Source of the DNA: Natronorubrum halalkaliphilum
GTDB taxonomy: Archaea > Halobacteriota > Halobacteria > Halobacteriales > Natrialbaceae
Reading direction: 5' to 3'
Assembly (NCBI RefSeq): GCF_009834785.1
Contig: NZ_WUYX01000015.1
Span: forward strand, 62,001-126,000
DNA length: 64,000 nt
This document shows positions 1-64,000 of the stretch, piece after piece. The translations under genes and the position numbers were made by a program. Below the pieces are notes generated by a model. It searched no databases. It worked only from the letters and a program-made list of their open reading frames with translations, and was not told where the DNA came from. Within the stretch, counting starts at the first letter, position 1, and each line of letters begins with the position of its first letter.

Positions 1-729
1 ATCAAGGTCATCGTCGGGATCGGGATCGCGATGCTGTTCACGCACTCTCACGTGATCGGGAAGCGGTACATGCGAGCGATGATCATCATCCCGATGGGAT
101 TCCCGCCGATTTTCACGATTACGATCTGGCGAGGAATGTTCAGTAGCGCCCGTTTCGGGCCGTTAAATGAGATGTTAGCCATGTACAACGGTGCCGTTAC
201 CTGGATCGCCGGCGTCGTCGATAGCGCCGTCTTTTTCATGGCGGTCAGTGCGCCCGAGTTCCTGCTCGTAGATATGCCAGTCGCCTGGCTCAGCGGTCGC
301 TGGAGCACGTTCTTCGCGTACGTAACGACCGAAGTCTGGCTCGCGTACCCGTTTATGGTGATCATCATCGTGAGCGCGCTTCAGGACGTGCCCGCGGAAC
401 TTCACGACGCGGCCAAGGTCGACGGCGCGGGCTATCTGTACCGTTTCATCCACGTTACGTTGCCCGCGATCAAGGGCCCGGTCATGTTTGCGTCGATTCT
501 CACCGCCGCGACGTCGTTCCAGCAGTTCCTCATTCCGTGGATCTTCAACCGCGGCGGGCCGGCGAGACAGAACGAACTGATTCTCGTCTACGGCTACCGT
601 GAAGCCATCGTCAACCACGAGTACGCGTTCGCCTCCGCGATCATGGTCACCGCAATCGCCTTCATCGGCGTGTTCATGTGGCTGGCCGTCAAGAAAGGCG
701 GTCTCGCCGAGGGGGTGGGATCGGAATGA
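1..729 (+). CDS. Sugar ABC transporter permease, MalF/UgpA type (5' partial)
   Basis: This is the C-terminal 242 residues of an integral membrane permease of a carbohydrate ABC importer; the reading frame is open to base 1, so the gene starts upstream of the window. Several hydrophobic segments are visible. The cytoplasmic EAA loop that docks on the ATPase reads about DVPAELHDAAKVDGAGYLYR and is followed by a conserved LP, which is diagnostic of this permease family. The stop codon overlaps the ATG of the next permease (ATGA), so the two are translationally coupled and probably form a heterodimeric channel. The nearby GH13 glycosidase and sugar-acid dehydratase suggest a sugar or oligosaccharide as substrate, but the actual substrate cannot be read from the sequence. 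The binding protein and ATPase genes are not in the window. Confidence 0.9.
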   Translation: MKVIVGIGIAMLFTHSHVIGKRYMRAMIIIPMGFPPIFTITIWRGMFSSARFGPLNEMLAMYNGAVTWIAGVVDSAVFFMAVSAPEFLLVDMPVAWLSGRWSTFFAYVTTEVWLAYPFMVIIIVSALQDVPAELHDAAKVDGAGYLYRFIHVTLPAIKGPVMFASILTAATSFQQFLIPWIFNRGGPARQNELILVYGYREAIVNHEYAFASAIMVTAIAFIGVFMWLAVKKGGLAEGVGSE

Positions 730-1619
730 AACTCATCGACGATATTCGGGCGGTACGGTCCGGTCACAAACGGCCGCAGGAACTCGCAAAGAGCCTGATC
801 GCGACCGGCAGCGCGGTCGGGTTGCTCGTCGTCCTGTTGTTCCCCGTCTACTGGATGCTCACGGCCTCGCTCTCACAGGGGGTCGGGCTGATGAGCTCCG
901 ACGGGATCTTCGCCGATCCGAGCACGTACAATCTCGACGCCTACCGGTACGTCCTCATCGAAGACTCGACCTTCAGAGAGGCGCTGCTCAACAGCCTCGT
1001 GGTCGTCTTCGTGACGGTCAGCGTCTCGCTGTCCGTCATCATCCCCGGTGCCTACGCCCTTTCGCGGCGCAGGTTCGCCGGGCGGACGAAGATCCTCTAC
1101 GGCTACGTGTTGTTCACGCAGGTCGGTGCGGGGCTATCGATCGCGACGCTCATCGCCTTGTACGCGCTGTTCGTCAACTTCGGGCTCGACAACAGCCTGC
1201 TCGTGTTGGGACTGTTCTACGCGGGCACGGCCATCCCGTTCAACACGTGGCTGCTGAAGACGTTCATGGACAACATCCCGGTCTCCTACGAGGAGGCCGC
1301 GATGGTCGACGGCGCCAGCCAGTGGCAGGTCATCCGTGAGGTCATCCTGCCGCTCTCGAAGCCGGGAATCGCCGTCGTCCTCGTCTTCACCTTCCTCGCC
1401 GGCTGGAACGAGTTCATCATCGCCCAGACGCTGCTCCAGTCCGAAAACTACACGCTCTCGGTGGAACTCTACTCCCTCGCGACGTCCGGTCGGTACTCGA
1501 CGCCGTGGACCGAGTTCGCCGCGTTCGCGATCCTCTTCGCGACGCCGGTCGCGCTCATCTACTTCTTCGCCCAGAGCTACGTCGAGAGCGGCCTCTCCTT
1601 CGGCGGGATGGAAGGCTGA
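726..1619 (+). CDS. Sugar ABC transporter permease, MalG/UgpE type
   Basis: Second permease of the carbohydrate ABC importer, 297 residues, about six membrane segments. The N-terminal part has a short cytoplasmic tail, then a first TM (GSAVGLLVVLLFPVYWMLT). The EAA loop (SYEEAAMVDGASQWQVIREVILP) near residue 200 is the ATPase docking site typical of MalG-like subunits. The start at 726 is chosen because it overlaps the upstream stop (ATGA); an in-frame ATG 48 bases earlier would extend into the previous gene. The next gene downstream starts 110 bases away behind its own promoter, so the importer operon as seen here ends at this gene. Family assignment is firm; substrate is unknown. Confidence 0.9.
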   Translation: MKLIDDIRAVRSGHKRPQELAKSLIATGSAVGLLVVLLFPVYWMLTASLSQGVGLMSSDGIFADPSTYNLDAYRYVLIEDSTFREALLNSLVVVFVTVSVSLSVIIPGAYALSRRRFAGRTKILYGYVLFTQVGAGLSIATLIALYALFVNFGLDNSLLVLGLFYAGTAIPFNTWLLKTFMDNIPVSYEEAAMVDGASQWQVIREVILPLSKPGIAVVLVFTFLAGWNEFIIAQTLLQSENYTLSVELYSLATSGRYSTPWTEFAAFAILFATPVALIYFFAQSYVESGLSFGGMEG

Positions 1620-1729
1620 GGCCCTCAAACGCCGATTTTCACCACCTCTTCTATTAGTTGGTATCGCCTCTTTTGAATGTGGGCTGATCGATCAGATGGT
1701 TTATTTCTACGGCGATTCGATCGGTTTCC

Positions 1730-2212
1730 ATGGGTGCTGGTCACGATAACCTAGTCGAAAGTTTCATCAAATCAGATCTCTCCCCGACGGGAAAGTGGTG
1801 GGTCGAGGTTCCCGTTGGACTAAGCGTAGACGGAACAACTGCCGTGAAGCATATCGATGCCGTCTGTCTCACCTCTCAAGAGTTCGATCTCCCGGAAGTG
1901 TACCCGGAGCGAACGGGGATGGTCGAGTACGTGAATCCGGACGGTCACGGCTCAAGCGTGAGCAAGACGGAGCTGTTTCGGCGCATGAACAGCAGTCACC
2001 ACTTTCAGGAGGAGTCGGTGGCGCTCGTCGAGTGCAAAACCGGGCCCCTTTCCTTGAAAGGGGTCGGTCAACTCGTGGCCTACGAAGCGCTCCTTACCGA
2101 CGACTGGAACTGGGAGGTCGACGAACGGATACTGATCGGTGCCGATATCGATCCGCTCGTACACGAAGCCTGCAAATCGTTAGGAATCAGGACGGTACAG
2201 GTCTCGCCGTAA
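1730..2212 (+). CDS. Orphan PD-(D/E)XK nuclease-like protein
   Basis: A 160-residue soluble protein I do not recognise by name. It carries the sequence signature of the PD-(D/E)XK fold: an Asp at residue 43 in a beta-strand context (HIDAVCL), then an E-C-K triad (residues 101-103) at the end of a hydrophobic strand (VALVECKTG), then a conserved helix with Gln-Tyr (GQLVAYEALL, residues 113-122). That spacing matches RecB/Holliday-resolvase-like nucleases. A long insertion of about 50 residues lies between the Asp and the ExK. A TATA-like TTTATTTC lies about 27 bases before the ATG, so it is probably a leaderless single-gene transcript. It sits between the sugar importer and the GH13 gene with no defence or repair partner. 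Nuclease activity is inferred from motifs only. Confidence 0.7.
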   Translation: MGAGHDNLVESFIKSDLSPTGKWWVEVPVGLSVDGTTAVKHIDAVCLTSQEFDLPEVYPERTGMVEYVNPDGHGSSVSKTELFRRMNSSHHFQEESVALVECKTGPLSLKGVGQLVAYEALLTDDWNWEVDERILIGADIDPLVHEACKSLGIRTVQVSP

Positions 2213-2230
2213 CTCGTCGGACTGATCTCG

Positions 2231-4369
2231 TCAAGCAACAGACTCGAGCACGACGACGCTATCGACGGCAATCGCGTGATTCCACCCCTCCGTAGAGTCA
2301 CCCTCGGAAACCGGATCGCCGCTGCAAAGATCGGTTGTCTCGATCGGGTCGTCGATTTCGACCGTCGCCGTTCCTTCGCCGAAGTGTAACAGGACGACGA
2401 CCTGTCGTCCGCTCGCCGGATCCGCCCGCGCGAACGCGACCGCCGCGTCGGTGTCGGCCTCGAACTCGAGTCGCTCGAGTCGCGCGTCACTCGCCAATGC
2501 GGGGTGGGAGCGCCGGAGGTCGATCAGCCGCCGGTAGAACGCGAGCAGGTCGTCGTCGAACGCGTCCCAGTTCATCGGCTCCCGTCGGCCGGTCGCCCCG
2601 GTTTCTTGCCCGTAGTAGAGCATCGGCGATCCGGGAAGCGTGAACGTGGCGGCGCCGGCGGCCCGCTGGGCGTCCCGACCGTACTGGGTCAGGTATCGAT
2701 CCGTATCGTGGTTCTCGACGTAGAGCAGCCACTCCGAATCGGGGTGGGCACCGCGGCGGTCGCGCTCCGCGATGGCCTCGAGAATCGCCGTCGCGCCATC
2801 GGCGTCGACGCCGGAATCGGTGAACTCGTCCGCCACGGCGTCCGCTTCGGAGTCGTCGGAACCTTCGCTCTCGCGGTCGTCGGCGTTTGCGCTATCGCGT
2901 CCCGTTTCGTCCGTCGTCCCAACCGACGCGCCGATCGACTCGAGCGTGTCGCGAAGAACGTCGTCGTGGTGCATGTGGAACCGGCCGCCGCCCATCTCGA
3001 CGTCGGAGGGAAGCGTCTCGTCTAACAGGAAGAACTCGCTGTCCGCGCTCGTCACGCGGTCGTGGATTTCCGTCCAGAAACTCAGCGGGACGCCCCACGC
3101 GACGTCGGCTCGGATGCCGTCGACCGTCTCGGCCCAGAAGTCGACGACGGAGAGCAGGTACGCTCTGACGGCGGGATTGCCGTGATCGAGGTTCGGAATG
3201 CCGTCCCAGCCGAAGTACGTGTCCGGATCGCGCGCCTCGAACTCCTCCCAGCGGTACCAGTCTCGGTAGCGTTCGTGATCCGGGTGCGACTCGTCGACGG
3301 CAGCCTCGTAGAACGGGTGTGTATCCGCCGTGTGGTTGATTACGAGATCGAAGACGACCCGAATATCGCGGTCATGGCAGGCGTCGACCAGCGCCTCGAA
3401 ATCGGCCATCGTCCCGAGGTCCGGATCCACCGCGAAGTAGTCCCGCGTGTTGTAACCGTGGGGCCCGCCGTGGTCCATCGGCGTCCCGAACCCGCTCTCG
3501 GCCTCGAGAAACGGCGTCAGCCAGAGGACGTCGATCCCGAGCGTCTCGAGGTGGTCGAGTCGGTCCGCGATGGACTCGAACGTGGGCTCGTCCTGGTCGG
3601 GAAACCGCCGCGTGAAAATCTCGTAGACGGGCGCGTCCGTGACCCAGTCCGGCGGTTCGAAGGGACGTTCGATGCGTACCGGTTCGGTGGTCCCCGTGTC
3701 GGTGTCATCCACACCCTCCGCACCGCTCGCCGGCACCAGTTCGATCGCGTCCGGCACCGAGTGACGATCGCCGACGGCGACCGCGTAGACGCGGACCCGA
3801 TCGGTCACGTTCTCGATCGGAATCGTTCCGTCGGGACCGATCTCGGCGTCGTCGCGATCGTCGACGTAGTACTCGATTTCGAGGTCGTCGTCCGCCCGAT
3901 CTGACCCCGCGACCGTCGCGGTCACCGAAAGTTCGATTCGATCGTCGCCGATCGCCGCATCCAGCGAGACCCGTGGCCGAGGATCGCTCTCGTCTTCGGC
4001 CGGAAACGCGCGCACCGTCAGTTGATGGATTCCGTCGGGTGCCTCGAGCGCGAGCGTGTAGACGCCGGGCACGTCCGGTTCGAATTCCGCGACGGGGTCG
4101 TCGGTCGGTTCCGCGGTCGATCCGGCCGGCGACTCGAGGATTCGCCAGTCGTACGCTGCGCCAGCCTCCGGATTCCGCGGCGCGAGATCGTCTCGCGTCT
4201 CCATCTCTCGCCCGTTCGGGTTGACGATTCCGTCGTCGACGGTGACGAACCGCGGCGGGCCGGGATGGTGCGAGCCATCGCCGCTCTCGAACCCGCGATC
4301 GGCTTCGGGGGTGCCGCCGTCGGTGGCCGTTCGTCCGCTGGTCGGGTCGAATTCGTTGCTCCGGTTCAC
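2231..4369 (-). CDS. Alpha-amylase family (GH13) glycosidase with N-terminal Ig-like region
   Basis: A 712-residue, very acidic glycoside hydrolase acting on alpha-glucans or maltooligosaccharides. Residues 38-215 look like one or two beta-sandwich domains; there is no signal peptide, so it is probably cytoplasmic. The catalytic (beta/alpha)8 barrel begins near residue 245 (APVYEIFTRRFPD). The GH13 triad is visible: Asp422 in GIRADVAWG (nucleophile), Glu451 in FLLDETLP (acid/base) and Asp555 in VENHDTDR. DLVINHTADTHP (about 341-352) is conserved region I. An Asp/Glu/Ser-rich insertion (about 486-520) is unusual inside the barrel. The start is supported by an AT-rich box (TAAATAT, about 4394-4400) 27 bases upstream. 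With the adjacent sugar importer it suggests import of an oligosaccharide followed by intracellular hydrolysis. Exact specificity is unknown. Confidence 0.9.
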   Translation of the reverse strand: MNRSNEFDPTSGRTATDGGTPEADRGFESGDGSHHPGPPRFVTVDDGIVNPNGREMETRDDLAPRNPEAGAAYDWRILESPAGSTAEPTDDPVAEFEPDVPGVYTLALEAPDGIHQLTVRAFPAEDESDPRPRVSLDAAIGDDRIELSVTATVAGSDRADDDLEIEYYVDDRDDAEIGPDGTIPIENVTDRVRVYAVAVGDRHSVPDAIELVPASGAEGVDDTDTGTTEPVRIERPFEPPDWVTDAPVYEIFTRRFPDQDEPTFESIADRLDHLETLGIDVLWLTPFLEAESGFGTPMDHGGPHGYNTRDYFAVDPDLGTMADFEALVDACHDRDIRVVFDLVINHTADTHPFYEAAVDESHPDHERYRDWYRWEEFEARDPDTYFGWDGIPNLDHGNPAVRAYLLSVVDFWAETVDGIRADVAWGVPLSFWTEIHDRVTSADSEFFLLDETLPSDVEMGGGRFHMHHDDVLRDTLESIGASVGTTDETGRDSANADDRESEGSDDSEADAVADEFTDSGVDADGATAILEAIAERDRRGAHPDSEWLLYVENHDTDRYLTQYGRDAQRAAGAATFTLPGSPMLYYGQETGATGRREPMNWDAFDDDLLAFYRRLIDLRRSHPALASDARLERLEFEADTDAAVAFARADPASGRQVVVLLHFGEGTATVEIDDPIETTDLCSGDPVSEGDSTEGWNHAIAVDSVVVLESVA

Positions 4370-4513
4370 GGATCGACTATCGACGGTAGCGTAGTAAATA
4401 TGTGGTGTAATAATACATCACTCGAAGGGCTGCGCCGATCTATCGGGTCGGGCGGGACGACGCCGAACTGATCTTGTCGCTCGCACCCGCGGTCGGGCTC
4501 ACTGTGGTCCCGG

Positions 4514-5752
4514 TCAGGCTTCGTCGAAGAGTTCCTCGCCGTCGACCATGTGCTCGGCGACGGCGTCCATATCCAGCGTCAGGCCGAGTCCGGGTTGCTC
4601 CGGAATCTGGATGTAGCCGTCCTCGATGACGTCCTCCTCGACCAGATCCTCCCACCAGCCGAGTTCGTAGGAGTGGTACTCGACGGCCAGCGAGTTCGAA
4701 ATCGCCGCGCCGACGTGGGCGCTGGCCATCGTCGCGACCGGCGAGGAAACGTTGTGCATCGCCACCGGCATGTAGTACATGTCCGCCTTGTCCGCGATCT
4801 TCGCCGTCTCGCGCATCCCGCCGACCTTGGGCATGTCGGGCGCGATGATATCCACCGCCTGTTCTTCGATCAGACGCCGCTGGCCGTGCTTGCGGTACAC
4901 GTTCTCCCCGGCCGCGATCGGTGTCGTCGTCGACTGCGTGATCTCCCGCTGGACGTCGTGGTTCTCCGGCGGCACTGGGTCCTCGAGCCACCAGACGTCG
5001 TAGGGCTCGAGCGCGCTCGCGAGCCGTTTAGCGCTCCCGCCCGAGAACGTCCAGTGGCAGTCGAAGGCGACGTCGGCGCGATGACCGACGGCCTCGGTAA
5101 CGGCCTCGACGATGCTTACCTTGTGAGCGATTTCGGGCTCGCGAAGGTGGCGGTTCGCGCGATCCTTCTCGTGACCCGAGGGGACGTCCAGATCGAACTT
5201 CAGTGCGTCGTACCCTAACTCCTCGACGACCCGCTCGGCTTCCTCGGCGCAGGCGATCGGATCCGCCTCCTCCTCGGTGTGACAGTCGCAGTACACCCGT
5301 ACCTCGTCGCGGTACTTCCCGCCCATCAGCTGGTAGGCCGGCGTTTCGAGGATTTTCCCCGCCAGATCGTGCAACGCGACCTCAACGCCCGCGATGGCGG
5401 TGACAGTGACGCCGCCGACCGATCCCTCGCCGGACATCTTCTGAAAGAGGTGTTCCGTCAGTCGGTCGATGTCGAGGGGGTTCTCGCCCCGGAGGAACGG
5501 TTTCATTCGTTCGATCAGTTCGGGCGCGCCGGCACCCCAGTAGGCCTCGCCGGTACCGACGATGCCCGCGTCCGTGTAGATCCGCACCAGCGTCCACGGG
5601 AAGTTGCCGTCGACCATCGTCGTCTGGATGTCCGTGATCTCCACGTCGCGGCCCTGCCCGCGCTCGCGCGTGACGCCCATCGTCTCGGCCGAGAGGTCCC
5701 GCATCGTGTACTCGGCGTTCGGGTCGCGCAACTGTGAGTAATCGATTCCCAT
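4514..5752 (-). CDS. Sugar-acid dehydratase, mandelate racemase/enolase superfamily
   Basis: A 412-residue enolase-superfamily enzyme closely resembling the haloarchaeal gluconate, xylonate and arabinonate dehydratases that make 2-keto-3-deoxy sugar acids for the semi-phosphorylative Entner-Doudoroff or pentose pathways. Visible features: N-terminal capping domain with FPWTLVRIYTDAGIVGTGEAYWG; barrel with ALKFDLDVP carrying the KxD-like region; metal ligands in AFDCHW, WWLEDPVPPE and AAGEN; and HNVSSPVATMASAH near the C-terminus. The start at 5752 (MGIDYSQLRDPN) is preferred over an ATG 33 bases upstream because homologous N-termini begin there and a TATA-like TTATTA sits about 27 bases before it. 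A palindromic element begins 48 bases upstream. Which sugar acid is used cannot be told from the sequence. Confidence 0.85.
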   Translation of the reverse strand: MGIDYSQLRDPNAEYTMRDLSAETMGVTRERGQGRDVEITDIQTTMVDGNFPWTLVRIYTDAGIVGTGEAYWGAGAPELIERMKPFLRGENPLDIDRLTEHLFQKMSGEGSVGGVTVTAIAGVEVALHDLAGKILETPAYQLMGGKYRDEVRVYCDCHTEEEADPIACAEEAERVVEELGYDALKFDLDVPSGHEKDRANRHLREPEIAHKVSIVEAVTEAVGHRADVAFDCHWTFSGGSAKRLASALEPYDVWWLEDPVPPENHDVQREITQSTTTPIAAGENVYRKHGQRRLIEEQAVDIIAPDMPKVGGMRETAKIADKADMYYMPVAMHNVSSPVATMASAHVGAAISNSLAVEYHSYELGWWEDLVEEDVIEDGYIQIPEQPGLGLTLDMDAVAEHMVDGEELFDEA

Positions 5753-5776
5753 AGGGAACGGTCGCTCGCGGGCCAG

Positions 5777-5782
5777 TAATAA
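5777..5782 (-). promoter_or_regulatory. TATA-like box of the dehydratase gene
   Basis: On the minus strand TTATTA lies 25-30 bases before the ATG at 5752, fitting a leaderless transcript and supporting that start. The palindromic element at 5800-5879 is inserted immediately upstream, where BRE and activator sites would lie. Confidence 0.5.
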
Positions 5783-5799
5783 CACGGGGCAGCGTTGTC

Positions 5800-5879
5800 A
5801 TACTGTCGGACAGAACTATTGTGAGCACTCGCCGCTCCCGTTCGGCGAATGTTCTTCAGTGACTTCTGTCCGACAGTAT
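5800..5879. repeat. Palindromic element A (MITE-like), 80 bp
   Basis: Bounded by a perfect 16-bp inverted repeat: ATACTGTCGGACAGAA at 5800-5815 and its reverse complement TTCTGTCCGACAGTAT at 5864-5879. The interior has no coding capacity. A second element at 44554-44662 has nearly the same ends (ATACTGTTGGACAG), while the interiors differ in length and sequence. That combination is typical of a non-autonomous miniature inverted-repeat element rather than a terminator. No transposase with these ends is in the window. Confidence 0.7.
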
Positions 5880-6076
5880 CAGGATACGGTTCGCGACCGT
5901 TCGAAAACCGGACCGCGAAAACCGGCCGAGTACCCGATTAGACCGTCCGCCGCCGCACTATCGGCCTCGAGAACTCGAGTGAAAGCGGTCCGAGGACGAT
6001 TATCGATAGTAACAACCGAGGCCATTTCCACACCGATCGCACGACAGCTGTGCAGTGACTTTCAGCGGATACTCCA

Positions 6077-7324
6077 CTACGCCTTCAGGGCCGTGACGAT
6101 GTCCTCGGGCGTCGCATCGAATCCACCCGCCTGCGCGAGGGACGTCGATCCGCCGCCACCGCCGCCGAACTCGTCCGTCAGGTCGGCGACCACGGCCTCG
6201 GCCGAGACGGACCCGTTCGTGGCCACGACCGCGTACTGAGAGCCGGCGTCGCCGGCGAGCACGACGACGTCGGCGACGTCGCCCGCGGCATCGCTCGTGA
6301 TCTCGCCCGCCTCGTTCGAATCGACGTCCTCGACCGTCGTCGCCACCCACTCGAGTCCGTCCCGCTCGAACGGCTCGGCCTCCTCGAGTCGCGTCTCGAC
6401 GAGTTGCCGTCTGAGCGTTCGAACCTGCTCGGTCAGTTCCTCGCGTTCGGCGTCCACCCGCGCGAGTTCGTCCTCGACCGACTCGAGGGGCGCGTCGAGC
6501 GTTCGTCGCGACGCGAACGCGACGCGTTTCTCCGCTTCGCGGCGGTCGATCGCGCGCGGGCCGACCGCCAGTTCGATCCGCGTCAGTCCCTCGCCGGGAT
6601 TCGACCGTCCGAGAACGGTTACCGGGCCGACTTCCCGCGTGTTTCGAACGTGGGTGCCGCCACAGGCCGCGACGTCCCACAGGTCTCGAGCGCCACCGTC
6701 CCTGCGCACGAGTCCCGTGGTATTTCCGTTGTCGTCCTCGCTCCCGATCGTAACGACTCGAACTCGTCCCTTCCGGAAGGCTCCCTCTTCGGTCGCCTCG
6801 TTGAACGCGATGTCGTCGCGTTCGCGTGCGTCCGCGACCGGTTCGTCCTCCCAGGTTACGGGCCGGGACTCCCAGACCGCCCGATTGACCAGCGTGTCGA
6901 GTTCGAGCAGCAGTTCGTCGTCGATCTCCGTACTCGTCTTGAGATCAACCCGGACCCTTTCCTCGCTGATATCGAACCCGCCGTACCCCAGATCCTCGAG
7001 AAGTCGTCTGCCCGCGCCGTAGAGCAGGTGACTGGCGGTATGGGCCCGCATACAGTACATGCGAAACGACCAGTCGATCGAACACAGCACGCGTTTGCCC
7101 ACCCGGAACGACGGCTCCTCGGCGAGAACGTGGACGTGTTCGCCGTCGACGTACTGGACGTCGGCAACTTCGACGCCGCCGATGGTTCCGCGATCAGCCG
7201 GCTGACCGCCGCTTTCGCCGTAGAAGTAGCTCCGCTCGAGCCAGACCTCTCGGCCGTCGATAGACGTCACCTCGGATTCGAACCGCGTGGTGTACGGCTC
7301 CGCTGCCGCCCGTTGCCCGGTCAT
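6077..7324 (-). CDS. Alanyl-tRNA editing protein, AlaX long form with DHHA1 domain
   Basis: A 415-residue free-standing trans-editing hydrolase expected to clear mischarged Ser- or Gly-tRNA(Ala). The N-terminal region (RSYFYGESGGQPADRGTI) matches the AlaX/AlaRS second additional domain. The zinc-binding editing site is visible as HTASH (within RAHTASHLL) and as C..H in CGGTHVRN. A predicted coiled-coil follows (RVDAEREELTEQVRTLRRQL). The C-terminal DHHA1 region ends in a Gly-rich loop (EFGGGGGGSTSLAQAGG), as in AlaRS C-Ala and in AlaX-L. The start at 7324 (MTGQRAAAEPY) is preferred because the core homology begins just after it; an ATG 27 bases upstream is possible. It is convergent with nothing and is followed by an empty 197-bp stretch plus element A. 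Confidence 0.88.
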   Translation of the reverse strand: MTGQRAAAEPYTTRFESEVTSIDGREVWLERSYFYGESGGQPADRGTIGGVEVADVQYVDGEHVHVLAEEPSFRVGKRVLCSIDWSFRMYCMRAHTASHLLYGAGRRLLEDLGYGGFDISEERVRVDLKTSTEIDDELLLELDTLVNRAVWESRPVTWEDEPVADARERDDIAFNEATEEGAFRKGRVRVVTIGSEDDNGNTTGLVRRDGGARDLWDVAACGGTHVRNTREVGPVTVLGRSNPGEGLTRIELAVGPRAIDRREAEKRVAFASRRTLDAPLESVEDELARVDAEREELTEQVRTLRRQLVETRLEEAEPFERDGLEWVATTVEDVDSNEAGEITSDAAGDVADVVVLAGDAGSQYAVVATNGSVSAEAVVADLTDEFGGGGGGSTSLAQAGGFDATPEDIVTALKA

Positions 7325-7425
7325 CGGTTGGACTCTATCGTCCGCCACCAAAAGTCTGCTCGCCGAGCATCGCTCGCAATCGCCGCGGTCGATCTCGGGA
7401 ATCGGTCTGCAGTTGCCGAATCCGG

Positions 7426-7950
7426 CTACTCGGCCAGAGTTACGTCCAATCGCTCCTCGAGCGCTTCGATCAACCCGCCGCCGACGCCGGCCTGGGTCGC
7501 ACGGCCCTGTTCGACCGCGAGCACGTCTTTTTCGCGTGCTCCGAGCTCGTCGGCGAGTTCATCGCGTTGCAGGCCCGCTTCCTGTCGGGCTTCGACCAGC
7601 GCCTCGCCGTAGTCGGAGACGAGGTACGGCAACGGATCGTCGTTGTAGTTCGTGCCCTCTTTCTCCCAGTGCTCGGAGTCGCCGTCCCAGACCGGGTTCG
7701 CCTTGGCGACGTTCTGGGCCGCCTTCTGCTTGCGGCTCGGCTCGTCGCTCGAGTCGCCCCTGTCGTCCTGTGAACTGCGTCGCTGGGTTCGGGACTGCTT
7801 CTGGTTGTCGTCGTGGGGCGCACAGTCGGGACAGACCTCGAGTTCGGCGCCGGCGACGGACGCGAGCCGGAGCTTGTCGCTCTCGGCACCGCAGAGTTCG
7901 CAGTTGGTTCCGCCGCCACCGGACGACGAACCAGTCGAATACTTAGCCAT
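7426..7950 (-). CDS. MBF1-like transcription factor (zinc ribbon plus HTH)
   Basis: A 174-residue protein with an N-terminal zinc ribbon (CELC at about 18-21 and CPDC near residue 42), a charged linker, and a C-terminal Cro/cI-type helix-turn-helix (YGEALVEARQEAGLQRDELADELGAREKDVLAVEQGR). This architecture is archaeal multiprotein bridging factor 1, a cytoplasmic protein linked to translation or transcription. The start at 7950 (MAKYSTG) is chosen over one 24 bases upstream because the haloarchaeal family starts MAKY and an AT-rich box (GATTTGAAA) lies about 27 bases before it. The gene is 102 bases upstream of the AlaX-type gene on the same strand, and divergent from tRNA-Leu. Confidence 0.85.
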   Translation of the reverse strand: MAKYSTGSSSGGGGTNCELCGAESDKLRLASVAGAELEVCPDCAPHDDNQKQSRTQRRSSQDDRGDSSDEPSRKQKAAQNVAKANPVWDGDSEHWEKEGTNYNDDPLPYLVSDYGEALVEARQEAGLQRDELADELGAREKDVLAVEQGRATQAGVGGGLIEALEERLDVTLAE

Positions 7951-8044
7951 GGTATCCTTTGGCAACTGTCGCATTTCAAATCACCGCCTCAACGCCGGTC
8001 AGTTGCGTGTGACCTCGCCGCAGACGCCGGGGCAAAGGAAAGGG

Positions 8045-8054
8045 CTTTTATAAT
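8045..8054 (+). promoter_or_regulatory. TATA-like box of tRNA-Leu
   Basis: CTTTTATAAT lies 42-51 bases before the mature 5' end of tRNA-Leu. This fits an archaeal box A with a short 5' leader that is removed by RNase P. Confidence 0.55.
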
Positions 8055-8095
8055 CACACTGGATACGATTGAGTGCAGTAAGACAAAGACAGCGA

Positions 8096-8180
<85 letters not shown>

Positions 8181-8304
8181 TCGCATGGGCGGGTTTCCCG
8201 CCACTAACGATGCAGGTGATCTCCTCCGAGGACATCACCCACGCATAACTTCTGAGGCAAGTAATACTGACGAGCGATAGGTATCTACGGCACGATATTT
8301 CCGA

Positions 8305-8327
8305 CGCTGTCCCGTAGGGGTCCGCCG
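8305..8327 (+). repeat. 23-base exact copy of part of tRNA-Leu
   Basis: Bases 8305-8327 repeat 8137-8159 exactly. The shared piece covers the 3' half of the anticodon stem, the variable arm and the first bases of the T stem. The second copy lacks acceptor and T-loop, so it is not a tRNA gene. The 124 bases between the tRNA end and this copy contain no convincing gene. It could be a relic of integration at the tRNA gene or of a tandem duplication. Confidence 0.85.
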
Positions 8328-8389
8328 ATGAGCACTCGAGTTCGCGCGACTGAACGCCGCTGGGGTGTCGATCTGGCCGAGCTGCCGTG

Positions 8390-9091
8390 TCACTCGAGTG
8401 CGAGCGTCCACGAGCCGTCTGCGTCGACGTCGATCCAGCCGAACCCGTCGTAGTTGAACGTCGATTCGGCCTCGTCGTCGGTCGTTTCGACGATCCGTTC
8501 GTCGGACGCGACCGCCATCGAGTACACGCGGGCTCGGAACGCGTCGTCGCCGTCGTGGGAGACCACTGCGGTATGTCGGTCCCCACCGTCGAAATCGACT
8601 GGGCCGACGACGGACGGGACGTCGGCTGCAAACTCCCGCGGGAGAGCGTAGCCCTCGGTCGCTCGGGGCTGGTTCACTTCGAGACGCCACGGGCCGTCGG
8701 CCTCGAATTCGACGGTGTACGGTCCCGAGGCGAGCGAGCGGGCGGCTTTTCCCTCGTACTCGCCGTCCGTGTCGAAAACGACTGCTTCGTCCTCACCTCG
8801 GAGTGTGACCCGAAACGACGAGTCGCCGCCGTGGGCGCCCTCGACGACGGCGACGCCGCCCTCGAGGTCGACGCTCTCGAGGGAATTGCCGGAACCGCTC
8901 AAGATCTGGATTTCCGGCTGCTCGACCGCGGGTTCGTCGGGGGACGTCCCGTCGTCCGTCTCCTCGCTGTCCTCGGCGTCGCCGTCCGTTTCGGCTGGCT
9001 GTTCCCCGGTTTTGGCGGTCTCGTCGGCACAGCCGGCGACGAGCGTTGCGACGCTTCCAGCGGTTCCCAGTACTACCTGTCGTCTGTTCAC
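8390..9091 (-). CDS. Predicted lipoprotein of unknown function
   Basis: A 233-residue secreted protein. The N-terminus MNRRQVVLGTAGSVATLVAGC has twin arginines, a hydrophobic stretch and a lipobox with Cys21, so export by the Tat route and lipid anchoring are likely. Residues 22-60 are an acidic, low-complexity linker. The remainder is predicted beta-rich with Trp/Gly-containing strands and two similar halves (PYTVEFEADGPWRLEV and FGWIDVDADGSWTLALE), suggesting a duplicated beta-sandwich. I do not recognise a named family. A TATA-like GCTTTTC lies about 27 bases before the start. Not obviously linked to its neighbours. Confidence 0.8.
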   Translation of the reverse strand: MNRRQVVLGTAGSVATLVAGCADETAKTGEQPAETDGDAEDSEETDDGTSPDEPAVEQPEIQILSGSGNSLESVDLEGGVAVVEGAHGGDSSFRVTLRGEDEAVVFDTDGEYEGKAARSLASGPYTVEFEADGPWRLEVNQPRATEGYALPREFAADVPSVVGPVDFDGGDRHTAVVSHDGDDAFRARVYSMAVASDERIVETTDDEAESTFNYDGFGWIDVDADGSWTLALE

Positions 9092-9247
9092 GATCCCGTG
9101 AATATCATCGATCCGGAAAAGCGTTCGCGCCTTCTGCAGGACTCGAGATTTCGCGCCTGCTCCCGTCGTTTGCGTCTATCGATACGCGGCCGAGGGTCGA
9201 CAGTCGCGGACAGTAACCGATTTCCCCTCACGGTCAAACCCGGTCAT

Positions 9248-9811
9248 ATGGAGTACGTCCCTCGAGAGCGCGTTCCTCATCTCACCGCGGTATTGAGCGT
9301 CGTCTCGCTGGCGGTCGTCTTCGCGGCTGCGGGCGGCCGGATTCCGCCCTCGACGGTCCCGGCAGCCCCGGAGTGGTTTCTCGGTCTGATCCCACACGTC
9401 AACGTCCTCATCAGCGCGACGGCGATCGGGACGATTACGCTGGGCTGGCGAGCGATCCGCCGCGGACAGGTCGACAGACACCGCGTCGCGATGCTTGCCT
9501 CCTTCGGGCTGTTCGCGGCCTTCCTCACGCTCTATCTTTACCGGCTGGTCGCGACCGGCGGCCCGCAGCCGTTTCCCGGGCCCGACGCGATCTACCAGTT
9601 CGTCTACCTCCCGGTCCTCGCGATCCACATCTTCCTCGCGGTCGTCTGCGTGCCGCTGGTCTACTACGCCCTGCTGCTCGCGTTCGCCTATCCAGTCGAG
9701 GAACTGTACCAGACTAACCACGCTCGCTTCGGTCGGATCGCCGCAAGCCTCTGGTTGATCTCGTTCTCGCTGGGGATCGTCGTTTACGTCCTGTTGCACG
9801 TCACGTACTGA
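9248..9811 (+). CDS. DUF420 family membrane protein
   Basis: A 187-residue integral membrane protein with five predicted TM segments (around residues 10-28, 43-60, 75-95, 115-140 and 160-182). The pattern HVNVLISATAIGTITLGWRAIRRGQVDRHRVAM, with later conserved His residues (LAIHIF), matches DUF420, a family often found with cytochrome-oxidase assembly genes (CtaG/CtaM-like). No respiratory gene is adjacent here. The start at 9248 is used because the frame upstream is antisense to the lipoprotein gene and carries no membrane-protein signal. Role unknown; a link to respiratory-chain assembly is only a family-level guess. Confidence 0.85.
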   Translation: MEYVPRERVPHLTAVLSVVSLAVVFAAAGGRIPPSTVPAAPEWFLGLIPHVNVLISATAIGTITLGWRAIRRGQVDRHRVAMLASFGLFAAFLTLYLYRLVATGGPQPFPGPDAIYQFVYLPVLAIHIFLAVVCVPLVYYALLLAFAYPVEELYQTNHARFGRIAASLWLISFSLGIVVYVLLHVTY

Positions 9812-10108
9812 CCGATATTGACCGACTCGAACGATAGGACGATCAGTCCACCGACGGGGCGAGGACACCCTTCTCCGGTCGGCGCGGTTCGAGCAACGCC
9901 GGCGCTTCGGCCGCCCCCGTCAGGGGATACCGGCGGGCGGATCGTTGTCCGCTCTCGAGGCCCCCAGAACCGGTACCGTGTCCACTCCGGTATTTGAACT
10001 CGCCTACCGTCCTCGAGCGCCGTGGTTACCGTCGGCGTCGTGAACGGCGAGCAAGCCAGTCGAAACCACAGGAAAAGGAATCCTCGAACGCGGCGAACGG
10101 GACGAACT
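9812..10108. other. Gap without a recognisable gene
   Basis: The stretch between the DUF420 gene and palindromic element D holds no ORF with a start codon, haloarchaeal codon pattern and family match. A minus-strand frame ending at 9842 is open for about 50 codons but lacks a start; I could not support it as a gene. Confidence 0.5.
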
Positions 10109-10191
10109 CATACGGTTTGCTGTAACGTTTACCGGTGGGACCGCAAGCCGTCTTGCGGCCCCGTCGGAAATGGCTGAGAGCAGACAGTATC
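10109..10191. repeat. Palindromic element D, about 83 bp
   Basis: The left arm CATACGGTTTGCTGTAACG (10109-10127) is shared with element C at 29438. The centre is a strong hairpin, CCGCAAG/CTTGCGG (10141-10147 and 10152-10158), with flanking GGG/CCC. The right end, ACAGTATCA, resembles the ends of elements A and B. The minus-strand purF stop codon TGA (10190-10192) falls on the right boundary. Candidate mobile palindrome or non-autonomous element that could also serve as a purF terminator. Confidence 0.6.
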
Positions 10192-11701
10192 AGTCGTCGG
10201 CGTGCAGGGGCTGTCCGCCAACGTCGGGGCGGGTGACGTCGCGGTCGGTCTCCTCGCCCTCGATATCGTAGGGGTACTCGCCGGTCACGCAGCCGAGACA
10301 GAGATCGAGCCGGTCGTTCCCGAGGACCTCGGCGACGGCGTCGGTGGAGAGATACGCGAGACTGTCGGCGTCGATGGTGTCGCGGATCTCGTCGGTCGTC
10401 TTGTCCGAGGCGATGAGCTCCTCGCGGGTCGCCATGTTGATCCCCATGTAACACGGGGCGACGATCTCCGGCGCGCCGATGCGGACGTGGACTTCCTCGG
10501 CACCGCAGTCTTTCAAGAGCTGGACCAATTGCGTGGAGGTCGTGCCGCGGACGATACTGTCGTCGATGACCGTGACGGTCTTGCCCTCGATGGTGGACTT
10601 GATCGGGTTCAGTTTCAGGCGAACGGCGCGCTCGCGTTCGTCCTGGGTCGGCATGATGAACGTCCGGCCGACGTACCGGTTTTTCATCAGGCCCTCGGCG
10701 AATTCGACGCCGTCGTCGTCTTCGTCGCGGGGCTCGCCGTCGGCCGTCGTCTCGCTGGCCGCGTCGGCGTAGCCCGAGGCGAACGCACGTCCGGAGTCGG
10801 GGACCGGCATCACGACGTCGGTCTCGACGCCGCTTTCGGCCCAGAGTTCGCGACCGAGGTTGCGACGGGCCTCGTAGACCAGCGTCCCGTCGATAACGCT
10901 GTCCGGTCGGGCGAAGTAGACGTGCTCGAAGAAGCAGTGGGCCGTATTCTCGTTCTCGACGAGCTGGTAGGAGTCAAAACCCTGTCCATCCTCCTGAAGG
11001 ACGACGAGCTCGCCGGGCCGAACGTCGCGGACGAGTTCGCCGTCTAAGGTGTCGATCGCCGCGGATTCGGAGGCCAGCATGTAGCCGTCCTCGAGTTCCC
11101 CGATACAGAGCGGCCGATTGCCCTGCGGGTCGCGAACGCCGAGGATCGTATCGTCGTGGCTGATCGCCAGCGCATAGGAGCCGTGGATTCGCCCCATCGT
11201 CCGCTTGACCGCGCGCACGAGATCCTCCTCGAGCAGGTTGCGAGCGAGGTCGTGGGCGATGACCTCGGTGTCGCCGTCGCTGGTGAAGGCGTGGCCCACG
11301 GCCGCGAGTTCGTCGCGGATCTCGTCGGCGTTGACGAGGTTGCCGTTGTGGCTTAAGCCAAGCGAGCCGCTCTTAAAGGAGACGGAGAACGGCTGTGCAC
11401 AGGATGTGTCGACGGAGCCGGCCGTCGGATACCGCACGTGACCGATCCCTGCCGGCCCGTTGAGCGCGTCGAGGTCGCCCTCTCCGAAGGCGTCGCCGAC
11501 GAGTCCCATCTCGACGTGGCTGTGCTGTTGGAAACCGTCGTGCGTGACGATCCCGGCCGATTCCTGGCCGCGATGCTGGAGTGCATAGAGCGCGTAATAC
11601 AACGGTCGTGCCGCGTCTCGACCGTCCAGTGAGACGCCGACGACGCCGCACTTTTCGGTCATTCCTGTTCGCCGGGGAGTTTCGCCCCGCCCATCAGTCA
11701 T
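10190..11701 (-). CDS. purF: Amidophosphoribosyltransferase
   Basis: First committed enzyme of purine synthesis: PRPP plus glutamine gives phosphoribosylamine. 503 residues. The glutaminase domain has the catalytic Cys in TEKCGVVGV (Cys18, exposed after propeptide removal), then ALQHRGQESAGI, GHVRYPTAGS, LSHNGNLVN and TSDGDTEV. The transferase domain has the PRPP loop VTVIDDSIVRGTTS. CLGC near the C-terminus is a possible metal or cluster site, as in Bacillus-type PurF. The start at 11701 (MTDGRGETPRRTGM) is chosen because a minus-strand TATA box (11725-11733) lies 28 bases before it; an ATG 39 bases downstream would also retain the Cys. The 3' end abuts palindromic element D. Single-gene unit. 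Confidence 0.97.
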   Translation of the reverse strand: MTDGRGETPRRTGMTEKCGVVGVSLDGRDAARPLYYALYALQHRGQESAGIVTHDGFQQHSHVEMGLVGDAFGEGDLDALNGPAGIGHVRYPTAGSVDTSCAQPFSVSFKSGSLGLSHNGNLVNADEIRDELAAVGHAFTSDGDTEVIAHDLARNLLEEDLVRAVKRTMGRIHGSYALAISHDDTILGVRDPQGNRPLCIGELEDGYMLASESAAIDTLDGELVRDVRPGELVVLQEDGQGFDSYQLVENENTAHCFFEHVYFARPDSVIDGTLVYEARRNLGRELWAESGVETDVVMPVPDSGRAFASGYADAASETTADGEPRDEDDDGVEFAEGLMKNRYVGRTFIMPTQDERERAVRLKLNPIKSTIEGKTVTVIDDSIVRGTTSTQLVQLLKDCGAEEVHVRIGAPEIVAPCYMGINMATREELIASDKTTDEIRDTIDADSLAYLSTDAVAEVLGNDRLDLCLGCVTGEYPYDIEGEETDRDVTRPDVGGQPLHADD

Positions 11702-11724
11702 GGACGAGAGTAGGCGGCCGAGTC

Positions 11725-11733
11725 GATAAAAAT
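11725..11733 (-). promoter_or_regulatory. purF TATA box
   Basis: ATTTTTATC on the minus strand is centred 28 bases upstream of the ATG at 11701. This indicates a leaderless purF transcript and decides between the candidate starts. Confidence 0.6.
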
Positions 11734-11936
11734 CCTCGTGTTTGTGCTTCCCCGCTGGCCGTCGTGACTTAGTGTTATACACGTTCTTGAATATGATCTA
11801 GAACTACCGAAGATCGCCGGTCCTCACGAGACAACCCAGAACGGCGACCGGAACGACACGCGGAGCGCCGTCGAGAGACCGACCGACACCGGCCCCCCTC
11901 CGATGCACAGTGTTCAAGACGGTTCCCTCGAACCCC

Positions 11937-13724
11937 ATGAGTATGCGACTCGAGGAGTACTGGGGAGTCGGCCCGAAGACGCGGGAAACGCTGGTCGAGG
12001 AGTTGGGGAACGAACGGGCGATCCGGGCGATCGAATCGGGCGACGTACGGACGCTCTCGGACGCCGGACTCGCTCGCGGCCGAGCGACGCGTATCCTGCG
12101 GCGAGCGACGGGTGGAGCCGGAATGGACGTCCTGGCGACGGGCGACGCGCGGTCGGCGTACAAGGAACTGCTCGATCTGGCGGTCGAACACGCCGTTACC
12201 CAGCGCGCGGCCGACCGGATCCGAGTGTTGACGCCGTTGACGACCCGCGAAGCCATGACGGATCGACTGGTCGACGTGATCGCGGCCCGCGACGCGTGGG
12301 CGACGCTCGAGGAGAGTGATCGGAACGCGGTCCTCGACGCCTACGAACGATACGACGAGCGCGACGGAAGCGAACACGCGGCCGTCGAGGCCGCGCTCGC
12401 CTTGCTCGAGGCCGGCGTCGATTCGGGGCCGTTCGCGGCGATCGCCGACCTCGAACCCGAGCGACTCGAGGAGGCGGCCGAAGCGCTTGCAGCACTCGAC
12501 GGAGGCCGCGTGCTCGAGGGTGCGGACGAGGAACTCGATCGTCTGCGGTCGGCGCTGGGCACGGTCGAAGACATGGACGCGAACGCCCTCGAGTTGATCG
12601 AGGAGTTGCGGGACGACGGCGTCCGCGACGTCGCCCAGTTCCGGGACGCCTTCGAGGATCGGCTGCTCGCCGAGACCGACGTGACGATCGACCAGGTTCG
12701 GAGCGCGATGCCGGCCGACGCGACCGATGCGACGGACTTCGTCGGCGCGACGTTGCGGACCCTTCGGAGCGACCTCACCGGCGCGATCGACGAACGCGAG
12801 GTGCTGGTCGCGAGCGATCTCAAGGGGACGCTCGCGGAGAATCGCGACGCCGTCGATCGGGCGGTCGGGGCCGTCGACGACATTGCACTGCATCTCTCGC
12901 TCGCCCGCTTTGCGCTGGCTTATGACTGTACGCGTCCGGCGTTCACCGCTGGACAGGACGCCGCCGTCTCGGTCGTCAACGCGCGCAATCTCACGCTCGC
13001 GGCTCGCGACGACGAGGCCGTACAGGACGTGACCTACGCGCTCGGCGACCACGGGGTCGACGACGTTCCGGCGAGCGTCAACGCCGTTCCCGGCGAGGAG
13101 CGGATCTCCGTGCTTACCGGGGCCAACAGCGGCGGGAAGACGACGCTGCTCGAGACGCTGTGTCAGATCGTCCTGCTGGCGATGATGGGGCTGCCCGTCC
13201 CCGCCGACCGGGCCGAAGTGACGCCCGTCGATTCGCTGGTCTTCCACCGGCGGCACGCGAGTTTCAACGCCGGGGTCCTCGAGTCGACGCTGCGCTCGGT
13301 CGTGCCGCCGCTGTCGGACGAGGGGCGGACCCTGATGCTCGTCGACGAGTTCGAGGCGATCACCGAACCCGGGAGTGCGGCGGATCTGCTTCACGGGCTC
13401 GTGACGCTCTCGGTCCAGCGGGATGCACTGGGGGTGTTCGTCACGCACCTCGCGGACGATCTCGAGCCGCTGCCACCGGAAGCGCGCGTCGATGGCATCT
13501 TCGCGGAGGGGCTAAACCCCGACCTCGAGTTACTGGTCGACTACCAGCCCCGCTTCGACACCGTCGGCCGATCGACGCCGGAATTCATCGTCTCGCGACT
13601 CGTCGCGAACGCCGACGGGCGGGGCGAACGCGCGGGGTTCGAGACGCTCGCAGAGGCGGTCGGCAACGACATCGTCCAGCGGACGCTGGCCGACGCCCGC
13701 TGGAGCGAGGGCGAGGGCGACTGA
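11937..13724 (+). CDS. MutS-related ATPase with N-terminal HhH (MutS5-like)
   Basis: A 595-residue DNA-binding ATPase. The N-terminus has a helix-hairpin-helix-like segment (YWGVGPKTRETLVEELG). The middle is helical and corresponds to a MutS core/lever region; no mismatch-recognition domain (Phe-x-Glu) is seen. The C-terminal ABC-type ATPase has Walker A GANSGGKTT, a signature-like region (HASFNAGVLESTLRSVV), and Walker B LMLVDEFEAI followed by a His switch (FVTHLADDL). Haloarchaea carry such proteins besides the true MutS1, often named MutS5; roles in mismatch repair are unproven. Starts at 11937 and 11943 are both possible. It converges with the DUF6735-like gene, whose end directly abuts its stop codon. 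Confidence 0.85.
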   Translation: MSMRLEEYWGVGPKTRETLVEELGNERAIRAIESGDVRTLSDAGLARGRATRILRRATGGAGMDVLATGDARSAYKELLDLAVEHAVTQRAADRIRVLTPLTTREAMTDRLVDVIAARDAWATLEESDRNAVLDAYERYDERDGSEHAAVEAALALLEAGVDSGPFAAIADLEPERLEEAAEALAALDGGRVLEGADEELDRLRSALGTVEDMDANALELIEELRDDGVRDVAQFRDAFEDRLLAETDVTIDQVRSAMPADATDATDFVGATLRTLRSDLTGAIDEREVLVASDLKGTLAENRDAVDRAVGAVDDIALHLSLARFALAYDCTRPAFTAGQDAAVSVVNARNLTLAARDDEAVQDVTYALGDHGVDDVPASVNAVPGEERISVLTGANSGGKTTLLETLCQIVLLAMMGLPVPADRAEVTPVDSLVFHRRHASFNAGVLESTLRSVVPPLSDEGRTLMLVDEFEAITEPGSAADLLHGLVTLSVQRDALGVFVTHLADDLEPLPPEARVDGIFAEGLNPDLELLVDYQPRFDTVGRSTPEFIVSRLVANADGRGERAGFETLAEAVGNDIVQRTLADARWSEGEGD

Positions 13725-14345
13725 TCACCGCGGGTCGCCGTCCTCTTCGTCTCCCAGTTCGCCTCCGTCTCGTCCCCGTCCCCGTCCGACGCCGTCTTCG
13801 CGCCACCTGTCCGGCGTCGGCGTATACGAGCCGTCGTCTCGAGCCGGTTCGTCCTCGTCGTCGCCGTAGGTGTAGACGGTTCCGTTCTCGTCTTCGCAGA
13901 CTCGCGCCTCGAGGTACGCCTGGGCCGCCCGCCGCGAGAGCGCGCCCATTTCGATGATATCCACGAGCGTGGTCTTGATCGCTCGAAACCACGTCCGGAC
14001 TCGGCGGTCGGCGACGTCGCCGTCGATGCCGACGATCGCGCCGCGTCCGCCGTTCCGACCGTCGCCCCACTCGAGCCAGCAAACGCGGAAGGGAGCGACG
14101 TCGTAGTCGTCGCCGGGGGTGACGAGATACAGCGCCTCGTGGACGCAGGGGTCGAGGTAGTTCGTGAGGATACGCTCGCGAGCGATCGAGTCCGCGAGCA
14201 GGTCGGCGTCGATTTCGCCGTCGGCCAGCGGCGTCTCGGCGCTGATCCGGTCGCCGAGATTGATCTCTTCGCCGCCCCAGTGGCTGTACCGCAGGTCGTA
14301 GAGTCGATCCGGGCGACGGTAGGCGACGAGCGCTCTATGCCCCAT
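13725..14345 (-). CDS. Haloarchaeal conserved protein, DUF6735-like
   Basis: A 206-residue protein. The N-terminus MGHRALVAYRRPDRLYDLRY plus SHWGG is a hallmark of a halophile-specific family that I believe is DUF6735; no biochemical function is known. It then has an alpha/beta region (SIARERILTNYLDPCVHEALYLV...FRVCWLEW) with a helix carrying MGALSRRAAQAYLEARV, and ends in an acidic and arginine/glycine-rich low-complexity tail (from about residue 165). The start at 14345 is chosen because the homologous N-terminus begins there; upstream extension is Arg/Ser-rich antisense-like sequence. The stop touches the end of the MutS-like gene (convergent, zero spacing). Confidence 0.75.
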   Translation of the reverse strand: MGHRALVAYRRPDRLYDLRYSHWGGEEINLGDRISAETPLADGEIDADLLADSIARERILTNYLDPCVHEALYLVTPGDDYDVAPFRVCWLEWGDGRNGGRGAIVGIDGDVADRRVRTWFRAIKTTLVDIIEMGALSRRAAQAYLEARVCEDENGTVYTYGDDEDEPARDDGSYTPTPDRWREDGVGRGRGRDGGELGDEEDGDPR

Positions 14346-14517
14346 CGTCCCTCCGGCACGAGGACGGTTCGTAACTGTGTGCGATCTGCGTTCGACGCGG
14401 GAGACGAATCCGAGACTCCATCGACGGTGCTGGTCGCCCGTCCGTACTTGAACCTCCGGATCGTTACCCTTCCTCCTCAAACGAAACAGAACCGTCGAAG
14501 ATCCCCGTCGCTGGACG

Positions 14518-14685
14518 TCACTCGGGCCTGAACTCGAAACTTCCTCGTTCGCGAATGTCGATCTCGCCACACTCCGGACAGCGTTCGTGTGCCGTCTCGA
14601 GGACGGTCCCACACGTCGGGCACTGGTATTCGATGCCTTCGGCATCGATCGGCAACGTCTCCTTGAGTCGGTCGAGAAGTCCCAT
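14518..14685 (-). CDS. Small zinc-ribbon protein
   Basis: A 55-residue protein: MGLLDRLKETL, then two Cys pairs, CPTC (residues 22-25) and CPEC (36-39), which form one zinc ribbon, and an acidic tail. It is typical of haloarchaeal micro-proteins with a rubredoxin-like zinc knuckle. The start MGLLDRLKE at 14685 is clear because the upstream extension is Arg-rich non-coding-like sequence. Function unknown; possibly a nucleic-acid or protein-binding adaptor. Confidence 0.8.
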   Translation of the reverse strand: MGLLDRLKETLPIDAEGIEYQCPTCGTVLETAHERCPECGEIDIRERGSFEFRPE

Positions 14686-14828
14686 ACGTCGTTTTCGGGA
14701 ACCGCTGCCGATTAGCAGCGGGCATGCATATGCCACGGGTCTACGGCCCTCGGGCGATTTCAAATCGGCCGGGTAACAGCCAGCATAACGCCGAAATTCC
14801 TGCGTCTCGTAGACGGGCCCGAACCCGA

Positions 14829-15482
14829 ATGGACGCCGAATACGACGCGGTCGTCTTCGACAACGACGGCGTACTGACGACACCGACAGATCGGGAGGTA
14901 CTGGTCGAGGCGATACACACCGCTTTCGAGACGGTCGGCGTGACCAATCCGTCGGACGATCACGTCCGGACATTGATGGGACCGAGCGTCGACTCGCTGT
15001 GCATCCTCGCGGAGACGTACGACGTCGATCCGCAGGAGCTCTGGACGGCCCGCGAACACGCCGCCATCGAGGCGCAACTCGAGGAGATCGAGGCCGGTCG
15101 CAAGCGACTGTACGACGACGTGGCCTCGGTCGCGACCCTCAAGACGGCGACGGCGATCGTCAGCAACAACCAACACGAGACGATCGGCAACATCCTCGAG
15201 CAGTACGAACTCGACTGGATCGACGCCTGGTACGGCCGCGAACCGACCCTCAAGGGGATCGATCGGAAGAAGCCGACGCCGTACTATCTCGAGTTGGCGC
15301 TCGAGGCACTGGACACCGAGGACGCATTGTTCGTCGGCGATAGCTGGGTGGATATCGAAGCGGCCGACACCGCCGGGATCGACGCGGCGTTCCTCCGCCG
15401 CGATCACGTCGAAGGCGTGGGGCTCCCGCGGGAGCCGACCTACGAGATCGAGTCGCTCGAATCGATTTCCGGACTGCTCTGA
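14829..15482 (+). CDS. HAD superfamily hydrolase (phosphoglycolate phosphatase-like)
   Basis: A 217-residue phosphatase of the haloacid dehalogenase superfamily. Motif I is VVFDNDGVLT (catalytic Asp and Asp+2), motif II ATAIVSNNQ, the Lys of motif III lies in KKPTPYY and motif IV is FVGDSWVDIEAADTAG. A helical cap domain (about residues 20-85) places it in subfamily I near Gph/beta-phosphoglucomutase. The start at 14829 (MDAEYDAVVFDNDG) places motif I close to the N-terminus as usual; an earlier in-frame ATG would add an Arg-rich non-family extension. Substrate unknown. Divergent from the zinc-ribbon gene. Confidence 0.88.
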   Translation: MDAEYDAVVFDNDGVLTTPTDREVLVEAIHTAFETVGVTNPSDDHVRTLMGPSVDSLCILAETYDVDPQELWTAREHAAIEAQLEEIEAGRKRLYDDVASVATLKTATAIVSNNQHETIGNILEQYELDWIDAWYGREPTLKGIDRKKPTPYYLELALEALDTEDALFVGDSWVDIEAADTAGIDAAFLRRDHVEGVGLPREPTYEIESLESISGLL

Positions 15483-15733
15483 GGGTTACCCGTCGCGTCG
15501 ACTCGACCCTCGGCGCGCTCCTCGACAGTAGCCTTTATTACTGAACCGCTTGCTCGAGCCAGTGCCAATGCGTTGCCGTCGCTTTCGGGACGTCGAGAGC
15601 GGAGGCCGCGGGACAGCGATCCGAACGTTGCGATCGACGGTGGCTGCGTGTGGAAGGCAAAGCGTAGCGATTGTGGACGGAGATAGTCGCTCGACCCCGA
15701 ACCGTTGAAGGGACACACCACGAACACAGGAGT

Positions 15734-16786
15734 ATGGAACGAACCGGGACGATTCTTCGGGGCCGCGAGTTTGAACCCATCGAGGGGCGAGTCGTAATCG
15801 GCGACGACGGGCGGATCGAGTCGATCGAGGCGGAATCGGTCGAGAGCGACGACATCATCCTCCCGGCGTTCGTCAACGCCCACACCCACATCGGCGACTC
15901 GATCGCGAAGGAAGCAGGTGGTGACGACCGCTCGCTCGAGGAACTGGTCGCACCGCCGGACGGGCTGAAACATCGTCTGCTCCGTGCTGCCTCGCGCGAC
16001 GAACTCGTCGCTGCGATGGGCCAGTCGCTACGGTTTATGGAACGGGCCGGCACCGCGGCCTGCCTCGATTTCCGCGAAGGCGGCGTCGACGGCGTCGAGA
16101 TGCTCGAGGCGGCCGGCGGCGGCCGCGACATCGATGCGCTCTCGTTCGCCCGCGGTTCGATCGACGCGATGCGCGCCGGCGACGGGTTCGGTGCGAGCGG
16201 GGCCAACGACTCCACGTTCGACCGCGAGCGGGACGCAACCCGCGAGGCGGACAAACCCTTCGGCATCCACGCCGGCGAAGTCGACTCGAGCGACATTCAT
16301 CCCGCCCTGGACCTCGAGCCCGATTTTCTGGTCCACATGGTCCATTCCGAACCCGACCATCTCGAGCGCGTCGCCGACCAGGACGTGCCGGTCGTCGTCT
16401 GCCCGCGGTCGAATCTCGTGACGGACGTCGGCCTCTCGCCGTACACCGAACTGAGCGAGCGAACGGCGCTCGCGCTCGGAACGGACAACGTGATGCTCAA
16501 CTCGCCGTCGATGTTCCGGGAGATGGAGTTCCTCGCCAAACTCTCCGAACTGCCCGCCGACGAAATCCTCCGGATGGCGACCTGCAACGGCGCCGATATC
16601 GCCGGCCTCGAGTACGGACTCGTCGAACCGGGACGGGAAGCTCGCTTGCTGGTACTCGACGGAGCGTCGAACAACCTCGTCGGCGCTCGAGATCCCGTCC
16701 GGGCCGTGGTTCGTCGGGCCGGCGTCGACGACGTCCGTGAGGTGATCTACGGCACTGATACTGATTCTGATCTTCACTCGCCGTAA
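15734..16786 (+). CDS. Amidohydrolase superfamily protein
   Basis: A 350-residue metal-dependent hydrolase of the cytosine deaminase/ATZ-TRZ type. Visible motifs: an N-terminal beta-sandwich strand set; PAFVNAHTHIGDS with the two metal-binding His; FGIHAGE with the third metal His; HMVHSEP; NLVTDVGLSPYTEL; and ALGTDNVMLNSPSMFREM with the metal Asp, followed by LVEPGREARLLVLD of the C-terminal sandwich. That is the full metal set of this family, so it is probably active on an amine or cyclic amide, with unknown substrate. The start at 15734 gives the expected N-terminal strand. The 250 bases upstream contain no gene; a poly-AT CTTTATTA box occurs at about 15533. Confidence 0.88.
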   Translation: MERTGTILRGREFEPIEGRVVIGDDGRIESIEAESVESDDIILPAFVNAHTHIGDSIAKEAGGDDRSLEELVAPPDGLKHRLLRAASRDELVAAMGQSLRFMERAGTAACLDFREGGVDGVEMLEAAGGGRDIDALSFARGSIDAMRAGDGFGASGANDSTFDRERDATREADKPFGIHAGEVDSSDIHPALDLEPDFLVHMVHSEPDHLERVADQDVPVVVCPRSNLVTDVGLSPYTELSERTALALGTDNVMLNSPSMFREMEFLAKLSELPADEILRMATCNGADIAGLEYGLVEPGREARLLVLDGASNNLVGARDPVRAVVRRAGVDDVREVIYGTDTDSDLHSP

Positions 16787-16846
16787 CGCCTGGTTTCGGA
16801 CACGTGTCCATTATCTTCGCGATGATCTGCCCGCGCTCCGGCAACA

Positions 16847-16855
16847 CTATTATAG
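16847..16855 (+). promoter_or_regulatory. TATA box of the UspA gene
   Basis: CTATTATAG is centred about 31 bases before the ATG at 16882, giving a transcript start around 16878. This rules out the in-frame ATG at 16867, which would lie upstream of the transcript start. Confidence 0.6.
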
Positions 16856-16881
16856 GAGAAGATTGTATGTTACCACATAGC

Positions 16882-17355
16882 ATGTACGAATGCATCCTCG
16901 TCCCGACCGACGGATCGCCGGAGGTCGAACGCGCCCTCGAGTACGCGTTCGATCTGGCCCGCGCCCACGATGCGCGGGTTCGGGCGATTTACGTCGTCAA
17001 CGCCGCCAGTTACGGTGGGTTGCCGATGGAAACGGCCTGGGAGGGGATCAGCGGCGCGCTCCGCGAGGAAGGGGAGGCGGCCGTCCGCCGGGTCGAAGAA
17101 CTCGCGCCGGACGATATCGCGGTCGAAACGGCGGTTCTCGAGGGCGAGCCCAGTCGCGTCATCGTCGAGCACGCCCAGCCCGACCGGTGTGAACTCGTCG
17201 TGATGGGCACACACGGCCGCGGCGGGATCGACCGACTCCTGCTCGGGAGCGTGACGGAACGCGTCGTCCGCCGCGCGCCGGTCCCGGTGCTGACGGTACA
17301 GGTCGACCAGACGGAGACGGAGGACCAACGAGAGAAACAGATGGCCGTCGAGTGA
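16882..17355 (+). CDS. Universal stress protein, UspA family
   Basis: A 157-residue UspA-type nucleotide-binding protein. It opens with MYECILVPTDGSPEVERALEYAFDLA and ends with the ATP-binding signature GTHGRGGIDRLLLGSVTERVVRRAPVPVLTV (G-2x-G-9x-GS). It is a cytoplasmic homodimer expected to respond to stress; the ATP-binding residues are intact. The promoter position supports 16882 as start. It lies 95 bases after the amidohydrolase gene on the same strand but has its own promoter. Confidence 0.93.
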   Translation: MYECILVPTDGSPEVERALEYAFDLARAHDARVRAIYVVNAASYGGLPMETAWEGISGALREEGEAAVRRVEELAPDDIAVETAVLEGEPSRVIVEHAQPDRCELVVMGTHGRGGIDRLLLGSVTERVVRRAPVPVLTVQVDQTETEDQREKQMAVE

Positions 17356-17393
17356 GCGGCGTTTTCGCTCGGACAAATAAGACGATCGGGAGA

Positions 17394-18332
17394 TCAGACG
17401 GGCCGCAAGTGCTCACAGTCGCCCGCAGCCACCGTTACTCGTCCGTCATCAGTTTCGACCACGAGCGCGCCCGACTCGGTGACGTCGACCGCCTCGCCGA
17501 CGATTTCGCCCGCTCGGCGATCGACCCTGACTTGCTGACCCAGCGTCAGCGCCAGCTCTCGCCATGCCGGCACGACGCCCTCGAGATCGGACCGATAGCG
17601 ATCGAACTCCTCCAGTAACCGCTGGACGAACCGACGCCGGTCGACGTCACCTGCTTGCTCTCGAACGCTCGTTGCGCCGTCCGGGAGGGCGTCGGCCTCG
17701 ATGTTCGCGTTGACGCCGATCCCGACGACGAGCCATTCGACGCGGTCCGTCTCGCCTTCCATCTCGGTCAGGATACCCGCCAGTTTCCGGTAGTCGCCGT
17801 CGTCGCCGACCGGGACGACCACGTCGTTCGGCCACTTGATCCGGGCGTCGACCCCGGCTTCGCGGGCCGCTCGCGCCGTGGCGACGGACGCCGCGAGCGT
17901 GTATAGCGGCGCCTTCGCGGGCGCGATCGCGGGTCGAGAGACGACGCTCAGCCAGACCCCGCCCGAGGGGGCCGCCCACTCGCGCTCGAGACGGCCACGT
18001 CCGCCGACCTGTTCGTCCGCGAGGACGGCCGCGTCCGCGGCCCCTTCCGTCGCCAGTTCGCGCGCTCGGTCGTTCGTACTTCCCACCGAGTCGTGGTACT
18101 CGACCGAAAACGGAGCCTCGAGTTCGTACTCGACGGCGGGGCCGGTGTACGCCGTGACCGCGGCCAGTTCGTACCCGTTCGGGCCGCTTTCGATCTCGAA
18201 GCCGGCATCGCGAAGCGCGTCGATGTGCTTCCAGACGGCCGCCCGCGAAACGTCCAGCGACTCGGCCAGTTTCGGCCCCGATACCGCACCGTCCGACAGC
18301 GACTCGAGGATCGATCGTCGCGTCTCGTTCAT
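17394..18332 (-). CDS. birA: Biotin-protein ligase / HTH (BirA, bifunctional)
   Basis: A 312-residue enzyme that activates biotin with ATP and transfers it to biotin-carrier proteins. The N-terminal winged helix (RRSILESLSDGAVSGPKLAESLDVSRAAVWKHIDALRDAGFEI, residues 5-48) indicates a DNA-binding bifunctional form that may also repress biotin genes. The catalytic core has SVGSTNDRARELA, the adenylate loop GGRGRLEREW and KWPNDVVV. The C-terminal SH3-like cap ends at RVTVAAGDCEHLRPV. Length fits the E. coli class. No biotin synthesis or transport gene is adjacent, so any operator lies elsewhere. Confidence 0.95.
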   Translation of the reverse strand: MNETRRSILESLSDGAVSGPKLAESLDVSRAAVWKHIDALRDAGFEIESGPNGYELAAVTAYTGPAVEYELEAPFSVEYHDSVGSTNDRARELATEGAADAAVLADEQVGGRGRLEREWAAPSGGVWLSVVSRPAIAPAKAPLYTLAASVATARAAREAGVDARIKWPNDVVVPVGDDGDYRKLAGILTEMEGETDRVEWLVVGIGVNANIEADALPDGATSVREQAGDVDRRRFVQRLLEEFDRYRSDLEGVVPAWRELALTLGQQVRVDRRAGEIVGEAVDVTESGALVVETDDGRVTVAAGDCEHLRPV

Positions 18333-18585
18333 GCAGCCGAGAGGGGGGCGCTCGCACTTGAATCGGCGGGTTCGACACCGGGCCTTGGCGGGTATCGCGG
18401 TCGATCACCTCGGATGCCGCTCTGCGACCGGAATCTCCGCATACCTCCGGTACTCGAGGACGGGAAGAGATCCCCTGGCCATCGCCCACCTTACGGTCCG
18501 ATCGTTCGGTCCCGTGATCGATCCATAGGCTTTTACGAGTCGTTCCCGGTGGTTCGAATGTGGGTGTGGTACGGTAACAATAACC

Positions 18586-18756
18586 ATGGAACTCGGACGA
18601 CGCTGTACGACCTGTAAACGGCGAATCGACGAGCGGGAAATCGAGCGCTGCGAGACGTGCGGTCGCGACGTCCACGAACCGTGTACCGAATACCGGACGA
18701 CCTTCGAGTGTCGTGACTGCGGGGAGGAGACGGCGATCGGTGCGGTCGAGTTCTGA
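18586..18756 (+). CDS. 56-residue cross-brace zinc finger protein
   Basis: A short gene with four metal-ligand pairs: C7-C10, C22-C25, H30-C33 and C42-C45, that is CxxC-x11-CxxCGxxxHxxC-x8-CxxC. This spacing resembles the interleaved zinc binding of RING/PHD-like or treble-clef fingers. MELGRRCTTCKRRIDER starts the protein and EETAIGAVEF ends it. It has 56 codons plus a stop and haloarchaeal codon use. It is divergent from birA and convergent with tyrS, ending 22 bases before the tyrS stop. Function unknown; by analogy with other haloarchaeal micro zinc fingers it may mediate protein interactions. Confidence 0.75.
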   Translation: MELGRRCTTCKRRIDEREIERCETCGRDVHEPCTEYRTTFECRDCGEETAIGAVEF

Positions 18757-18777
18757 CGGCGTTTTTTCGGCCGACGG

Positions 18778-19758
18778 TCAGTCCCGAATCTCGCGCAACT
18801 TCTCACGTCCCGGCGCGATCAGTTCGTCGAGGTAGCTCGCGAGCGTCCCCTTCGCGTCGGCGGGATGGAGTTCGCCGGACTCGAGGTCGGTGGCCAGGGT
18901 CTCGTAGTCCTCGTAGGTCAGATCGCCGCCGTACTTGTCGGGTCGCTCGACGACGATTTCCTCGAACCGCGGGAAGACGTGGTACTCGAACAGTTCGAGG
19001 ACCGGGTTCTCGAGGTCGCCCTCGGGATCCCGCGTCGGCGGACAGAAGGCCGAGTTGACCTTCTCCTCGAGCTGCTCCGTCGAGTCCTCCATCGAGATAG
19101 TGACCCCCTCGCTCGAGGACATCTTCCCCTCGCCGCTGGTGAGGTCGGCGACGATCGGCGTGTGCAGGGCCGGCCGCACGTCGTAGCCCAGTTCTGGGAG
19201 CTCCTCGCGGGCGAGCATGTGGACCTTGCGCTGGTCTAAGCCGCCGACGGCCAGATCGAGGTCGAGATACTCGATGTCCAGACACTGCATCAGCGGGTAG
19301 ACGACGTGGCTTACCTTCGCGGTCTCGCCGCCCTGAATCTCGGCCATCGCGCGCTGGGCGCGGTTGAGCGTCGTCGCGAGCTCGAGTTCGTGGAGGTCGA
19401 GCGTGTAGTCCTCGTCGAGCTGGAACGACGACCCGTAGACGAACTCCGTCCGGTCCTCCTCGAGGCCGTAGGCGATGAACTGGGCTTTCATCTGCTCGGC
19501 GGTGTCGCGGATCTCCTCGAAGGTGCCCTTGCCGTTGAGGTAGGCGTGGACGTCGGCCAGCAGGACGACGACCTCCATACCGGCCTCCTGCAGGTCGATG
19601 AGTTTGTTCGCGGTGAGCAGGTGGCCGAGGTGAAGCACGCCCGAGGGTTCGTAGCCGACGTAGGCGCGCTTACCCGACGGATCGTCGGCGAGTTCGCGAA
19701 CCTCCTCGTCGGTGACGACCTCCTCGGCGTTTCGCATAATCAGGTCGTAGGTGTCCAT
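18778..19758 (-). CDS. tyrS: Tyrosyl-tRNA synthetase
   Basis: A 326-residue class I aminoacyl-tRNA synthetase charging tRNA(Tyr). Signature motifs: the HIGH-like HLGHLLTANK in YVGYEPSGVLHLGHL, the tyrosine pocket, and the KMSKS variant KMSSSEG. QGGETAKVSHVVYPLMQCLDIEYLDLDLAVGGLDQRKVHMLARE is the archaeal TyrRS core. It has the compact archaeal/eukaryal form without an S4 domain. The start is fixed by a TATA box (19782-19790) 28 bases upstream. Confidence 0.97.
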   Translation of the reverse strand: MDTYDLIMRNAEEVVTDEEVRELADDPSGKRAYVGYEPSGVLHLGHLLTANKLIDLQEAGMEVVVLLADVHAYLNGKGTFEEIRDTAEQMKAQFIAYGLEEDRTEFVYGSSFQLDEDYTLDLHELELATTLNRAQRAMAEIQGGETAKVSHVVYPLMQCLDIEYLDLDLAVGGLDQRKVHMLAREELPELGYDVRPALHTPIVADLTSGEGKMSSSEGVTISMEDSTEQLEEKVNSAFCPPTRDPEGDLENPVLELFEYHVFPRFEEIVVERPDKYGGDLTYEDYETLATDLESGELHPADAKGTLASYLDELIAPGREKLREIRD

Positions 19759-19781
19759 GTATGGACTGAAACCGGAGGAGG

Positions 19782-19790
19782 AATTTATAC
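19782..19790 (-). promoter_or_regulatory. tyrS TATA box
   Basis: GTATAAATT on the minus strand is centred 28 bases before the tyrS ATG. It is the clearest TATA box in this part of the window and indicates leaderless initiation. Confidence 0.65.
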
Positions 19791-19854
19791 CCGATGAATG
19801 CTCGTTTCGACGGCGGGTGTGCGCTCCGTCAGTCCGCGAACGGTGACCGCGGCC

Positions 19855-20040
19855 TCAAAACGGGCTCAGCCGGTCTCGAGCCGTCCCGGCGAGGTAGCCG
19901 GTCGCCGCGCCGACACCGGCACCGACCGCGCCGCCCGCCGGTCCGGCGAGACCGCCGACCTTCCCGCCGGCTTTCGCTCCCTTGGTCGCACCCTTCGAGG
20001 CGTGTTCCGATCGCAGACACGGTGGCTCGAGTCGTGACAT
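19855..20040 (-). CDS. Small glycine-zipper protein
   Basis: A 61-residue protein with repeated Gly/Ala spacing, KGAKAGGKVGGLAGPAGG then AVGAGVGAATGYLAGTARD, which is the GxxxGxxxG glycine-zipper pattern found in membrane-associated or membrane-inserting small proteins. The N-terminus MSRLEPPCLRSEHASKGATK is polar and contains one Cys. No family name is recognised beyond the zipper. It lies alone between divergent genes. Existence is inferred from composition and codon pattern rather than from a strong family match. Confidence 0.55.
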   Translation of the reverse strand: MSRLEPPCLRSEHASKGATKGAKAGGKVGGLAGPAGGAVGAGVGAATGYLAGTARDRLSPF

Positions 20041-20212
20041 CGATCGATAGTTCGATCCGCTGACGGATAACGGTTAGTTTTCGCCACCGATTGGCGAGGC
20101 GAGGACGATCCGCGTAATGTGTGATTCGGCTGCTGTAGTCGGTTTCGTCGTCCCCGCGGCCCGGGATACACCGCGACGTCGGTACAGCAGACCGTCCGAG
20201 CGGTCGTCCCGG

Positions 20213-20557
20213 CTACTCCGATGCCCGCCTGAACGTCGCGACGCCGTTCTGCCGGACGTGGATCCGGTAGCCCTGATACGTGAACTCGAGTTGCGCCTCG
20301 GCCTCCGCGGGCGGGGGCGACGAGAAAAGATCGGCGATCATGTCGTCGATACAGCCGTAGATCGGCGACAGCTCCGTCATGCCGCTCTCCTCGAGTTCGG
20401 CGACGACTTCGACGAGCTGGGTTTCGGGCACGTCTCGGCCGGTATCTAACTCCCGTCTTGTGAGGACGGTTCCAGCATCGTTAGCGTCGCCAGTAGTATC
20501 AGTATCGCCAGTAACGCCGGTATCGTCCGTATCGAACGGATCCGTCGGGTCGTCCAT
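20213..20557 (-). CDS. HalOD1 domain protein
   Basis: A 114-residue protein. The C-terminal half (from about residue 42) matches the halobacterial output domain HalOD1: a helix VVEVVAELEESGMTELSPIYGCIDDMIADLF followed by beta-strands AQLEFTYQGYRIHVRQNGVATFRRA. The N-terminus is a disordered Asp/Thr/Gly-rich stretch containing tandem DT-type repeats. HalOD1 domains occur alone or behind sensor domains in haloarchaea and are thought to act in signalling; no partner is adjacent. A second HalOD1 protein lies at 33941-34228. Confidence 0.85.
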   Translation of the reverse strand: MDDPTDPFDTDDTGVTGDTDTTGDANDAGTVLTRRELDTGRDVPETQLVEVVAELEESGMTELSPIYGCIDDMIADLFSSPPPAEAEAQLEFTYQGYRIHVRQNGVATFRRASE

Positions 20558-20714
20558 CGATACAGATCAGTGAACTGCTACGACCGTAACCGTTGTACCG
20601 GCCTATGCGGGCAGCGGTGCAGTCGACCGTAGACCCGACACAATCGTTTCGGTCCTCGGCGTGCGTATGCCTGCCGAACGCTCAACTCCGCTGTGCCCGT
20701 AAGGATCCGTCTGT

Positions 20715-21368
20715 ATGGGCTACACCGAAGACTTCGTCAACGCCGTGCGTCGGAGCTTCATCCCCCAGATGCACTACCTGCTTCAGGGGAGCTTCGACGG
20801 CTACGCGATCAGCCACACGACGGCCGACGAGTACGCGCTTACGGCCCACTGCGACGAGGCAACGATCGAGGAAATCCTCGATCAACTGGGCTTTTCCCGC
20901 AACCCCATCGCGTCGCTGAAGGTTCGAACCGACGGCAACACCTCGGAAGGGTCGTGGGTCTGGCGACCGTCGCCGCTGGCCGATATGCAACTCCACGTCG
21001 TCCTGCACGAACTCGAGAACGAGGAGGGGATCGACGTCTACGCCCACTGGGAGTGTTCCTGGATTCGTCACCCCTACAAACACTACGTCGCACGCGGCTA
21101 CGACGCCGAGAAAGGCGTCGAACTGGCCCGCCGCTGGCTCACTAGCTACGAGGGCGACGAACTCGAGGGCACCGACGGTATCGACTGCGAGATCGACGAC
21201 TCGATAACGCGGACGGCGAGCGAGTACTTCTCGATGTCGTACTATCAGGTCGAAGAAGCAGTCGCAAGCGTCAGATCTCGACTGCCGTACGTTCAGGGCG
21301 ACGGCTCGCTCGAGATCGACCGGGATGGCGAACGGGACGGCGTGTCGCCTCGGATCGTCGACCGGTGA
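20715..21368 (+). CDS. Conserved-looking haloarchaeal protein, unknown function
   Basis: A 217-residue soluble, acidic protein with regular predicted secondary structure. Visible blocks: FIPQMHYLLQGSFDGYAISHTTADEY, then GSWVWRPSPLADMQLHVVLHELENEEGIDVYAHWECSWIRHPYKHYVA, which is rich in aromatic and His residues, then a C-terminal helix (YYQVEEAVASVRSRLPYV) and a disordered tail. No signal peptide or TM segment. I do not recognise a family. The 157 bases before it contain no obvious TATA box. Codon use matches the neighbours. Confidence 0.7.
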   Translation: MGYTEDFVNAVRRSFIPQMHYLLQGSFDGYAISHTTADEYALTAHCDEATIEEILDQLGFSRNPIASLKVRTDGNTSEGSWVWRPSPLADMQLHVVLHELENEEGIDVYAHWECSWIRHPYKHYVARGYDAEKGVELARRWLTSYEGDELEGTDGIDCEIDDSITRTASEYFSMSYYQVEEAVASVRSRLPYVQGDGSLEIDRDGERDGVSPRIVDR

Positions 21369-21520
21369 GTGGGCGGGAGAAGGGAAAAGAAACTGAGAGA
21401 CGACACGAGTTCCGCAATCCCCGTTGAGAACCGCAATGAACTGTGTATCGCCGTTTGGCGGCCGCCAAATCCGAATGTGGATTTAACACCCCTAAGCAGC
21501 ATGTGTTGGAACAGAGAGAG

Positions 21521-22123
21521 ATGGCTTCCCTCCCGCCCTGGATCGACACCCGGATCGACGACGACCTGAACAGGAAGCTGACCCAGCGACACGTCGTCGA
21601 AACGATGCTCGCAGCCGACCGGCCGTACTTTTCGGCCGAGCAGATCCGCGCTCGGGTGCGCCCGGACGTGAGCAAAGAGACCGTCCGGCTCCGGTTGAAC
21701 GAACTCCTCGAGATCGACGTCATCGCCGCGGATACGTATCCGGAATCGATCACCCTGTACTACGTCAACCACCCGGAATCGCAGTGGCCGCTGACTCCCG
21801 AAGGGAAAGACGCGCTCTCGTACGAGACCCCGCTCGACACCCTCTCGGTCGGCGATTTCGTCCGACTCCGGAATCCGGCCGGGCTCAGGACGCTGGTCCT
21901 CGCCGGATTTCAGTTGAGTCTGGTCCTCTTTGCGGTCGGAATCGTCGCCTCGTTGCTCGCGAGCGATCCGATCGTCCGGAGTTCGAACGCGTACTGGGAG
22001 GCGGCTGGCAATCTCTTCGTCGTCTGTTTCGTTCTGTTGCTCGCCGAGCGGATCGTCCGCAAGCTTCGAAATGACGGCGTAACCAGCGCCGGGGTGCTTC
22101 CCGGCCGGACGCGATCGAACTGA
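21521..22123 (+). CDS. Membrane-anchored winged-helix protein
   Basis: A 200-residue protein with an N-terminal winged helix (RHVVETMLAADRPYFSAEQIRARVRPDVSKETVRLRLNELLEIDVIAADTY, about residues 24-74), a linker, and two TM segments (about 121-144 and 155-176) followed by a basic tail. This arrangement suggests a membrane-tethered regulator or a membrane sensor with a DNA-binding head. The start at 21521 (MASLPPWIDTRID) is used because the sequence before it, although open, has no helix propensity. The following DUF4870-type membrane gene starts 68 bases downstream on the same strand and may be co-transcribed. Confidence 0.75.
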   Translation: MASLPPWIDTRIDDDLNRKLTQRHVVETMLAADRPYFSAEQIRARVRPDVSKETVRLRLNELLEIDVIAADTYPESITLYYVNHPESQWPLTPEGKDALSYETPLDTLSVGDFVRLRNPAGLRTLVLAGFQLSLVLFAVGIVASLLASDPIVRSSNAYWEAAGNLFVVCFVLLLAERIVRKLRNDGVTSAGVLPGRTRSN

Positions 22124-22191
22124 GTCGGTCGCTGGGGCCGCCACAGAGACGAGTCACGAACTGACCCCGCACGATCACCAATATAGACCTC

Positions 22192-23061
22192 ATGCCCACT
22201 GAACACGACAACACGACGACGGCATCGACGACGCAACCAGGCCCGAACGTACTCGAGGAGCGAACGCTCTCGGGAATCTTCGTTCACCTCCTCGGAGTGG
22301 GGACCGGATTCATCCTCCCCGCGCTCGTGTATCTGGTCGCCGAGCGCGAGTTTACGCGCCGAAACGCCCGGAACGCGTTCAACTGGCAGGTGATCGTTAC
22401 CGGCGTCTTCGCCGCGCTCTTCGGGCTGCTCGCAGCCGGATTCGCCATCGATTCGCTGGCTTCCGAGAGTTCGCTCCTCCGGTACCTCGGAATGGCGTTT
22501 GTGCTCGTCGCCGCGATGGGGCTCTTTGGATCCACGCTCGTCGTTCTGGTAAACGTCGTCTTCGGACTGGTTGCGATGGGGAAAGCGATCTTCGGGACCG
22601 CGTGGAGGTACCCGCTCGCTCCAGATGTCGTCGGCTGGCTCGCCTCGAGGGTCCGCAGTGACGTCGGCTGGTGGAAGCTCCTGGCTGCCCATCTCGTCGT
22701 CACGCCGCTGGCTGGTACGTATCTGGCTTGGCTAATACTCGAGCCCGGTGCGGAAGATAGCCCCATGTTTTTCGTCGGCTTCGGGCTCGTTCTGGCGCTC
22801 GTCCTTAGTTCAGTCCTTACGCCGGGCGTGCTCGTCCGTGATATGAGAGTCGTCGCGACGACGAGTACCTCGTGGCAACCGAGTTGGGTCACCTACCTCG
22901 GCGGTCCGGCGGGGATCGCCGCTCTCACCTACGTCGCGGCGACGGTGCAGTTTCACTCCGAAAACCCGTCCGGTGATGCGGTGTACGGCTTCGCGGGCGC
23001 GCTCTGGATCGCCGTGAGTGTCTACCTGTACAGACGGTATCGACGGGTCGACTCGCCGTGA
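22192..23061 (+). CDS. Multi-pass membrane protein with DUF4870-like N-terminus
   Basis: A 289-residue membrane protein with about eight TM segments. The first part, LSGIFVHLLGVGTGFILPALVYLVAEREFTRRNARNAFNWQVIVTG, matches the DUF4870 pattern: a short loop and an N-A-x-N-WQ motif after TM1. The last part is four further TM segments with little family similarity, making it longer than stand-alone DUF4870 proteins, which are about 110 residues. Function is unknown. It follows a membrane-anchored HTH gene on the same strand. Confidence 0.75.
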   Translation: MPTEHDNTTTASTTQPGPNVLEERTLSGIFVHLLGVGTGFILPALVYLVAEREFTRRNARNAFNWQVIVTGVFAALFGLLAAGFAIDSLASESSLLRYLGMAFVLVAAMGLFGSTLVVLVNVVFGLVAMGKAIFGTAWRYPLAPDVVGWLASRVRSDVGWWKLLAAHLVVTPLAGTYLAWLILEPGAEDSPMFFVGFGLVLALVLSSVLTPGVLVRDMRVVATTSTSWQPSWVTYLGGPAGIAALTYVAATVQFHSENPSGDAVYGFAGALWIAVSVYLYRRYRRVDSP

Positions 23062-23180
23062 CAGTCGCTACGAGCCGCGGCCACCCAGGCCCTATCGTCG
23101 CTGTTGAAAGTCGTGACACCTGATCAAACGATAGCGCCGCGAGCAATGTGAGATCCGTTTCAGCGACGACTATACCGCAG

Positions 23181-23957
23181 TTACACTCCGCTTCGAATCC
23201 GGTCTTCCGCATCCTCGAGCGCTGCGTCCCGATCGAAGTCGTCGATGATCGCCCGCAGTTGCTCCTCGTCGGCGTCGGCCAACTCCTGTGCGTGCTCGGT
23301 CATGTTCGGCACCGCGCGGATGATGTTGTCGACGATCGGGATCTCCGCGACCTGGGGCGACCGCGAGAGCGGATTGAGGTCGATCACGATCTCGGTCTTC
23401 CCCATCTCGTTCAGCGCCTCCGCCCGGTCGCCGTCCTCGAGGGGCACGAGCACGACGTCGGCTTCGTAGATCCCGTCGGCGTCGACCTTCGCGCGCTGGT
23501 GATCCAGATTCGGGATCCGGGCGTCGGCCTCGAGCCCTTTGACGTCCTCGGCACCGTGCTCGCGAAGGTGGTCCGCGATGGCCTCGATCCGCTCCGGAGT
23601 GCGGTTGAAGAGGTTGACCTCGAGGTCGGCACCGGTAGCCTCGGCGAGTGCGGTCATCTCGCCAGGGACCAGCGCGGCGACGTTGCCGTTGATCGAGAGG
23701 ACGGGGTGGTCGGCGCAAAGCAAGTGCGCAGCGGCGGCGCGTTCGGCCGCGGCTGCGCTCGGAATGGTCGCTTCGCCGAGCAGGTAATCGAAAGCGCTGC
23801 CGCGACCTTCGGCGTGCATCCCCTGGAGGTGCGTGATCCCCTTCTCGACACCTTTTTCGATCCGGTGGCGCGTGAGCAGGTCCTGATATCTGGGGTGATC
23901 CTCGGGGATCTCCTCTTCGTGCTCGACGTCGGCGGAAACGGTGTCGTACTCGGTCAC
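23181..23957 (-). CDS. 4-phosphopantoate-beta-alanine ligase (phosphopantothenate synthetase)
   Basis: A 258-residue archaeal CoA-pathway enzyme that joins 4-phosphopantoate and beta-alanine using ATP. It replaces the bacterial pantothenate synthetase and pantothenate kinase order. Diagnostic blocks: EDHPRYQDLLTRHRIEKGVEKGITHLQG, GRGSAFDYLLGE, LSINGNVAALVPGEM, LEVNLFNRTPERIEAI, VVLVPLEDGDRAEALNEMGKTEIVIDLNPLSRSPQ and VDNIIRAVPNM. The start at 23957 has a TATA-like CTGTTTTTTATC about 27 bases upstream. Its pathway partner, pantoate kinase, lies about 6 kb away at 29560-30393 on the same strand. Confidence 0.95.
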   Translation of the reverse strand: MTEYDTVSADVEHEEEIPEDHPRYQDLLTRHRIEKGVEKGITHLQGMHAEGRGSAFDYLLGEATIPSAAAAERAAAAHLLCADHPVLSINGNVAALVPGEMTALAEATGADLEVNLFNRTPERIEAIADHLREHGAEDVKGLEADARIPNLDHQRAKVDADGIYEADVVLVPLEDGDRAEALNEMGKTEIVIDLNPLSRSPQVAEIPIVDNIIRAVPNMTEHAQELADADEEQLRAIIDDFDRDAALEDAEDRIRSGV

Positions 23958-24135
23958 GATCGATCACTGGATTCGGCCGATAAAAAACAGACCGATCCGT
24001 CGAACGGATGCGGTCGCGGAATCGTCGACTCGAACGAGCCAGGAGGAGGGTGAATCGGCGGATCGAGGGCGGTTCTAATAAAGGCACGATAGATTTCGGG
24101 TTAAATTACTCCTCCGGCTAGCCCCATCTCCGACT

Positions 24136-24837
24136 ATGGCCACGGACTCTCGGGATCGAGACGCGACGCCGACGAACGACGGCTCGAGCACGGGCAACGG
24201 ACACGCCGCACACCTCGAGCGCAGTCGCACCGTCTGGGACCGGTGGAGTGATTGGTACGGCATGAGCGAGAACGACTTCGAACCGATGCGCGAGGCCGCA
24301 ATCGACCACCTGGCACTCGAGTCGGGCGACCGAGTTCTGGAGATCGGCTGCGGTCCGGGGGTCAACTTCGAGCGGATCCGCGACGACATCGGCACGTCCG
24401 GGGAACTCGTCGCCGTCGACTACAGCCCGGCGATGATCGAGAAGGCGCGAGCGCGGATCGACGCCCACGGATGGGAGAACGTCCACGTTCGACGCGCCGA
24501 CGCGACGACGGTCGAGTTCGAGGAGCCGTTCGACGCGGCGCTCGCGACGCTATCCTTGAGCGTGATGCCCGATATTCACCGAGCGGTCGAGACCGCCTAC
24601 CGGTCGTTGGTTCCCGACTCGACGTTCGTCGTCTTCGACGTCAGGCCCTTTCCCGACGGGCCCGCTCGGGTCCTGAACCCGTTCGTCTGGCGCTTCCTGC
24701 GCTGGTACGCGAACTGGAACCCGGAGGGGGACGTCGTGGCGTCGCTTGATACCGTCTTCGATGCGAGCGAGGTCGCCGACACCTACATGCAGGGCGCCAC
24801 GTACACCGTCGTTTGCGAGAAACGCGACGCGGACTGA
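24136..24837 (+). CDS. SAM-dependent methyltransferase, class I
   Basis: A 233-residue Rossmann-fold methyltransferase. SAM motif I is DRVLEIGCGPGVNFE and motif II AVDYSPAMIEKAR; FDAALATLSLSVMPDIHRAVETAYRSLVPDSTFVVFDVRPFPDG covers motifs III-IV. The N-terminal 35 residues are a disordered acidic extension. It looks like the Methyltransf_11/UbiE type acting on a small molecule or quinone-like substrate, but the target is not predictable. A TTAAATTAC box sits about 30 bases before the ATG. Stands alone. Confidence 0.85.
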   Translation: MATDSRDRDATPTNDGSSTGNGHAAHLERSRTVWDRWSDWYGMSENDFEPMREAAIDHLALESGDRVLEIGCGPGVNFERIRDDIGTSGELVAVDYSPAMIEKARARIDAHGWENVHVRRADATTVEFEEPFDAALATLSLSVMPDIHRAVETAYRSLVPDSTFVVFDVRPFPDGPARVLNPFVWRFLRWYANWNPEGDVVASLDTVFDASEVADTYMQGATYTVVCEKRDAD

Positions 24838-24938
24838 CCGTCCCGACTCCATTATAATTCACGGAGTACGATTTGTTGCTTACTGCTGTGGTAGGAACAG
24901 GGTATACAGTAGCCAGTATCAGAACCCATTTGGGAAGT

Positions 24939-25109
24939 CTATTTATCCATGGCTGACAGCAACTCGATCCCGAAACCAAAAATCCCAATAATGAATCCGA
25001 TCAGCATGATCGTCGCTGCTGTCCCCATTCCAGACGGACTAATATACGCGGAGAAGCCCCCGAACAACACGGCGAGGATACCAAACCGTTGTAATGCTGC
25101 TCCAGCCAT
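24939..25109 (-). CDS. Small two-TM membrane protein
   Basis: A 56-residue protein with two hydrophobic segments (about residues 7-22 and 28-49): MAGAALQRFGILAVLFGGF and GTAATIMLIGFIIGIFG. The region is AT-richer than its surroundings, which may mean recent acquisition or a weakly constrained gene. The start at 25109 (MAGAAL) is preferred because the upstream extension is polar and Cys-containing. No family recognised. Confidence 0.6.
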   Translation of the reverse strand: MAGAALQRFGILAVLFGGFSAYISPSGMGTAATIMLIGFIIGIFGFGIELLSAMDK

Positions 25110-25278
25110 TATAGATCCAGTAAGACTGGCTAAGTAAGTACATTCTGATTGGCAAACACGTAACTTTGGTTTCAGCAATCTACTTTCGATGCTGCTGTTC
25201 AACAAGCACGTGTAGTGAGCACATTTGTCACGCTAAAACACTTCTGAGGAACCGGTTTTTCAGAACTACCGAACCGCT

Positions 25279-25926
25279 CTACGGGCCGCTATCGAGCACC
25301 CCTCCGACCGCGTTCGCCTCGCCGCGACGGACGAGTTCCGACGCTGTCGAGACGGCACAGTCGAGTTCCTCCGCAACTGCCTCGATGCCGCCCTCGCGCG
25401 GGATTTCGTAGAATCCGACCTCCTGGGCGGCTCGCAGTGCGGCCGCCTGTCGATCGGAAACCGACGCGTCGGCGACCGCGATCTCCTGGCTGACCCAGCG
25501 GACGTCCAGTTTCATCCCGTCAGGAACGTCTTCCACGACGGCGGTCAGCGCCGACGGATGGCCGACGACGGTCAGTCGAACCGTTCTGTCCGATCGGATC
25601 TCGATAGGCGGGACGACCACGACGGTCTCCTGTGCGAGCGCGTTCACCAGGGACATCCCTTCCGGCCCGAGGTCTCGGCGAAGATAGAGGAAGAAGCCGT
25701 CCTCGGAAGACGTGATATCGTACTCGAGGACGGTCTCGAGGTCGTCAAGGAACGACTCGTAGGCCTCGGGGTCGCCGTAGACGAACGACGTAATCGTCTC
25801 GACGCCGTCGACTGCCTGTCCGCCGACGATGATCTCCCGGTCGAGATCCGGCGACTCGCAGATGCCCCGATGCAGCGGCGGAACCGCACCCCGGTCGTAC
25901 TGCAGTTCGATACGCATCGATTTCAT
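25279..25926 (-). CDS. Bat-type (HTH_10) transcriptional regulator
   Basis: A 215-residue regulator. The first about 150 residues resemble the sensory module of haloarchaeal bacterio-opsin-activator-like proteins (beta-rich, ending SLVNALAQETVVVVPPIEIRSDRTVRLTVVG). The C-terminal HTH_10 domain reads DRQAAALRAAQEVGFYEIPREGGIEAVAEELDCAVSTASELVRRGEANAV. The start at 25926 is supported by a minus-strand TATA-like TTTTATC (25951-25957) 25-31 bases upstream; an ATG 9 bases downstream is also possible. It lies immediately downstream, on the same strand, of the DUF1508-repeat gene, with 264 bases between them, so it could be related in regulation but is not tightly coupled. Confidence 0.85.
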   Translation of the reverse strand: MKSMRIELQYDRGAVPPLHRGICESPDLDREIIVGGQAVDGVETITSFVYGDPEAYESFLDDLETVLEYDITSSEDGFFLYLRRDLGPEGMSLVNALAQETVVVVPPIEIRSDRTVRLTVVGHPSALTAVVEDVPDGMKLDVRWVSQEIAVADASVSDRQAAALRAAQEVGFYEIPREGGIEAVAEELDCAVSTASELVRRGEANAVGGVLDSGP

Positions 25927-26190
25927 GACGCGAGGGTGTCGCTCGATAGGGATAAAACCCCGATAGAATTCGGGAACAGTCCGACGGCATCGTCGGCGAA
26001 ATCGAGGACACGGTCCGAAACTCCGCTCTCCGTCGATCCCGCCGCGGGCCGCTCCTCGGCGCAACCAGCGGTCGCGTTCGCGACTGGGGCGGCGGTCGCC
26101 GACTCCCGGTATCGTTCTCGTATCAAATCGGGGAAACGCGGCGAAAACAGGCGGCAGCCGATAGCCGACGCTCGTTCAGGCGGGCGACGC

Positions 26191-29094
26191 TTACTCCGTG
26201 AAGGTGATCCAGCCTTCCGGGGCGTGGGCCTTCACGTCGTTCATCGCCTGGCGGGCGTCCGTTCGGCTCTCGTAGGTCTGCGTGCTCTCGGCCATCGTCG
26301 ACCCGTACTCGTCGACCAGCCGCCAGACCCAGCCATCCTCTGCGGTGTGGAGTTCGAAGGAAACGCTGTCAATCTCGAGGATACTCGCGTCCTCGATCAG
26401 GGAGCGGACGTCCTCGAGGGCCTCGCGTGCGGCCTCGGTCGAGGGATGCGTTTCGGCACCGCTGGCGATGGTGCGGCCGTCCTCGTCGATAAGCCGCCAG
26501 CGCCAGCGGTCGTCCTCGTCAGCGACCAGTTCGAAGGAGGCGACGTCGAAGTCGACGCGGCCGGCCATCGGTGCGAGTTGGCGAACGTCCTCGACGTCGC
26601 CCATGACGGCCGCCTTGGACGAGACCGCGCCGACCGCACCCGCGATCACCTCGCGGTCGCGGTCGACGAGTTCCCAGGTCCAGCCGTCGTCGCCGTCGAG
26701 GCGGATCGCCGCGTCTTCGATCGCGAAGATCGGCGCGTCGCTCGCGTGAGCCTTGAGGTCGTCCGCACCGGCCATCGCCCCGTCGCGGTCGGCGTAGGAG
26801 ACGACCGAATCCGCGATCTCATCGCGGTCGCGGTCGAGCAGTCGCCAGTGCCAGCCGCCGCTGTCGTACAGCTGTACGGCGACGTCGCCGATCGTGTGTT
26901 GGCGAGCGGCCGCGGCCGCCTCGCGAACGTCGTCGAGGCTATCGACGAGTTCGTCCCGGGTCGTATGGGCTTTCCCGTCTTCGGCGACGGTTTCACCCGA
27001 CGGCAGGACGAACCGCCAGTGCCAGTCCTCGGCCGCGTATCTCTGGAACACCGCCCGCTCCATCGTTCGGACGTCGGAGTCCAGATGCTCGAGCAGCCGG
27101 TTCATCGCCTGTCGCGCGGCGCCGCGGGTCGGGTGCGTCGCGGGGTCTTCGGCAACGAGTTTGCCGGCCTCGTCGATGAGTCGCCAGCCCCACTCGTCGT
27201 CCTCGTTGACGAACAGTTCGAACGCCGCGGTCTCGATCTCCAGCAGTTCGGCCTCGGGAGCCTGCTCTTTCAGCGTCATCATCGCCTCGGCGGCTTCCCC
27301 GCGCGAGGTGTGTTCTTCGCCGCTGTCGGCGAGCACGTTTCCGTCCTCGTCGATGAGCCGCCAGCGCCACTCGCCGGAGTCGGCCTCATAGACCTGGAAC
27401 GCCGCGTGCTCGAACTCGATGAGGTCGGCCTCGCTGGCCTGGTCGCGAACCCGCTGGATCGCTTCCGTCGCGGTCTCCGCGTCGGGGTGGGGCTCGGTGC
27501 TCGCGGCGACGATCTCGCGATCGTCGGTCACGAGCCGCCAGTTCCAGTCGGGGCCGGTCTGATCGGTATACTCGAGTGCGGTGCCACCGTCCGGTTTCAC
27601 CGCGGGCTCGTCGACCGTCGCCGGGAGGTCGTCGCCCCCGGCCTCCGCCGTCGCGTCGATTTCGTCGGTCGGATAGACCTCGTACTCGGCCTCGTCGATT
27701 TCGACGACATCCGCCTCGAGTGCGTAGTCGCCGAACCGCTCGGCACCGTCTTCGATGGCGTCGTGGTCCGTCGAGGCGTCCGGACTCTGCGCGACGACGT
27801 GCTCGGTCTCGTCGACGAGCCGCCAGCGCCACTGCTCGCCGGATTCGTACAGTTCGTACGTCGGCTCGCCGGCGACGGTCACCGACGCCGATTCGAGTTC
27901 GGGAAGCAGCGCTTCGGCGGCCGCCTCGGCGTCGCGCCGGGTATCGAACGTGTCCGAACAGTTCGCGACGGCGTCGTCACCGTCGTCGACGATCCGCCAC
28001 GTCCAGCCGTCGGGCTGTTCGACGAGTTCGACGCCAACGTGTTCGATATCGAGCAGGCGCGCGCGGTCGAACCGTTCGGCGAACGTCTGGGCGGCCTCCT
28101 CGGCTCGCTCCTGCGATCGGTAGCCCGCGTCGCTCGAGGCCAGCGGATTTCGATCGTCGTCGACCAGTTGCCAGTACCACTGATCGCGTTTCTCGGCGTA
28201 GGTGAACGCGGCACCCTCGATTTCGATGACGTCCGCGTCGGGGCCGCGGTCTTTCAGGAAACTCACGGAGTTCTCGGCCTCGTCGCGTTCGCCGAAATCT
28301 CCGGTCGAGGAGCCGACGACGCTGCCGTCGTCGCGTGCGAGCGTCCACTGCCAGGTTCCGTCGCGGTCCTCGTAGAGCCGGAACGCCGAGGTGGTCAACT
28401 CCATCAGCCCTGCGGAGCTGATCTGTGACTGAACGCGCTCGATGTTCTCCGTGGCGTCCGGCCGCGTGACGGCGCTCTCGTTGCTCGTCGCGAGCGCCTC
28501 GAGGTGGAGGACGTTCCAGTTCCAGTCGCCGTTCTCGTCGCGGAAGACGGCGAACTGTGCGCTTTCCATCGTATCGCCGGTCAGGATCGCCGGATCGTCG
28601 CTCGCCCCCTCCTCCTCGACGAACATCCCTTTCTGGCCCGTCAGGACCGGTACGAGCGCCGTAACTCCGGCGATCAGCCCGACGCCCAGGGTGTACACCG
28701 TGATAACCTGAACGCTGTAGTCGGTGCCGAGCTCTCGCCAGTTGTAGGGGTACGCCCAGCCGAAGAACATGACCCCGCCCAGTGCGACGAGAAGGCCGAG
28801 TACACTCGCGTAGATTCCGATTCTCCGTACCGGGAGCATGAGGACGATGCCGAACAGACAGAACGCGAGTCCCGTCGCCGCCGCGATCCCCGATACTCTG
28901 GTCAGGGTGTAAAAGTCCGTACTCCCCCCGCTACCGGCGTAGCCGACGACGAACGTAAACACTCCGGCAGCGCCGAGGATATAACCGAAGATGAACAGCC
29001 AGTAGCCGTACACGTCCTTGCTCGAGTCGGGTTCACCGACGTAGTGTTCGTAAAGCCGAAACAGTTTGTGGTGAATTTCAGTTGTCGAAGACAT
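26191..29094 (-). CDS. Large membrane protein with 13 DUF1508-like repeats
   Basis: A 967-residue protein. The N-terminus has four TM segments (about residues 30-160: YGYWLFIFGYILGAAGVF, GLAFCLFGIVLML, ASVLGLLVALGGVMFFGWA and VYTLGVGLIAGVTALV). From about residue 180 to the end there are 13 tandem repeats of about 56-60 residues with the consensus FxLYxDxxGxWxWRLvDxdGxxvAdS...R.eA...v.....A..leie. The W-x-WRLVD core and the SRxEA helix are the features of the DUF1508/YegP fold. One repeat (about residues 505-590) carries an acidic insertion. Start at MSSTTEIHHKL; a TTTATTA box lies about 33 bases upstream. Function unknown. The repeats may form a long beta-rich cytoplasmic or extracellular array; the topology is not decided by the sequence. 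Confidence 0.9.
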   Translation of the reverse strand: MSSTTEIHHKLFRLYEHYVGEPDSSKDVYGYWLFIFGYILGAAGVFTFVVGYAGSGGSTDFYTLTRVSGIAAATGLAFCLFGIVLMLPVRRIGIYASVLGLLVALGGVMFFGWAYPYNWRELGTDYSVQVITVYTLGVGLIAGVTALVPVLTGQKGMFVEEEGASDDPAILTGDTMESAQFAVFRDENGDWNWNVLHLEALATSNESAVTRPDATENIERVQSQISSAGLMELTTSAFRLYEDRDGTWQWTLARDDGSVVGSSTGDFGERDEAENSVSFLKDRGPDADVIEIEGAAFTYAEKRDQWYWQLVDDDRNPLASSDAGYRSQERAEEAAQTFAERFDRARLLDIEHVGVELVEQPDGWTWRIVDDGDDAVANCSDTFDTRRDAEAAAEALLPELESASVTVAGEPTYELYESGEQWRWRLVDETEHVVAQSPDASTDHDAIEDGAERFGDYALEADVVEIDEAEYEVYPTDEIDATAEAGGDDLPATVDEPAVKPDGGTALEYTDQTGPDWNWRLVTDDREIVAASTEPHPDAETATEAIQRVRDQASEADLIEFEHAAFQVYEADSGEWRWRLIDEDGNVLADSGEEHTSRGEAAEAMMTLKEQAPEAELLEIETAAFELFVNEDDEWGWRLIDEAGKLVAEDPATHPTRGAARQAMNRLLEHLDSDVRTMERAVFQRYAAEDWHWRFVLPSGETVAEDGKAHTTRDELVDSLDDVREAAAAARQHTIGDVAVQLYDSGGWHWRLLDRDRDEIADSVVSYADRDGAMAGADDLKAHASDAPIFAIEDAAIRLDGDDGWTWELVDRDREVIAGAVGAVSSKAAVMGDVEDVRQLAPMAGRVDFDVASFELVADEDDRWRWRLIDEDGRTIASGAETHPSTEAAREALEDVRSLIEDASILEIDSVSFELHTAEDGWVWRLVDEYGSTMAESTQTYESRTDARQAMNDVKAHAPEGWITFTE

Positions 29095-29437
29095 TCGGAA
29101 ACTTGACCGGATAACTGGAACCCACCATAATAAAGCTCCGGCCACCATTCTGTTATTTGACATTCTTTTGGTTTGCCAAAAGTGGCCACTTCGAGACGAA
29201 AACGCGCGCCGAGTACCGAGTTGATCGGCGAACGATCTTAACAGAACTACCCGCTACTTCGGTTGAACGGCTGGTTTTCAGCTACTCCCCACGAGGGAGC
29301 GATCGGGTTCGCGGCGGAAATTCGGAGTGACGTCGATGAGTGGACGTACTCTCCTCCGTCGCAGTCCGACGTTTCAGCGGCGATATTTTCGCTATGTGAC
29401 AGTAACAGGGTGACAAAGCTCGAGGGGCGAGAGACTG
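29095..29437. other. Non-coding gap upstream of the DUF1508-repeat gene
   Basis: Contains the probable promoter of the repeat-protein gene (TTTATTA near 29125-29131, minus strand). No supported ORF otherwise; short open frames on both strands have no family-like composition. Palindromic element C begins at 29438. Confidence 0.5.
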
Positions 29438-29519
29438 ATACGGATTGCTGTAACGATGTACCGGTGCAACCGCCGTCCGGGTCGCGGTTGCGCCGGAAAT
29501 GACTTCCAGTAAACCGTAT
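29438..29519. repeat. Palindromic element C, 82 bp
   Basis: The outer arms ATACGGATTGCTGTAACG (29438-29455) and the complement of CCAGTAAACCGTAT (29506-29519) are imperfect inverted repeats. The inner hairpin pairs CCGGTGCAACCGC (29461-29473) with GCGGTTGCGCCGG (29484-29496), one mismatch. The left arm matches that of element D at 10109 in nearly every position. No coding content. Candidate mobile palindrome. Confidence 0.65.
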
Positions 29520-29559
29520 GAGAGTACGGACGTGAGAGTGTGAACAGGAGAGGAAAACC

Positions 29560-30393
29560 TCACTTCAGCATTGCGCCCGCCGGATGTGTCGCACAGACGG
29601 TCGGCTCGTAGCCGGCGTCCGAAAGTCCTGTCCCGAGCGCGAAGACGGTCTCGCCGAGCATGGCCATCGACGCCTGTCCCTCGACGTCGGTGACGTCGCC
29701 GATCGTCCGCGCGACCTGCTCGGTCACCAGTTCCGCTTCGCGGGCGAACATTCGAGACGCGTACATAAACGAGAGCAGCGTCGGCTCCTCGACGACTCGA
29801 GAGAGCGCCTGCTTTCCGGCGGCCGACAGCCGGTCGGTCTCCCCTGAGAGCACGTCGGCCGTCGACAGTTCGCCGAACGACACGTACTCCACGCGCGCTC
29901 GCTGGGGAATCGCATCGAGTTTGTTCTCCAGGGGTCCGCCCGGTTCCAGACGGATCGGAGCGCCGCCGTGGGCCTGGGCAACCACGTCGCCTAATCCCGT
30001 CCCCGCCTGTACCTCCGCGCCGTGGGCGATGGTGACGAGTTCGTTCGCCGAGAGCTTGCGTTCGAACACGTGATTCGCCGCGAGCGCGGTTCCGAGCGCC
30101 ATCGCCCCCGAGACGCCGAAGCCGGAGCCGAGCGGGAGTTCCGACTCGGCCTCGACTCGAGCCGGTGCCTCGAGCGTCTCGAGAACCGTCTCCACGGGAT
30201 CGATCTCGAGTTCGTCCCCGTCGAGGACGACCGTCGATTCGCCGTCGGCTGCGGGTTCGACGGTTACCTCGACGCCGTCGGTGAGCGTCAGTCCCGCACC
30301 GCGGGAGCCCGCCTTGGTCGGATCGTCGTCTGGGTGAGCGCTGAAAAAACCCGTAATGTGCCCCGGAACGAACGCCGTCGCCTCCTCGCGCAT
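29560..30393 (-). CDS. Pantoate kinase (GHMP kinase family)
   Basis: A 277-residue archaeal enzyme that phosphorylates pantoate to 4-phosphopantoate, the step before phosphopantothenate synthetase in archaeal CoA synthesis. Visible: EATAFVPGHITGFFSAHPDDDPTKAGSRGAG at the N-terminus (family-specific), the GHMP phosphate loop PLGSGFGVSGAMALGTALA, and GLGDVVAQAHGG. The start at 30393 (MREEATAFVPGH) is preferred over an ATG 90 bases upstream because a TATA-like GTTATATCG (30415-30423) lies 26 bases before it and would otherwise be inside the gene. The partner ligase is at 23181-23957. Convergent with nothing; upstream aspS is on the same strand with 120 bases between. Confidence 0.93.
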   Translation of the reverse strand: MREEATAFVPGHITGFFSAHPDDDPTKAGSRGAGLTLTDGVEVTVEPAADGESTVVLDGDELEIDPVETVLETLEAPARVEAESELPLGSGFGVSGAMALGTALAANHVFERKLSANELVTIAHGAEVQAGTGLGDVVAQAHGGAPIRLEPGGPLENKLDAIPQRARVEYVSFGELSTADVLSGETDRLSAAGKQALSRVVEEPTLLSFMYASRMFAREAELVTEQVARTIGDVTDVEGQASMAMLGETVFALGTGLSDAGYEPTVCATHPAGAMLK

Positions 30394-30414
30394 TGGACGG
30401 TATTTCGACTGGGG

Positions 30415-30423
30415 CGATATAAC
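30415..30423 (-). promoter_or_regulatory. TATA box of pantoate kinase
   Basis: GTTATATCG on the minus strand is centred 26 bases before the ATG at 30393, supporting the short start. Confidence 0.55.
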
Positions 30424-30513
30424 AGTGAAGATTCGGTGCCGCTGTGATCGGCCACCTGCTAGAGTTCCGCTGCTGGCCTCCAAGACGCGCCGCGCTGGCC
30501 CCAGGTTTGTCCC

Positions 30514-31818
30514 CTACGGCGACAGACGCTGCCGATCTCGCGGGAACAACACAGCCTCTCGGATGTTGTCCAGGCCGAGAATCGTCATGACCAGGCGCTC
30601 GCCGCCGAGGCCGAACCCGGCGTGGGGCGGCATGCCGTACTTGAACATCTTCGTGTAGTACTCGAACTGGTCGGGATCGAGCCCCTGCTGTTCGAAGCCT
30701 TCGATGAGCTTCTCGTGGCGGTGTTCGCGCTGGCCGCCCGAAACCAGTTCCATCCGCGGGTGCATCAGGTCGAAGCCGGTCGAGAGCTGTTCGTCGTCGT
30801 CGTGATCCTTGATGTAGAACGGCTTGATCTCGCTCGGCCAGTCGGTGATGAAGTAGTGGCCGCCGACGTCGTCGCCGAGCGCCTTCTCCGCTTCCGTCGA
30901 GAGGTCGTCGCCCCAGACGAGTTGCTCGTCGAGTTCGCCCGTCGCGTTGATGCGCTCGATGGCGTCCTCGTAGCTGATGCGCGGGAAGGAGTCGTCTTCG
31001 AGTCCGAACTCGTCCTCGAGACCGAGCGTCTCGAGTTCGTCCTCACAGTTCTCCTGTACCGCTTCGTAGGCGGCCGTGACGACGCCTTCGACGACGTCCA
31101 TGGCGTCGTTCTGGTCGCAGAACGCGCCCTCGAAGTCGATCGAGGTGGCCTCGTTCAGGTGGCGCGGCGTGTTGTGCTCTTCGGCGCGGAAGATCGGCCC
31201 GATCTCGAAGACGCGTTCGACGTTCGAGCCGGCGATGAGCTGCTTGAACAGCTGGGGCGACTGGTTCATGAAGGCCTCCTCGCCGAAGTACGTGATCGGG
31301 AAGAGTTCGGTACCGCCTTCGGTCCCCGTCGCGACGATCTTCGGCGTGTTGATCTCCGTACAGTCGAACGCTCGGAACTGCTCGCGAACGGCGCGCAGGA
31401 TCTCCGCGCGGATCTCGAAGATGGCCTGAACCTCGTCCTTGCGGAGGTCGAGCGTACGGTTGTCGAGGCGCGTCGAGAGGTCGGCATCGACCTTTCCGGA
31501 GGGGTCAAGCGGCAGTTCAGGGTCGGCGGGTGCGACGACCTCGACGCTCTCGGGCGTGATCTCGACGCCCGTCGGCGCGCGCGGCTCCTCCTCGACCGCA
31601 CCGGAAACCTTGATGACGCTCTCTCGAGCGACGTTGAGGCCGGTTTCGACCAGATCGTCGTCCATCTCGTCTTTCTCGAACTTGATCTGGATCTTGCCCG
31701 AGCTATCTCGGAGAATCAGGAAGGCGATGCCGCCGAGGTCACGCGTTTCGTGAACCCAGCCGGCGACGGTCGCGTCGTCGCCCGGCTCGGCGTCGGCAGT
31801 ATGGATTCTGTCCTGCAT
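30514..31818 (-). CDS. aspS: Aspartyl-tRNA synthetase (aspartate-tRNA(Asx) ligase)
   Basis: A 434-residue class IIb synthetase. The N-terminal OB-fold ([37 protein letters not shown]) binds the anticodon. Class II motifs follow: motif 2 around [27 protein letters not shown] and motif 3 at [29 protein letters not shown]. Length and arrangement are archaeal. Haloarchaea are known to make Asn-tRNA(Asn) through amidation, so the enzyme may be non-discriminating, but the deciding residues were not checked. The start at 31818 ([11 protein letters not shown]) is used; the long upstream open frame is antisense to a creatininase-type gene. Confidence 0.97.
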
Positions 31819-31944
31819 ACACCCCGATTCACGCAGGCGGGACTTAAGCGCAATCGTTCGCGTCCGTCGGACGTCCGGGCGGGTCTCCGAGTCGCCGGCG
31901 TGTCCGTCCGCGTTCGTTTTGTTGCGGCGAGGCGAACAGCGACC

Positions 31945-32748
31945 GTGACTGAGACTGACACTGAGACCGAGACCAGCGACACGCCATACCGCGTCGCGGA
32001 GATGACCTGGCGGGAGATCGAAACGGCCCTCGAGCGGACCGAGACGCTGTTGCTCCCCGTCGGAAGCACCGAACAACACGGCCATCACATGCCACTCGGC
32101 GTCGACGTCTACATGCCCGAGGCGATCGGCGAGCGCGTCGCCGAGTCCGGTCCCGCGCTGCTCGCGCCGCCGATCTGGTACGGCGTCAGCCCCCACCACA
32201 CGTTCAAACCCGGCACGTTCACGATTTCGACCGAGACGTTCCAGCGATACGTCTTCGACGTCTGCGCGTCTGCCGGCGAGTGGGGCATCGAGAACGTCCT
32301 CCTGCTCAACGGCCACTACCTCGCGCAGGATCCCGAACTCGAGATCGTCGTCCGCGAACTCCGCGAGGAGACCGGCATGGGCGCCTTCCACGTCCCGCTC
32401 GTGAACGTCTTTGCCGACGTCGCCGAGGAGATTCGCACCGCCGACGTCTCCTTCCACGCCTCGGAGTTCGAGACGAGCATCATGCTCGAGCTGTTCCCCG
32501 AACTCGTCCACATGGATCGCGCCGAAGCTGTCGAGCCCCCTGAAGAATCGCTCCCGCTGACCGACTACGACGCGCTCGGAGAGAATCAGGTCGGCTGGGC
32601 ACTCAGCGCCGAGGATATGACGGAGCTCACGCCGACCGGAAACATCGGCGACCCAACCGTTGCGACCGCAGAGAAAGGCAAGTTGCTGGTCGAGGCGGCC
32701 GCCTCGAGCATCTGCACCCTCGTCGACGAACTCGAGGCGGCGGACTGA
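31945..32748 (+). CDS. Creatininase family protein
   Basis: A 267-residue amidohydrolase of the creatininase/MftE family. The metal-binding signature is clear: [23 protein letters not shown], then [31 protein letters not shown], and [18 protein letters not shown]. It uses a GTG start at 31945 ([29 protein letters not shown]); an ATG at 32002 would also retain the core. Substrates in this family include creatinine and formamide compounds; in archaea many act in unrelated pathways (for example FAPy deformylase), so function is open. It is divergent from aspS with about 126 bases between. Confidence 0.85.
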
Positions 32749-32868
32749 TGCGGACTGACAGGGTCCGCTGTAGTCAGTATCGGTGCGCCGTCGCCGTCTC
32801 GGGTCGCGCCAGGAAATCGGCGCGCGTTCCGGATGAGCGTTTTTAGCGTTCGACCCCGACCAACCGAT

Positions 32869-33654
32869 ATGGACGACCTCGAGCGACTCGCCGACGAACT
32901 TCGGAGCGCAGACACGGCCGTCGCCTTCACCGGTGCGGGAATCTCCGCACCCTCGGGCGTCCCGACGTTCCGCGGCGACGACGGCGTCTGGGAGAGGTTC
33001 GACGAAGGACAGTTCACGTACGGGCGATTCCGGAGCGACCCGGCGGCGTTCTGGGGGGACCGCATCGACCTCCAGCGGGAGCTGTTCGACGAGGAGTACG
33101 AACCCAACGCGGCCCACAAGGCGCTGGCTACGATGGGGCGTGACGACCACCTCGAGGCGGTTCTCACGCAGAATACGGACGGGTTACACGGGAAGGCCGC
33201 CGAGGCGGCCACCGCCGGAGTCAGTGACGACACAGCGGAGACGACGATCCTCGAACTCCACGGCAACTCCCAGCGGGTGCGGTGTACCGACTGCGGGAAA
33301 CGGAGAGAGGGGGACCCGATCTTCGAGCGCGCCGGGGACGGCGAACTCCCGCCGACCTGTGACTGCGGCGGCGTCTACAAACCCGACGTCGTCCTCTTCG
33401 GCGAGCAACTCCCCCGCGCGGTCATCCAGCGCGCCAAGTCCCTCGCCCGCGAGAGCGACGTCTTCCTGGCCATCGGCTCCTCGCTTGTGGTCGAACCCGC
33501 CGCGTCGCTTCCCCGTCTCGCGGCGTCTTCGGGCGCGACCGTCGGCATCGTCAACCTCGAGTCGACGCCGGTCGATAGCGTCGCCGATGTAGTCCGGCGC
33601 GAAGACGTGACGACGGTCTTGCCGCGGCTTCGAGAACTCGTCGAGGCGAAATAG
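32869..33654 (+). CDS. Sir2-type NAD-dependent protein deacylase
   Basis: A 261-residue sirtuin that removes acyl groups from lysines using NAD. Motifs: [20 protein letters not shown] (Rossmann loop), [25 protein letters not shown] (active-site His), zinc site CTDC...[34 protein letters not shown], and [27 protein letters not shown]. The zinc site is CxxC-x26-CxC. The start at 32869 ([11 protein letters not shown]) is supported by a TTTTTAG box about 25 bases upstream. A likely substrate is an Alba- or histone-like protein, but this is inference. Convergent with the small genes at 33741-34228. Confidence 0.95.
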
Positions 33655-33740
33655 CGGCGAGACCACAAAGGGGTCCGGAAAGCGGATTCGGGTGTCGGCA
33701 AGAGGGAAGGAAAATGCAGAGCGTTCGCGAATCGGCCGCC

Positions 33741-33944
33741 TTAGACCGGTCGTTCGATCGAACCCACGAGGTCGTGGGCGAGAAACGCCTCGCAGATCGC
33801 GGGCGGCATCGGCCGGCCGACGGAGTCGCTCGAGTCGATCGAGTGGCCGGTTTCGACGAAGTGTTCGAGGGCCGCTTTCGAGCGTTCCCCTTCGGTCGTG
33901 TTCTCGCGACCGACGAACCAGTCGCAGTTGTGGCAGTACTTCAT
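33741..33944 (-). CDS. Small putative C2H2 zinc-binding protein
   Basis: A 67-residue protein with MKYCHNC (Cys4, Cys7) and a later HFVETGH (His28, His34), giving a CxxC-x20-H-x5-H pattern like a degenerate zinc finger. The rest is acidic and ends AICEAFLAHDLVGSIERPV. It overlaps the stop of the HalOD1 gene by four bases (ATGA), so the two are translationally coupled. The family looks haloarchaeal; no function known. Confidence 0.75.
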   Translation of the reverse strand: MKYCHNCDWFVGRENTTEGERSKAALEHFVETGHSIDSSDSVGRPMPPAICEAFLAHDLVGSIERPV

Positions 33945-34228
33945 TGTGTCGGCTGGTGATCCGGTTGCTGATCCGACTCGATTTCGACCGTGCCGTCGCT
34001 ATCGACGGAGATCCGTTTCTCGTCGTACGTAAACGTCACGCGACCGGTTCGGGGACCGCCGTTGGTGGTCGATTCGAAGAGCGAGTCTAACGCAGTCGGA
34101 TCGAGACTGTGGAACAGCGGCGGCGAGAGCTCCGCCGGATCGACACCGTCGTGAGCCGCGACTTCGCGGACGACTCTGATCGACAGCGATTCGCCACTGG
34201 AGGGGTGGGAGGGAGACTGTGTTGCCAT
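33941..34228 (-). CDS. HalOD1 domain protein (second copy)
   Basis: A 95-residue stand-alone HalOD1 protein: LSIRVVREVAAHDGVDPAELSPPLFHSLDPTALDSLFES (helical half), then TGRVTFTYDEKRISVDSDGTVEI (beta half). Two adjacent ATG codons precede it; the second (34228) is favoured by a minus-strand TTATACA box (34251-34257) 26 bases upstream. It overlaps the next gene (zinc-binding protein, 33741-33944) by four bases. A signalling role is assumed from the domain family only. Confidence 0.85.
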   Translation of the reverse strand: MATQSPSHPSSGESLSIRVVREVAAHDGVDPAELSPPLFHSLDPTALDSLFESTTNGGPRTGRVTFTYDEKRISVDSDGTVEIESDQQPDHQPTQ

Positions 34229-34342
34229 CATCAGTGTAAGGCCGCTGCAGTGTATAAGAATGACGGACAGTATCGTTTTGAGATAGCAGCAGAAAAGATA
34301 TATTCTGGCCAGTATCCATGCATCGAAATCGGTTCGGCGACC

Positions 34343-34846
34343 TTAGTTCGACTCCGTTTCCGACCCCGACTCGGACTCGGACTCGAGTTCGACCTTTCCG
34401 AACTGATCGAAGGGCTGGTAGTAATCCCCTCGCACGATTTCCGACTGGTGGATCTCGAGTCCCAGATCGTCCAGTTCCTCGGTGACGGCCTCGATCTCCG
34501 GCGTGTTCATCGCGACGATCTCGACGTGGAGGTTTCTGGAGCCGGTCAGCAGTTCGCGGACGTTGACGACGCCCGGGACGTCGACCGTCCGCTGACAGAT
34601 GGTCTCTCGGTCGGCGATCGGGGTCGTACAGATGAACAGGAGGTGGTGTGGAATCTCCGCGGCCTCGTAATCGATCTCCGGACGATAGTCCCGCAATACC
34701 CCTTCGTCTTTGAGTTCTCGGAGCCGATTGCTCACGGTACTCGACGACACGTCGATCCGGTCGCCGATTTCGTCGTGGGTGAGGTGCGTCTGATTCTCCT
34801 CTTGCAGCAAGTACAGGATGGCGCGGTCGGTCGGATCGAGGTCCAT
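34343..34846 (-). CDS. Lrp/AsnC family transcriptional regulator
   Basis: A 167-residue regulator. The N-terminal HTH (LDPTDRAILYLLQEENQTHLTHDEIGDRIDVSSSTVSNRLRELKDEGVLRDY, about residues 3-54) is AsnC-type; the C-terminal RAM-like domain (LLFICTTPIADRETICQRTVDVPGVVNVRELLTGSRNLHVEIVA) may bind an amino acid. The C-terminus is a low-complexity SESESGSETES tail, unusual for this family. The start at 34846 (MDLDPTDRAI) is chosen because the family N-terminus begins there. The target genes are not apparent in the window. Confidence 0.9.
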   Translation of the reverse strand: MDLDPTDRAILYLLQEENQTHLTHDEIGDRIDVSSSTVSNRLRELKDEGVLRDYRPEIDYEAAEIPHHLLFICTTPIADRETICQRTVDVPGVVNVRELLTGSRNLHVEIVAMNTPEIEAVTEELDDLGLEIHQSEIVRGDYYQPFDQFGKVELESESESGSETESN

Positions 34847-35085
34847 GCCCCGTACTACGAGCGCCCGACGAATGAGTCCCCGTGGGAGCGTCAAGATCGC
34901 TGAACAGTCACGTACCGATACCGTCTGTGTGTTTTCTCGTTTTCACGCTCTTTTCCCGGCACTCTCCCATTCCCGGTTACGCTCTCGCCCGCTTTCCCTC
35001 GGCGGCTGGAGCCGCAAAAGTGCTCGCGACACGCAGTCGAACGCTCGAGGAGACGATCCCAAGACTCGAGGCTCGGTCCCGCCGA

Positions 35086-35790
35086 TCAGGCCTCGCGCGC
35101 CGCCTCGACGGTCTCGCGAACCGCTTCGACGCCCTCGTCGTGAGCGAGGTCGCCGACGACGATCACGTCCGCGTGCTGGGCCATCGTCGCGGCCGAATCG
35201 TAGTCGTGGATGCCGCCGCCGTAGAACAGCGTCGTCTCCTCAGTGGCGTCGCCCGCAGCCGCGACGATCTCTTCGTCGCCGAAGGTGCCGGAGTACTCGA
35301 CGTAGACGATCTCCTGGCCGAACATCCGCTCGGCGACTTCGGCGTAGGCGGCGACGTCCTCAGCGTCGAGGTCACAGTCGGCTTCGGTGTACGTCGCAAC
35401 GTCCGCCTCGGGGTTCATCACGATGTACGCTTCCGTCCACGTCCGATCCCAGTCCATGTCGCCGTCCAGTCGCACCCACTCCTTGTGGGCTCCCGTGATC
35501 CAGAACGGCGAGCCGGCGTTGAAAACGGTCGGGATGAGATAGCCTTCGAGCGCTCGGTTGTCGATGACGACATCGGGACTCGAGGGTTCCTGATAGAGCG
35601 GGACGTCGTGTTCGGCACAGGCGTCGACGACCGCTTCCATGTTCTCCTCGGTGATGCCCATGGTGCCGCCGACCTCGATCGCGTCGGTGCCGGTCGCGCA
35701 GAGATCGCCGTACGTGACGCCCTCGGGAAGCTCCTTGTCGGGATCGATCTTGAGAACGTGGTTCCAATCGTCCCAGGGGCAGGTAGTCAT
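35086..35790 (-). CDS. Geranylgeranylglyceryl phosphate synthase
   Basis: A 234-residue PcrB-type TIM-barrel prenyltransferase that attaches geranylgeranyl diphosphate to sn-glycerol-1-phosphate, the first step of archaeal membrane-lipid synthesis. [51 protein letters not shown] is the haloarchaeal family start, and [12 protein letters not shown] plus [14 protein letters not shown] cover the phosphate-binding region. The start at 35790 is preferred over one 21 bases upstream because the homologous N-terminus starts MTTCPWDDW and a GTTTTTG box lies about 28 bases before it. Single gene. Confidence 0.95.
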
Positions 35791-35953
35791 ACCGCGACCC
35801 TTTCCCGACAACCGGCAAAAACGCTACGAAACGACTGGTCCCGAACACGTGGCCGGGCAACTGACACGTTTGGCCCCGTCAACGCCGACTGTTTGACCAG
35901 TCGCTCGCGATTCGAGACCGTGGTCGAACCCGTCGGACCATCCGTCAAGCTGA

Positions 35954-37072
35954 TCAATCTTGAATACGCTCGGAAATCTCGAGCAGATCCCGGACCGCCT
36001 CGAGCGCGGCCTCGACCGTCTCGGCGTTCTGGGCCCGAAAATCGCCGTTCGTGATCCCCGCCTCGCGGCCATCCGCGCTCGTCGATTCGGAGCGCGATCC
36101 CGTTTCACCCGCGCTCGTCGCCGCGTCGGCTCCCGACTCGCTTCCACCGGCGCCCGCGTCGGGGGAGTCGGGTTCGATCGCCGGAACCGATCGGCGAAGC
36201 ACGAGCGCGTCGCCGGCCGTCAGCAGTTTCGTCGCCGGAGAAAGCACCGCAGCGTACCGGGCCGCGAAGGACTCGAGGTGGTCGGCTGCACCCGGAATGC
36301 GGAGATCGACGGCGCCGCGTTTCAACTCGTGGACGAGCCGATGGTCGGACGCGAGCGACGGTGCGTCGACGGCAACCGCGTAGCGGGTCTCGGCTCCCGT
36401 CTCGTCGCTCGAGCCCGCGAGGTCGGGATCGGCGGTGAGTTCGAGGGTCGGATCGCGATCCGATACGGCCGCCCGATACTGTCGAACGATCGTGGGTACT
36501 CGTTCGCCGACCGCACCTCGGGAGTCGGTTTCCGGTCCGCTATGGTCGATCGCGGCCGCCACCAGCGTCGCGCGGTAGTCGCCGCGATCTGTCTCCCGAC
36601 CGTCGAACCACTCCCGGATCGACTCGAGCGAGACCGTCGCGTCGAACGCGGGCGTCTCGACGTCTGTATCGGCAGCGATCGTTTCCGCCGGCGCGATCAA
36701 AATCGTTCGACAGTCGTCCCACTCGTTCGCGAGCGCCCGTTCGCGACGGGTTCGGTAGCGCTCGAGCGAGCCGTCCGAGAGGAACGGCGAGTCGGGGCTA
36801 CCGATCGTACTCGCGAGGACGACGAGGACCTGCTCGCCCCCGATTTCGAGACCGAGTTCGACGTCGGTTCGTCGACGCGTGCGCTCGCGGTTGGCCGGTT
36901 CGCCGTCGACGGCCGAGTACCACGCGCCGCTCATCGTTGCCGATTCGACCGAGAGCGAAAGCGGCTCGAGCAGCCACGACCGAAACGCCGGCGAGACCGA
37001 CAGCTCCTCGAGAACGAGCGTGTCGATATCCCGGGTACAGACCGACTCGAACCGGACCAGTTCCGAGCCCAT
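35954..37072 (-). CDS. PD-(D/E)XK-like protein with disrupted catalytic motif
   Basis: A 372-residue protein. Residues 62-130 resemble the haloarchaeal PD-(D/E)XK nuclease family: TDVELGLEI, then a strand GEQVLVVLASTIGSP where the usual E-x-K would lie, then LERYRTRRERALANEWDDCRTILIAPAE, typical of the helix after motif III. The expected Lys is replaced (AST), so the protein is probably catalytically inactive; this is inference from the motif pattern. The C-terminus is low-complexity acidic (about residues 300-350). It is followed downstream by GGGP synthase on the same strand, with 163 bases between. Confidence 0.65.
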   Translation of the reverse strand: MGSELVRFESVCTRDIDTLVLEELSVSPAFRSWLLEPLSLSVESATMSGAWYSAVDGEPANRERTRRRTDVELGLEIGGEQVLVVLASTIGSPDSPFLSDGSLERYRTRRERALANEWDDCRTILIAPAETIAADTDVETPAFDATVSLESIREWFDGRETDRGDYRATLVAAAIDHSGPETDSRGAVGERVPTIVRQYRAAVSDRDPTLELTADPDLAGSSDETGAETRYAVAVDAPSLASDHRLVHELKRGAVDLRIPGAADHLESFAARYAAVLSPATKLLTAGDALVLRRSVPAIEPDSPDAGAGGSESGADAATSAGETGSRSESTSADGREAGITNGDFRAQNAETVEAALEAVRDLLEISERIQD

Positions 37073-37180
37073 GGTCCGGCACTGGTGGGCCGATCACAAG
37101 AGCGTTCGGCTCTTGATCGCAACGTCGAGGCGCGGCAGCGGAAACGAACGCAGTCGATGCAACTCGAGCGGGCGGTCAGT

Positions 37181-38110
37181 TCAGACGTAGTCGAACCACT
37201 CGTCGTACTCGTCGGTCTTGCGCTCGACGACGTCGAAGAACCGCGACTGAATCTCCTCCGTGACGGGACCGCGGGAGCCGTCGCCGATGACGACGTTGTC
37301 GACCTTCCGGATGGGCGTCACTTCGGCCGCGGAGCCGGTGAAGAACAGTTCGTCCGCAGTGTTCAACTCGCCGCGGGAGATCGAGACGTTGTCGTGGACG
37401 GTGTAGCCGAGGTCCTCGGCGAGCGTGATCACGGTATCCCGCGTGATGCCGTCGAGGATCGACTCCGACAGCCCGGGCGTGTAAATCTCGTCGTCGCGCA
37501 CGAGGAAGATGTTCTCGCCGGGTCCTTCCGCGACGTTTCCTTCCTTGTTCAGGACGATCGCCTCGGCATAGCCGTTCCGGCGGGCTTCCTCGCCCGCGAG
37601 CATGCTGTTGACGTACAGGCCGGTCGTCTTCGCGTTCGTCGGTATCTGACTCGAGGCGTGCTTGCGCCACGTGGAGATCATCACGTCGATCCCTTCCTCG
37701 AGTGCCTCTTCGCCGAGATACGTTCCCCACGGCCAGGCGGCGATTGCCGTCTTCGTCGGACAGTCTTTCGGACTGACGCCGAGTGAGTTGTAGCCGTAGA
37801 ACGAGATCGGGCGGATGTAACACGACTGGAGGTCCTGGCGCTGAATGAGTTCGACCGTCGCGTCGGTGAGTTCCTCCTTCGTGTAGCCGATATCCATCTC
37901 GTACGGTTTCGCGGACTGGAACAGCCGCTCCAGGTGTTCCTCCCAGCGGAATATCGCGGGGCCTTCTTCGGTCTCGTAACAGCGTGCGCCCTCGAAGATG
38001 CCGCTACCGTAGTGGAGTCCGTGCGTGAGCACGTGAATTTGTGCGTCGTCCCAGTCGACGAACTCGCCGTCCATCCAGATCGTGTCGACATCCATCTCGT
38101 CGAATCCCAT
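37181..38110 (-). CDS. ilvE: Branched-chain amino acid aminotransferase
   Basis: A 309-residue PLP-dependent fold-type IV transaminase for leucine, isoleucine and valine. MDVDTIWMDGEFVDWDDAQIHVLTHGLHYGSGIFEGARCYETEEGPAIFRWEEHLERLFQSA is the family start; the PLP lysine is Lys161 in QIPTNAKTTGLYVNSMLAG; EARRNGYAEAIVLNKEGNVAEGPGENIFLV and TGSAAEVTPIRKVD follow. The start at 38110 (MGFDEMDVDT) is favoured. Divergent from the propeller lipoprotein gene. Confidence 0.96.
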   Translation of the reverse strand: MGFDEMDVDTIWMDGEFVDWDDAQIHVLTHGLHYGSGIFEGARCYETEEGPAIFRWEEHLERLFQSAKPYEMDIGYTKEELTDATVELIQRQDLQSCYIRPISFYGYNSLGVSPKDCPTKTAIAAWPWGTYLGEEALEEGIDVMISTWRKHASSQIPTNAKTTGLYVNSMLAGEEARRNGYAEAIVLNKEGNVAEGPGENIFLVRDDEIYTPGLSESILDGITRDTVITLAEDLGYTVHDNVSISRGELNTADELFFTGSAAEVTPIRKVDNVVIGDGSRGPVTEEIQSRFFDVVERKTDEYDEWFDYV

Positions 38111-38334
38111 GATCGAGAGTGTTACGAGCCACCGTACTAAGTGTTCGCGATTTGCGACTCGAATTAATCGGCGGGATCGAACTGATCGGTCCACCCGTTA
38201 TCGTGGCCGGTGTCCGTCGTCGAATGCGCTCGTCGATGGGAACGGAGCGAGCACCGACCGATCACGCGGCTCCGTCTCCGGGTTTCGGTTGTTGTACCAG
38301 AACGGGTTATATCGAGGGTGTTTTTCGGTTGAAC

Positions 38335-39585
38335 ATGGACGCTTCGATCGCTCGACGACGCTTCGTACAGGTAGTCGCTGGAAGTTCGACGATCGCTCTC
38401 GCCGGATGCGTCGGCGGAGACGACGATGCCGACGACGGTACCGGCGACGACCCGAACGGCGACGGGGACGACCCGAACGGCGACGAATCGAGCGGCGAGG
38501 GAAGCGAGGGATTCATCTACGCGTTCGCACCGAATACGATCGCGATCATCGACCCGGCGGACGGAGAAATCGTCGACGAGATCGCCGACGGACTCGACGA
38601 CGAGGGATGGGGCGACCCGCGGATCACGGCCGACTACGGCGAGATCTACGTCACCCGAGAGTCGCCCTCGCAAGTGCTCGTCATCGACACCGAACGCCGC
38701 GAGATCGTCGACGAAGTCGACATCGGGCCGGATCCGACGCACATGTACCACCCGAACGACGACGAGATGTGGGCCCACAGTGACGGCGAAGGGACGTTCT
38801 ACGTCATCGACACCGACTCCCACGACGTCACGGAAATCGTGGAGTCCGGCCTCGAGAACGAGGGGCACGGCAAACTACTGTACCACGAAGACCTCGGCTC
38901 GACTGGGTACGCGACGAACGTCAACGACCCCGGCGTGCCGGTGATCGACCTCGAAAACTACGAGCGAAGCGAATTCATCGAATTTGCCGACGTCGACGAT
39001 CAAGGCACCCACTACAAGGCCTACAGCCCCGAAACTGAACTCGCGTACTTCGAGTTCGGAGACGAAACCGTCGTCGTCGACTCCGAAAGCTACGAGATAG
39101 TGGATAGGCTCGACTTCGCGGGCGGCATGTACCTCTCGCCCGACGAGGCAGTACTCGGCGTCCTCGACGGAAACAGCATCCGGTTCCTCGACGCGACGAG
39201 CGAAGAGAGCGAGGAACACGGCGTCGTCGACGTCGACGAGGGGCCGGACGCGCTCCGCTACCATGAGGCCGAAGACGGGACACTCTACGCCTTCACCGCC
39301 CACACGCAGACCGATCAGGCGTCGATCATCGACGTCGAAGACCTCGAAATCGTCGAGACGGTCGACATCGGCGACATCGAGCGCCCCGAGGACGCCCACC
39401 ACCTCCACCGCAGCGGCGTGGCCGGCGGGGGCTACTTCATCACCCCCGCTGACGCGGACGGAATCGTCGCTATCGTCGACATGGAAGCCCAGGAGGTCGT
39501 CGACCACGTCGAGGTCGAAGAGGGCGTCGACACGGTCCAGTTCGTCGGCGATTCCGGCGGCGGATACTCCGGTACCCTCCGCTAA
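38335..39585 (+). CDS. Tat-exported beta-propeller lipoprotein
   Basis: A 416-residue secreted protein. N-terminus MDASIARRRFVQVVAGSSTIALAGC: a twin-arginine-type n-region, hydrophobic stretch and lipobox Cys25. After an acidic spacer comes a YncE-like seven-bladed-propeller pattern with repeated SPSQVLVIDTERREIVDEVDIG-type blades (about seven). The promoter TTATAT (about 38307-38312) lies about 26 bases before the start. The CopC-CopD fusion gene begins only three bases after its stop, so they are co-transcribed; this points to a role in extracytoplasmic copper handling or metal-linked redox, though the propeller's ligand is unknown. Confidence 0.85.
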   Translation: MDASIARRRFVQVVAGSSTIALAGCVGGDDDADDGTGDDPNGDGDDPNGDESSGEGSEGFIYAFAPNTIAIIDPADGEIVDEIADGLDDEGWGDPRITADYGEIYVTRESPSQVLVIDTERREIVDEVDIGPDPTHMYHPNDDEMWAHSDGEGTFYVIDTDSHDVTEIVESGLENEGHGKLLYHEDLGSTGYATNVNDPGVPVIDLENYERSEFIEFADVDDQGTHYKAYSPETELAYFEFGDETVVVDSESYEIVDRLDFAGGMYLSPDEAVLGVLDGNSIRFLDATSEESEEHGVVDVDEGPDALRYHEAEDGTLYAFTAHTQTDQASIIDVEDLEIVETVDIGDIERPEDAHHLHRSGVAGGGYFITPADADGIVAIVDMEAQEVVDHVEVEEGVDTVQFVGDSGGGYSGTLR

Positions 39586-39588
39586 CCG

Positions 39589-41631
39589 ATGGGATCGAAA
39601 CGGTCGGCCAGTAGCGCGGGCTCGCCCTCCCGAAAATCGCTACTCCCGATACTGCTCGTCGCACTCGTCGTGATGGCACTCGCGATCGGACTCGTCGCGA
39701 CCCCGGTCGCGGCCCACGCCTACCTGAGCGACTCCGATCCCGGAAACGGCGAGCAGGTCGACGACGTGCCCGAAGAGGTCACGCTCTACTTTTCGGGTGA
39801 CGGCGTCGTCAACGCCGACGTCGTCGTCGAGGGCCCGGACGGTGACCCGGTCTCGAGCGAACCCGAGATCGACGACGAAGACAGCCAGATCGTCCGCGTC
39901 CCGATCGACGACGCCGACGCCGAAGAGGGGATGTACACCGTCGACTGGGAGGTACTCGCCGAGGACGGCCATACCACTGCCGGCTCGTTCTTCTTCGCCG
40001 TCGGCGACGAGCCGCTTGATCGCGCCGCCGTTCTCGAGGCCTACGAAGACGGCGGCGAGGGCGAGGAAGACGAGTCGATCCCGCCGTTCGAGGCGGCGGC
40101 GAAGGCGCTGTTGCTCGTCGGCGTCGCCGGCCTGATCGGGATTCCGGCGGTCGCGACCGCCGCCGTCGGTCCGGTGTTCGCTCGAGCGGATGCGTCACAC
40201 CGAGAACGGATCGGCGGACGCATCGGGACGCTCCTCGCCGGCGCTTCCGGACTCGCGGCTCTGGGCGCGATCGCGCTCGGACTCGCTCGGGCCACGGCAC
40301 TCGGGCCACTCTCGGCGGAAACGATCGTCCAGTTCGCGGAGACGCCGCTCGGACAGGCCTGGCTCGTACAGGTCGCCCTCGCCGTCGGCGTCACCGGACT
40401 CGTCGCCGCACTGGTTCGGGGCCACCTCCCGCGACGCGGATCGCTCGTCGGAACGTTCCTCGGCGCGCTGGCCGTCGCGGGAACGATCGCGTGGACGAGC
40501 CACTCCGCGACCGCGATCGACCGACTGAACGGAACAATCGTCGACTTCGTCCATATCATCGGCGCCGGCCTCTGGGTCGGCGGACTGGCCGTCCTCGCGT
40601 TCGTCGTCGTGCCGACGGTTCGAAACGCACATCCCGACGACCGTCCCGTCTTGCTCGCGAACGTGATCCGCCGGTTCTCGATCCTCGCGCTCGTCGGCGT
40701 CACGTTCGTCGTCGCGACGGGATTCGTCCTGGCGTCGTGGCACGTCCCGACCGCCAGCGGCCTCACGGACACCTTCTACGGTCTCGTCCTGGCCGCGAAA
40801 CTGCTCCTCGTCGCCGCCGCGCTCGCGCTCGGCGGCCTCACTCGATACGTCCTCCTGGGCCGACTCGAGTCGGACGCGACGAAGGAGACGCTCGACGGGT
40901 CGCGCCCGGCGAGCACGGACGGCGGGAGCGACGGGCCCAGCAGGCAGCTAACGGTCTCCCGGATCGCTCGAGCCGTCCGACTCGAGGTCACGCTTCTGGT
41001 CGTCGTCCTGGTACTCTCGGGAGTTCTCACCTCCGCGCCGACGGCCGCGGTCGCGGGTACAGGCACGGACGGCGACGCACCGATCGAAGCGACGATCGAG
41101 TACGAGTACGACGACGTACTCGTCGAAGTAACGGCGTTCCCGGCTGCCAACGAGTCGATCGACGACTCTTTCGAGCTCCGAACGGACGAGCCGATCGTTT
41201 TCGAGGTCGGTTTCCTCGAGAACGGCTCAACGGTCGAATCCGAACAGCCAGTCCGGTTGCTGGCGAGCGGCGGGGACGGCACGGAGATCGAAGTCGAACT
41301 CGAGGAGACCGACGACGGCACCTACGCGACGGTACAGCCGCTTCCCGACGCGGGCGAGTGGGAGCTTCGCGTCACCGGTGCACCGGACGGATCGTACGTC
41401 AGCGAGTGGATCGACGCGACTGCGCTTCCCGCAGCAGAACACGCCGAACACGACGACGGGCCGAACCACGATCACGGCGAAGAAGAGCACGATCACGACC
41501 GCGACCACGAACCCGCCGACGAGACGTCGCCGTTTCAAACGCTCCTCGAGTTCGGTGCCGTCGCGACCGTGATTGTCGGTTCGCTTGCGGTCGCCGTCGA
41601 AGGGCTCCATCGGCGGAGCAAGAACGACTGA
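39589..41631 (+). CDS. CopC-CopD fusion copper protein
   Basis: A 680-residue membrane protein. Residues 20-42 are a signal/TM segment, after which mature AHAYLSDSDPGNGEQVDDVPEEVTLYFSGDG matches CopC (N-terminal His as copper ligand, second His in DGHTTAGSFFFAV). Residues about 160-440 are a CopD membrane domain of eight TM segments (HIIGAGLWVGGLAVLAFVVVPTVRNAHPDDRPVL, IRRFSILALVGVTFVVATG). The C-terminal third is a YtkA/FixH-like extracellular domain (IEATIEYEYDDVLVEVTAFPA...GEWELRVTGAPDG), then a His/Asp-rich stretch (HAEHDDGPNHDHGEEEHDHDR) and a final TM. It likely binds and imports copper. It is coupled to the propeller lipoprotein. Confidence 0.9.
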   Translation: MGSKRSASSAGSPSRKSLLPILLVALVVMALAIGLVATPVAAHAYLSDSDPGNGEQVDDVPEEVTLYFSGDGVVNADVVVEGPDGDPVSSEPEIDDEDSQIVRVPIDDADAEEGMYTVDWEVLAEDGHTTAGSFFFAVGDEPLDRAAVLEAYEDGGEGEEDESIPPFEAAAKALLLVGVAGLIGIPAVATAAVGPVFARADASHRERIGGRIGTLLAGASGLAALGAIALGLARATALGPLSAETIVQFAETPLGQAWLVQVALAVGVTGLVAALVRGHLPRRGSLVGTFLGALAVAGTIAWTSHSATAIDRLNGTIVDFVHIIGAGLWVGGLAVLAFVVVPTVRNAHPDDRPVLLANVIRRFSILALVGVTFVVATGFVLASWHVPTASGLTDTFYGLVLAAKLLLVAAALALGGLTRYVLLGRLESDATKETLDGSRPASTDGGSDGPSRQLTVSRIARAVRLEVTLLVVVLVLSGVLTSAPTAAVAGTGTDGDAPIEATIEYEYDDVLVEVTAFPAANESIDDSFELRTDEPIVFEVGFLENGSTVESEQPVRLLASGGDGTEIEVELEETDDGTYATVQPLPDAGEWELRVTGAPDGSYVSEWIDATALPAAEHAEHDDGPNHDHGEEEHDHDRDHEPADETSPFQTLLEFGAVATVIVGSLAVAVEGLHRRSKND

Positions 41632-41741
41632 AACGGCGGCGCTCCGCACACCTCACTCGAGGATTGCCGTTCGAACACGGGGGGCCACCGGGAACGAGCG
41701 GGCTGAATCGTCGGCGCTGACGACTACGACTACCGCTACGG

Positions 41742-42275
41742 CTACGTCGACCCCGACGTCGAGGTCCCCTCGAGCAAGCCGTCGACGAGGCGAGTGAACC
41801 GGTCGACCAACCGATCGGGAACCGTCGGCGCGATCTCCGAGAGCAGCGGTGCAGTGCGATCGGGATTCGCAAGCGAGAGCGAGACGTGGTTTCGTTCGTC
41901 GTACGTTTTTTCGACGATGTCGCGTTCGGTCAGGTGGTCGAGATGGTACTCGAGCGTGCTCCGGGCGATCTCGAGTTCATCCGCGACCGTCGCTGGACGG
42001 CTGGGTTCGTGCTCGATCAGGAACACGACGATCTCGCGGCTGGTTTCGCGGCGGAACAGCGCCAGTGCGCCGCGCTCCCAGTCGTCGTACTGGGGCGGGT
42101 AGTAGTGTGTCTGTCCGTGGATTTCCTCGCGGACGAGGTCGCCGGTATCGATCAGTCGACGAACGTGGTACTGAACCTGTCCCGGCGCAAACTCGGACAG
42201 CCTGACGAGTTCGTTGAAGTGGATGCCGGCGTTCGAGTGGATGTGCGCTCTGATCTGGTTTCGAGTGTCGCTCAT
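41742..42275 (-). CDS. Transcriptional regulator with two winged-helix domains
   Basis: A 177-residue regulator. The first wHTH (IRAHIHSNAGIHFNELVRLSEFAPGQVQYHVRRLIDTGDLVREEIHGQTHYYPP, about residues 8-61) and the second (TSREIVVFLIEHEPSRPATVADELEIARSTLEYHLDHLTERDIVEKTYDERNHVSLSLAN, about 78-137) are both ArsR/MarR-like. It faces the divergent membrane-protein gene at 42453; the intervening 177 bases contain the palindrome CTAGCGCTAG and a flanking TAGGT/ACCTA repeat. It converges with the CopC-CopD gene. A link to copper is possible from proximity but not shown. Confidence 0.88.
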   Translation of the reverse strand: MSDTRNQIRAHIHSNAGIHFNELVRLSEFAPGQVQYHVRRLIDTGDLVREEIHGQTHYYPPQYDDWERGALALFRRETSREIVVFLIEHEPSRPATVADELEIARSTLEYHLDHLTERDIVEKTYDERNHVSLSLANPDRTAPLLSEIAPTVPDRLVDRFTRLVDGLLEGTSTSGST

Positions 42276-42332
42276 TGGAATCGAGTTAGGTGCCGTTCGT
42301 GGTTTGTATCCCGTCGACCGGGCATCAGCTGT

Positions 42333-42351
42333 TAGGTGAACCTAGCGCTAG
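42333..42351. promoter_or_regulatory. Candidate operator between the wHTH gene and membrane-protein gene
   Basis: The stretch has a perfect 10-bp palindrome (CTAGCGCTAG, 42342-42351) partly overlapping a TAGGT(GA)ACCTA inverted repeat (42333-42344). It lies 58-76 bases upstream of the wHTH start and about 100 before the divergent gene. Such dyads are typical binding sites for dimeric wHTH proteins; binding is inferred. Confidence 0.45.
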
Positions 42352-42452
42352 TAGGCTGATAACGGCTTCCGATCGTTCCCGGTCGGTGAGAACGGGTCAT
42401 TTGCACCGTTTTTATACGCTGAGCGAAACGCCGTCCTGCGGTCGGCTGTGCG

Positions 42453-42950
42453 ATGACGGTCAGTAGCGACGATAGCGGTGACCGAAGCACATACGTGACT
42501 CTCCGACCGATGGAGAGTATAGCGCCGATGGATCACACGAACCCCTTGGATATCCCCTGGCTGGACCCGCAACTGGCCCCGGTCCTCCTCGCCGTGATCA
42601 TCCTCGCCGTCATCGGGACGGCGATTCTCTTCTGTTGTGGACTCGTGGCGTACTCCCGGCGACGGTCGAGTCGATACCTGCTCATCACGGTCGTCCTCGG
42701 ACTGCTCGTGTCGCGTTCGCTCGTCGGACTCGGTACCGTCTTCGGACTCGTGCCGATGACGATCCATCACCTCGTCGAGCACAGCGTCGACTTCACCATC
42801 GCCGTTTTGATTCTGTACGCGGTCTATCGGAGCGGCCCGATGGGCGAAACCGTGACGAAACCCGAGTCAGAGACTGGCTCCGAAACGAAAGCCGACACGA
42901 AAACCGACACGGATTCGGACCACGTCTCGCCGGGAACCGACGGCGGCTGA
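42453..42950 (+). CDS. Small membrane protein paired with the wHTH regulator
   Basis: A 165-residue protein with three TM segments (about residues 44-66, 75-97 and 105-127), a His pair (TIHHLVEHSVDF) at the end of a loop before TM3, and an acidic disordered tail. Start options are 42453, 42510 and 42528; a TTTTTATA box at 42410-42417 suits 42453 with a short leader. I recognise the arrangement (double wHTH divergent from a three-TM protein) as common in haloarchaea, but not a function. Confidence 0.75.
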   Translation: MTVSSDDSGDRSTYVTLRPMESIAPMDHTNPLDIPWLDPQLAPVLLAVIILAVIGTAILFCCGLVAYSRRRSSRYLLITVVLGLLVSRSLVGLGTVFGLVPMTIHHLVEHSVDFTIAVLILYAVYRSGPMGETVTKPESETGSETKADTKTDTDSDHVSPGTDGG

Positions 42951-42954
42951 CCGT

Positions 42955-43674
42955 CTACGCTAATCGCTCGAGGACGTCGCTCCCCTCGAGGTAGCAGAAC
43001 TCGTGGCGATCGGCGTACGAACGGGCGTCGACCGGCGACAGGGCCTCGCCCGTTTCGTCATCCAGCATCTCACAGACGACGATGGCGGGGGAGAGATCCG
43101 CCGCCTCGGCGAGTGCGACGCCGAGTTCGGTGTGGCCCTCGCGCTGTGCGAGAAGGTCGGGTGCGGCTTTCAACAGGTGAACGTGGCCGGGGACGCGAAA
43201 CTCGTCAGCGAACGCCGTGTTATCCGGTGTGGCGGCGGCCGCGCCCAGCGCCTGAATCGTCGTCGAGCGGTCCTTGTCCGTAATACCGGTGTAGGTATCC
43301 CGGTGGTTGACCGTCAACGAGAACGAAGAGCGTTCGTCGTACCCGAGTTCGTGATCGGCGGTCGCGGGGTGGTCGACCTCGTCGGTGTAGAAGGGAAGGT
43401 CGAACGCCTCGGCGGTCTCGTGATCGAACGCGACGCAGACGAGACCGCCGGCGTCGTTTCGCAGTCGGGAGACGGCATCGGGCGTCACGCTATCGGCGTG
43501 GTAGATCAGATCGGTCTCGCCCTCGCGGTCGGCCGCGTCGTGGACGAGCACCGGATCGCCGGCTCGCAGCGCCTCGAGCGCGTCGTCGACGGTGTTTGCC
43601 GTTGTCGGCGCGTTCCGCTCGCCGTCTGCGTCCGCGCTCGCGTTCGATCGCGTGCCCGCGTGATGGCCCGTCAT
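42955..43674 (-). CDS. ribB: 3,4-dihydroxy-2-butanone-4-phosphate synthase
   Basis: A 239-residue riboflavin enzyme converting ribulose 5-phosphate to DHBP and formate. N-terminal 25 residues are a disordered extension. Core motifs: [21 protein letters not shown] (metal-binding Glu), [50 protein letters not shown], and [26 protein letters not shown]. The start overlaps the ribK stop by four bases (ATGA), so riboflavin kinase and this enzyme are made together. Confidence 0.96.
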
Positions 43675-44378
43675 TGCCGATCACCCACGTAGACCGTGAC
43701 GTGATCGTCGTCCTCGAGGGCCAGTTCCTCGCGGAGTTTGTCCGGCGCGATGACCTCGAGCTGGTCCTCGTCGTGGTGCGTTCGTTCGGGCGCGATAATG
43801 TGGGCGTTCTCGTAGCGGTCGCCGTCGGCGGTTTCGACCGCCGCCCGATGACAGACTGCCGGGCCGTAGGTACGGTCCTCGTCCTCCCAGCCGTCGATCG
43901 GCACCGGCTCGAGCGAACCGATGGCGCTTCGGCGGCGCACGCTGTCGTCCCGGAGATCGACGTTCAGGGTCCCGGGGAAGGGCTCGTAGCCGAGTCGGTC
44001 CTCGAACTGGCGTTTGTAACCCGGCAGCGAAATGTAGTGGCGACCTTCACCCATGCCGCTGGTGACGGTGCCGTCGAGTTCGATTTCGGACGCCGTCTCG
44101 AAGATGCGACGGTAATCCTCGTACTCGGCGTGAAGCGTGTGTTCGCCGTCGTCGGTGATCGCCACCCACTGGCCGTCACTGACCGTATCGCGCTCGAGCA
44201 AGCCGGCGCTCTCGAGCCGTTGCAGCCGTCGCGAGGCGGTCTGATTCGACGCGTTGAGACGATCCGCGAGGTGAGAACAGGAGATCTTGACGTCGCCCTC
44301 GAGTCCACCCTCGAATGCGAGCAGTTTGAGCACGGCGAGTTCGTCGTGCCCGACGGCGGACTCAGCTGACACTGACAT
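43671..44378 (-). CDS. ribK: CTP-dependent riboflavin kinase with N-terminal HTH
   Basis: A 235-residue archaeal enzyme (DUF120 fold) making FMN from riboflavin using CTP. The N-terminus has a winged helix ([54 protein letters not shown], about residues 11-64), as in haloarchaeal RbkR-like forms that also regulate riboflavin genes. The catalytic part is [40 protein letters not shown]. The start at 44378 ([10 protein letters not shown]) is supported by a minus-strand CTTTTAC box 24-30 bases upstream. Upstream of it lies palindromic element B. Coupled to ribB. Confidence 0.93.
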
Positions 44379-44553
44379 ACCCGAGGCTATGGGGTACCTC
44401 CGTAAAAGCATACCGAATGTGGAATGCGTAACAAAACTGTGATGGTGTTGTCGAGCGTTTATCCGCGGTACCGGACCGTTGGGGAGTCGGGGCAAAAAGC
44501 CATCGGTGACTCCCACCGAGGAATATCGTCAGTCGAACGTCGGGGTGGGACTC

Positions 44554-44662
44554 ATACTGTTGGACAGAACGACGTGAAGCCGATCGTTTTGCTGGGGTCG
44601 CCACCGTGGGAAACGACCCCGAATTCACGATCGGCTTCGTATTGACTGCTGTCCAACAGTAT
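44554..44662. repeat. Palindromic element B (MITE-like), 109 bp
   Basis: Ends are ATACTGTTGGACAG (44554-44567) and CTGTCCAACAGTAT (44649-44662), a perfect 14-bp inverted repeat. Inside is a second inverted repeat (GAAGCCGATCG and CGATCGGCTTC). The ends match element A at 12 of the 14 positions or better. The right end supplies the first base of the stop codon of the BAAT-type gene (TGA at 44664-44662, minus strand). No ORF. Probably a non-autonomous insertion element. Confidence 0.7.
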
Positions 44663-45966
44663 CACCCGAGGGTCGAAAACGCCTCCAGCACATGCGGCCA
44701 GTGTTCGTGGGCCGCCTGGGCGTTCCCGGCTAGCGATCCGCCGTATCCTTCCCCCGTTGTTCCCCGGACCGGCCTGTACGGTGGATAGATCCCGTGGCCG
44801 GCCGTCTCGTAGACGAGATGCTCGAACGAGCGATGGTCATGGGATTCGAATCGCTCGGTCGCGAACTCGTGAAGTTGTGCGGTCGGCCACAGTTCGTCGT
44901 CGCCGCCCGAGACCAGGACGACGTCGCCGTCGATCCGTTCGACGGGAATCGTGGCGTCGTCGATCGTCGCCGCGCTCACGGACTCGATCGATTCGAGGAA
45001 AAACTCCCGTCCCGACAGCCCCTCCTCGGTCGTGCCATTGACGTACGGAACGTACGGTACCGGCTCCCCGTCCAGCGACCACGACGACGTTTCGGGCGGA
45101 TCGGTTACGGTGGCCCCACCCTCCCAGACCAGCCCGCTGCCGACGATCGAGACGACCGGACCGATCGCGTCGAACTGACTGCCGGCGAGCAGCGCGAGTT
45201 CGCCCCCCTTCGACAGCCCGATCACGCCGACCTGATCGCCGGTTACCCCCTCGCGATCGAGGAGCCACTCGGCCGCCGTTTCGACGTACTCGAGGGGAAC
45301 CTCGACGAGATCGTCCGAAAGCTCCCCGCTTCCGAAGTACTGCAGTGCGAACGCCGTGTACCCTCGCTGAGCGAGCTGTACTGCGTGATCGACCAGCGGC
45401 CGACCGTCGGAGCCGTGCAGCACGAGGACGCCAGGGCCACCGTCGCCGTCGGGCGGCTCGAACACGTCGCCGACTAACTCGTCGCGGTCGGGCTCCGCAG
45501 ACGCTTCGGGGTCCGGATGCCGTCGGCGCAGTTCGGTCGAGCCGAGCCGCTCGTCCTCGGTCCCGACGCTGTAAGTCAGTCGTTCCTCGCCCGAGGGACG
45601 ATACTCCCAGAACGACTCGTAGCTGCACTGGATCAGCGCGACCCCTATCGGGACGTCGAGATCCGCCGGCACGTGGCCGCCGACGACACTCGCGCTCGAC
45701 GGATCGAGCCGGCCGTCGCCGTCGGTCTCGAGAGTCGCAATCGCCCCGGAACCGTTCTCCGGCCACTCGAGGGTCACCTCGAGTTCCGTCTCCGCGGGAA
45801 GCCCGTCGACTGTCAGGTCGAACGGCTCGTCGGGACGGACTTTTCGGGGGTGCTCGAACGCGATCTCGTCGCCCGATTCGCCGCCGACGCAGCCGGCCGC
45901 CCCTGCCGTGAGCAGACTCCCGGCTCCCGCGAGAGCGCGTCGTCGCGTGAATCTCGGATGTTCCAT
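44662..45966 (-). CDS. BAAT/acyl-CoA thioester hydrolase-type lipoprotein
   Basis: A 434-residue protein with an N-terminal Tat lipoprotein signal (TRRRALAGAGSLLTAGAAGC, Cys26). Residues about 35-140 form the beta-sandwich seen in bile-acid-CoA acyltransferase/thioesterase proteins (FDLTVDGLPAETELEV). The alpha/beta-hydrolase domain has nucleophile elbow GLSKGGELAL, the acid in GGDDELWP and the His in TAGHGIYPPY, a complete triad. The family hydrolyses acyl-CoA or conjugates, but an exported form must act on something extracytoplasmic. The stop codon falls at the edge of element B. The promoter TTTTATTTTGATA lies about 30 bases upstream. Confidence 0.85.
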   Translation of the reverse strand: MEHPRFTRRRALAGAGSLLTAGAAGCVGGESGDEIAFEHPRKVRPDEPFDLTVDGLPAETELEVTLEWPENGSGAIATLETDGDGRLDPSSASVVGGHVPADLDVPIGVALIQCSYESFWEYRPSGEERLTYSVGTEDERLGSTELRRRHPDPEASAEPDRDELVGDVFEPPDGDGGPGVLVLHGSDGRPLVDHAVQLAQRGYTAFALQYFGSGELSDDLVEVPLEYVETAAEWLLDREGVTGDQVGVIGLSKGGELALLAGSQFDAIGPVVSIVGSGLVWEGGATVTDPPETSSWSLDGEPVPYVPYVNGTTEEGLSGREFFLESIESVSAATIDDATIPVERIDGDVVLVSGGDDELWPTAQLHEFATERFESHDHRSFEHLVYETAGHGIYPPYRPVRGTTGEGYGGSLAGNAQAAHEHWPHVLEAFSTLG

Positions 45967-46144
45967 TTCGTATCCGCACGCGTTTCCTCCACAGTTATCA
46001 AAATAAAACCACGTGTGCGAGTCGCTCCGTGATCGCTCTGCTGTCGTTCCAATACCACGGGAGGTCTCCGCGTGGCGTAACGCTCGTGATTTGCAAGGGA
46101 CAAATCGAGGTAGATGTCCCCCGCCACGGCGATAGAACCGGTTC

Positions 46145-46930
46145 TCAAAGGTCGCGATCGATCGCGTCGTCGATGGCCGCCACGCGCTCGAGGTCGTCCG
46201 TCCAGAAGCCGTCCCAGACGCGCGGTTCGGTCTCGAGACAGACCAGTGCGGACCCGCGAGTCGAGTCGGGGTCCTTGGGTCGGTGGACGACGAACCAGGC
46301 GTTTCGATACGTGGGAGTCGTCCCGCTGTGGACGGTCACGTCGAGATCGATGGGGGTCGCGCCGTCGTCGACGCCGTAGACGTGGACGTCGACATCGGTC
46401 GCCGTGAGTTCGTCGTACACCGCTCGAGTTCCCACTTCGTCGTCGATCCGCGAGAGGCGCTGAAACGAACTTCGCAACGTCCCGCCGCCGTTGTTCCACG
46501 CCAACTGCTCGATGCGTCGAGAGAGCAGAATCAACAGCAGTTTCTCCTTGTGAGCGAGGGGATACCCGCGAAGCTGTAGACGCGAGTCTTCGAGCCCTGC
46601 GAGTACGTCCGGAAGCTCGATCTCACCGAGCCCTCTGGCACCCGTCACGAACAGGTCGGAGTTGATCGCCAGTATCGTCTCGTACAGTTCGGCCATCGGC
46701 GAAGTAGCGACGGGTGTACCGTCCTCGAGCAACACGGCCGTATCGTCGTCGCTCTCGAGCGTATCGGTCAGCTCTGCGGCAATCGCCGTGTCCGCATCCG
46801 ACCGCACGTCGATCGACTGCGTTTCGAACGTCTCCTCGAGCATCGTCTCGAGCGGACCGGGTGCGTCGCCAACGACGGCGATCGACCGCTCAGGTGTGTC
46901 GGTCTCGTCGATGAACGGTCGGAGCGTCAC
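46145..46930 (-). CDS. DICT sensory domain protein
   Basis: A 261-residue stand-alone DICT-domain protein, a haloarchaeal signal-sensing module also found with light or redox sensors. TLRPFIDETDTPERSIAVVGDAPGPLETMLEETFE starts the domain; SDLFVTGARGLGEIELPDVLAGLEDSRLQLRGYPLAHKEKLLLILLSRRIEQLAWNNGGGTLRSSFQRLSRIDDEVGTRAVYDELTATDVDVHVYGV is characteristic. I use a GTG start at 46930 (MTLRPFIDET), as homologs begin MTL and a CTTAAGAT box lies 27 bases before it; an ATG at 46972 would put that box inside the gene. Confidence 0.8.
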   Translation of the reverse strand: MTLRPFIDETDTPERSIAVVGDAPGPLETMLEETFETQSIDVRSDADTAIAAELTDTLESDDDTAVLLEDGTPVATSPMAELYETILAINSDLFVTGARGLGEIELPDVLAGLEDSRLQLRGYPLAHKEKLLLILLSRRIEQLAWNNGGGTLRSSFQRLSRIDDEVGTRAVYDELTATDVDVHVYGVDDGATPIDLDVTVHSGTTPTYRNAWFVVHRPKDPDSTRGSALVCLETEPRVWDGFWTDDLERVAAIDDAIDRDL

Positions 46931-46952
46931 GGGCGAAAATTCGGGAGAACGG

Positions 46953-46960
46953 ATCTTAAG
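46953..46960 (-). promoter_or_regulatory. TATA-like box of the DICT gene
   Basis: CTTAAGAT on the minus strand, centred about 27 bases before the GTG at 46930; it is the main reason for preferring that start. Confidence 0.45.
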
Positions 46961-47000
46961 CGTTCTCGCCACAACCGGTTCCTCGGTACGGCAGCCCGTA

Positions 47001-48047
47001 TCAGTCCCCAGTCATCGGATCGCGGGCCCAGAACTCGCTGTCTTTCTTCAGCTTCGGCACCCAGGTGTCTTCGGTCTTCGAGAGCAGCGCGACCCGGGAG
47101 GCCGGAACCTCCTTGAGTTCCGTAAACTCGGGCATGTATTCCCCGATCCGTTCGGTAAACTCGACGACCTCCTCGTGGTCGGGCATCGCCGAGCGGTCGA
47201 GCCGTCCCTGCGAGTGGCCGACGTGCATGTACGCCTTCATCTCGATGAAGTCCGGGTCGGCCTGCTGGTAGAAGCCGGCGTACCAGTCGGGGTGGTGCAT
47301 GTTTTCGCCCTTGACGAGCGTCGTCCGCAGGACGGTACGAGTCTCGTCCTTTTCCGCGAGGACGTCCATCGTCTCGAGGAGTTTCTCCCAGGCGTCGTCT
47401 TCCATCGCGCCGACGACCTCGTCGAAGGTGTGACGCTCGGGGGCGTCGACGCTGACGTACAGTTGCGTCGGATCGCACTCCCGGAGCATCTCGGGCCGGG
47501 TGCCGTTGGAGACGAGGAAGGTCGTGATATCGCGGTCGTGGAACGCGTCGATGAGTTCGGGCAGATACGGGTACAGCGACGGCTCGCCATCGAGCGAGAT
47601 GGCGACGTGACGGGGCTCCATCGACTGCTCGAACACCTCGCGCGGAACCTCGTCGTTGCCGCCGAAGCCAGAGAGGAGCCGTTTCTGGAGTCGGATCGAG
47701 GCGTCGACGACGGCCTCGGGGTCGTCCCACTCGACGTCGTCCATCTCGTAGGAGTGGCCCTGATGGTCGCGCCAGCAGAAGACACAGCGCTCGTTGCAGC
47801 GGACCACGGGCGTCATCTGGATACAGCGATGGGACTCGATCCCGTAGTAAATGTTCTTGTAGCATTTCCCCTCGCCGCGGAGCGCGTTCGCCGTCCAGCC
47901 ACAGGTCTGGGCGGCCGTGTGGTTCTCGCTGTGGTAGTCCGGACTCGAGACCTGCATCGGTCCGCCGTCACCATCCTCGCCCTCCCGGTCGGCATCGGTT
48001 CCGGCGTCGGTGCCGGGTTCGACGCCGGAATCGGCGGAGTCGCTCAT
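47001..48047 (-). CDS. taw1: tRNA 4-demethylwyosine synthase (Taw1)
   Basis: A 348-residue radical SAM enzyme of wyosine synthesis on tRNA(Phe) position 37. The radical SAM cluster is CNERCVFC (Cys84, Cys88, Cys91). A second cluster is formed by Cys49, Cys62 and Cys75, with the 13-residue spacing known from archaeal Taw1. DGEPSLYPYLPELIDAFHDRDITTFLVSNGT and KGENMHHPDWYAGFYQQADPDFIEMKAYMHVGHSQGRLDRSAMP are further family blocks. The N-terminal 35 residues are acidic disordered sequence. Single gene, with an AT-box about 27 bases upstream. Confidence 0.96.
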   Translation of the reverse strand: MSDSADSGVEPGTDAGTDADREGEDGDGGPMQVSSPDYHSENHTAAQTCGWTANALRGEGKCYKNIYYGIESHRCIQMTPVVRCNERCVFCWRDHQGHSYEMDDVEWDDPEAVVDASIRLQKRLLSGFGGNDEVPREVFEQSMEPRHVAISLDGEPSLYPYLPELIDAFHDRDITTFLVSNGTRPEMLRECDPTQLYVSVDAPERHTFDEVVGAMEDDAWEKLLETMDVLAEKDETRTVLRTTLVKGENMHHPDWYAGFYQQADPDFIEMKAYMHVGHSQGRLDRSAMPDHEEVVEFTERIGEYMPEFTELKEVPASRVALLSKTEDTWVPKLKKDSEFWARDPMTGD

Positions 48048-48111
48048 GTTGCCCTCGATTAGGCAGGGGCGGACAAAAGGCGTGTGGTGTGTCTCGACGG
48101 CGACGCGCCGA

Positions 48112-49341
48112 CTACTCGAGGACGACCACGCCCCCTCTGGTTCCGAGAACGATGACGTCGTCGACGAGCGCGAGGGCGTGGCCGGCGCGAGCGCCGTCAG
48201 TCTCCAGTTCCCAGCGGACGTCGCCGGTTTCGACCTCGAGGGCGAACAGGCTCCCAGCCTCGCTCGCCGATTCGCCGGGATGGCCGCCGCCCGTGTAGAT
48301 CACTCCGTCGGCGACCGCGGGCGGGCCGGCCGGTTCGGGAACGGTCGTCTCCCAGTGGAGATCGCCGGTCTCGAGATCGAACGACGCGACGGTGCTTTCG
48401 TCGAGCCCGCCCGAACGGTTGTCGTAGCCGGTGGCGAGCAGCCGATTCCCGACCGTCGCCGGAGTCGGAACGTACGGTTCGAACGGACGGCTCCAGATCG
48501 TTCCCCGCGAGGAGAGGCATCTGACGGGTGCCCCGTGCCGGAAGTCTTCGTCGAATCCGCCCAGAGCGATCGTTCCGTCGACGACCGCCGGCTCCGAGGG
48601 ACGGATGCGCGAATCGTATCCGTCGAGAGGAATCGCAGACCGTTCCGCCGGCCGAGAGGCTCCCTTCGGTTCGAACAGTCGGTGTGTCTGCACGGTCGTC
48701 CAGTGGAGCGTGCCGTCGGCGAGTGCGAGCGTCCCCTCCCGAGCCTCACCGTCGACGGTCCAGCGGCGGTCGCCGGTATCGGCGTGGACGCCGTGGAGGG
48801 CTCCGTCCGCGGTGTAGTAGACGGTTCCGTCGACCTCGAGAAACGACCGGAGCCGGCTGTTGTCGGCCAGCTCGTGTCGCCACACCACGTCACCCGTCTC
48901 GGCGTCCCGGGCCACGAGCGCCTCCCTGTTGGCGACGTAACACCGACCGTCGATCGCGGCGACGAAAACGACGTTCTCGTCGTCGTCGTCCCAGCGACGG
49001 TCGCCGTCCTCGAGTCGTCGGGCTTCGATCCCGCGGTGACCGCCGGCGAAGACGACGCCATCGGCGACGGCGATGTCACTGACGGAGCCTCGATCTCGGG
49101 CGCTCCACCGTTCGTTCGGTTCGTCCTGCGGCGGCCGCGCCGTCGGTGAGACGATGTCGTTGTCGAACGACCGGGTCGAACGAATCCACTCGCCACTTTC
49201 CGGACCGAAGGAGGCGGAGACGCGTCGGTTCGCCGGTGACGTGTCCTCGTCGGTGCTACTCCGACGGAGCAGATCCGTACAGCCCGCGACGCCGCTGACC
49301 GCGGCGATGCTCAGGAACGCTCGGCGACGAATGGAGGGCAT
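48112..49341 (-). CDS. PQQ-type beta-propeller lipoprotein
   Basis: A 409-residue secreted protein. N-terminus MPSIRRRAFLSIAAVSGVAGC is a Tat signal with a lipobox (Cys21). It then has about eight blades with repeated (A/V)xDGxxYxxxxxxxxALDxxTGxxxW-type strands (VADGVVFAGGHRGIEARRLEDGDRRW, VDGTVYYTADGALHGVHADTGDRRW), as in PQQ-binding or BamB-like propellers. No PQQ ligand residues were checked. Common in haloarchaea with unclear roles in envelope or redox processes. It ends 63 bases before the taw1 start. Confidence 0.85.
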   Translation of the reverse strand: MPSIRRRAFLSIAAVSGVAGCTDLLRRSSTDEDTSPANRRVSASFGPESGEWIRSTRSFDNDIVSPTARPPQDEPNERWSARDRGSVSDIAVADGVVFAGGHRGIEARRLEDGDRRWDDDDENVVFVAAIDGRCYVANREALVARDAETGDVVWRHELADNSRLRSFLEVDGTVYYTADGALHGVHADTGDRRWTVDGEAREGTLALADGTLHWTTVQTHRLFEPKGASRPAERSAIPLDGYDSRIRPSEPAVVDGTIALGGFDEDFRHGAPVRCLSSRGTIWSRPFEPYVPTPATVGNRLLATGYDNRSGGLDESTVASFDLETGDLHWETTVPEPAGPPAVADGVIYTGGGHPGESASEAGSLFALEVETGDVRWELETDGARAGHALALVDDVIVLGTRGGVVVLE

Positions 49342-49439
49342 ACGAGACTGCGTACCGAGTCCGAAAGAATAGTCGTTCCGATGTCACGTCCGTCGAAAGA
49401 ACGTCGGCGAGCGCCCTCTTCGGGACGGAGTCCGGCTGA

Positions 49440-49730
49440 TCACCGGTCCGGAAGCGTTCCCGGCTCGGCCGGTTCGTCGTCCTCGGTCGACACTTCGCGC
49501 TCGAAGCCGTACAGGACCAGCCCGGTGTTAGCGGTCATGATGACGCCGGTCATCGGCGCAGTGGGCACGAACAGATAGAGTCCGATCCCGACCGCGAAGG
49601 GGACCGCGACGATCGCGGCCCACAGTAGCGGCCGCGAGAACTCGTTGCGTCTCGCGTCCCAGCGAGCGCCGGCGAACAGCGCAGCCGTGCCCACCACTCC
49701 GAAGAGGGCAACGAGGATGTCGACGACCAT
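49440..49730 (-). CDS. Small membrane protein, three TM segments
   Basis: A 96-residue protein with TM segments at about residues 3-20, 34-54 and 58-74 and a cytoplasmic-looking acidic tail. It does not match a family I know. Between the PQQ-type lipoprotein gene and the phosphatase gene, all on the minus strand. Confidence 0.7.
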   Translation of the reverse strand: MVVDILVALFGVVGTAALFAGARWDARRNEFSRPLLWAAIVAVPFAVGIGLYLFVPTAPMTGVIMTANTGLVLYGFEREVSTEDDEPAEPGTLPDR

Positions 49731-49842
49731 ACGTTACGGTTCGTCGGCCGAAACAAAAGCGTTCTGAGTATCGGATGCAGTCGAGACCGTTCCCCCGGAC
49801 AAACCATCCCGTCGCGCCTCGAGTCCGCCTCGAGAGTCGCGA

Positions 49843-50526
49843 CTACACCGACCCGCGAACCCGCTCGAGCACCGCCAGCGTCCCGTCGGCGTGTGCGTCC
49901 TCGAGCACCTCGTCGGCGGCCGTCTTCGCGGCGTCGTCGGCGTTCCGAACGGCGAAACTCCGCCCGGCGACCTCGAACGTCGAGACGTCGTTGACCGAGT
50001 CGCCGACGGCGACGGCATCGGCGAGGTCGACGCCGACGCGTGCCGCGATCGTCTCGATCCCGTCGCCCTTGTTCGGATCGGTGTCCTTGACGTGGTAGGC
50101 GTAGCCGGTGTCGATCACCTCGAGGCCGTGTTTCGCGGCGATCTCCCGTAGCGGGCCGACGGGCTGCTCTAAATTGACCGCGATCTCGGTCTCTCGCCAG
50201 CGGTTGACGGTGTTTTCCGGGCCCCAGCCGGTGTCGTATCCGGCGGCGCGGTACTCCTCGAGGACGGCCTGTGCGGCCGCCCGATCGGCGGTGAAGAAGA
50301 CGTCGTCGCCGGTGTAGACGACGCCGCCGTTCTCGGCGACGACGAGTTCCGGAACCCCGATGAAGTGACAGAGGGCAACGGGGTAGGGGAACGCCTTCCC
50401 GGTGGCGATTACGACCGGGGCATCCCAGTCGCGAATGGGCTCGAAGACGCGCGGATCGATGCCCCACCCCTCGGGGCGAGTGAGCGTGCCGTCGATGTCG
50501 AGCACGAGCGGCGGATCGTCGGTCAT
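49843..50526 (-). CDS. Phosphoglycolate phosphatase, archaeal HAD IIB type
   Basis: A 227-residue HAD phosphatase. Motif I is LVLDIDGTLTRPEGWGID, motif II VIATGKAFPYP (Thr/Ser), the cap domain (about residues 85-150) is of the Cof (IIB) type, motif III KGDGIETIA and motif IV AVGDSVNDVSTFEVAGRSFAVRNA. This matches the archaeal phosphoglycolate phosphatase family (TA0175-like); substrate is inferred from family. The start at 50526 is supported by CGCTTTAGGC about 27 bases upstream. Confidence 0.88.
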   Translation of the reverse strand: MTDDPPLVLDIDGTLTRPEGWGIDPRVFEPIRDWDAPVVIATGKAFPYPVALCHFIGVPELVVAENGGVVYTGDDVFFTADRAAAQAVLEEYRAAGYDTGWGPENTVNRWRETEIAVNLEQPVGPLREIAAKHGLEVIDTGYAYHVKDTDPNKGDGIETIAARVGVDLADAVAVGDSVNDVSTFEVAGRSFAVRNADDAAKTAADEVLEDAHADGTLAVLERVRGSV

Positions 50527-50687
50527 GACCGGAGATGGGGGTGCCGTCGCCTAAAGCGGACGGATAGCGGTGACGAACGAAGCGCGATGCTCGAGACGCG
50601 ATGGAGGATCGGCGATAGGCGATTGGTGAGACGTACTGAGCAACACAAAGCGAGCCGCGGCTGACACGGTCTCCTGGAAGCCAGTAG

Positions 50688-50718
50688 CTGCGTAACTACG
50701 GCCCCCGTGGTTACGCAG
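50688..50718. terminator. Strong 14-bp hairpin
   Basis: CTGCGTAACTACGG (50688-50701) pairs with CCGTGGTTACGCAG (50705-50718) with one mismatch and a three-base loop. It lies downstream of the minus-strand membrane-protein gene (stop at 50806). No T tract follows closely, so it may be a processing structure or a palindromic element fragment rather than a terminator. Confidence 0.35.
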
Positions 50719-50805
50719 GAAAATCGGGACGGTAGTCCGCCCGATGGTGTCGCCGCTCGAGTCAGCGAGCGACTCTAAAAAATCGTATCGAGATCGACTA
50801 GCTGT

Positions 50806-51912
50806 TCAGAGCGTCGGGACCCACGACGCGTCGGGGAAGATTCCCGCGAAGTACATGAGCGCGACGAGGAACGTCCCGAAGACGATCGCGGCCGCCGGCG
50901 GGTCGACGTGGGTGTCGCCGTGGGCGTAGAAGACGCGCTGGAACAGTTCGCCGAACAGCGCACAGATCACGCCGAAGACGATCGCGACGAGCAGCGCGCC
51001 GGATTGGCCGACCCCCGCGATGACGGCGTCTCCGCCGGCCATCACGGCGAGTGCGGCCGTCCCGGCGGGCAGCGTGATGTGGTGGGTTACCGGCACCTTT
51101 TCGATGCCGAGGTTGAGGAACAGCAGCGACGCCGCGCTGATCCCGAACGCGAGGAACGGACTCCCGGTCGCGATGGCGATCCAGCCACCGAGGATCCCGG
51201 CGAACGCACCCAGCGTGGCGACGTGGCCCCACTCGTACTGGTGGGGGAGCCACGGTTCGACGGCCAACCGACCGGTGGCGGCCGCGCCGGCCTCCTGTTC
51301 GGACGTGATCGCGTCGCCGCCTTCGGGCGTCTCCGATGCCACCGGATCGACCATCTTCTCCCCGCCGTCCGCCGAGGTGCGGCGCTCCTCGCGCTCGAAC
51401 GGACTCATGTCGAGGACGTTGCTTCCGCGGACTTTACCGATGATGCTGTAGCCCAAAATGAGGCGATGGAAGATCGCTGATAGCACGACACCCATCGCGA
51501 TAGGGTCGTACGGCAACGCGAGTGTATCGAACGCGACTTGCATCCACCAGCCGATCAAACCGAAGACGGCACCGACCACGAGCACGTCGGGTTTCGTTCC
51601 GAGCGCCTGCGCGATGTTCTTCGCCTGATGATAATCGGACTCGAACCCCTCCATGTACCCCTTCTTCGCGGCGTAGGCCGTCGCAGCGACACCGCCGGCG
51701 AAACTGACCGCTGGTGAGAACGCCGGTCCGAATGCGACCTGGCTGGTTATGAAGCCGTCACCGCCGGCGAGAACGGACGCTTCGCCGGCGATCACCATGA
51801 AGCCCGTGAAGACGAATGCCGGCAGCGGCCCGAACGCCGCTCCGAACGCGCCGCCGCCGAGCGAAGCGAGAATCTCGGGCAGACTCGAGAGCGCATCGAT
51901 GAGAGCGCTCAC
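50806..51912 (-). CDS. Predicted membrane transporter of the glycerol locus
   Basis: A 368-residue multi-TM protein (about eight to ten segments) with Gly-rich helices: LASLGGGAFGAAFGPLPAFVFTGFMVIAGEASVL, AFGPAFSPAVSFAGGVAATAYAAKKGYMEGF, and in the second half GHVATLGAFAGILGGWIAIATGS, HHITLPAGTAALAVMAGGDAVIAGVGQSG and GDTHVDPPAAAIVFGTFLVALMYFAGIFP. The central loop (about 175-225) is polar. Its ATG overlaps the glpK stop by four bases, so kinase and membrane protein are co-translated. That coupling suggests glycerol uptake. It shows no NPA motifs of aquaglyceroporins, so the transport role is inferred. Confidence 0.8.
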   Translation of the reverse strand: MSALIDALSSLPEILASLGGGAFGAAFGPLPAFVFTGFMVIAGEASVLAGGDGFITSQVAFGPAFSPAVSFAGGVAATAYAAKKGYMEGFESDYHQAKNIAQALGTKPDVLVVGAVFGLIGWWMQVAFDTLALPYDPIAMGVVLSAIFHRLILGYSIIGKVRGSNVLDMSPFEREERRTSADGGEKMVDPVASETPEGGDAITSEQEAGAAATGRLAVEPWLPHQYEWGHVATLGAFAGILGGWIAIATGSPFLAFGISAASLLFLNLGIEKVPVTHHITLPAGTAALAVMAGGDAVIAGVGQSGALLVAIVFGVICALFGELFQRVFYAHGDTHVDPPAAAIVFGTFLVALMYFAGIFPDASWVPTL

Positions 51913-53456
51913 TCACTCCCACCACCGTCTGTCGCCCAACCCAGCGACCGGTCGACGGCGTCGTTCCACCGGTCGTACAGCTCGTCGGCGTCGTCTCGGT
52001 CCATCTCCGGTTCGAACTCGCGGTCGACCTGCCAGTTATCGCGCAGACTGTCGACGTCGTCCCAGTACCCCACTGCGAGGCCGGCCGCGTACGCCGATCC
52101 CAGTGCCGTCGTCTCGTCGACGACCGGACGGACGATCTCCGACCCGATGATGTCCGACTGAAGCTGGCAGAGGTAGTTGTTCTTGACCGCGCCGCCGTCG
52201 ACTTTCAGCGAGGTCATTTCGATGCCCGAATCGGCCTCCATCGCCTCCGCGACGTCCCGGGTCTGGTAGCCGATCGACTCGAGGGTCGCCCGGACGATGT
52301 GTTCCTTGCGGGTGCCCCGCGTCATTCCGACGATGGTCCCGCGTGCGCGCTGGTCCCAGTGGGGTGCGCCCAGCCCCGTAAACGCCGGGACGACGTAGAC
52401 GCCGTCCGTCGAGTCGACGCTGCGGGCGAGTTCGGCCGTCTGGGCCGGGTTTTCGATCAGCGAGATATCTTCGAGCCACTCGATCGCGGCCCCGGTGATG
52501 AAGATCGATCCCTCCAGCGCGTACTGGACGTCCTCGCCCGAGCGCTGAAAGCCGATGGTCGTCAGCAGGCCGTGGTCGCTTTCGACGGCCTCGTTGCCGG
52601 TGTTCATCAGGAAGAACGAGCCCGTACCGTAGGTGTTCTTCGCGTCGCCGGCGTCGAAACAGGTCTGGCCGAACAGGGCCGCCTGCTGGTCGCCGAGCGC
52701 GCCCGCGACGGGAATCTCGGCCTCGAGGAAGCCCTCCTCGTCGGTCGTCCCGTACGTGGCGTCGTCGCTCGACGGTCGGACCTCCGGCAGCATCGCTTCG
52801 GGAACGTCGAACTCCGCGAGGAGGTCGTCGTCCCATTCGAGGTCGTGGATGTTGTACAACATCGTCCGCGAGGCGTTCGTGACCTCGGTGATGTGGTTGC
52901 CCGTGAGGTTGTAGACCAGCCACGTGTCGATGGTGCCGAAGAGGACTTCGCCCTTTTCAGCGCGGTCGCGGATGTCCTCGGGCCGCGAGCGCTCGAGTTT
53001 GATCGGATCGGCGTTGTCGAGCAGCCACTCGGCTTTCGTCGCCGAGAAGTAGGCGTCGGCCTCGAGGCCGGTTTTCTCGCGGATGGTTCCGACCTGGCCG
53101 TCGTCCTCGAGTTCCTCGACGCGGTCCGTGGTTCTGCGGTCCTGCCAGACGATGGCGTTGTGGACCGGTTTGCCGGAGTCGGCGTCCCACAGCAGCGTGG
53201 TCTCGCGCTGGTTGGTCACGCCCAGCGCCTCGAGCTGGTCGGGGCTGATGCCCGCCTGGCCGAGCGCCTGTGTAATAACGCGTTTCGTGTTCTCCCAGAT
53301 TTCCATCGGGTCGTGTTCGACCCAGCCCGGTTCCGGGTAGATCTGTTCGTGCTTTTCGTATGCGTTCGCGACGACCTGGCCGCCGTGATCGAACACGATG
53401 AACCGCGTCCCGGTCGTCCCCTGGTCTACTGCACCGACGTACGTATTTGCTGTCAC
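51909..53456 (-). CDS. glpK: Glycerol kinase
   Basis: A 515-residue FGGY kinase phosphorylating glycerol to sn-glycerol-3-phosphate, the entry step of glycerol use (glycerol is a major carbon source for haloarchaea). Visible: YVGAVDQGTTGTRFIVFDHGG (phosphate-binding loop 1), GWVEHDPMEIWENT, GVTNQRETTLLWD, ALGDQQAALFGQTCF, TGSFFLMNTG, GLGAPHWDQRARGTIVGMTRGT, and VDGGAVKNNYLCQLQSDIIG. Full length. It diverges from glpA across a 309-base regulatory region with its TATA box at about 53535-53543. Confidence 0.97.
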   Translation of the reverse strand: MTANTYVGAVDQGTTGTRFIVFDHGGQVVANAYEKHEQIYPEPGWVEHDPMEIWENTKRVITQALGQAGISPDQLEALGVTNQRETTLLWDADSGKPVHNAIVWQDRRTTDRVEELEDDGQVGTIREKTGLEADAYFSATKAEWLLDNADPIKLERSRPEDIRDRAEKGEVLFGTIDTWLVYNLTGNHITEVTNASRTMLYNIHDLEWDDDLLAEFDVPEAMLPEVRPSSDDATYGTTDEEGFLEAEIPVAGALGDQQAALFGQTCFDAGDAKNTYGTGSFFLMNTGNEAVESDHGLLTTIGFQRSGEDVQYALEGSIFITGAAIEWLEDISLIENPAQTAELARSVDSTDGVYVVPAFTGLGAPHWDQRARGTIVGMTRGTRKEHIVRATLESIGYQTRDVAEAMEADSGIEMTSLKVDGGAVKNNYLCQLQSDIIGSEIVRPVVDETTALGSAYAAGLAVGYWDDVDSLRDNWQVDREFEPEMDRDDADELYDRWNDAVDRSLGWATDGGGSE

Positions 53457-53765
53457 TGGTAGTCACCCCTTGGCTCGTCCACACGACGTGTTTACCGACG
53501 GTCGCGTGATACTGGTAAACAATCCCTACTATCATTATAAATGTTGCCGAACCCATAATCTCACTTTTGTAAATTAAATTATGTTATGGGTCGTATTGTC
53601 GCCGTTATTCGCTTCTTTCGTTCCGTGAGACAGTTCTCGCCGATTCCGGTGAACGAATAATGAACGAGAGGTAACAGCAGGTAGCACAATCCGTTCCTAT
53701 TGTTATGGCCGTTCAATAAGCGCCGATAAAATAAAGGATGGGCGGGTAGAGGTACCACTAGAGGG
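53457..53765. promoter_or_regulatory. Divergent glpK-glpA control region
   Basis: AT-rich relative to the flanks. A minus-strand TATA box (ATTTATAAT, 53535-53543) lies about 83 bases before glpK, implying a leader of about 50 nt; a plus-strand A+T box (GATAAAATAAA, 53725-53735) lies about 35 bases before glpA. Two inverted repeats are visible: GTTTACC (53491-53497) with GGTAAAC (53515-53521), and ACCCATAA (53552-53559) with TTATGGGT (53584-53591). They lie near the glpK promoter and between the two promoters, where a regulator could control both. No regulator gene adjoins. Confidence 0.6.
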
Positions 53766-55481
53766 ATGGCAGATGACACCGAGGTCCTCGTTCTCGGGGG
53801 CGGGTCGACGGGCTGTGGTATTGCTAGAGATTTAGCCATGCGCGGGCTCGAGGTGACGCTCGTCGAGCGGGAAAACCTGACCGACGGGACGACCGGGCGG
53901 ATGCACGGGCTCTTGCACAGCGGCGGTCGCTACGCCGTCTCGGATCAGGCGAGCGCGACCGAGTGCATCGAAGAAAACGAGATCCTCCGGGAGATCGCGG
54001 GCCACTGCGTCGAACTCACCGGCGGCCTGTTCGTCCAGCGACCCGAGGACTCGGATAAGTACTTCCGGGAAAAACTCGAGGGCTGCCGGGAGTGTGACAT
54101 TCCCGCGCGCGTCCTCTCAGGACGGGAGGCCCGGGCGGTCGAACCCTATCTCGCGAACGACGTGAAACGGGCGATCGAAGTCCCCGACGGCGCGGTCGAC
54201 CCGTTCCGACTCTGCGTCGCGAACGCGCTCGACGCCGAGCAACACGGCGCGCGCGTCGAGACCCACGCCGAAGTGATCGACCTCCTGCGCGACGGCGACG
54301 ACATCTACGGCGTGGAGGTCCGTCACGAATCCGGGCCGGGAAAACGCACTCACGAGGCGGCGGGGACGACGGAGGAGATTACCGCCGAATACGTCGTCAA
54401 CGCAACGGGCGCGTGGGCCGGCCAGATCGGCGAGATGGCGAACCTCGATATCGAGGTCCGGCCTTCGAAGGGCGTCATGACGATCATGAACGTCCGCCAG
54501 GTCGACACCGTCATCAACCGCTGCAAGCCGAAAGGCGACGCCGACATCATCGTCCCCCACGAGACGACGGCGATTCTCGGCACCACCGACGAGGAGGTCG
54601 CGGATCCGGACGACTACCCCGAGGAACGCTGGGAGGTCGACCAGATGATCGACACCCTCTCGGAACTCGTCCCGATCCTCGAGGAAGCCCGGACGATCCG
54701 CTCGTTCTGGGGCGTGCGTCCACTGTACGAGCCGCCGGGAACCGGTACGCAGGACCCGACGGACATCACGCGGGACTTCTTCCTCCTCGATCACGACGAC
54801 CGCGACGGCGTCTCGGGGATGTCCAGTATCGTCGGCGGCAAGTTCACGACCTACCGGGCGATGGCCGAGGAAATCTCGGATCACGTCTGCGAGAAACTGG
54901 GCGTCTCCGCGTCCTGTGCGACCGCCGACGAACCGCTGCCCGGCAGCGAGAATATCGAGACGCTCGAGGCCGGCATGGACGACTTCGGACTTCGATCGCC
55001 GGTCGCTCGCCGGAGCAAACAGCGACTCGGAAGTCGTGCGAGCGACGTCCTCGGAACGGACGACGCAAACCCGGTCATCTGCCAGTGCGAAGGCGTGACG
55101 CGCGCCGAGGTACAGGATGCCATCTCCCAGTCCGGATCGGACCTGAACGCGGTTCGAATCCGAACGCGCGCGTCGATGGGGAACTGCCAGGGCGGCTTTT
55201 GCTGTGCGAATATGGCCAACGAACTCCACCCCGAATACGACGAGCCGACGGTTCGAGCGGCGCTGGACGAGCTGTTCCAGGAGCGCTGGAAGGGCGAGCG
55301 CCACGCCCTCTGGGGCGAACAGCTCTCGCAGGCGATGCTCAACTACGCGCTGCACGCGACGACGATGAATCGGGATCGGGACCCGGCGAACGCGGCCGAA
55401 TCGGAGTCGCTCGACTACGCGGCGTTCGACGGCGGCCGCCCCGCCCCAGAGCGTCGTGCTGACGGACGGGGTGATCCGTGA
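53766..55481 (+). CDS. glpA: Anaerobic-type glycerol-3-phosphate dehydrogenase subunit A
   Basis: A 571-residue FAD-linked catalytic subunit oxidising sn-glycerol-3-phosphate to dihydroxyacetone phosphate. FAD motif: [57 protein letters not shown]-like [2Fe-2S]-binding domain near the C-terminus has [15 protein letters not shown] and [10 protein letters not shown] (four Cys). [24 protein letters not shown] is typical. The stop (TGA) is followed directly by the glpB ATG. In haloarchaea this three-subunit enzyme is the main one for glycerol growth. Confidence 0.97.
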
Positions 55482-56780
55482 ATGGCCATCGAGGACGACG
55501 TCCTCGTGATCGGCGGCGGTCTAGCCGGCGTCACGTCGGCGCTGGCTGCTGCAGAGGGAGGCGCTCGAGTCCGACTCGTCACCTACAAACAGAGCACGCT
55601 GCGTCACGCGAGCGGCTTGATCGACGTTCTGGGCTACACCCCGGACGGGGAGGGGCCGCTCGTCGATCCCTTCGACGCGCTCGCGGACCTTCCCGAGGGC
55701 CATCCCTACGAACGCGTCGGAACCGACGCGGTCCGCGACGCGCTGTCGTTTTTCGACGACGTTGCCGGAGCGGCGTATGCGGGCGAACACACGGACGCGA
55801 ACGCGCTCGTCCCCACCCACGGCGGTACCGTCAAACCGACCGCCCGGTACCCCGTCTCGACGGCGTCCGGGCTCGCGAGTGACCCTCGAGACACCCTGCT
55901 CGTCGGCTTCGAGACCCTGCCCGACTTCGAGGCCCCGCTGGCTGCGGCCCATCTCGAGGCGGCCGGCGCCCCCTTCGACGCCCGCGGCGTCACCGTCTCC
56001 TTCCCCGGCATCGTCCGTGACGACGCGAAGGTCACGCGCTACGCCCACCTGCTCGATCGCGATGAATCAGTCACGACGGGCGCAGGCGAGACCTCCGCAC
56101 GCGAGGCGCTTGCGACGACCGTCGAGGCCCGCCTCGAGGGCGAGTGCCGTGTCGGCTTCCCCGCGATTCTGGGCGACGACTACGCGGACGAGGTGCGAGC
56201 CGACCTCGCGGATGCCCTGGGGGCAGACGTCTTCGAGGTCCCGATGGGGCCGCCGAGTCTGCCCGGAATGCGGCTCGAAGATCTGTTGTACAAGGCCCTC
56301 GAGGACGCGGGCGTCCGAACGGCGTCGGGTGTCCCGGTGATCGGATACGAGACCGAGAGTGAGTCGGGCGAGACTGCTCGTATCGACCACGTTGTCGTGG
56401 ATCGCCACGGCGCCGAAATCCCCCACCGCGCAGACCAGTACGTCCTCGCGACGGGCGGACTGGTCGGCAAGGGCGTCCGCTCCGAACGCGAACGGGTGTT
56501 CGAACCAATCTTCGATTGCCACGTCCCCCACGCGTCGGATCGCTACGACTGGTTCGTCGACGACGTCTTCGGCGAACAGCCCTACGCCCGGTTCGGGCTC
56601 GCACCCGACCGCGAGCTCCGCCCGCTCGATGCGGACGGCGAACCGGAGTTTGCGAACCTGCGAGCGGCTGGCGCGGTGCTCGGCGGCTACGACTTCGCGG
56701 CCGAGAAATCCGGGGCCGGCGTCTCGCTTGCGACGGGTTACGTCGCCGGGACCCGGGCGGCCGAGGAGGTGGACGAATGA
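55482..56780 (+). CDS. glpB: Anaerobic-type glycerol-3-phosphate dehydrogenase subunit B
   Basis: A 432-residue FAD-containing subunit. The nucleotide-binding motif is DDVLVIGGGLAGVTSALAAAEGGARVRLVTY, followed by TLRHASGLIDVLGYTPDG. A second family block is GPPSLPGMRLEDLLYKALEDAGVRT, and a C-terminal GGYDFAAEKSGAGVSLATGYVAGTRAAEEV closes the fold. The gene directly follows the glpA stop codon with no spacing; its own stop overlaps the next ATG (ATGA). It transfers electrons from GlpA to GlpC. Confidence 0.95.
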   Translation: MAIEDDVLVIGGGLAGVTSALAAAEGGARVRLVTYKQSTLRHASGLIDVLGYTPDGEGPLVDPFDALADLPEGHPYERVGTDAVRDALSFFDDVAGAAYAGEHTDANALVPTHGGTVKPTARYPVSTASGLASDPRDTLLVGFETLPDFEAPLAAAHLEAAGAPFDARGVTVSFPGIVRDDAKVTRYAHLLDRDESVTTGAGETSAREALATTVEARLEGECRVGFPAILGDDYADEVRADLADALGADVFEVPMGPPSLPGMRLEDLLYKALEDAGVRTASGVPVIGYETESESGETARIDHVVVDRHGAEIPHRADQYVLATGGLVGKGVRSERERVFEPIFDCHVPHASDRYDWFVDDVFGEQPYARFGLAPDRELRPLDADGEPEFANLRAAGAVLGGYDFAAEKSGAGVSLATGYVAGTRAAEEVDE

Positions 56781-56980
56781 GCGATAGACGTCTCGAGCGA
56801 CGTCGAGGACGACTGCCGGACGCGAGAACCCGGATCGTGACCGGGACTAACCGGCGGAACGACACGGGCGGTTCGAGCGGTTCGAGCGATTCGAGCGATA
56901 CTGACACCGACAGCAACATCGGCAGCAACAGCGACGGTGACGGCGACACCGACAGACTGGCGCAGGTGATACTTTCATGA
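56777..56980 (+). CDS. Small coupled ORF between glpB and glpC
   Basis: A 67-codon ORF whose ATG overlaps the glpB stop and whose own stop overlaps the glpC ATG, so it is coupled on both sides. The first 25 residues are Arg-rich (MSDRRLERRRGRLPDARTR); the rest is Ser/Asp/Gly/Asn-rich (SGSSDSSDTDTDSNIGSNSDGDGD) low complexity. No family known. The coordinates fit a translated reading frame that keeps ribosomes moving to glpC, but it may also be a non-functional spacer. In many other haloarchaeal loci glpB and glpC would be expected to adjoin directly. Confidence 0.4.
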   Translation: MSDRRLERRRGRLPDARTRIVTGTNRRNDTGGSSGSSDSSDTDTDSNIGSNSDGDGDTDRLAQVILS

Positions 56981-58380
56981 GCGACGCAGAGCAACCGACC
57001 GACGATCACGTACCGGGCGCGGAAGACGACGAGTTCGAACCCGTTCAGGTCTTCCCCGAAGCCGAATCGATGGACCTCCGTCCGGGAGCGGACAACTGTT
57101 ACAAGTGCTCGACCTGCGACACCAACTGCCCGGTCGCCGAGGTCGACGACGAGTTCCCCGGACCGAAGTTCCAGGGACCCGAACAGTGGCGGCTCAAACG
57201 GCAGGGCGACCACGATATCGACGACTCAGTGATGAAGTGTTCGAACTGCATGCGCTGTGACAGCGCCTGCCCCTCCGAGGTCCCCCTCTCGCAGATGCAC
57301 AACACTGCACGCGGGGAGTACGTCGAGGAGAACATGGACAAATTCTCGCGCGAGTATATCCGAAACCGGATCCTCGCGAACTACCGGCGGCTCGCCCCGC
57401 TCGGAGCCGCATTCCCCCGAACTGCGAACTTCGTGATGGGGCTGTCCGTGACCAAGTGGCTGGGTGAGAAAACGCTCGGAATCACGAGCGAGCGCGACCT
57501 TCCCGAGTTCGCAACCGAAACCTTCCGGGCATGGTGGACGAAGCGAGGTGGCAACGCCACCTCGAAAAAGCGAGCGCGGGAGGCGCGAGCGAAACGCGGC
57601 GACGCGAAGGTCGAAAACCCCGACAAGCGCATCGCCTACTTCCACGGCTGCTATTCGAACTACAACACGCCCGAAGTGGCGAAGGCCCTGGTCCGCGTCT
57701 ACGAGCACTTCGGTTACGAGATCATGGTCCCAGAACAGTCCTGTTCGGGGACGCCGATGTTCGCCAACGGCATGCTCGACGACGCCCGACGGGCCGCCGA
57801 GACGAACGTCCGCGAACTCGGCGCGGCGATAGAAGACGGCGCCGATATCGTCGCCTCGTGTAGCTCCTGTTCGATGTCGCTTCGCCAGGAATACCCCGAA
57901 CTGTTCGACTTCGAGAATACCAAAAACGTCGCCGAGAATACCTGGGACGCCATCGAATATCTCCGGGTCCACGAGGACCTCGAGGGCGAACTCGAGGGGA
58001 CGTCCGTCAAAGGGGAGGACTTCGCCTATCACGCACCGTGTCATTCACGTAACCAGGGACTCGATGGACAGACGATCGAAGTGGTGGACGCAATCGACGG
58101 CATCGACGCACACGACGTCGGCGATTCCTGTTCGGGAATCTCCGGCACGTACGGCTGGAAAGCCGAAAACTACGAGACGTCGATGAAAATCGGCGAGGAG
58201 ATGTTCGAGCACATGGAGGACGCCGACGCAGAGACCGGTCTCACGGAGTGTCCGACCTGCTCGATGCAGATGGGACACGGCACCGGCTACGAGATCAAAC
58301 ACACCCTCGAGGTCCTCGAGGCGGCACTCGTCGGCGCGGACCGCGACGCCGACCGGCGCAAGCGACAGGAGGCGGGGTAA
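56977..58380 (+). CDS. glpC: Anaerobic-type glycerol-3-phosphate dehydrogenase subunit C
   Basis: A 467-residue iron-sulfur subunit passing electrons toward membrane quinones. Two ferredoxin-like sites are visible: CYKCSTCDTNCP (about residues 46-57) and CSNCMRCDSACP. Two CCG domains follow, with FHGCYSNYNTPEVAKALVRVYEHFGYE, SCSSCSMSLRQEYP, APCHSRNQ, DSCSGISGTYGW and ECPTCSMQMGHGTG. The protein ends in basic residues. The last base of its TAA is the first base of the next ATG, making a tight junction with the Cdc6-like gene. Confidence 0.95.
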   Translation: MSDAEQPTDDHVPGAEDDEFEPVQVFPEAESMDLRPGADNCYKCSTCDTNCPVAEVDDEFPGPKFQGPEQWRLKRQGDHDIDDSVMKCSNCMRCDSACPSEVPLSQMHNTARGEYVEENMDKFSREYIRNRILANYRRLAPLGAAFPRTANFVMGLSVTKWLGEKTLGITSERDLPEFATETFRAWWTKRGGNATSKKRAREARAKRGDAKVENPDKRIAYFHGCYSNYNTPEVAKALVRVYEHFGYEIMVPEQSCSGTPMFANGMLDDARRAAETNVRELGAAIEDGADIVASCSSCSMSLRQEYPELFDFENTKNVAENTWDAIEYLRVHEDLEGELEGTSVKGEDFAYHAPCHSRNQGLDGQTIEVVDAIDGIDAHDVGDSCSGISGTYGWKAENYETSMKIGEEMFEHMEDADAETGLTECPTCSMQMGHGTGYEIKHTLEVLEAALVGADRDADRRKRQEAG

Positions 58381-59573
58381 TGGATCTGGAGGAACGTATC
58401 GCGCGACGGCGATCGGCGCGACAGGGTCGGGCGGTCGTCGTCGACCGCGATCACCTCAGCCCAGTGGTCCACCGGACGGAGCCGGTGGGCCGCGGTCCCG
58501 TTCTGGAGCAACTGCTCGACGCGCTCGAGCCCGCGTTCGACGGCGAATTGCCGCCGCCGGTCGCCGTCGTCGGTCCCTCCGGATCGGGCACCTCGGCGAC
58601 CGTAACCGCGTTGTTCGACGCGCTAAACGAGCAACTCGGCAAGTCGACTCGAACGATCGGGACGACGACGCGCGCCGGTAGCACGGGCCCGGTGACCTGG
58701 TTCGTCTACGTTGACGGCCGACGCGTCGAGAGCGCGTTCGCCTTCTACCGAGCCGTCCTGTCGGTGATCGCGACAAAACCCGTCCCCGAGAGCGGCGTCG
58801 GGACCGACGAACTGCGAGGGCGATTCCGCAAGCGGCTGGGTCGGCCGGCCCACCGCGCAGTGATCGCGATCGACCACCACGACGAGCCCGAATCCCTCAC
58901 GTACGATCGAACTCGAGACTTGCTCGAGCCGGTCGACGAAAGCGTTACGGCCGTCGCAGTCGGTCACTCGCTCCCCGACGGCTGGACCGACGACTACCCC
59001 ACCGTCGCCGTGCCGGCCTACCGCCACCACGAACTCGTCGACGTGATCACGGATCGCGCCTCGACGGGTCTCGCGGCGGGCGCACTCGACCACGAATCGA
59101 TCCGCGAAATTGCGATGTGGGCCGACGGCGACGCCCACGACGCGCTCGCGGTCCTGTTCGGTGCCGGCGTCCTCGCGACCGAAGACGGGAGCGACCGCAT
59201 CGAACCACACCACATCGAAACGGCACAGGCCGACATTCCCGAGAACGGCGTCCATCTCGATCGGGTACTCGCGCTCTCGGAGACGCGCCAGCGGGTCCTG
59301 CTGGACCTCGTCGCGGTCGAGTCGGACGAAAAACCCATCCGCGAAGTTGCGACGGCGATCGCCGCTCGATCGTCGCTGACCGCGGGGACGGTCAAGCGCT
59401 TCCTCTACGAACTCGCAGACCGGGGCGTCATCGATCGCGTCCCGCTCCCCGCAAACGGGAGCGGGCGACGACCGAGCTCGCTCGAGCCCCGGTTCCCGAC
59501 GATCGCGTTTCGGTCGCTTGGCCCTGATCCGACCGGAGACGAAGACGAGCCCGCAAATAGTGAGAGGGGATAG
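58380..59573 (+). CDS. Cdc6/Orc1-like ATPase without the Walker A lysine
   Basis: A 397-residue protein of the archaeal Cdc6/Orc1-type AAA class. PVGRGPVLEQLLDALEPAFDGELPPPVAVVGPSGSGTSATVTALFDAL has the expected N-terminal arrangement, but the Walker A sequence (residues 65-72, GPSGSGTS) has Thr71 in place of the lysine needed to hold ATP. Walker B is VIAIDHHDE (165-169). The C-terminus holds a winged helix (RVLLDLVAVESDEKPIREVATAIAARSSLTAGTVKRFLYELADRGVIDRV). It overlaps the end of glpC by one base. The absence of an origin-like repeat array and the lost lysine argue against an initiator role; regulation is possible. Confidence 0.75.
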   Translation: MDLEERIARRRSARQGRAVVVDRDHLSPVVHRTEPVGRGPVLEQLLDALEPAFDGELPPPVAVVGPSGSGTSATVTALFDALNEQLGKSTRTIGTTTRAGSTGPVTWFVYVDGRRVESAFAFYRAVLSVIATKPVPESGVGTDELRGRFRKRLGRPAHRAVIAIDHHDEPESLTYDRTRDLLEPVDESVTAVAVGHSLPDGWTDDYPTVAVPAYRHHELVDVITDRASTGLAAGALDHESIREIAMWADGDAHDALAVLFGAGVLATEDGSDRIEPHHIETAQADIPENGVHLDRVLALSETRQRVLLDLVAVESDEKPIREVATAIAARSSLTAGTVKRFLYELADRGVIDRVPLPANGSGRRPSSLEPRFPTIAFRSLGPDPTGDEDEPANSERG

Positions 59574-59844
59574 TAATTCCGATGATATCTCGATCTGAGT
59601 GAGTCCGTTATAGTAGGGCGTCGAGTACGTGATTTCCAACGGGTTGTTTAGCGAGTTAGATAGTCAAATAGTCAAATAGTCAAATAGTCAAATAGTCAAA
59701 TAATCGAGTTCGGCCTCGAGCGAGCTTCTTGAAGACGATATCGACCAGCATCTTACTCGCCTCCGCTGCTGTGAAGTACCTCGTGCAAATCGTACTACGG
59801 AGCAGAAACCGTTCTGGATCGTCTCCGAGCGGCAGGCGTCGAAC
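59574..59844. other. Gap between the glp operon and aglB
   Basis: Contains the 8-bp tandem repeats and a minus-strand open frame (about 59692-59842) of about 50 codons with protein-like sequence (LPLGDDPERFLLRS...TAAEASKMLVDIVFKK) but no usable start. It may be a fragment of a lost gene, for example a mobile-element or fusion remnant. No other gene supported. Confidence 0.4.
59661..59700. repeat. Tandem 8-bp repeat, five copies of TAGTCAAA
   Basis: Five perfect head-to-tail copies of TAGTCAAA, followed by TAATCG. It lies between convergent genes (the Cdc6-like gene and aglB, 3' ends facing). Probably a simple-sequence tract subject to slippage; copy number may vary among strains. No CRISPR-like spacers. 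Confidence 0.85.
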
Positions 59845-62817
59845 TTAGTTCTCCTCGGTCTCGACGCCTTCCTCGCTCTCGTTGTCGCCGTCATCGCCGT
59901 CGATCACGTCGTCACCCTCATCTGGGACTTCGGGCTCTTCGTCTTCCTCGGTTTCCGCGGGATCCTCGAGTTCGGTCTGCTCGAACTCGATGTCGTCGAT
60001 CGTCTCGCCCTGGATCACTGCGGTCTCGGGGACGGCGGTCTGTCCTTCGTAGCCGTCCTCGCCGGGTTCACCGACGGACAGCGTGTACTCACCAATCGCC
60101 TCGACGCTGCTGTTCGTGTAGCCGTCGTCAACGCCGAGTTCGTCGTTCGTCGCGTACGGGACGGTCACCTCGAAGGAGCCGTCCTCTCCGAGTTCGACTT
60201 CCTGCGTGTAGTTGAACGCGCGGTCAGCGTTCGTCTCGAGTCCGACGTCGACGCGGACCGTGGCGTTTTCATCGAGCAGTTCGTCCTCGTCGTCGACGGT
60301 GCCGGTAAGGGTCGCCCCCTCGACGCGCTCGTAGGTCTTCACGGCGGCAGCGGTTTGCATGTCGAAGACCTCGTAGATCGGACTCTGTTGGAGCTGCATC
60401 GCCTCGTTCTGACTCGTCTGCTGGTTGACCGTGACTGCGGGTTGGCCCTCGCCCGGCGGAGCGAGGTCGCCGTTGTCGTCGATCTGAAGCACTTCACCGT
60501 CCTCATAGCCCAGGGAGGCGATCTGTTGGGCCTGCTGTTCCGGCAGTTCCTCCTCGTTGAACACCTGCGCGTAGCTGGCGAAGAGCGCCGTTCCGGCACC
60601 CTCGTTCTCGTGAACGGCCCGGTAGTGTTCCATGCCACCCGCGTCGTCGAAGTATAGCTGAGACAGCATCGTGTCGTGGTACGGGGCGGTATCGTAGGTC
60701 TCCTGAAGATCATCCACGTGCAGTGACTGCCCCGGCTCGTAGTCCGACGGCGTCATGTAGTGGGTGTAGTCCGGTCCGGACCACTCCGTGATCGCTGGGA
60801 ACTTTCCGCTGGCCATCGAGTGATCGATCATCACGTACCGCATCTCCTCGTGCGTGGCGTCCTCGGCCATCGACTCGAGTTCGGCCTCCGAGTGCAGGTT
60901 GTTGTCGTCGTCGAGTGGCGACTCGCCGGCGGCGATCGTATCGAGGATTAGTTCCCCTTCCACTTCGGACTCGGCGGTCAGGAACGCCGAGGACGACCGT
61001 GCGTTCTGCTGGAACGGGTTCGAGTGCGGGATCCGCTCGGCCTGGGTCGTTATCAGGTGGCCGTAGTCCCACCACGACATCACGCCGTAGGCGCCTTCAG
61101 GGTAGTCGTAGTCACCGTCTTCCGGGTACTCGTGGGTGCCGAAGTACTCGAGTTCGTCGGCACGCTCTGCATCGCCCCAGTTACCCGGTTCCGGCGTGTT
61201 GTCGGCGAGCCAGTGGTTCGATTCCTCCCAATTCATCGCTTCGTGATGCGGACCGACGCGTTCGCCCCGCTCCCACGCGGTATCTTCGTCGGCAGCGATC
61301 GGCGGGAGCAGCGGTGCGAACAGGAGCAAGACGACCATCAACAGGACGATGATCTGGTAAGTCTCGATCTGACGAATCGAGTCGACGCCGCCTCTGAGAT
61401 CGAGATTAAAGATCCGGACGATATCCGCGACGAAGACGGCGTTGACGACGGCGACCGCCAGCGCGAGGTAGTAAGCGAATCGAACCTGCGTCGCGGCCAT
61501 GCTGATCAGGAACAGCGACCAGACGATGACCAGCGTGTACTCGGCGCGGTACTCGCGTCCGAGGAACGGTCGGGCCACGAGGAATGCGAGTCCGGCGAGC
61601 ATCGTGTAGAACGCCGCTCCGAACTCGTCGAAGACGTGGTTCGTGAAGTCATCCGGCGGCTGGGCCTCCGAAATGGTGAGCGTCCCCGTCCCTGGGTCGA
61701 GTGGAAGGAGTCGGCCCGTGAGGTTGCCGACCAGCGTACTGTAGAGGTCGGGGAGAACGAGCCACATGACTCCGAACGCCGCGACGATCAAGCCGGCTAT
61801 TGCCGCTGGATAGTATCGACGGTCGATGTCGCGGTTGTTCCATTCTCGAGCGAACCAGGCCATGAACAGACAGCCGACGGCGACGAGGAGTGCCGTTACC
61901 GGCTGCAGATAACTGAAACTTGTGACGCTCGTTCCCGATTCTTCGATCAACAGGGCCGTGGTGAGCGCGGTCGTGCTCAGACTGACGATACCGACGAAGG
62001 CCACGTGATCCGGGGAAACGCCGCGGACGTGGTCCAGACAGAGCTGAACGGCGAAGAAGACGCCAAAGATTCCGATCAGCACGATAGCAGGCGGCCAGAC
62101 CCAGATATACAGCGTCAGCGCGAGTCCAGCGAGGGCGCTGTAGATTGCTGGCTTTCGAAGCGTCGCCCAGTCCTTGTCGACGGCGAGTTCGTAAATCGGT
62201 TGCTCGAGTTCGGCGACTCGAAGCGCGACCATCATCGCGAGAACCGCGATCGCCATGAACAGGACTTCCGCAACGTGGTGTTGTAGTTGCCCGACAGTCG
62301 TTCGGAAGAGGAACGTCCCGGGGATCAGTGCGATGATCAAAACGGAGACGAGGCCACCGACCGTGCCGCCGAGGCGTCGACCGATGTAAAAGACGGGGAT
62401 CGCGATGAGGGCTGCCATCGCGGGAACGGTGAGCAATGCGACGGTGTAGAGCGTGCTCGTCGACGGATCACCGAGGCCGACGATCATCGCGATGGTGACG
62501 ATAATCTGGTCGAATAACGTCCCGAACTGCCCGACGTAGTTTCCGGTCGGGAATCCGGTCCAGACCTCGTACGGCATCGTATTCGGATAGTTCTCCGATG
62601 TCCATTCGATCGTTCGCCAGTGATACCACGAGTCGACGCCGCCCAGCGCGGGCGTCCCGTCGTCGGTGACAAATCTGTCGTATGCCTGGGTTCGCACCCA
62701 GAACATGAACAGCACCACAGCCCCGATAACGGGGATGTGGTACCAGTCTTCCCACGTCTCGAGGAACGAGGAGGACGTTTCGGTTCCTTCCTCGACGTGT
62801 TCGGTGTCCGTACTCAT
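59845..62817 (-). CDS. aglB: Oligosaccharyltransferase AglB
   Basis: A 990-residue STT3-type enzyme that moves the lipid-linked glycan to Asn residues of secreted proteins such as the S-layer glycoprotein. About 12-13 TM segments fill the first 500 residues, with the D-containing loop GGVDSWYHWRTIEWTSENYP and a later TTVGQLQHHVAEVL region. The catalytic WWDYGH motif lies at about residues 583-588 (GVMSWWDYGHLI). The C-terminal beta-rich and acidic tail (about 890-990) is unusual in length. The start at 62817 (MSTDTEHVEEG) is fixed by a CTTATTC box 28 bases upstream; a more 5' ATG would lie inside that box. Confidence 0.96.
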   Translation of the reverse strand: MSTDTEHVEEGTETSSSFLETWEDWYHIPVIGAVVLFMFWVRTQAYDRFVTDDGTPALGGVDSWYHWRTIEWTSENYPNTMPYEVWTGFPTGNYVGQFGTLFDQIIVTIAMIVGLGDPSTSTLYTVALLTVPAMAALIAIPVFYIGRRLGGTVGGLVSVLIIALIPGTFLFRTTVGQLQHHVAEVLFMAIAVLAMMVALRVAELEQPIYELAVDKDWATLRKPAIYSALAGLALTLYIWVWPPAIVLIGIFGVFFAVQLCLDHVRGVSPDHVAFVGIVSLSTTALTTALLIEESGTSVTSFSYLQPVTALLVAVGCLFMAWFAREWNNRDIDRRYYPAAIAGLIVAAFGVMWLVLPDLYSTLVGNLTGRLLPLDPGTGTLTISEAQPPDDFTNHVFDEFGAAFYTMLAGLAFLVARPFLGREYRAEYTLVIVWSLFLISMAATQVRFAYYLALAVAVVNAVFVADIVRIFNLDLRGGVDSIRQIETYQIIVLLMVVLLLFAPLLPPIAADEDTAWERGERVGPHHEAMNWEESNHWLADNTPEPGNWGDAERADELEYFGTHEYPEDGDYDYPEGAYGVMSWWDYGHLITTQAERIPHSNPFQQNARSSSAFLTAESEVEGELILDTIAAGESPLDDDNNLHSEAELESMAEDATHEEMRYVMIDHSMASGKFPAITEWSGPDYTHYMTPSDYEPGQSLHVDDLQETYDTAPYHDTMLSQLYFDDAGGMEHYRAVHENEGAGTALFASYAQVFNEEELPEQQAQQIASLGYEDGEVLQIDDNGDLAPPGEGQPAVTVNQQTSQNEAMQLQQSPIYEVFDMQTAAAVKTYERVEGATLTGTVDDEDELLDENATVRVDVGLETNADRAFNYTQEVELGEDGSFEVTVPYATNDELGVDDGYTNSSVEAIGEYTLSVGEPGEDGYEGQTAVPETAVIQGETIDDIEFEQTELEDPAETEEDEEPEVPDEGDDVIDGDDGDNESEEGVETEEN

Positions 62818-62841
62818 TAGCTTGCACCAGACACAAGTCAA

Positions 62842-62848
62842 GAATAAG
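62842..62848 (-). promoter_or_regulatory. aglB TATA-like box
   Basis: CTTATTC on the minus strand centred 28 bases before the aglB ATG at 62817; it supports a leaderless transcript and the short start. Confidence 0.55.
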
Positions 62849-63073
62849 CCTTGTCATCTATTCGCCGTGTGTTGATATCCGCACCCCTAACAGCCACTGA
62901 ACGCTGTATTTCTGTACTCGGAGACTGACCGGTGAAGTGACAAACCTATAAGACACTCAATGTATTGGAGTATGCGACACGGCCGCGAACTGACCGTTCG
63001 AGAATAGACGCCGTCTTTGACCCGTTCATCACACAGTATCGGATTGGGAACCCTCTCCGCAACTCCGTCAATA

Positions 63074-63079
63074 TTTATA
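63074..63079 (+). promoter_or_regulatory. TATA box of the glycosyltransferase gene
   Basis: TTTATA within ATATTTATAC lies 26-31 bases before ATG 63105, consistent with leaderless initiation there; the ATG at 63096 would be only 17-22 bases away. Confidence 0.55.
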
Positions 63080-63104
63080 CACGACGGTTCGTACGATGCC
63101 ACTA

Positions 63105-64000
63105 ATGCTGTTGCTCTGGTTCGGGTTCCTGCTTCTCGCCGTCGCGGGAATCCCGTACGCGCTCTATCTCGTGGCCTATCGACTCGTCTCTCCGACTGGA
63201 TCTCCCGCCGCGAAGACCGATGTCGTCGAACCAGTGAGTATCGTCCTCCCAACGTACAACGAAGCGGCGATCATCGAAGACGCACTCGAGCAACTGTGCT
63301 CCCTCGCGTATCCGGCCGAGTCGATTGAATTCGTCATCGTCGACTCGAGCGACGACGAGACGGCCACGCTCGTCCGCGAGTTCTTCGCCGAAGGGAACCG
63401 TCCCGCGGTGACCCTGATCGAAGAGGACGATCGTGGCGGCGTCGCTCGAGCGGTCAACCGCGGGATTGAAGCGGCGAATCACGACGTGATTTTTCGCACC
63501 GACTGCGATTCGCGACTTCACGAGGACGCGATTTCCCACGCCGTTTCGAATCTCGCCGATCCAGCAGTCGGCGGCGTCACCGGACGCCAGATCGACGTGC
63601 TGGGTGACAGCGAGGTCGAAGAGTCCTACCGCGATCTTCAGGCGCAAAACCAAGCGCTCGAATCGCATCTCGATTCGACGTTTATCGTCCACGGTCCGTG
63701 TTTCGCCTTCCGCAAGGAGTACTTCGAACCGATCGCAGGCGACTCACTGGCAGACGACACGGAAATCGCCGTCGCCGTTCGCAAGGCGGGAAAGCGCGTG
63801 ATCATGGATCCCGCGATGCAGTTTACGGAGGCCAGTGTCTCGAACATCCGCGGCCGACGCGCGCGAAAGGACCGCCGTGCGATGGGGCTGTTGCAACTCC
63901 TCGATCGCAACCGCGATCTCCTCGGGCGACACGGGTGGTACGGCCGTCTGGTACTCCCGGTTAACTGGTGGTTCCTGGCGATTTCGCCGTGGTTGTCGAT
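63105..64000 (+). CDS. Family 2 glycosyltransferase (3' partial)
   Basis: A membrane-associated GT2 enzyme; 298 residues are seen before the window ends and the frame is open at 64000. An N-terminal TM (MLLLWFGFLLLAVAGIPYALYLVAY) precedes the catalytic domain. Motifs: PVSIVLPTYNEAAIIEDAL (nucleotide-sugar loop), FVIVDSSDDE, and the DxD-type TDCDSRL at about residue 131. HGPCFAFRKEYFEPIAGDSLADDTEIAVAV matches the acceptor-site ED region. Further TM segments begin at LVLPVNWWFLAISPWLS. The start at 63105 fits the TATA box at 63074-63079; an ATG at 63096 is also in frame. Adjacent to aglB, divergently, so probably an N-glycosylation (agl) gene. Confidence 0.88.
   Translation, partial: MLLLWFGFLLLAVAGIPYALYLVAYRLVSPTGSPAAKTDVVEPVSIVLPTYNEAAIIEDALEQLCSLAYPAESIEFVIVDSSDDETATLVREFFAEGNRPAVTLIEEDDRGGVARAVNRGIEAANHDVIFRTDCDSRLHEDAISHAVSNLADPAVGGVTGRQIDVLGDSEVEESYRDLQAQNQALESHLDSTFIVHGPCFAFRKEYFEPIAGDSLADDTEIAVAVRKAGKRVIMDPAMQFTEASVSNIRGRRARKDRRAMGLLQLLDRNRDLLGRHGWYGRLVLPVNWWFLAISPWLS

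Follow-up and report, generated by a model that had tools for sequence, protein, structure and literature searches.

Relatives of the array units

DUF1508 domains (Pfam PF07411) are widespread and without known function; among 14 control genomes they were present in Escherichia coli, Caulobacter, Haloferax and Methanosarcina. Several members have solved structures. HVO_2922 of Haloferax volcanii (NMR structure 6Q2Z; NCBIfam NF041908) is a free single unit of 60 amino acids and is shown as a symmetrical dimer whose chains each have one helix and four strands (PMC7217052), whereas YegP of E. coli (2K8E) and SO_3888 of Shewanella (2K49) are soluble proteins of two tandem units that lack a membrane domain. 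E. coli yegP is listed as a hub of genes whose expression rises under several stresses (PMC9501238), and HVO_2922 is induced by perchlorate (PMC12175516). Here, we describe a haloarchaeal protein in which 13 such units follow a DUF7139 membrane domain, discuss why a structural role is at present its best explanation, and compare it with a sister family of five units. We found no paper on DUF7139, none on tandem DUF1508 arrays and no description of the two combined in this way; both domain families are already catalogued.

HVO_2922 is the solved relative nearest in sequence to the array (phmmer E 4.8e-9; Foldseek rank 4) and shares fold and sequence family with each of its units, but has a full signature (see below), whereas the array consists of 13 degenerate units fused to a membrane domain. 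YegP and SO_3888, with the same fold, take Foldseek ranks two and three. The top Foldseek match is Cis12 (All3315; PDB 7B5H chain AD) from the thylakoid-anchored contractile injection system of Anabaena; an extra domain of Cis12 forms a wide connector towards the thylakoid membrane (PMC8894136). The C-terminal stretch of Cis12 that we scanned (residues 962-1156) reaches 28.1 bits with DUF1508 against a Pfam cut-off of 22, and overlaps only partly with the extension that is absent from AFP (residues 610-1100); the likeness to YegP is not mentioned in that paper (PMC8894136). Unlike the array protein, Cis12 is part of a phage-tail-like machine, and with weak similarity (hhalign probability 44%) and a poor overall superposition it is not a homologue over its length. 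It nevertheless suggests, as a possible precedent, that structural connectors may contain DUF1508 units.

Domain architecture and topology of the array protein

The window analysed comprises 64,000 nucleotides of Natronorubrum halalkaliphilum (contig NZ_WUYX01000015.1, positions 62,001 to 126,000), from a genome of 4.56 Mb. On its minus strand, an open reading frame running from an ATG at 29094 to a stop at 26191 encodes the array protein; the open frame permits a start further upstream, giving up to 990 residues, and aligned orthologues begin near the start used here (Table 1). A sequence-only reading of this stretch had proposed 13 tandem DUF1508/YegP-type units on a membrane anchor with four transmembrane segments, and Pfam, NCBIfam, a unit profile and, for the four segments, hydropathy agree with it. 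The DUF7139 match (PF23600; cut-off 30 bits) covers model positions 2-148 of 150. DUF1508 scores 238.8 bits against its cut-off of 22 (E 3e-72), with eight stretches passing on their own; 12 pass with the HVO_2922 model (NF041908), and a profile made from the array's own units recovers all 13. The units are about 58 residues long, and their W-x-W cores, at residues 191, 248, 306, 364, 422, 517, 576, 635, 691, 748, 805, 864 and 922, lie 56-59 residues apart, with a single gap of 95. The R-x-EA helix that had been ascribed to every unit is found in some of them and not in the rest.

Table 1. Features of the array gene and its neighbours, in coordinates of the window.
Feature	Coordinates	Strand	Basis
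CDS, 967 aa: DUF7139 membrane domain, then 13 DUF1508/YegP-type units	26191..29094	-	ORF translation, Pfam, NCBIfam, unit profile
DUF7139 four-helix membrane domain (residues 10-156), both termini predicted cytoplasmic	28627..29067	-	Pfam PF23600, 142.6 bits; hydropathy and positive-inside charge, 42 orthologue rows
Unit 1 (residues 175-229)	28408..28572	-	unit profile
Unit 2 (residues 231-288)	28231..28404	-	unit profile
Unit 3 (residues 289-346)	28057..28230	-	unit profile
Unit 4 (residues 348-404)	27883..28053	-	unit profile
Unit 5 (residues 406-462)	27709..27879	-	unit profile
Acidic low-complexity insert in first hairpin of unit 6 (about residues 476-513; roughly 36 residues)	27556..27669	-	core-spacing comparison
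Unit 6 (residues 501-557, core part)	27424..27594	-	unit profile
Unit 7 (residues 559-616), central, best conserved (91% mean identity), nearest canonical DUF1508	27247..27420	-	unit profile, conservation, signature count
Unit 8 (residues 618-674), second in conservation (86%)	27073..27243	-	unit profile, conservation
Unit 9 (residues 675-731)	26902..27072	-	unit profile
Unit 10 (residues 733-787)	26734..26898	-	unit profile
Unit 11 (residues 790-845)	26560..26727	-	unit profile
Unit 12 (residues 848-904)	26383..26553	-	unit profile
Unit 13 (residues 905-962), reaches C-terminus, third in conservation (81%)	26209..26382	-	unit profile, conservation
Pantoate kinase (GHMP kinase family), conserved upstream neighbour	29560..30393	-	PF00288; synteny
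4-Phosphopantoate--beta-alanine ligase / phosphopantothenate synthetase (PPS), conserved downstream neighbour	23181..23957	-	PF02006, 255.5 bits; synteny
Bat-type regulator (HVO_0513_N + HTH_10), adjacent here	25279..26064	-	domain scan; synteny

Across the 42 orthologue rows, arginine and lysine are concentrated in the loop between the second and third transmembrane segments (RR/RK-rich; mean 2.6 per orthologue) and nearly absent from the loop between the first and second (0.05 per orthologue), the outer loops being acidic. By the positive-inside rule, both termini, and hence the array, are predicted to be cytoplasmic.

Structure prediction supports the fold of the units and has low confidence for their packing. 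In a five-unit AlphaFold2 model (26 rows) the units, of three strands and a helix each, mostly have a pLDDT of 70-88, and Foldseek matches them to 2K8E, 2K49, 6Q2Z and 3BID, the beta-beta-beta-alpha fold being that of the solved members. By profile, fold and core, the array units thus belong to the DUF1508/YegP family. The junctions of the same model fall below a pLDDT of 50 (pTM 0.28) and do not fix how one unit packs against the next, and the full-length model with 19 orthologues reaches a pLDDT of only 54 and a pTM of 0.25. With packing at such low confidence, rigidity of the array is read only from the conserved spacing of its units.

Constant number and spacing, lost signature

The sequence-only reading had suggested comparing repeat number among related strains, and no variation was seen: 13 units are present in every one of 40 distinct full-length orthologues, which come from several haloarchaeal families and have identities of 44-86%. 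Counted with a loose profile, each orthologue has 13 or 14 matches, the surplus match being a low-scoring fragment in both proteins inspected (L093 and L095); an apparently broken array in Natrinema thermotolerans (L119), which contains assembly N, was left out of the count. Between species, units match the unit of the same number, in 13 of 13 cases in close pairs and in 7-13 of 13 in distant ones. Core-to-core spacing is typically 57-59 residues, and at most junctions the orthologues differ by no more than one or two residues. Wide variation is seen only in the step from unit 5 to unit 6, which ranges from 58 to 103 residues owing to the hairpin insert of unit 6. The other indels are few and small, and nearly all of them sit inside a unit, at its first hairpin turn, rather than between units.

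The count of 13 also survives a change of anchor. On its plasmid pNMAG02, Natrialba magadii encodes an 872-residue relative (L175:3118-5736), about 54% identical in the part compared, which has another hydrophobic N-terminus in place of DUF7139 and still carries 13 units. With this copy and the full-length orthologues at the same count, the array is, as judged from these alignments, of fixed length and not an expanding comb.

What the units have lost is the canonical DUF1508 signature, W-R-W-R-L-x3-N-G-x-I-x-A-D-S-G-E-G-Y, which is our description of the haloarchaeal members rather than a curated criterion. None of the 13 units keeps its N-G...G-E-G-Y part, and all retain the W-x-W core, of which the first and third tryptophans are nearly invariant in orthologues except in units 5 and 10. 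The asparagine at position 8 (N8) is found in 0-12% of sequences in every array unit and the glycine at position 18 (G18) in 0-24%, except in unit 3 (83%), whereas in the five-unit family described below (142 units) both approach 100%, and N-G-x-I-x-A-D-S-G-E-G-Y is kept with few exceptions. Decay, which the sequence-only reading had noted for some of the cores, is not limited to some units. Loss of the signature with retention of the core suggests, at the level of sequence, a structural role.

A proposed role as a membrane-tethered rod

A structural rod that carries conserved points for docking is the explanation that best fits constant number, constant spacing and signature loss together. 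In the proposed model, to which we give a probability of about 0.45, the protein is a cytosol-facing, membrane-tethered, rigid rod of fixed length, with a putative function as a scaffold or spacer. DUF7139 would anchor the rod in the membrane with both termini on the cytosolic side, and the 13 YegP-fold units would form a continuous, probably rigid array with fixed junctions. The units would have retained the tryptophan core for folding and lost the signature, most of them serving as spacer elements, while docking would probably take place on three conserved units: unit 7, which is the exact centre of the array, unit 8 and the terminal unit 13. The most likely task of the rod would be to keep partners in the cytosol at a defined distance from the membrane, and the first candidates, by position only, are the coenzyme A enzymes encoded on either side.

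The contrast between the 13-unit and five-unit proteins is of wider use for DUF1508, since it allows the requirements of the fold to be told apart from the role of the signature; constant number and spacing with signature loss, beside a canonical sister, make both roles testable.

Gene neighbourhood and coenzyme A synthesis

Pantoate kinase and PPS catalyse consecutive steps of archaeal coenzyme A synthesis. Of 42 loci, 37 have pantoate kinase upstream of the array on its strand, 35 have PPS downstream and 40 have at least one of the two, often with aspS next beyond them; in the window, the Bat-type gene and other genes lie between the array and PPS. This fixed place between two coenzyme A genes provides a first candidate process for the array, and a more specific proposal would make it a membrane scaffold or regulator dedicated to coenzyme A synthesis that binds both enzymes. 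Such a role would fit the persistence of the gene order in other families at 42-45% array identity, and also the arrangement in array-less genomes, where the two genes are directly adjacent in five of eight (52-151 bp apart in four, 440 bp in one), so that the array gene sits between two consecutive pathway enzymes. The neighbourhood may, however, be passively inherited from an old operon. Array-less genomes retain both enzymes, the divergent loci L092 and L093 have neither in the stretch read, and the pNMAG02 copy is flanked by a glutamine synthetase family gene and transposases instead. We consider a dedicated coenzyme A scaffold unlikely.

A link between the array and the Bat-type regulator, implied by the sequence-only reading, is not supported. 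The regulator does follow the array in N. halalkaliphilum, but adjoins it only in Natronorubrum and some Natrinema and is absent from beside it in most orthologous loci. It also occurs without the array, following pantoate kinase in an array-less Natrinema-type genome. Besides the five array-less genomes with pantoate kinase and PPS directly adjacent, one more of the eight has the Bat-type gene between them.

Sister architectures with an odd number of units

In other haloarchaeal families (L145-L172 and L174), DUF7139 is followed by five canonical DUF1508 units, the same plan as in the array protein, and this five-unit family coexists with the 13-unit gene in some genomes. Among 30 such loci in these families, 29 have five units and one has three; three further genomes have five units after DUF7139, and one frame has a single unit. 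In contrast to the 13-unit array, the linkers of the five-unit family vary after units 1 and 3: core spacing is 59 residues from unit 2 to unit 3 (32 of 32) and from unit 4 to unit 5 (31 of 31), and ranges over 65-97 from unit 1 to unit 2 and 50-85 from unit 3 to unit 4. This is direct sequence evidence for a 1+2+2 layout, and the invariant within-pair spacing suggests pairing of units. No conserved neighbours of the five-unit family were identified in the short flanks, which consist mostly of spurious frames.

The all-odd counts (1, 3, 5 and 13) and the 1+2+2 layout are the basis of a further, improbable reading, in which DUF7139-anchored DUF1508 proteins would consist of one unpaired unit plus whole pairs, the odd unit pairing with that of a second chain and so joining two anchors; the 13-unit form would then be a dimeric rod of quantized length, which might keep coenzyme A enzymes at the membrane. 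Oddness is confined to DUF7139-linked proteins and amounts to only four independent values, a relative on a Haloarcula marina plasmid (L177) having an Amphi-Trp domain and two DUF1508 units. Within the 13-unit array, unit similarity showed no even/odd periodicity (26.4% versus 27.9%).

Other explanations and distribution

The array might instead be a multivalent cytosolic sensor, the units of which bind a small ligand or peptide and report occupancy through the membrane domain. The strict signature of ordinary DUF1508 units could be a binding site, and the stress responses of yegP and HVO_2922 mentioned above would suit a sensor, but none of the 13 units retains this signature, the protein carries no output domain and the adjacent Bat-type regulator is not conserved, which leaves little probability for sensing.

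Less probable still is neutral accretion, an ancestral duplication of units persisting with no role that depends on length. The units are on average only about 27% identical to each other, so the duplication is ancient, and the gene has been lost in some lineages: it is present in 37 of 155 sampled Halobacteria genomes (open frames of 934-1053 residues, with one exception of 651) and patchy even within a genus, some species of which lack it, which makes any function, that of a rod included, dispensable. The arrangement spans a wide range of families, which points tentatively to loss and not to a recent gain in the Natrialbaceae. Against accretion, no unit has been gained or lost in the 40 orthologues or the plasmid copy, and the near-invariant W-x-W cores are hard to explain without selection. 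Of the functions first suggested (scaffold, adhesin or sensor comb), a scaffold remains the best guess, and an extracellular adhesin or surface comb, for which a long repeat array on a membrane anchor might speak, is very improbable given the predicted cytoplasmic C-terminus, the lack of any signal peptide seen on the protein, and a fixed unit number and strong sequence conservation unlike those of typical adhesins.

Both domains also occur apart from each other in the host genome, which has one single-unit DUF1508 protein (L034, G000:C6:201993-202139), fused behind an Amphi-Trp domain, and two further DUF7139 proteins without DUF1508 units. A DUF7139 paralogue (L001:1471-2529, G000:C57) ends in a cysteine-rich tail of the CxxC type (CGNCKHFEY...CARHETAMDDMDACEEW) that may be a zinc ribbon. 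Outside Halobacteria, DUF7139 matches that are weak but above the cut-off were seen in the phylum-level genomes G402, G404, G405, G420 and G422, so the membrane domain extends beyond the haloarchaea.
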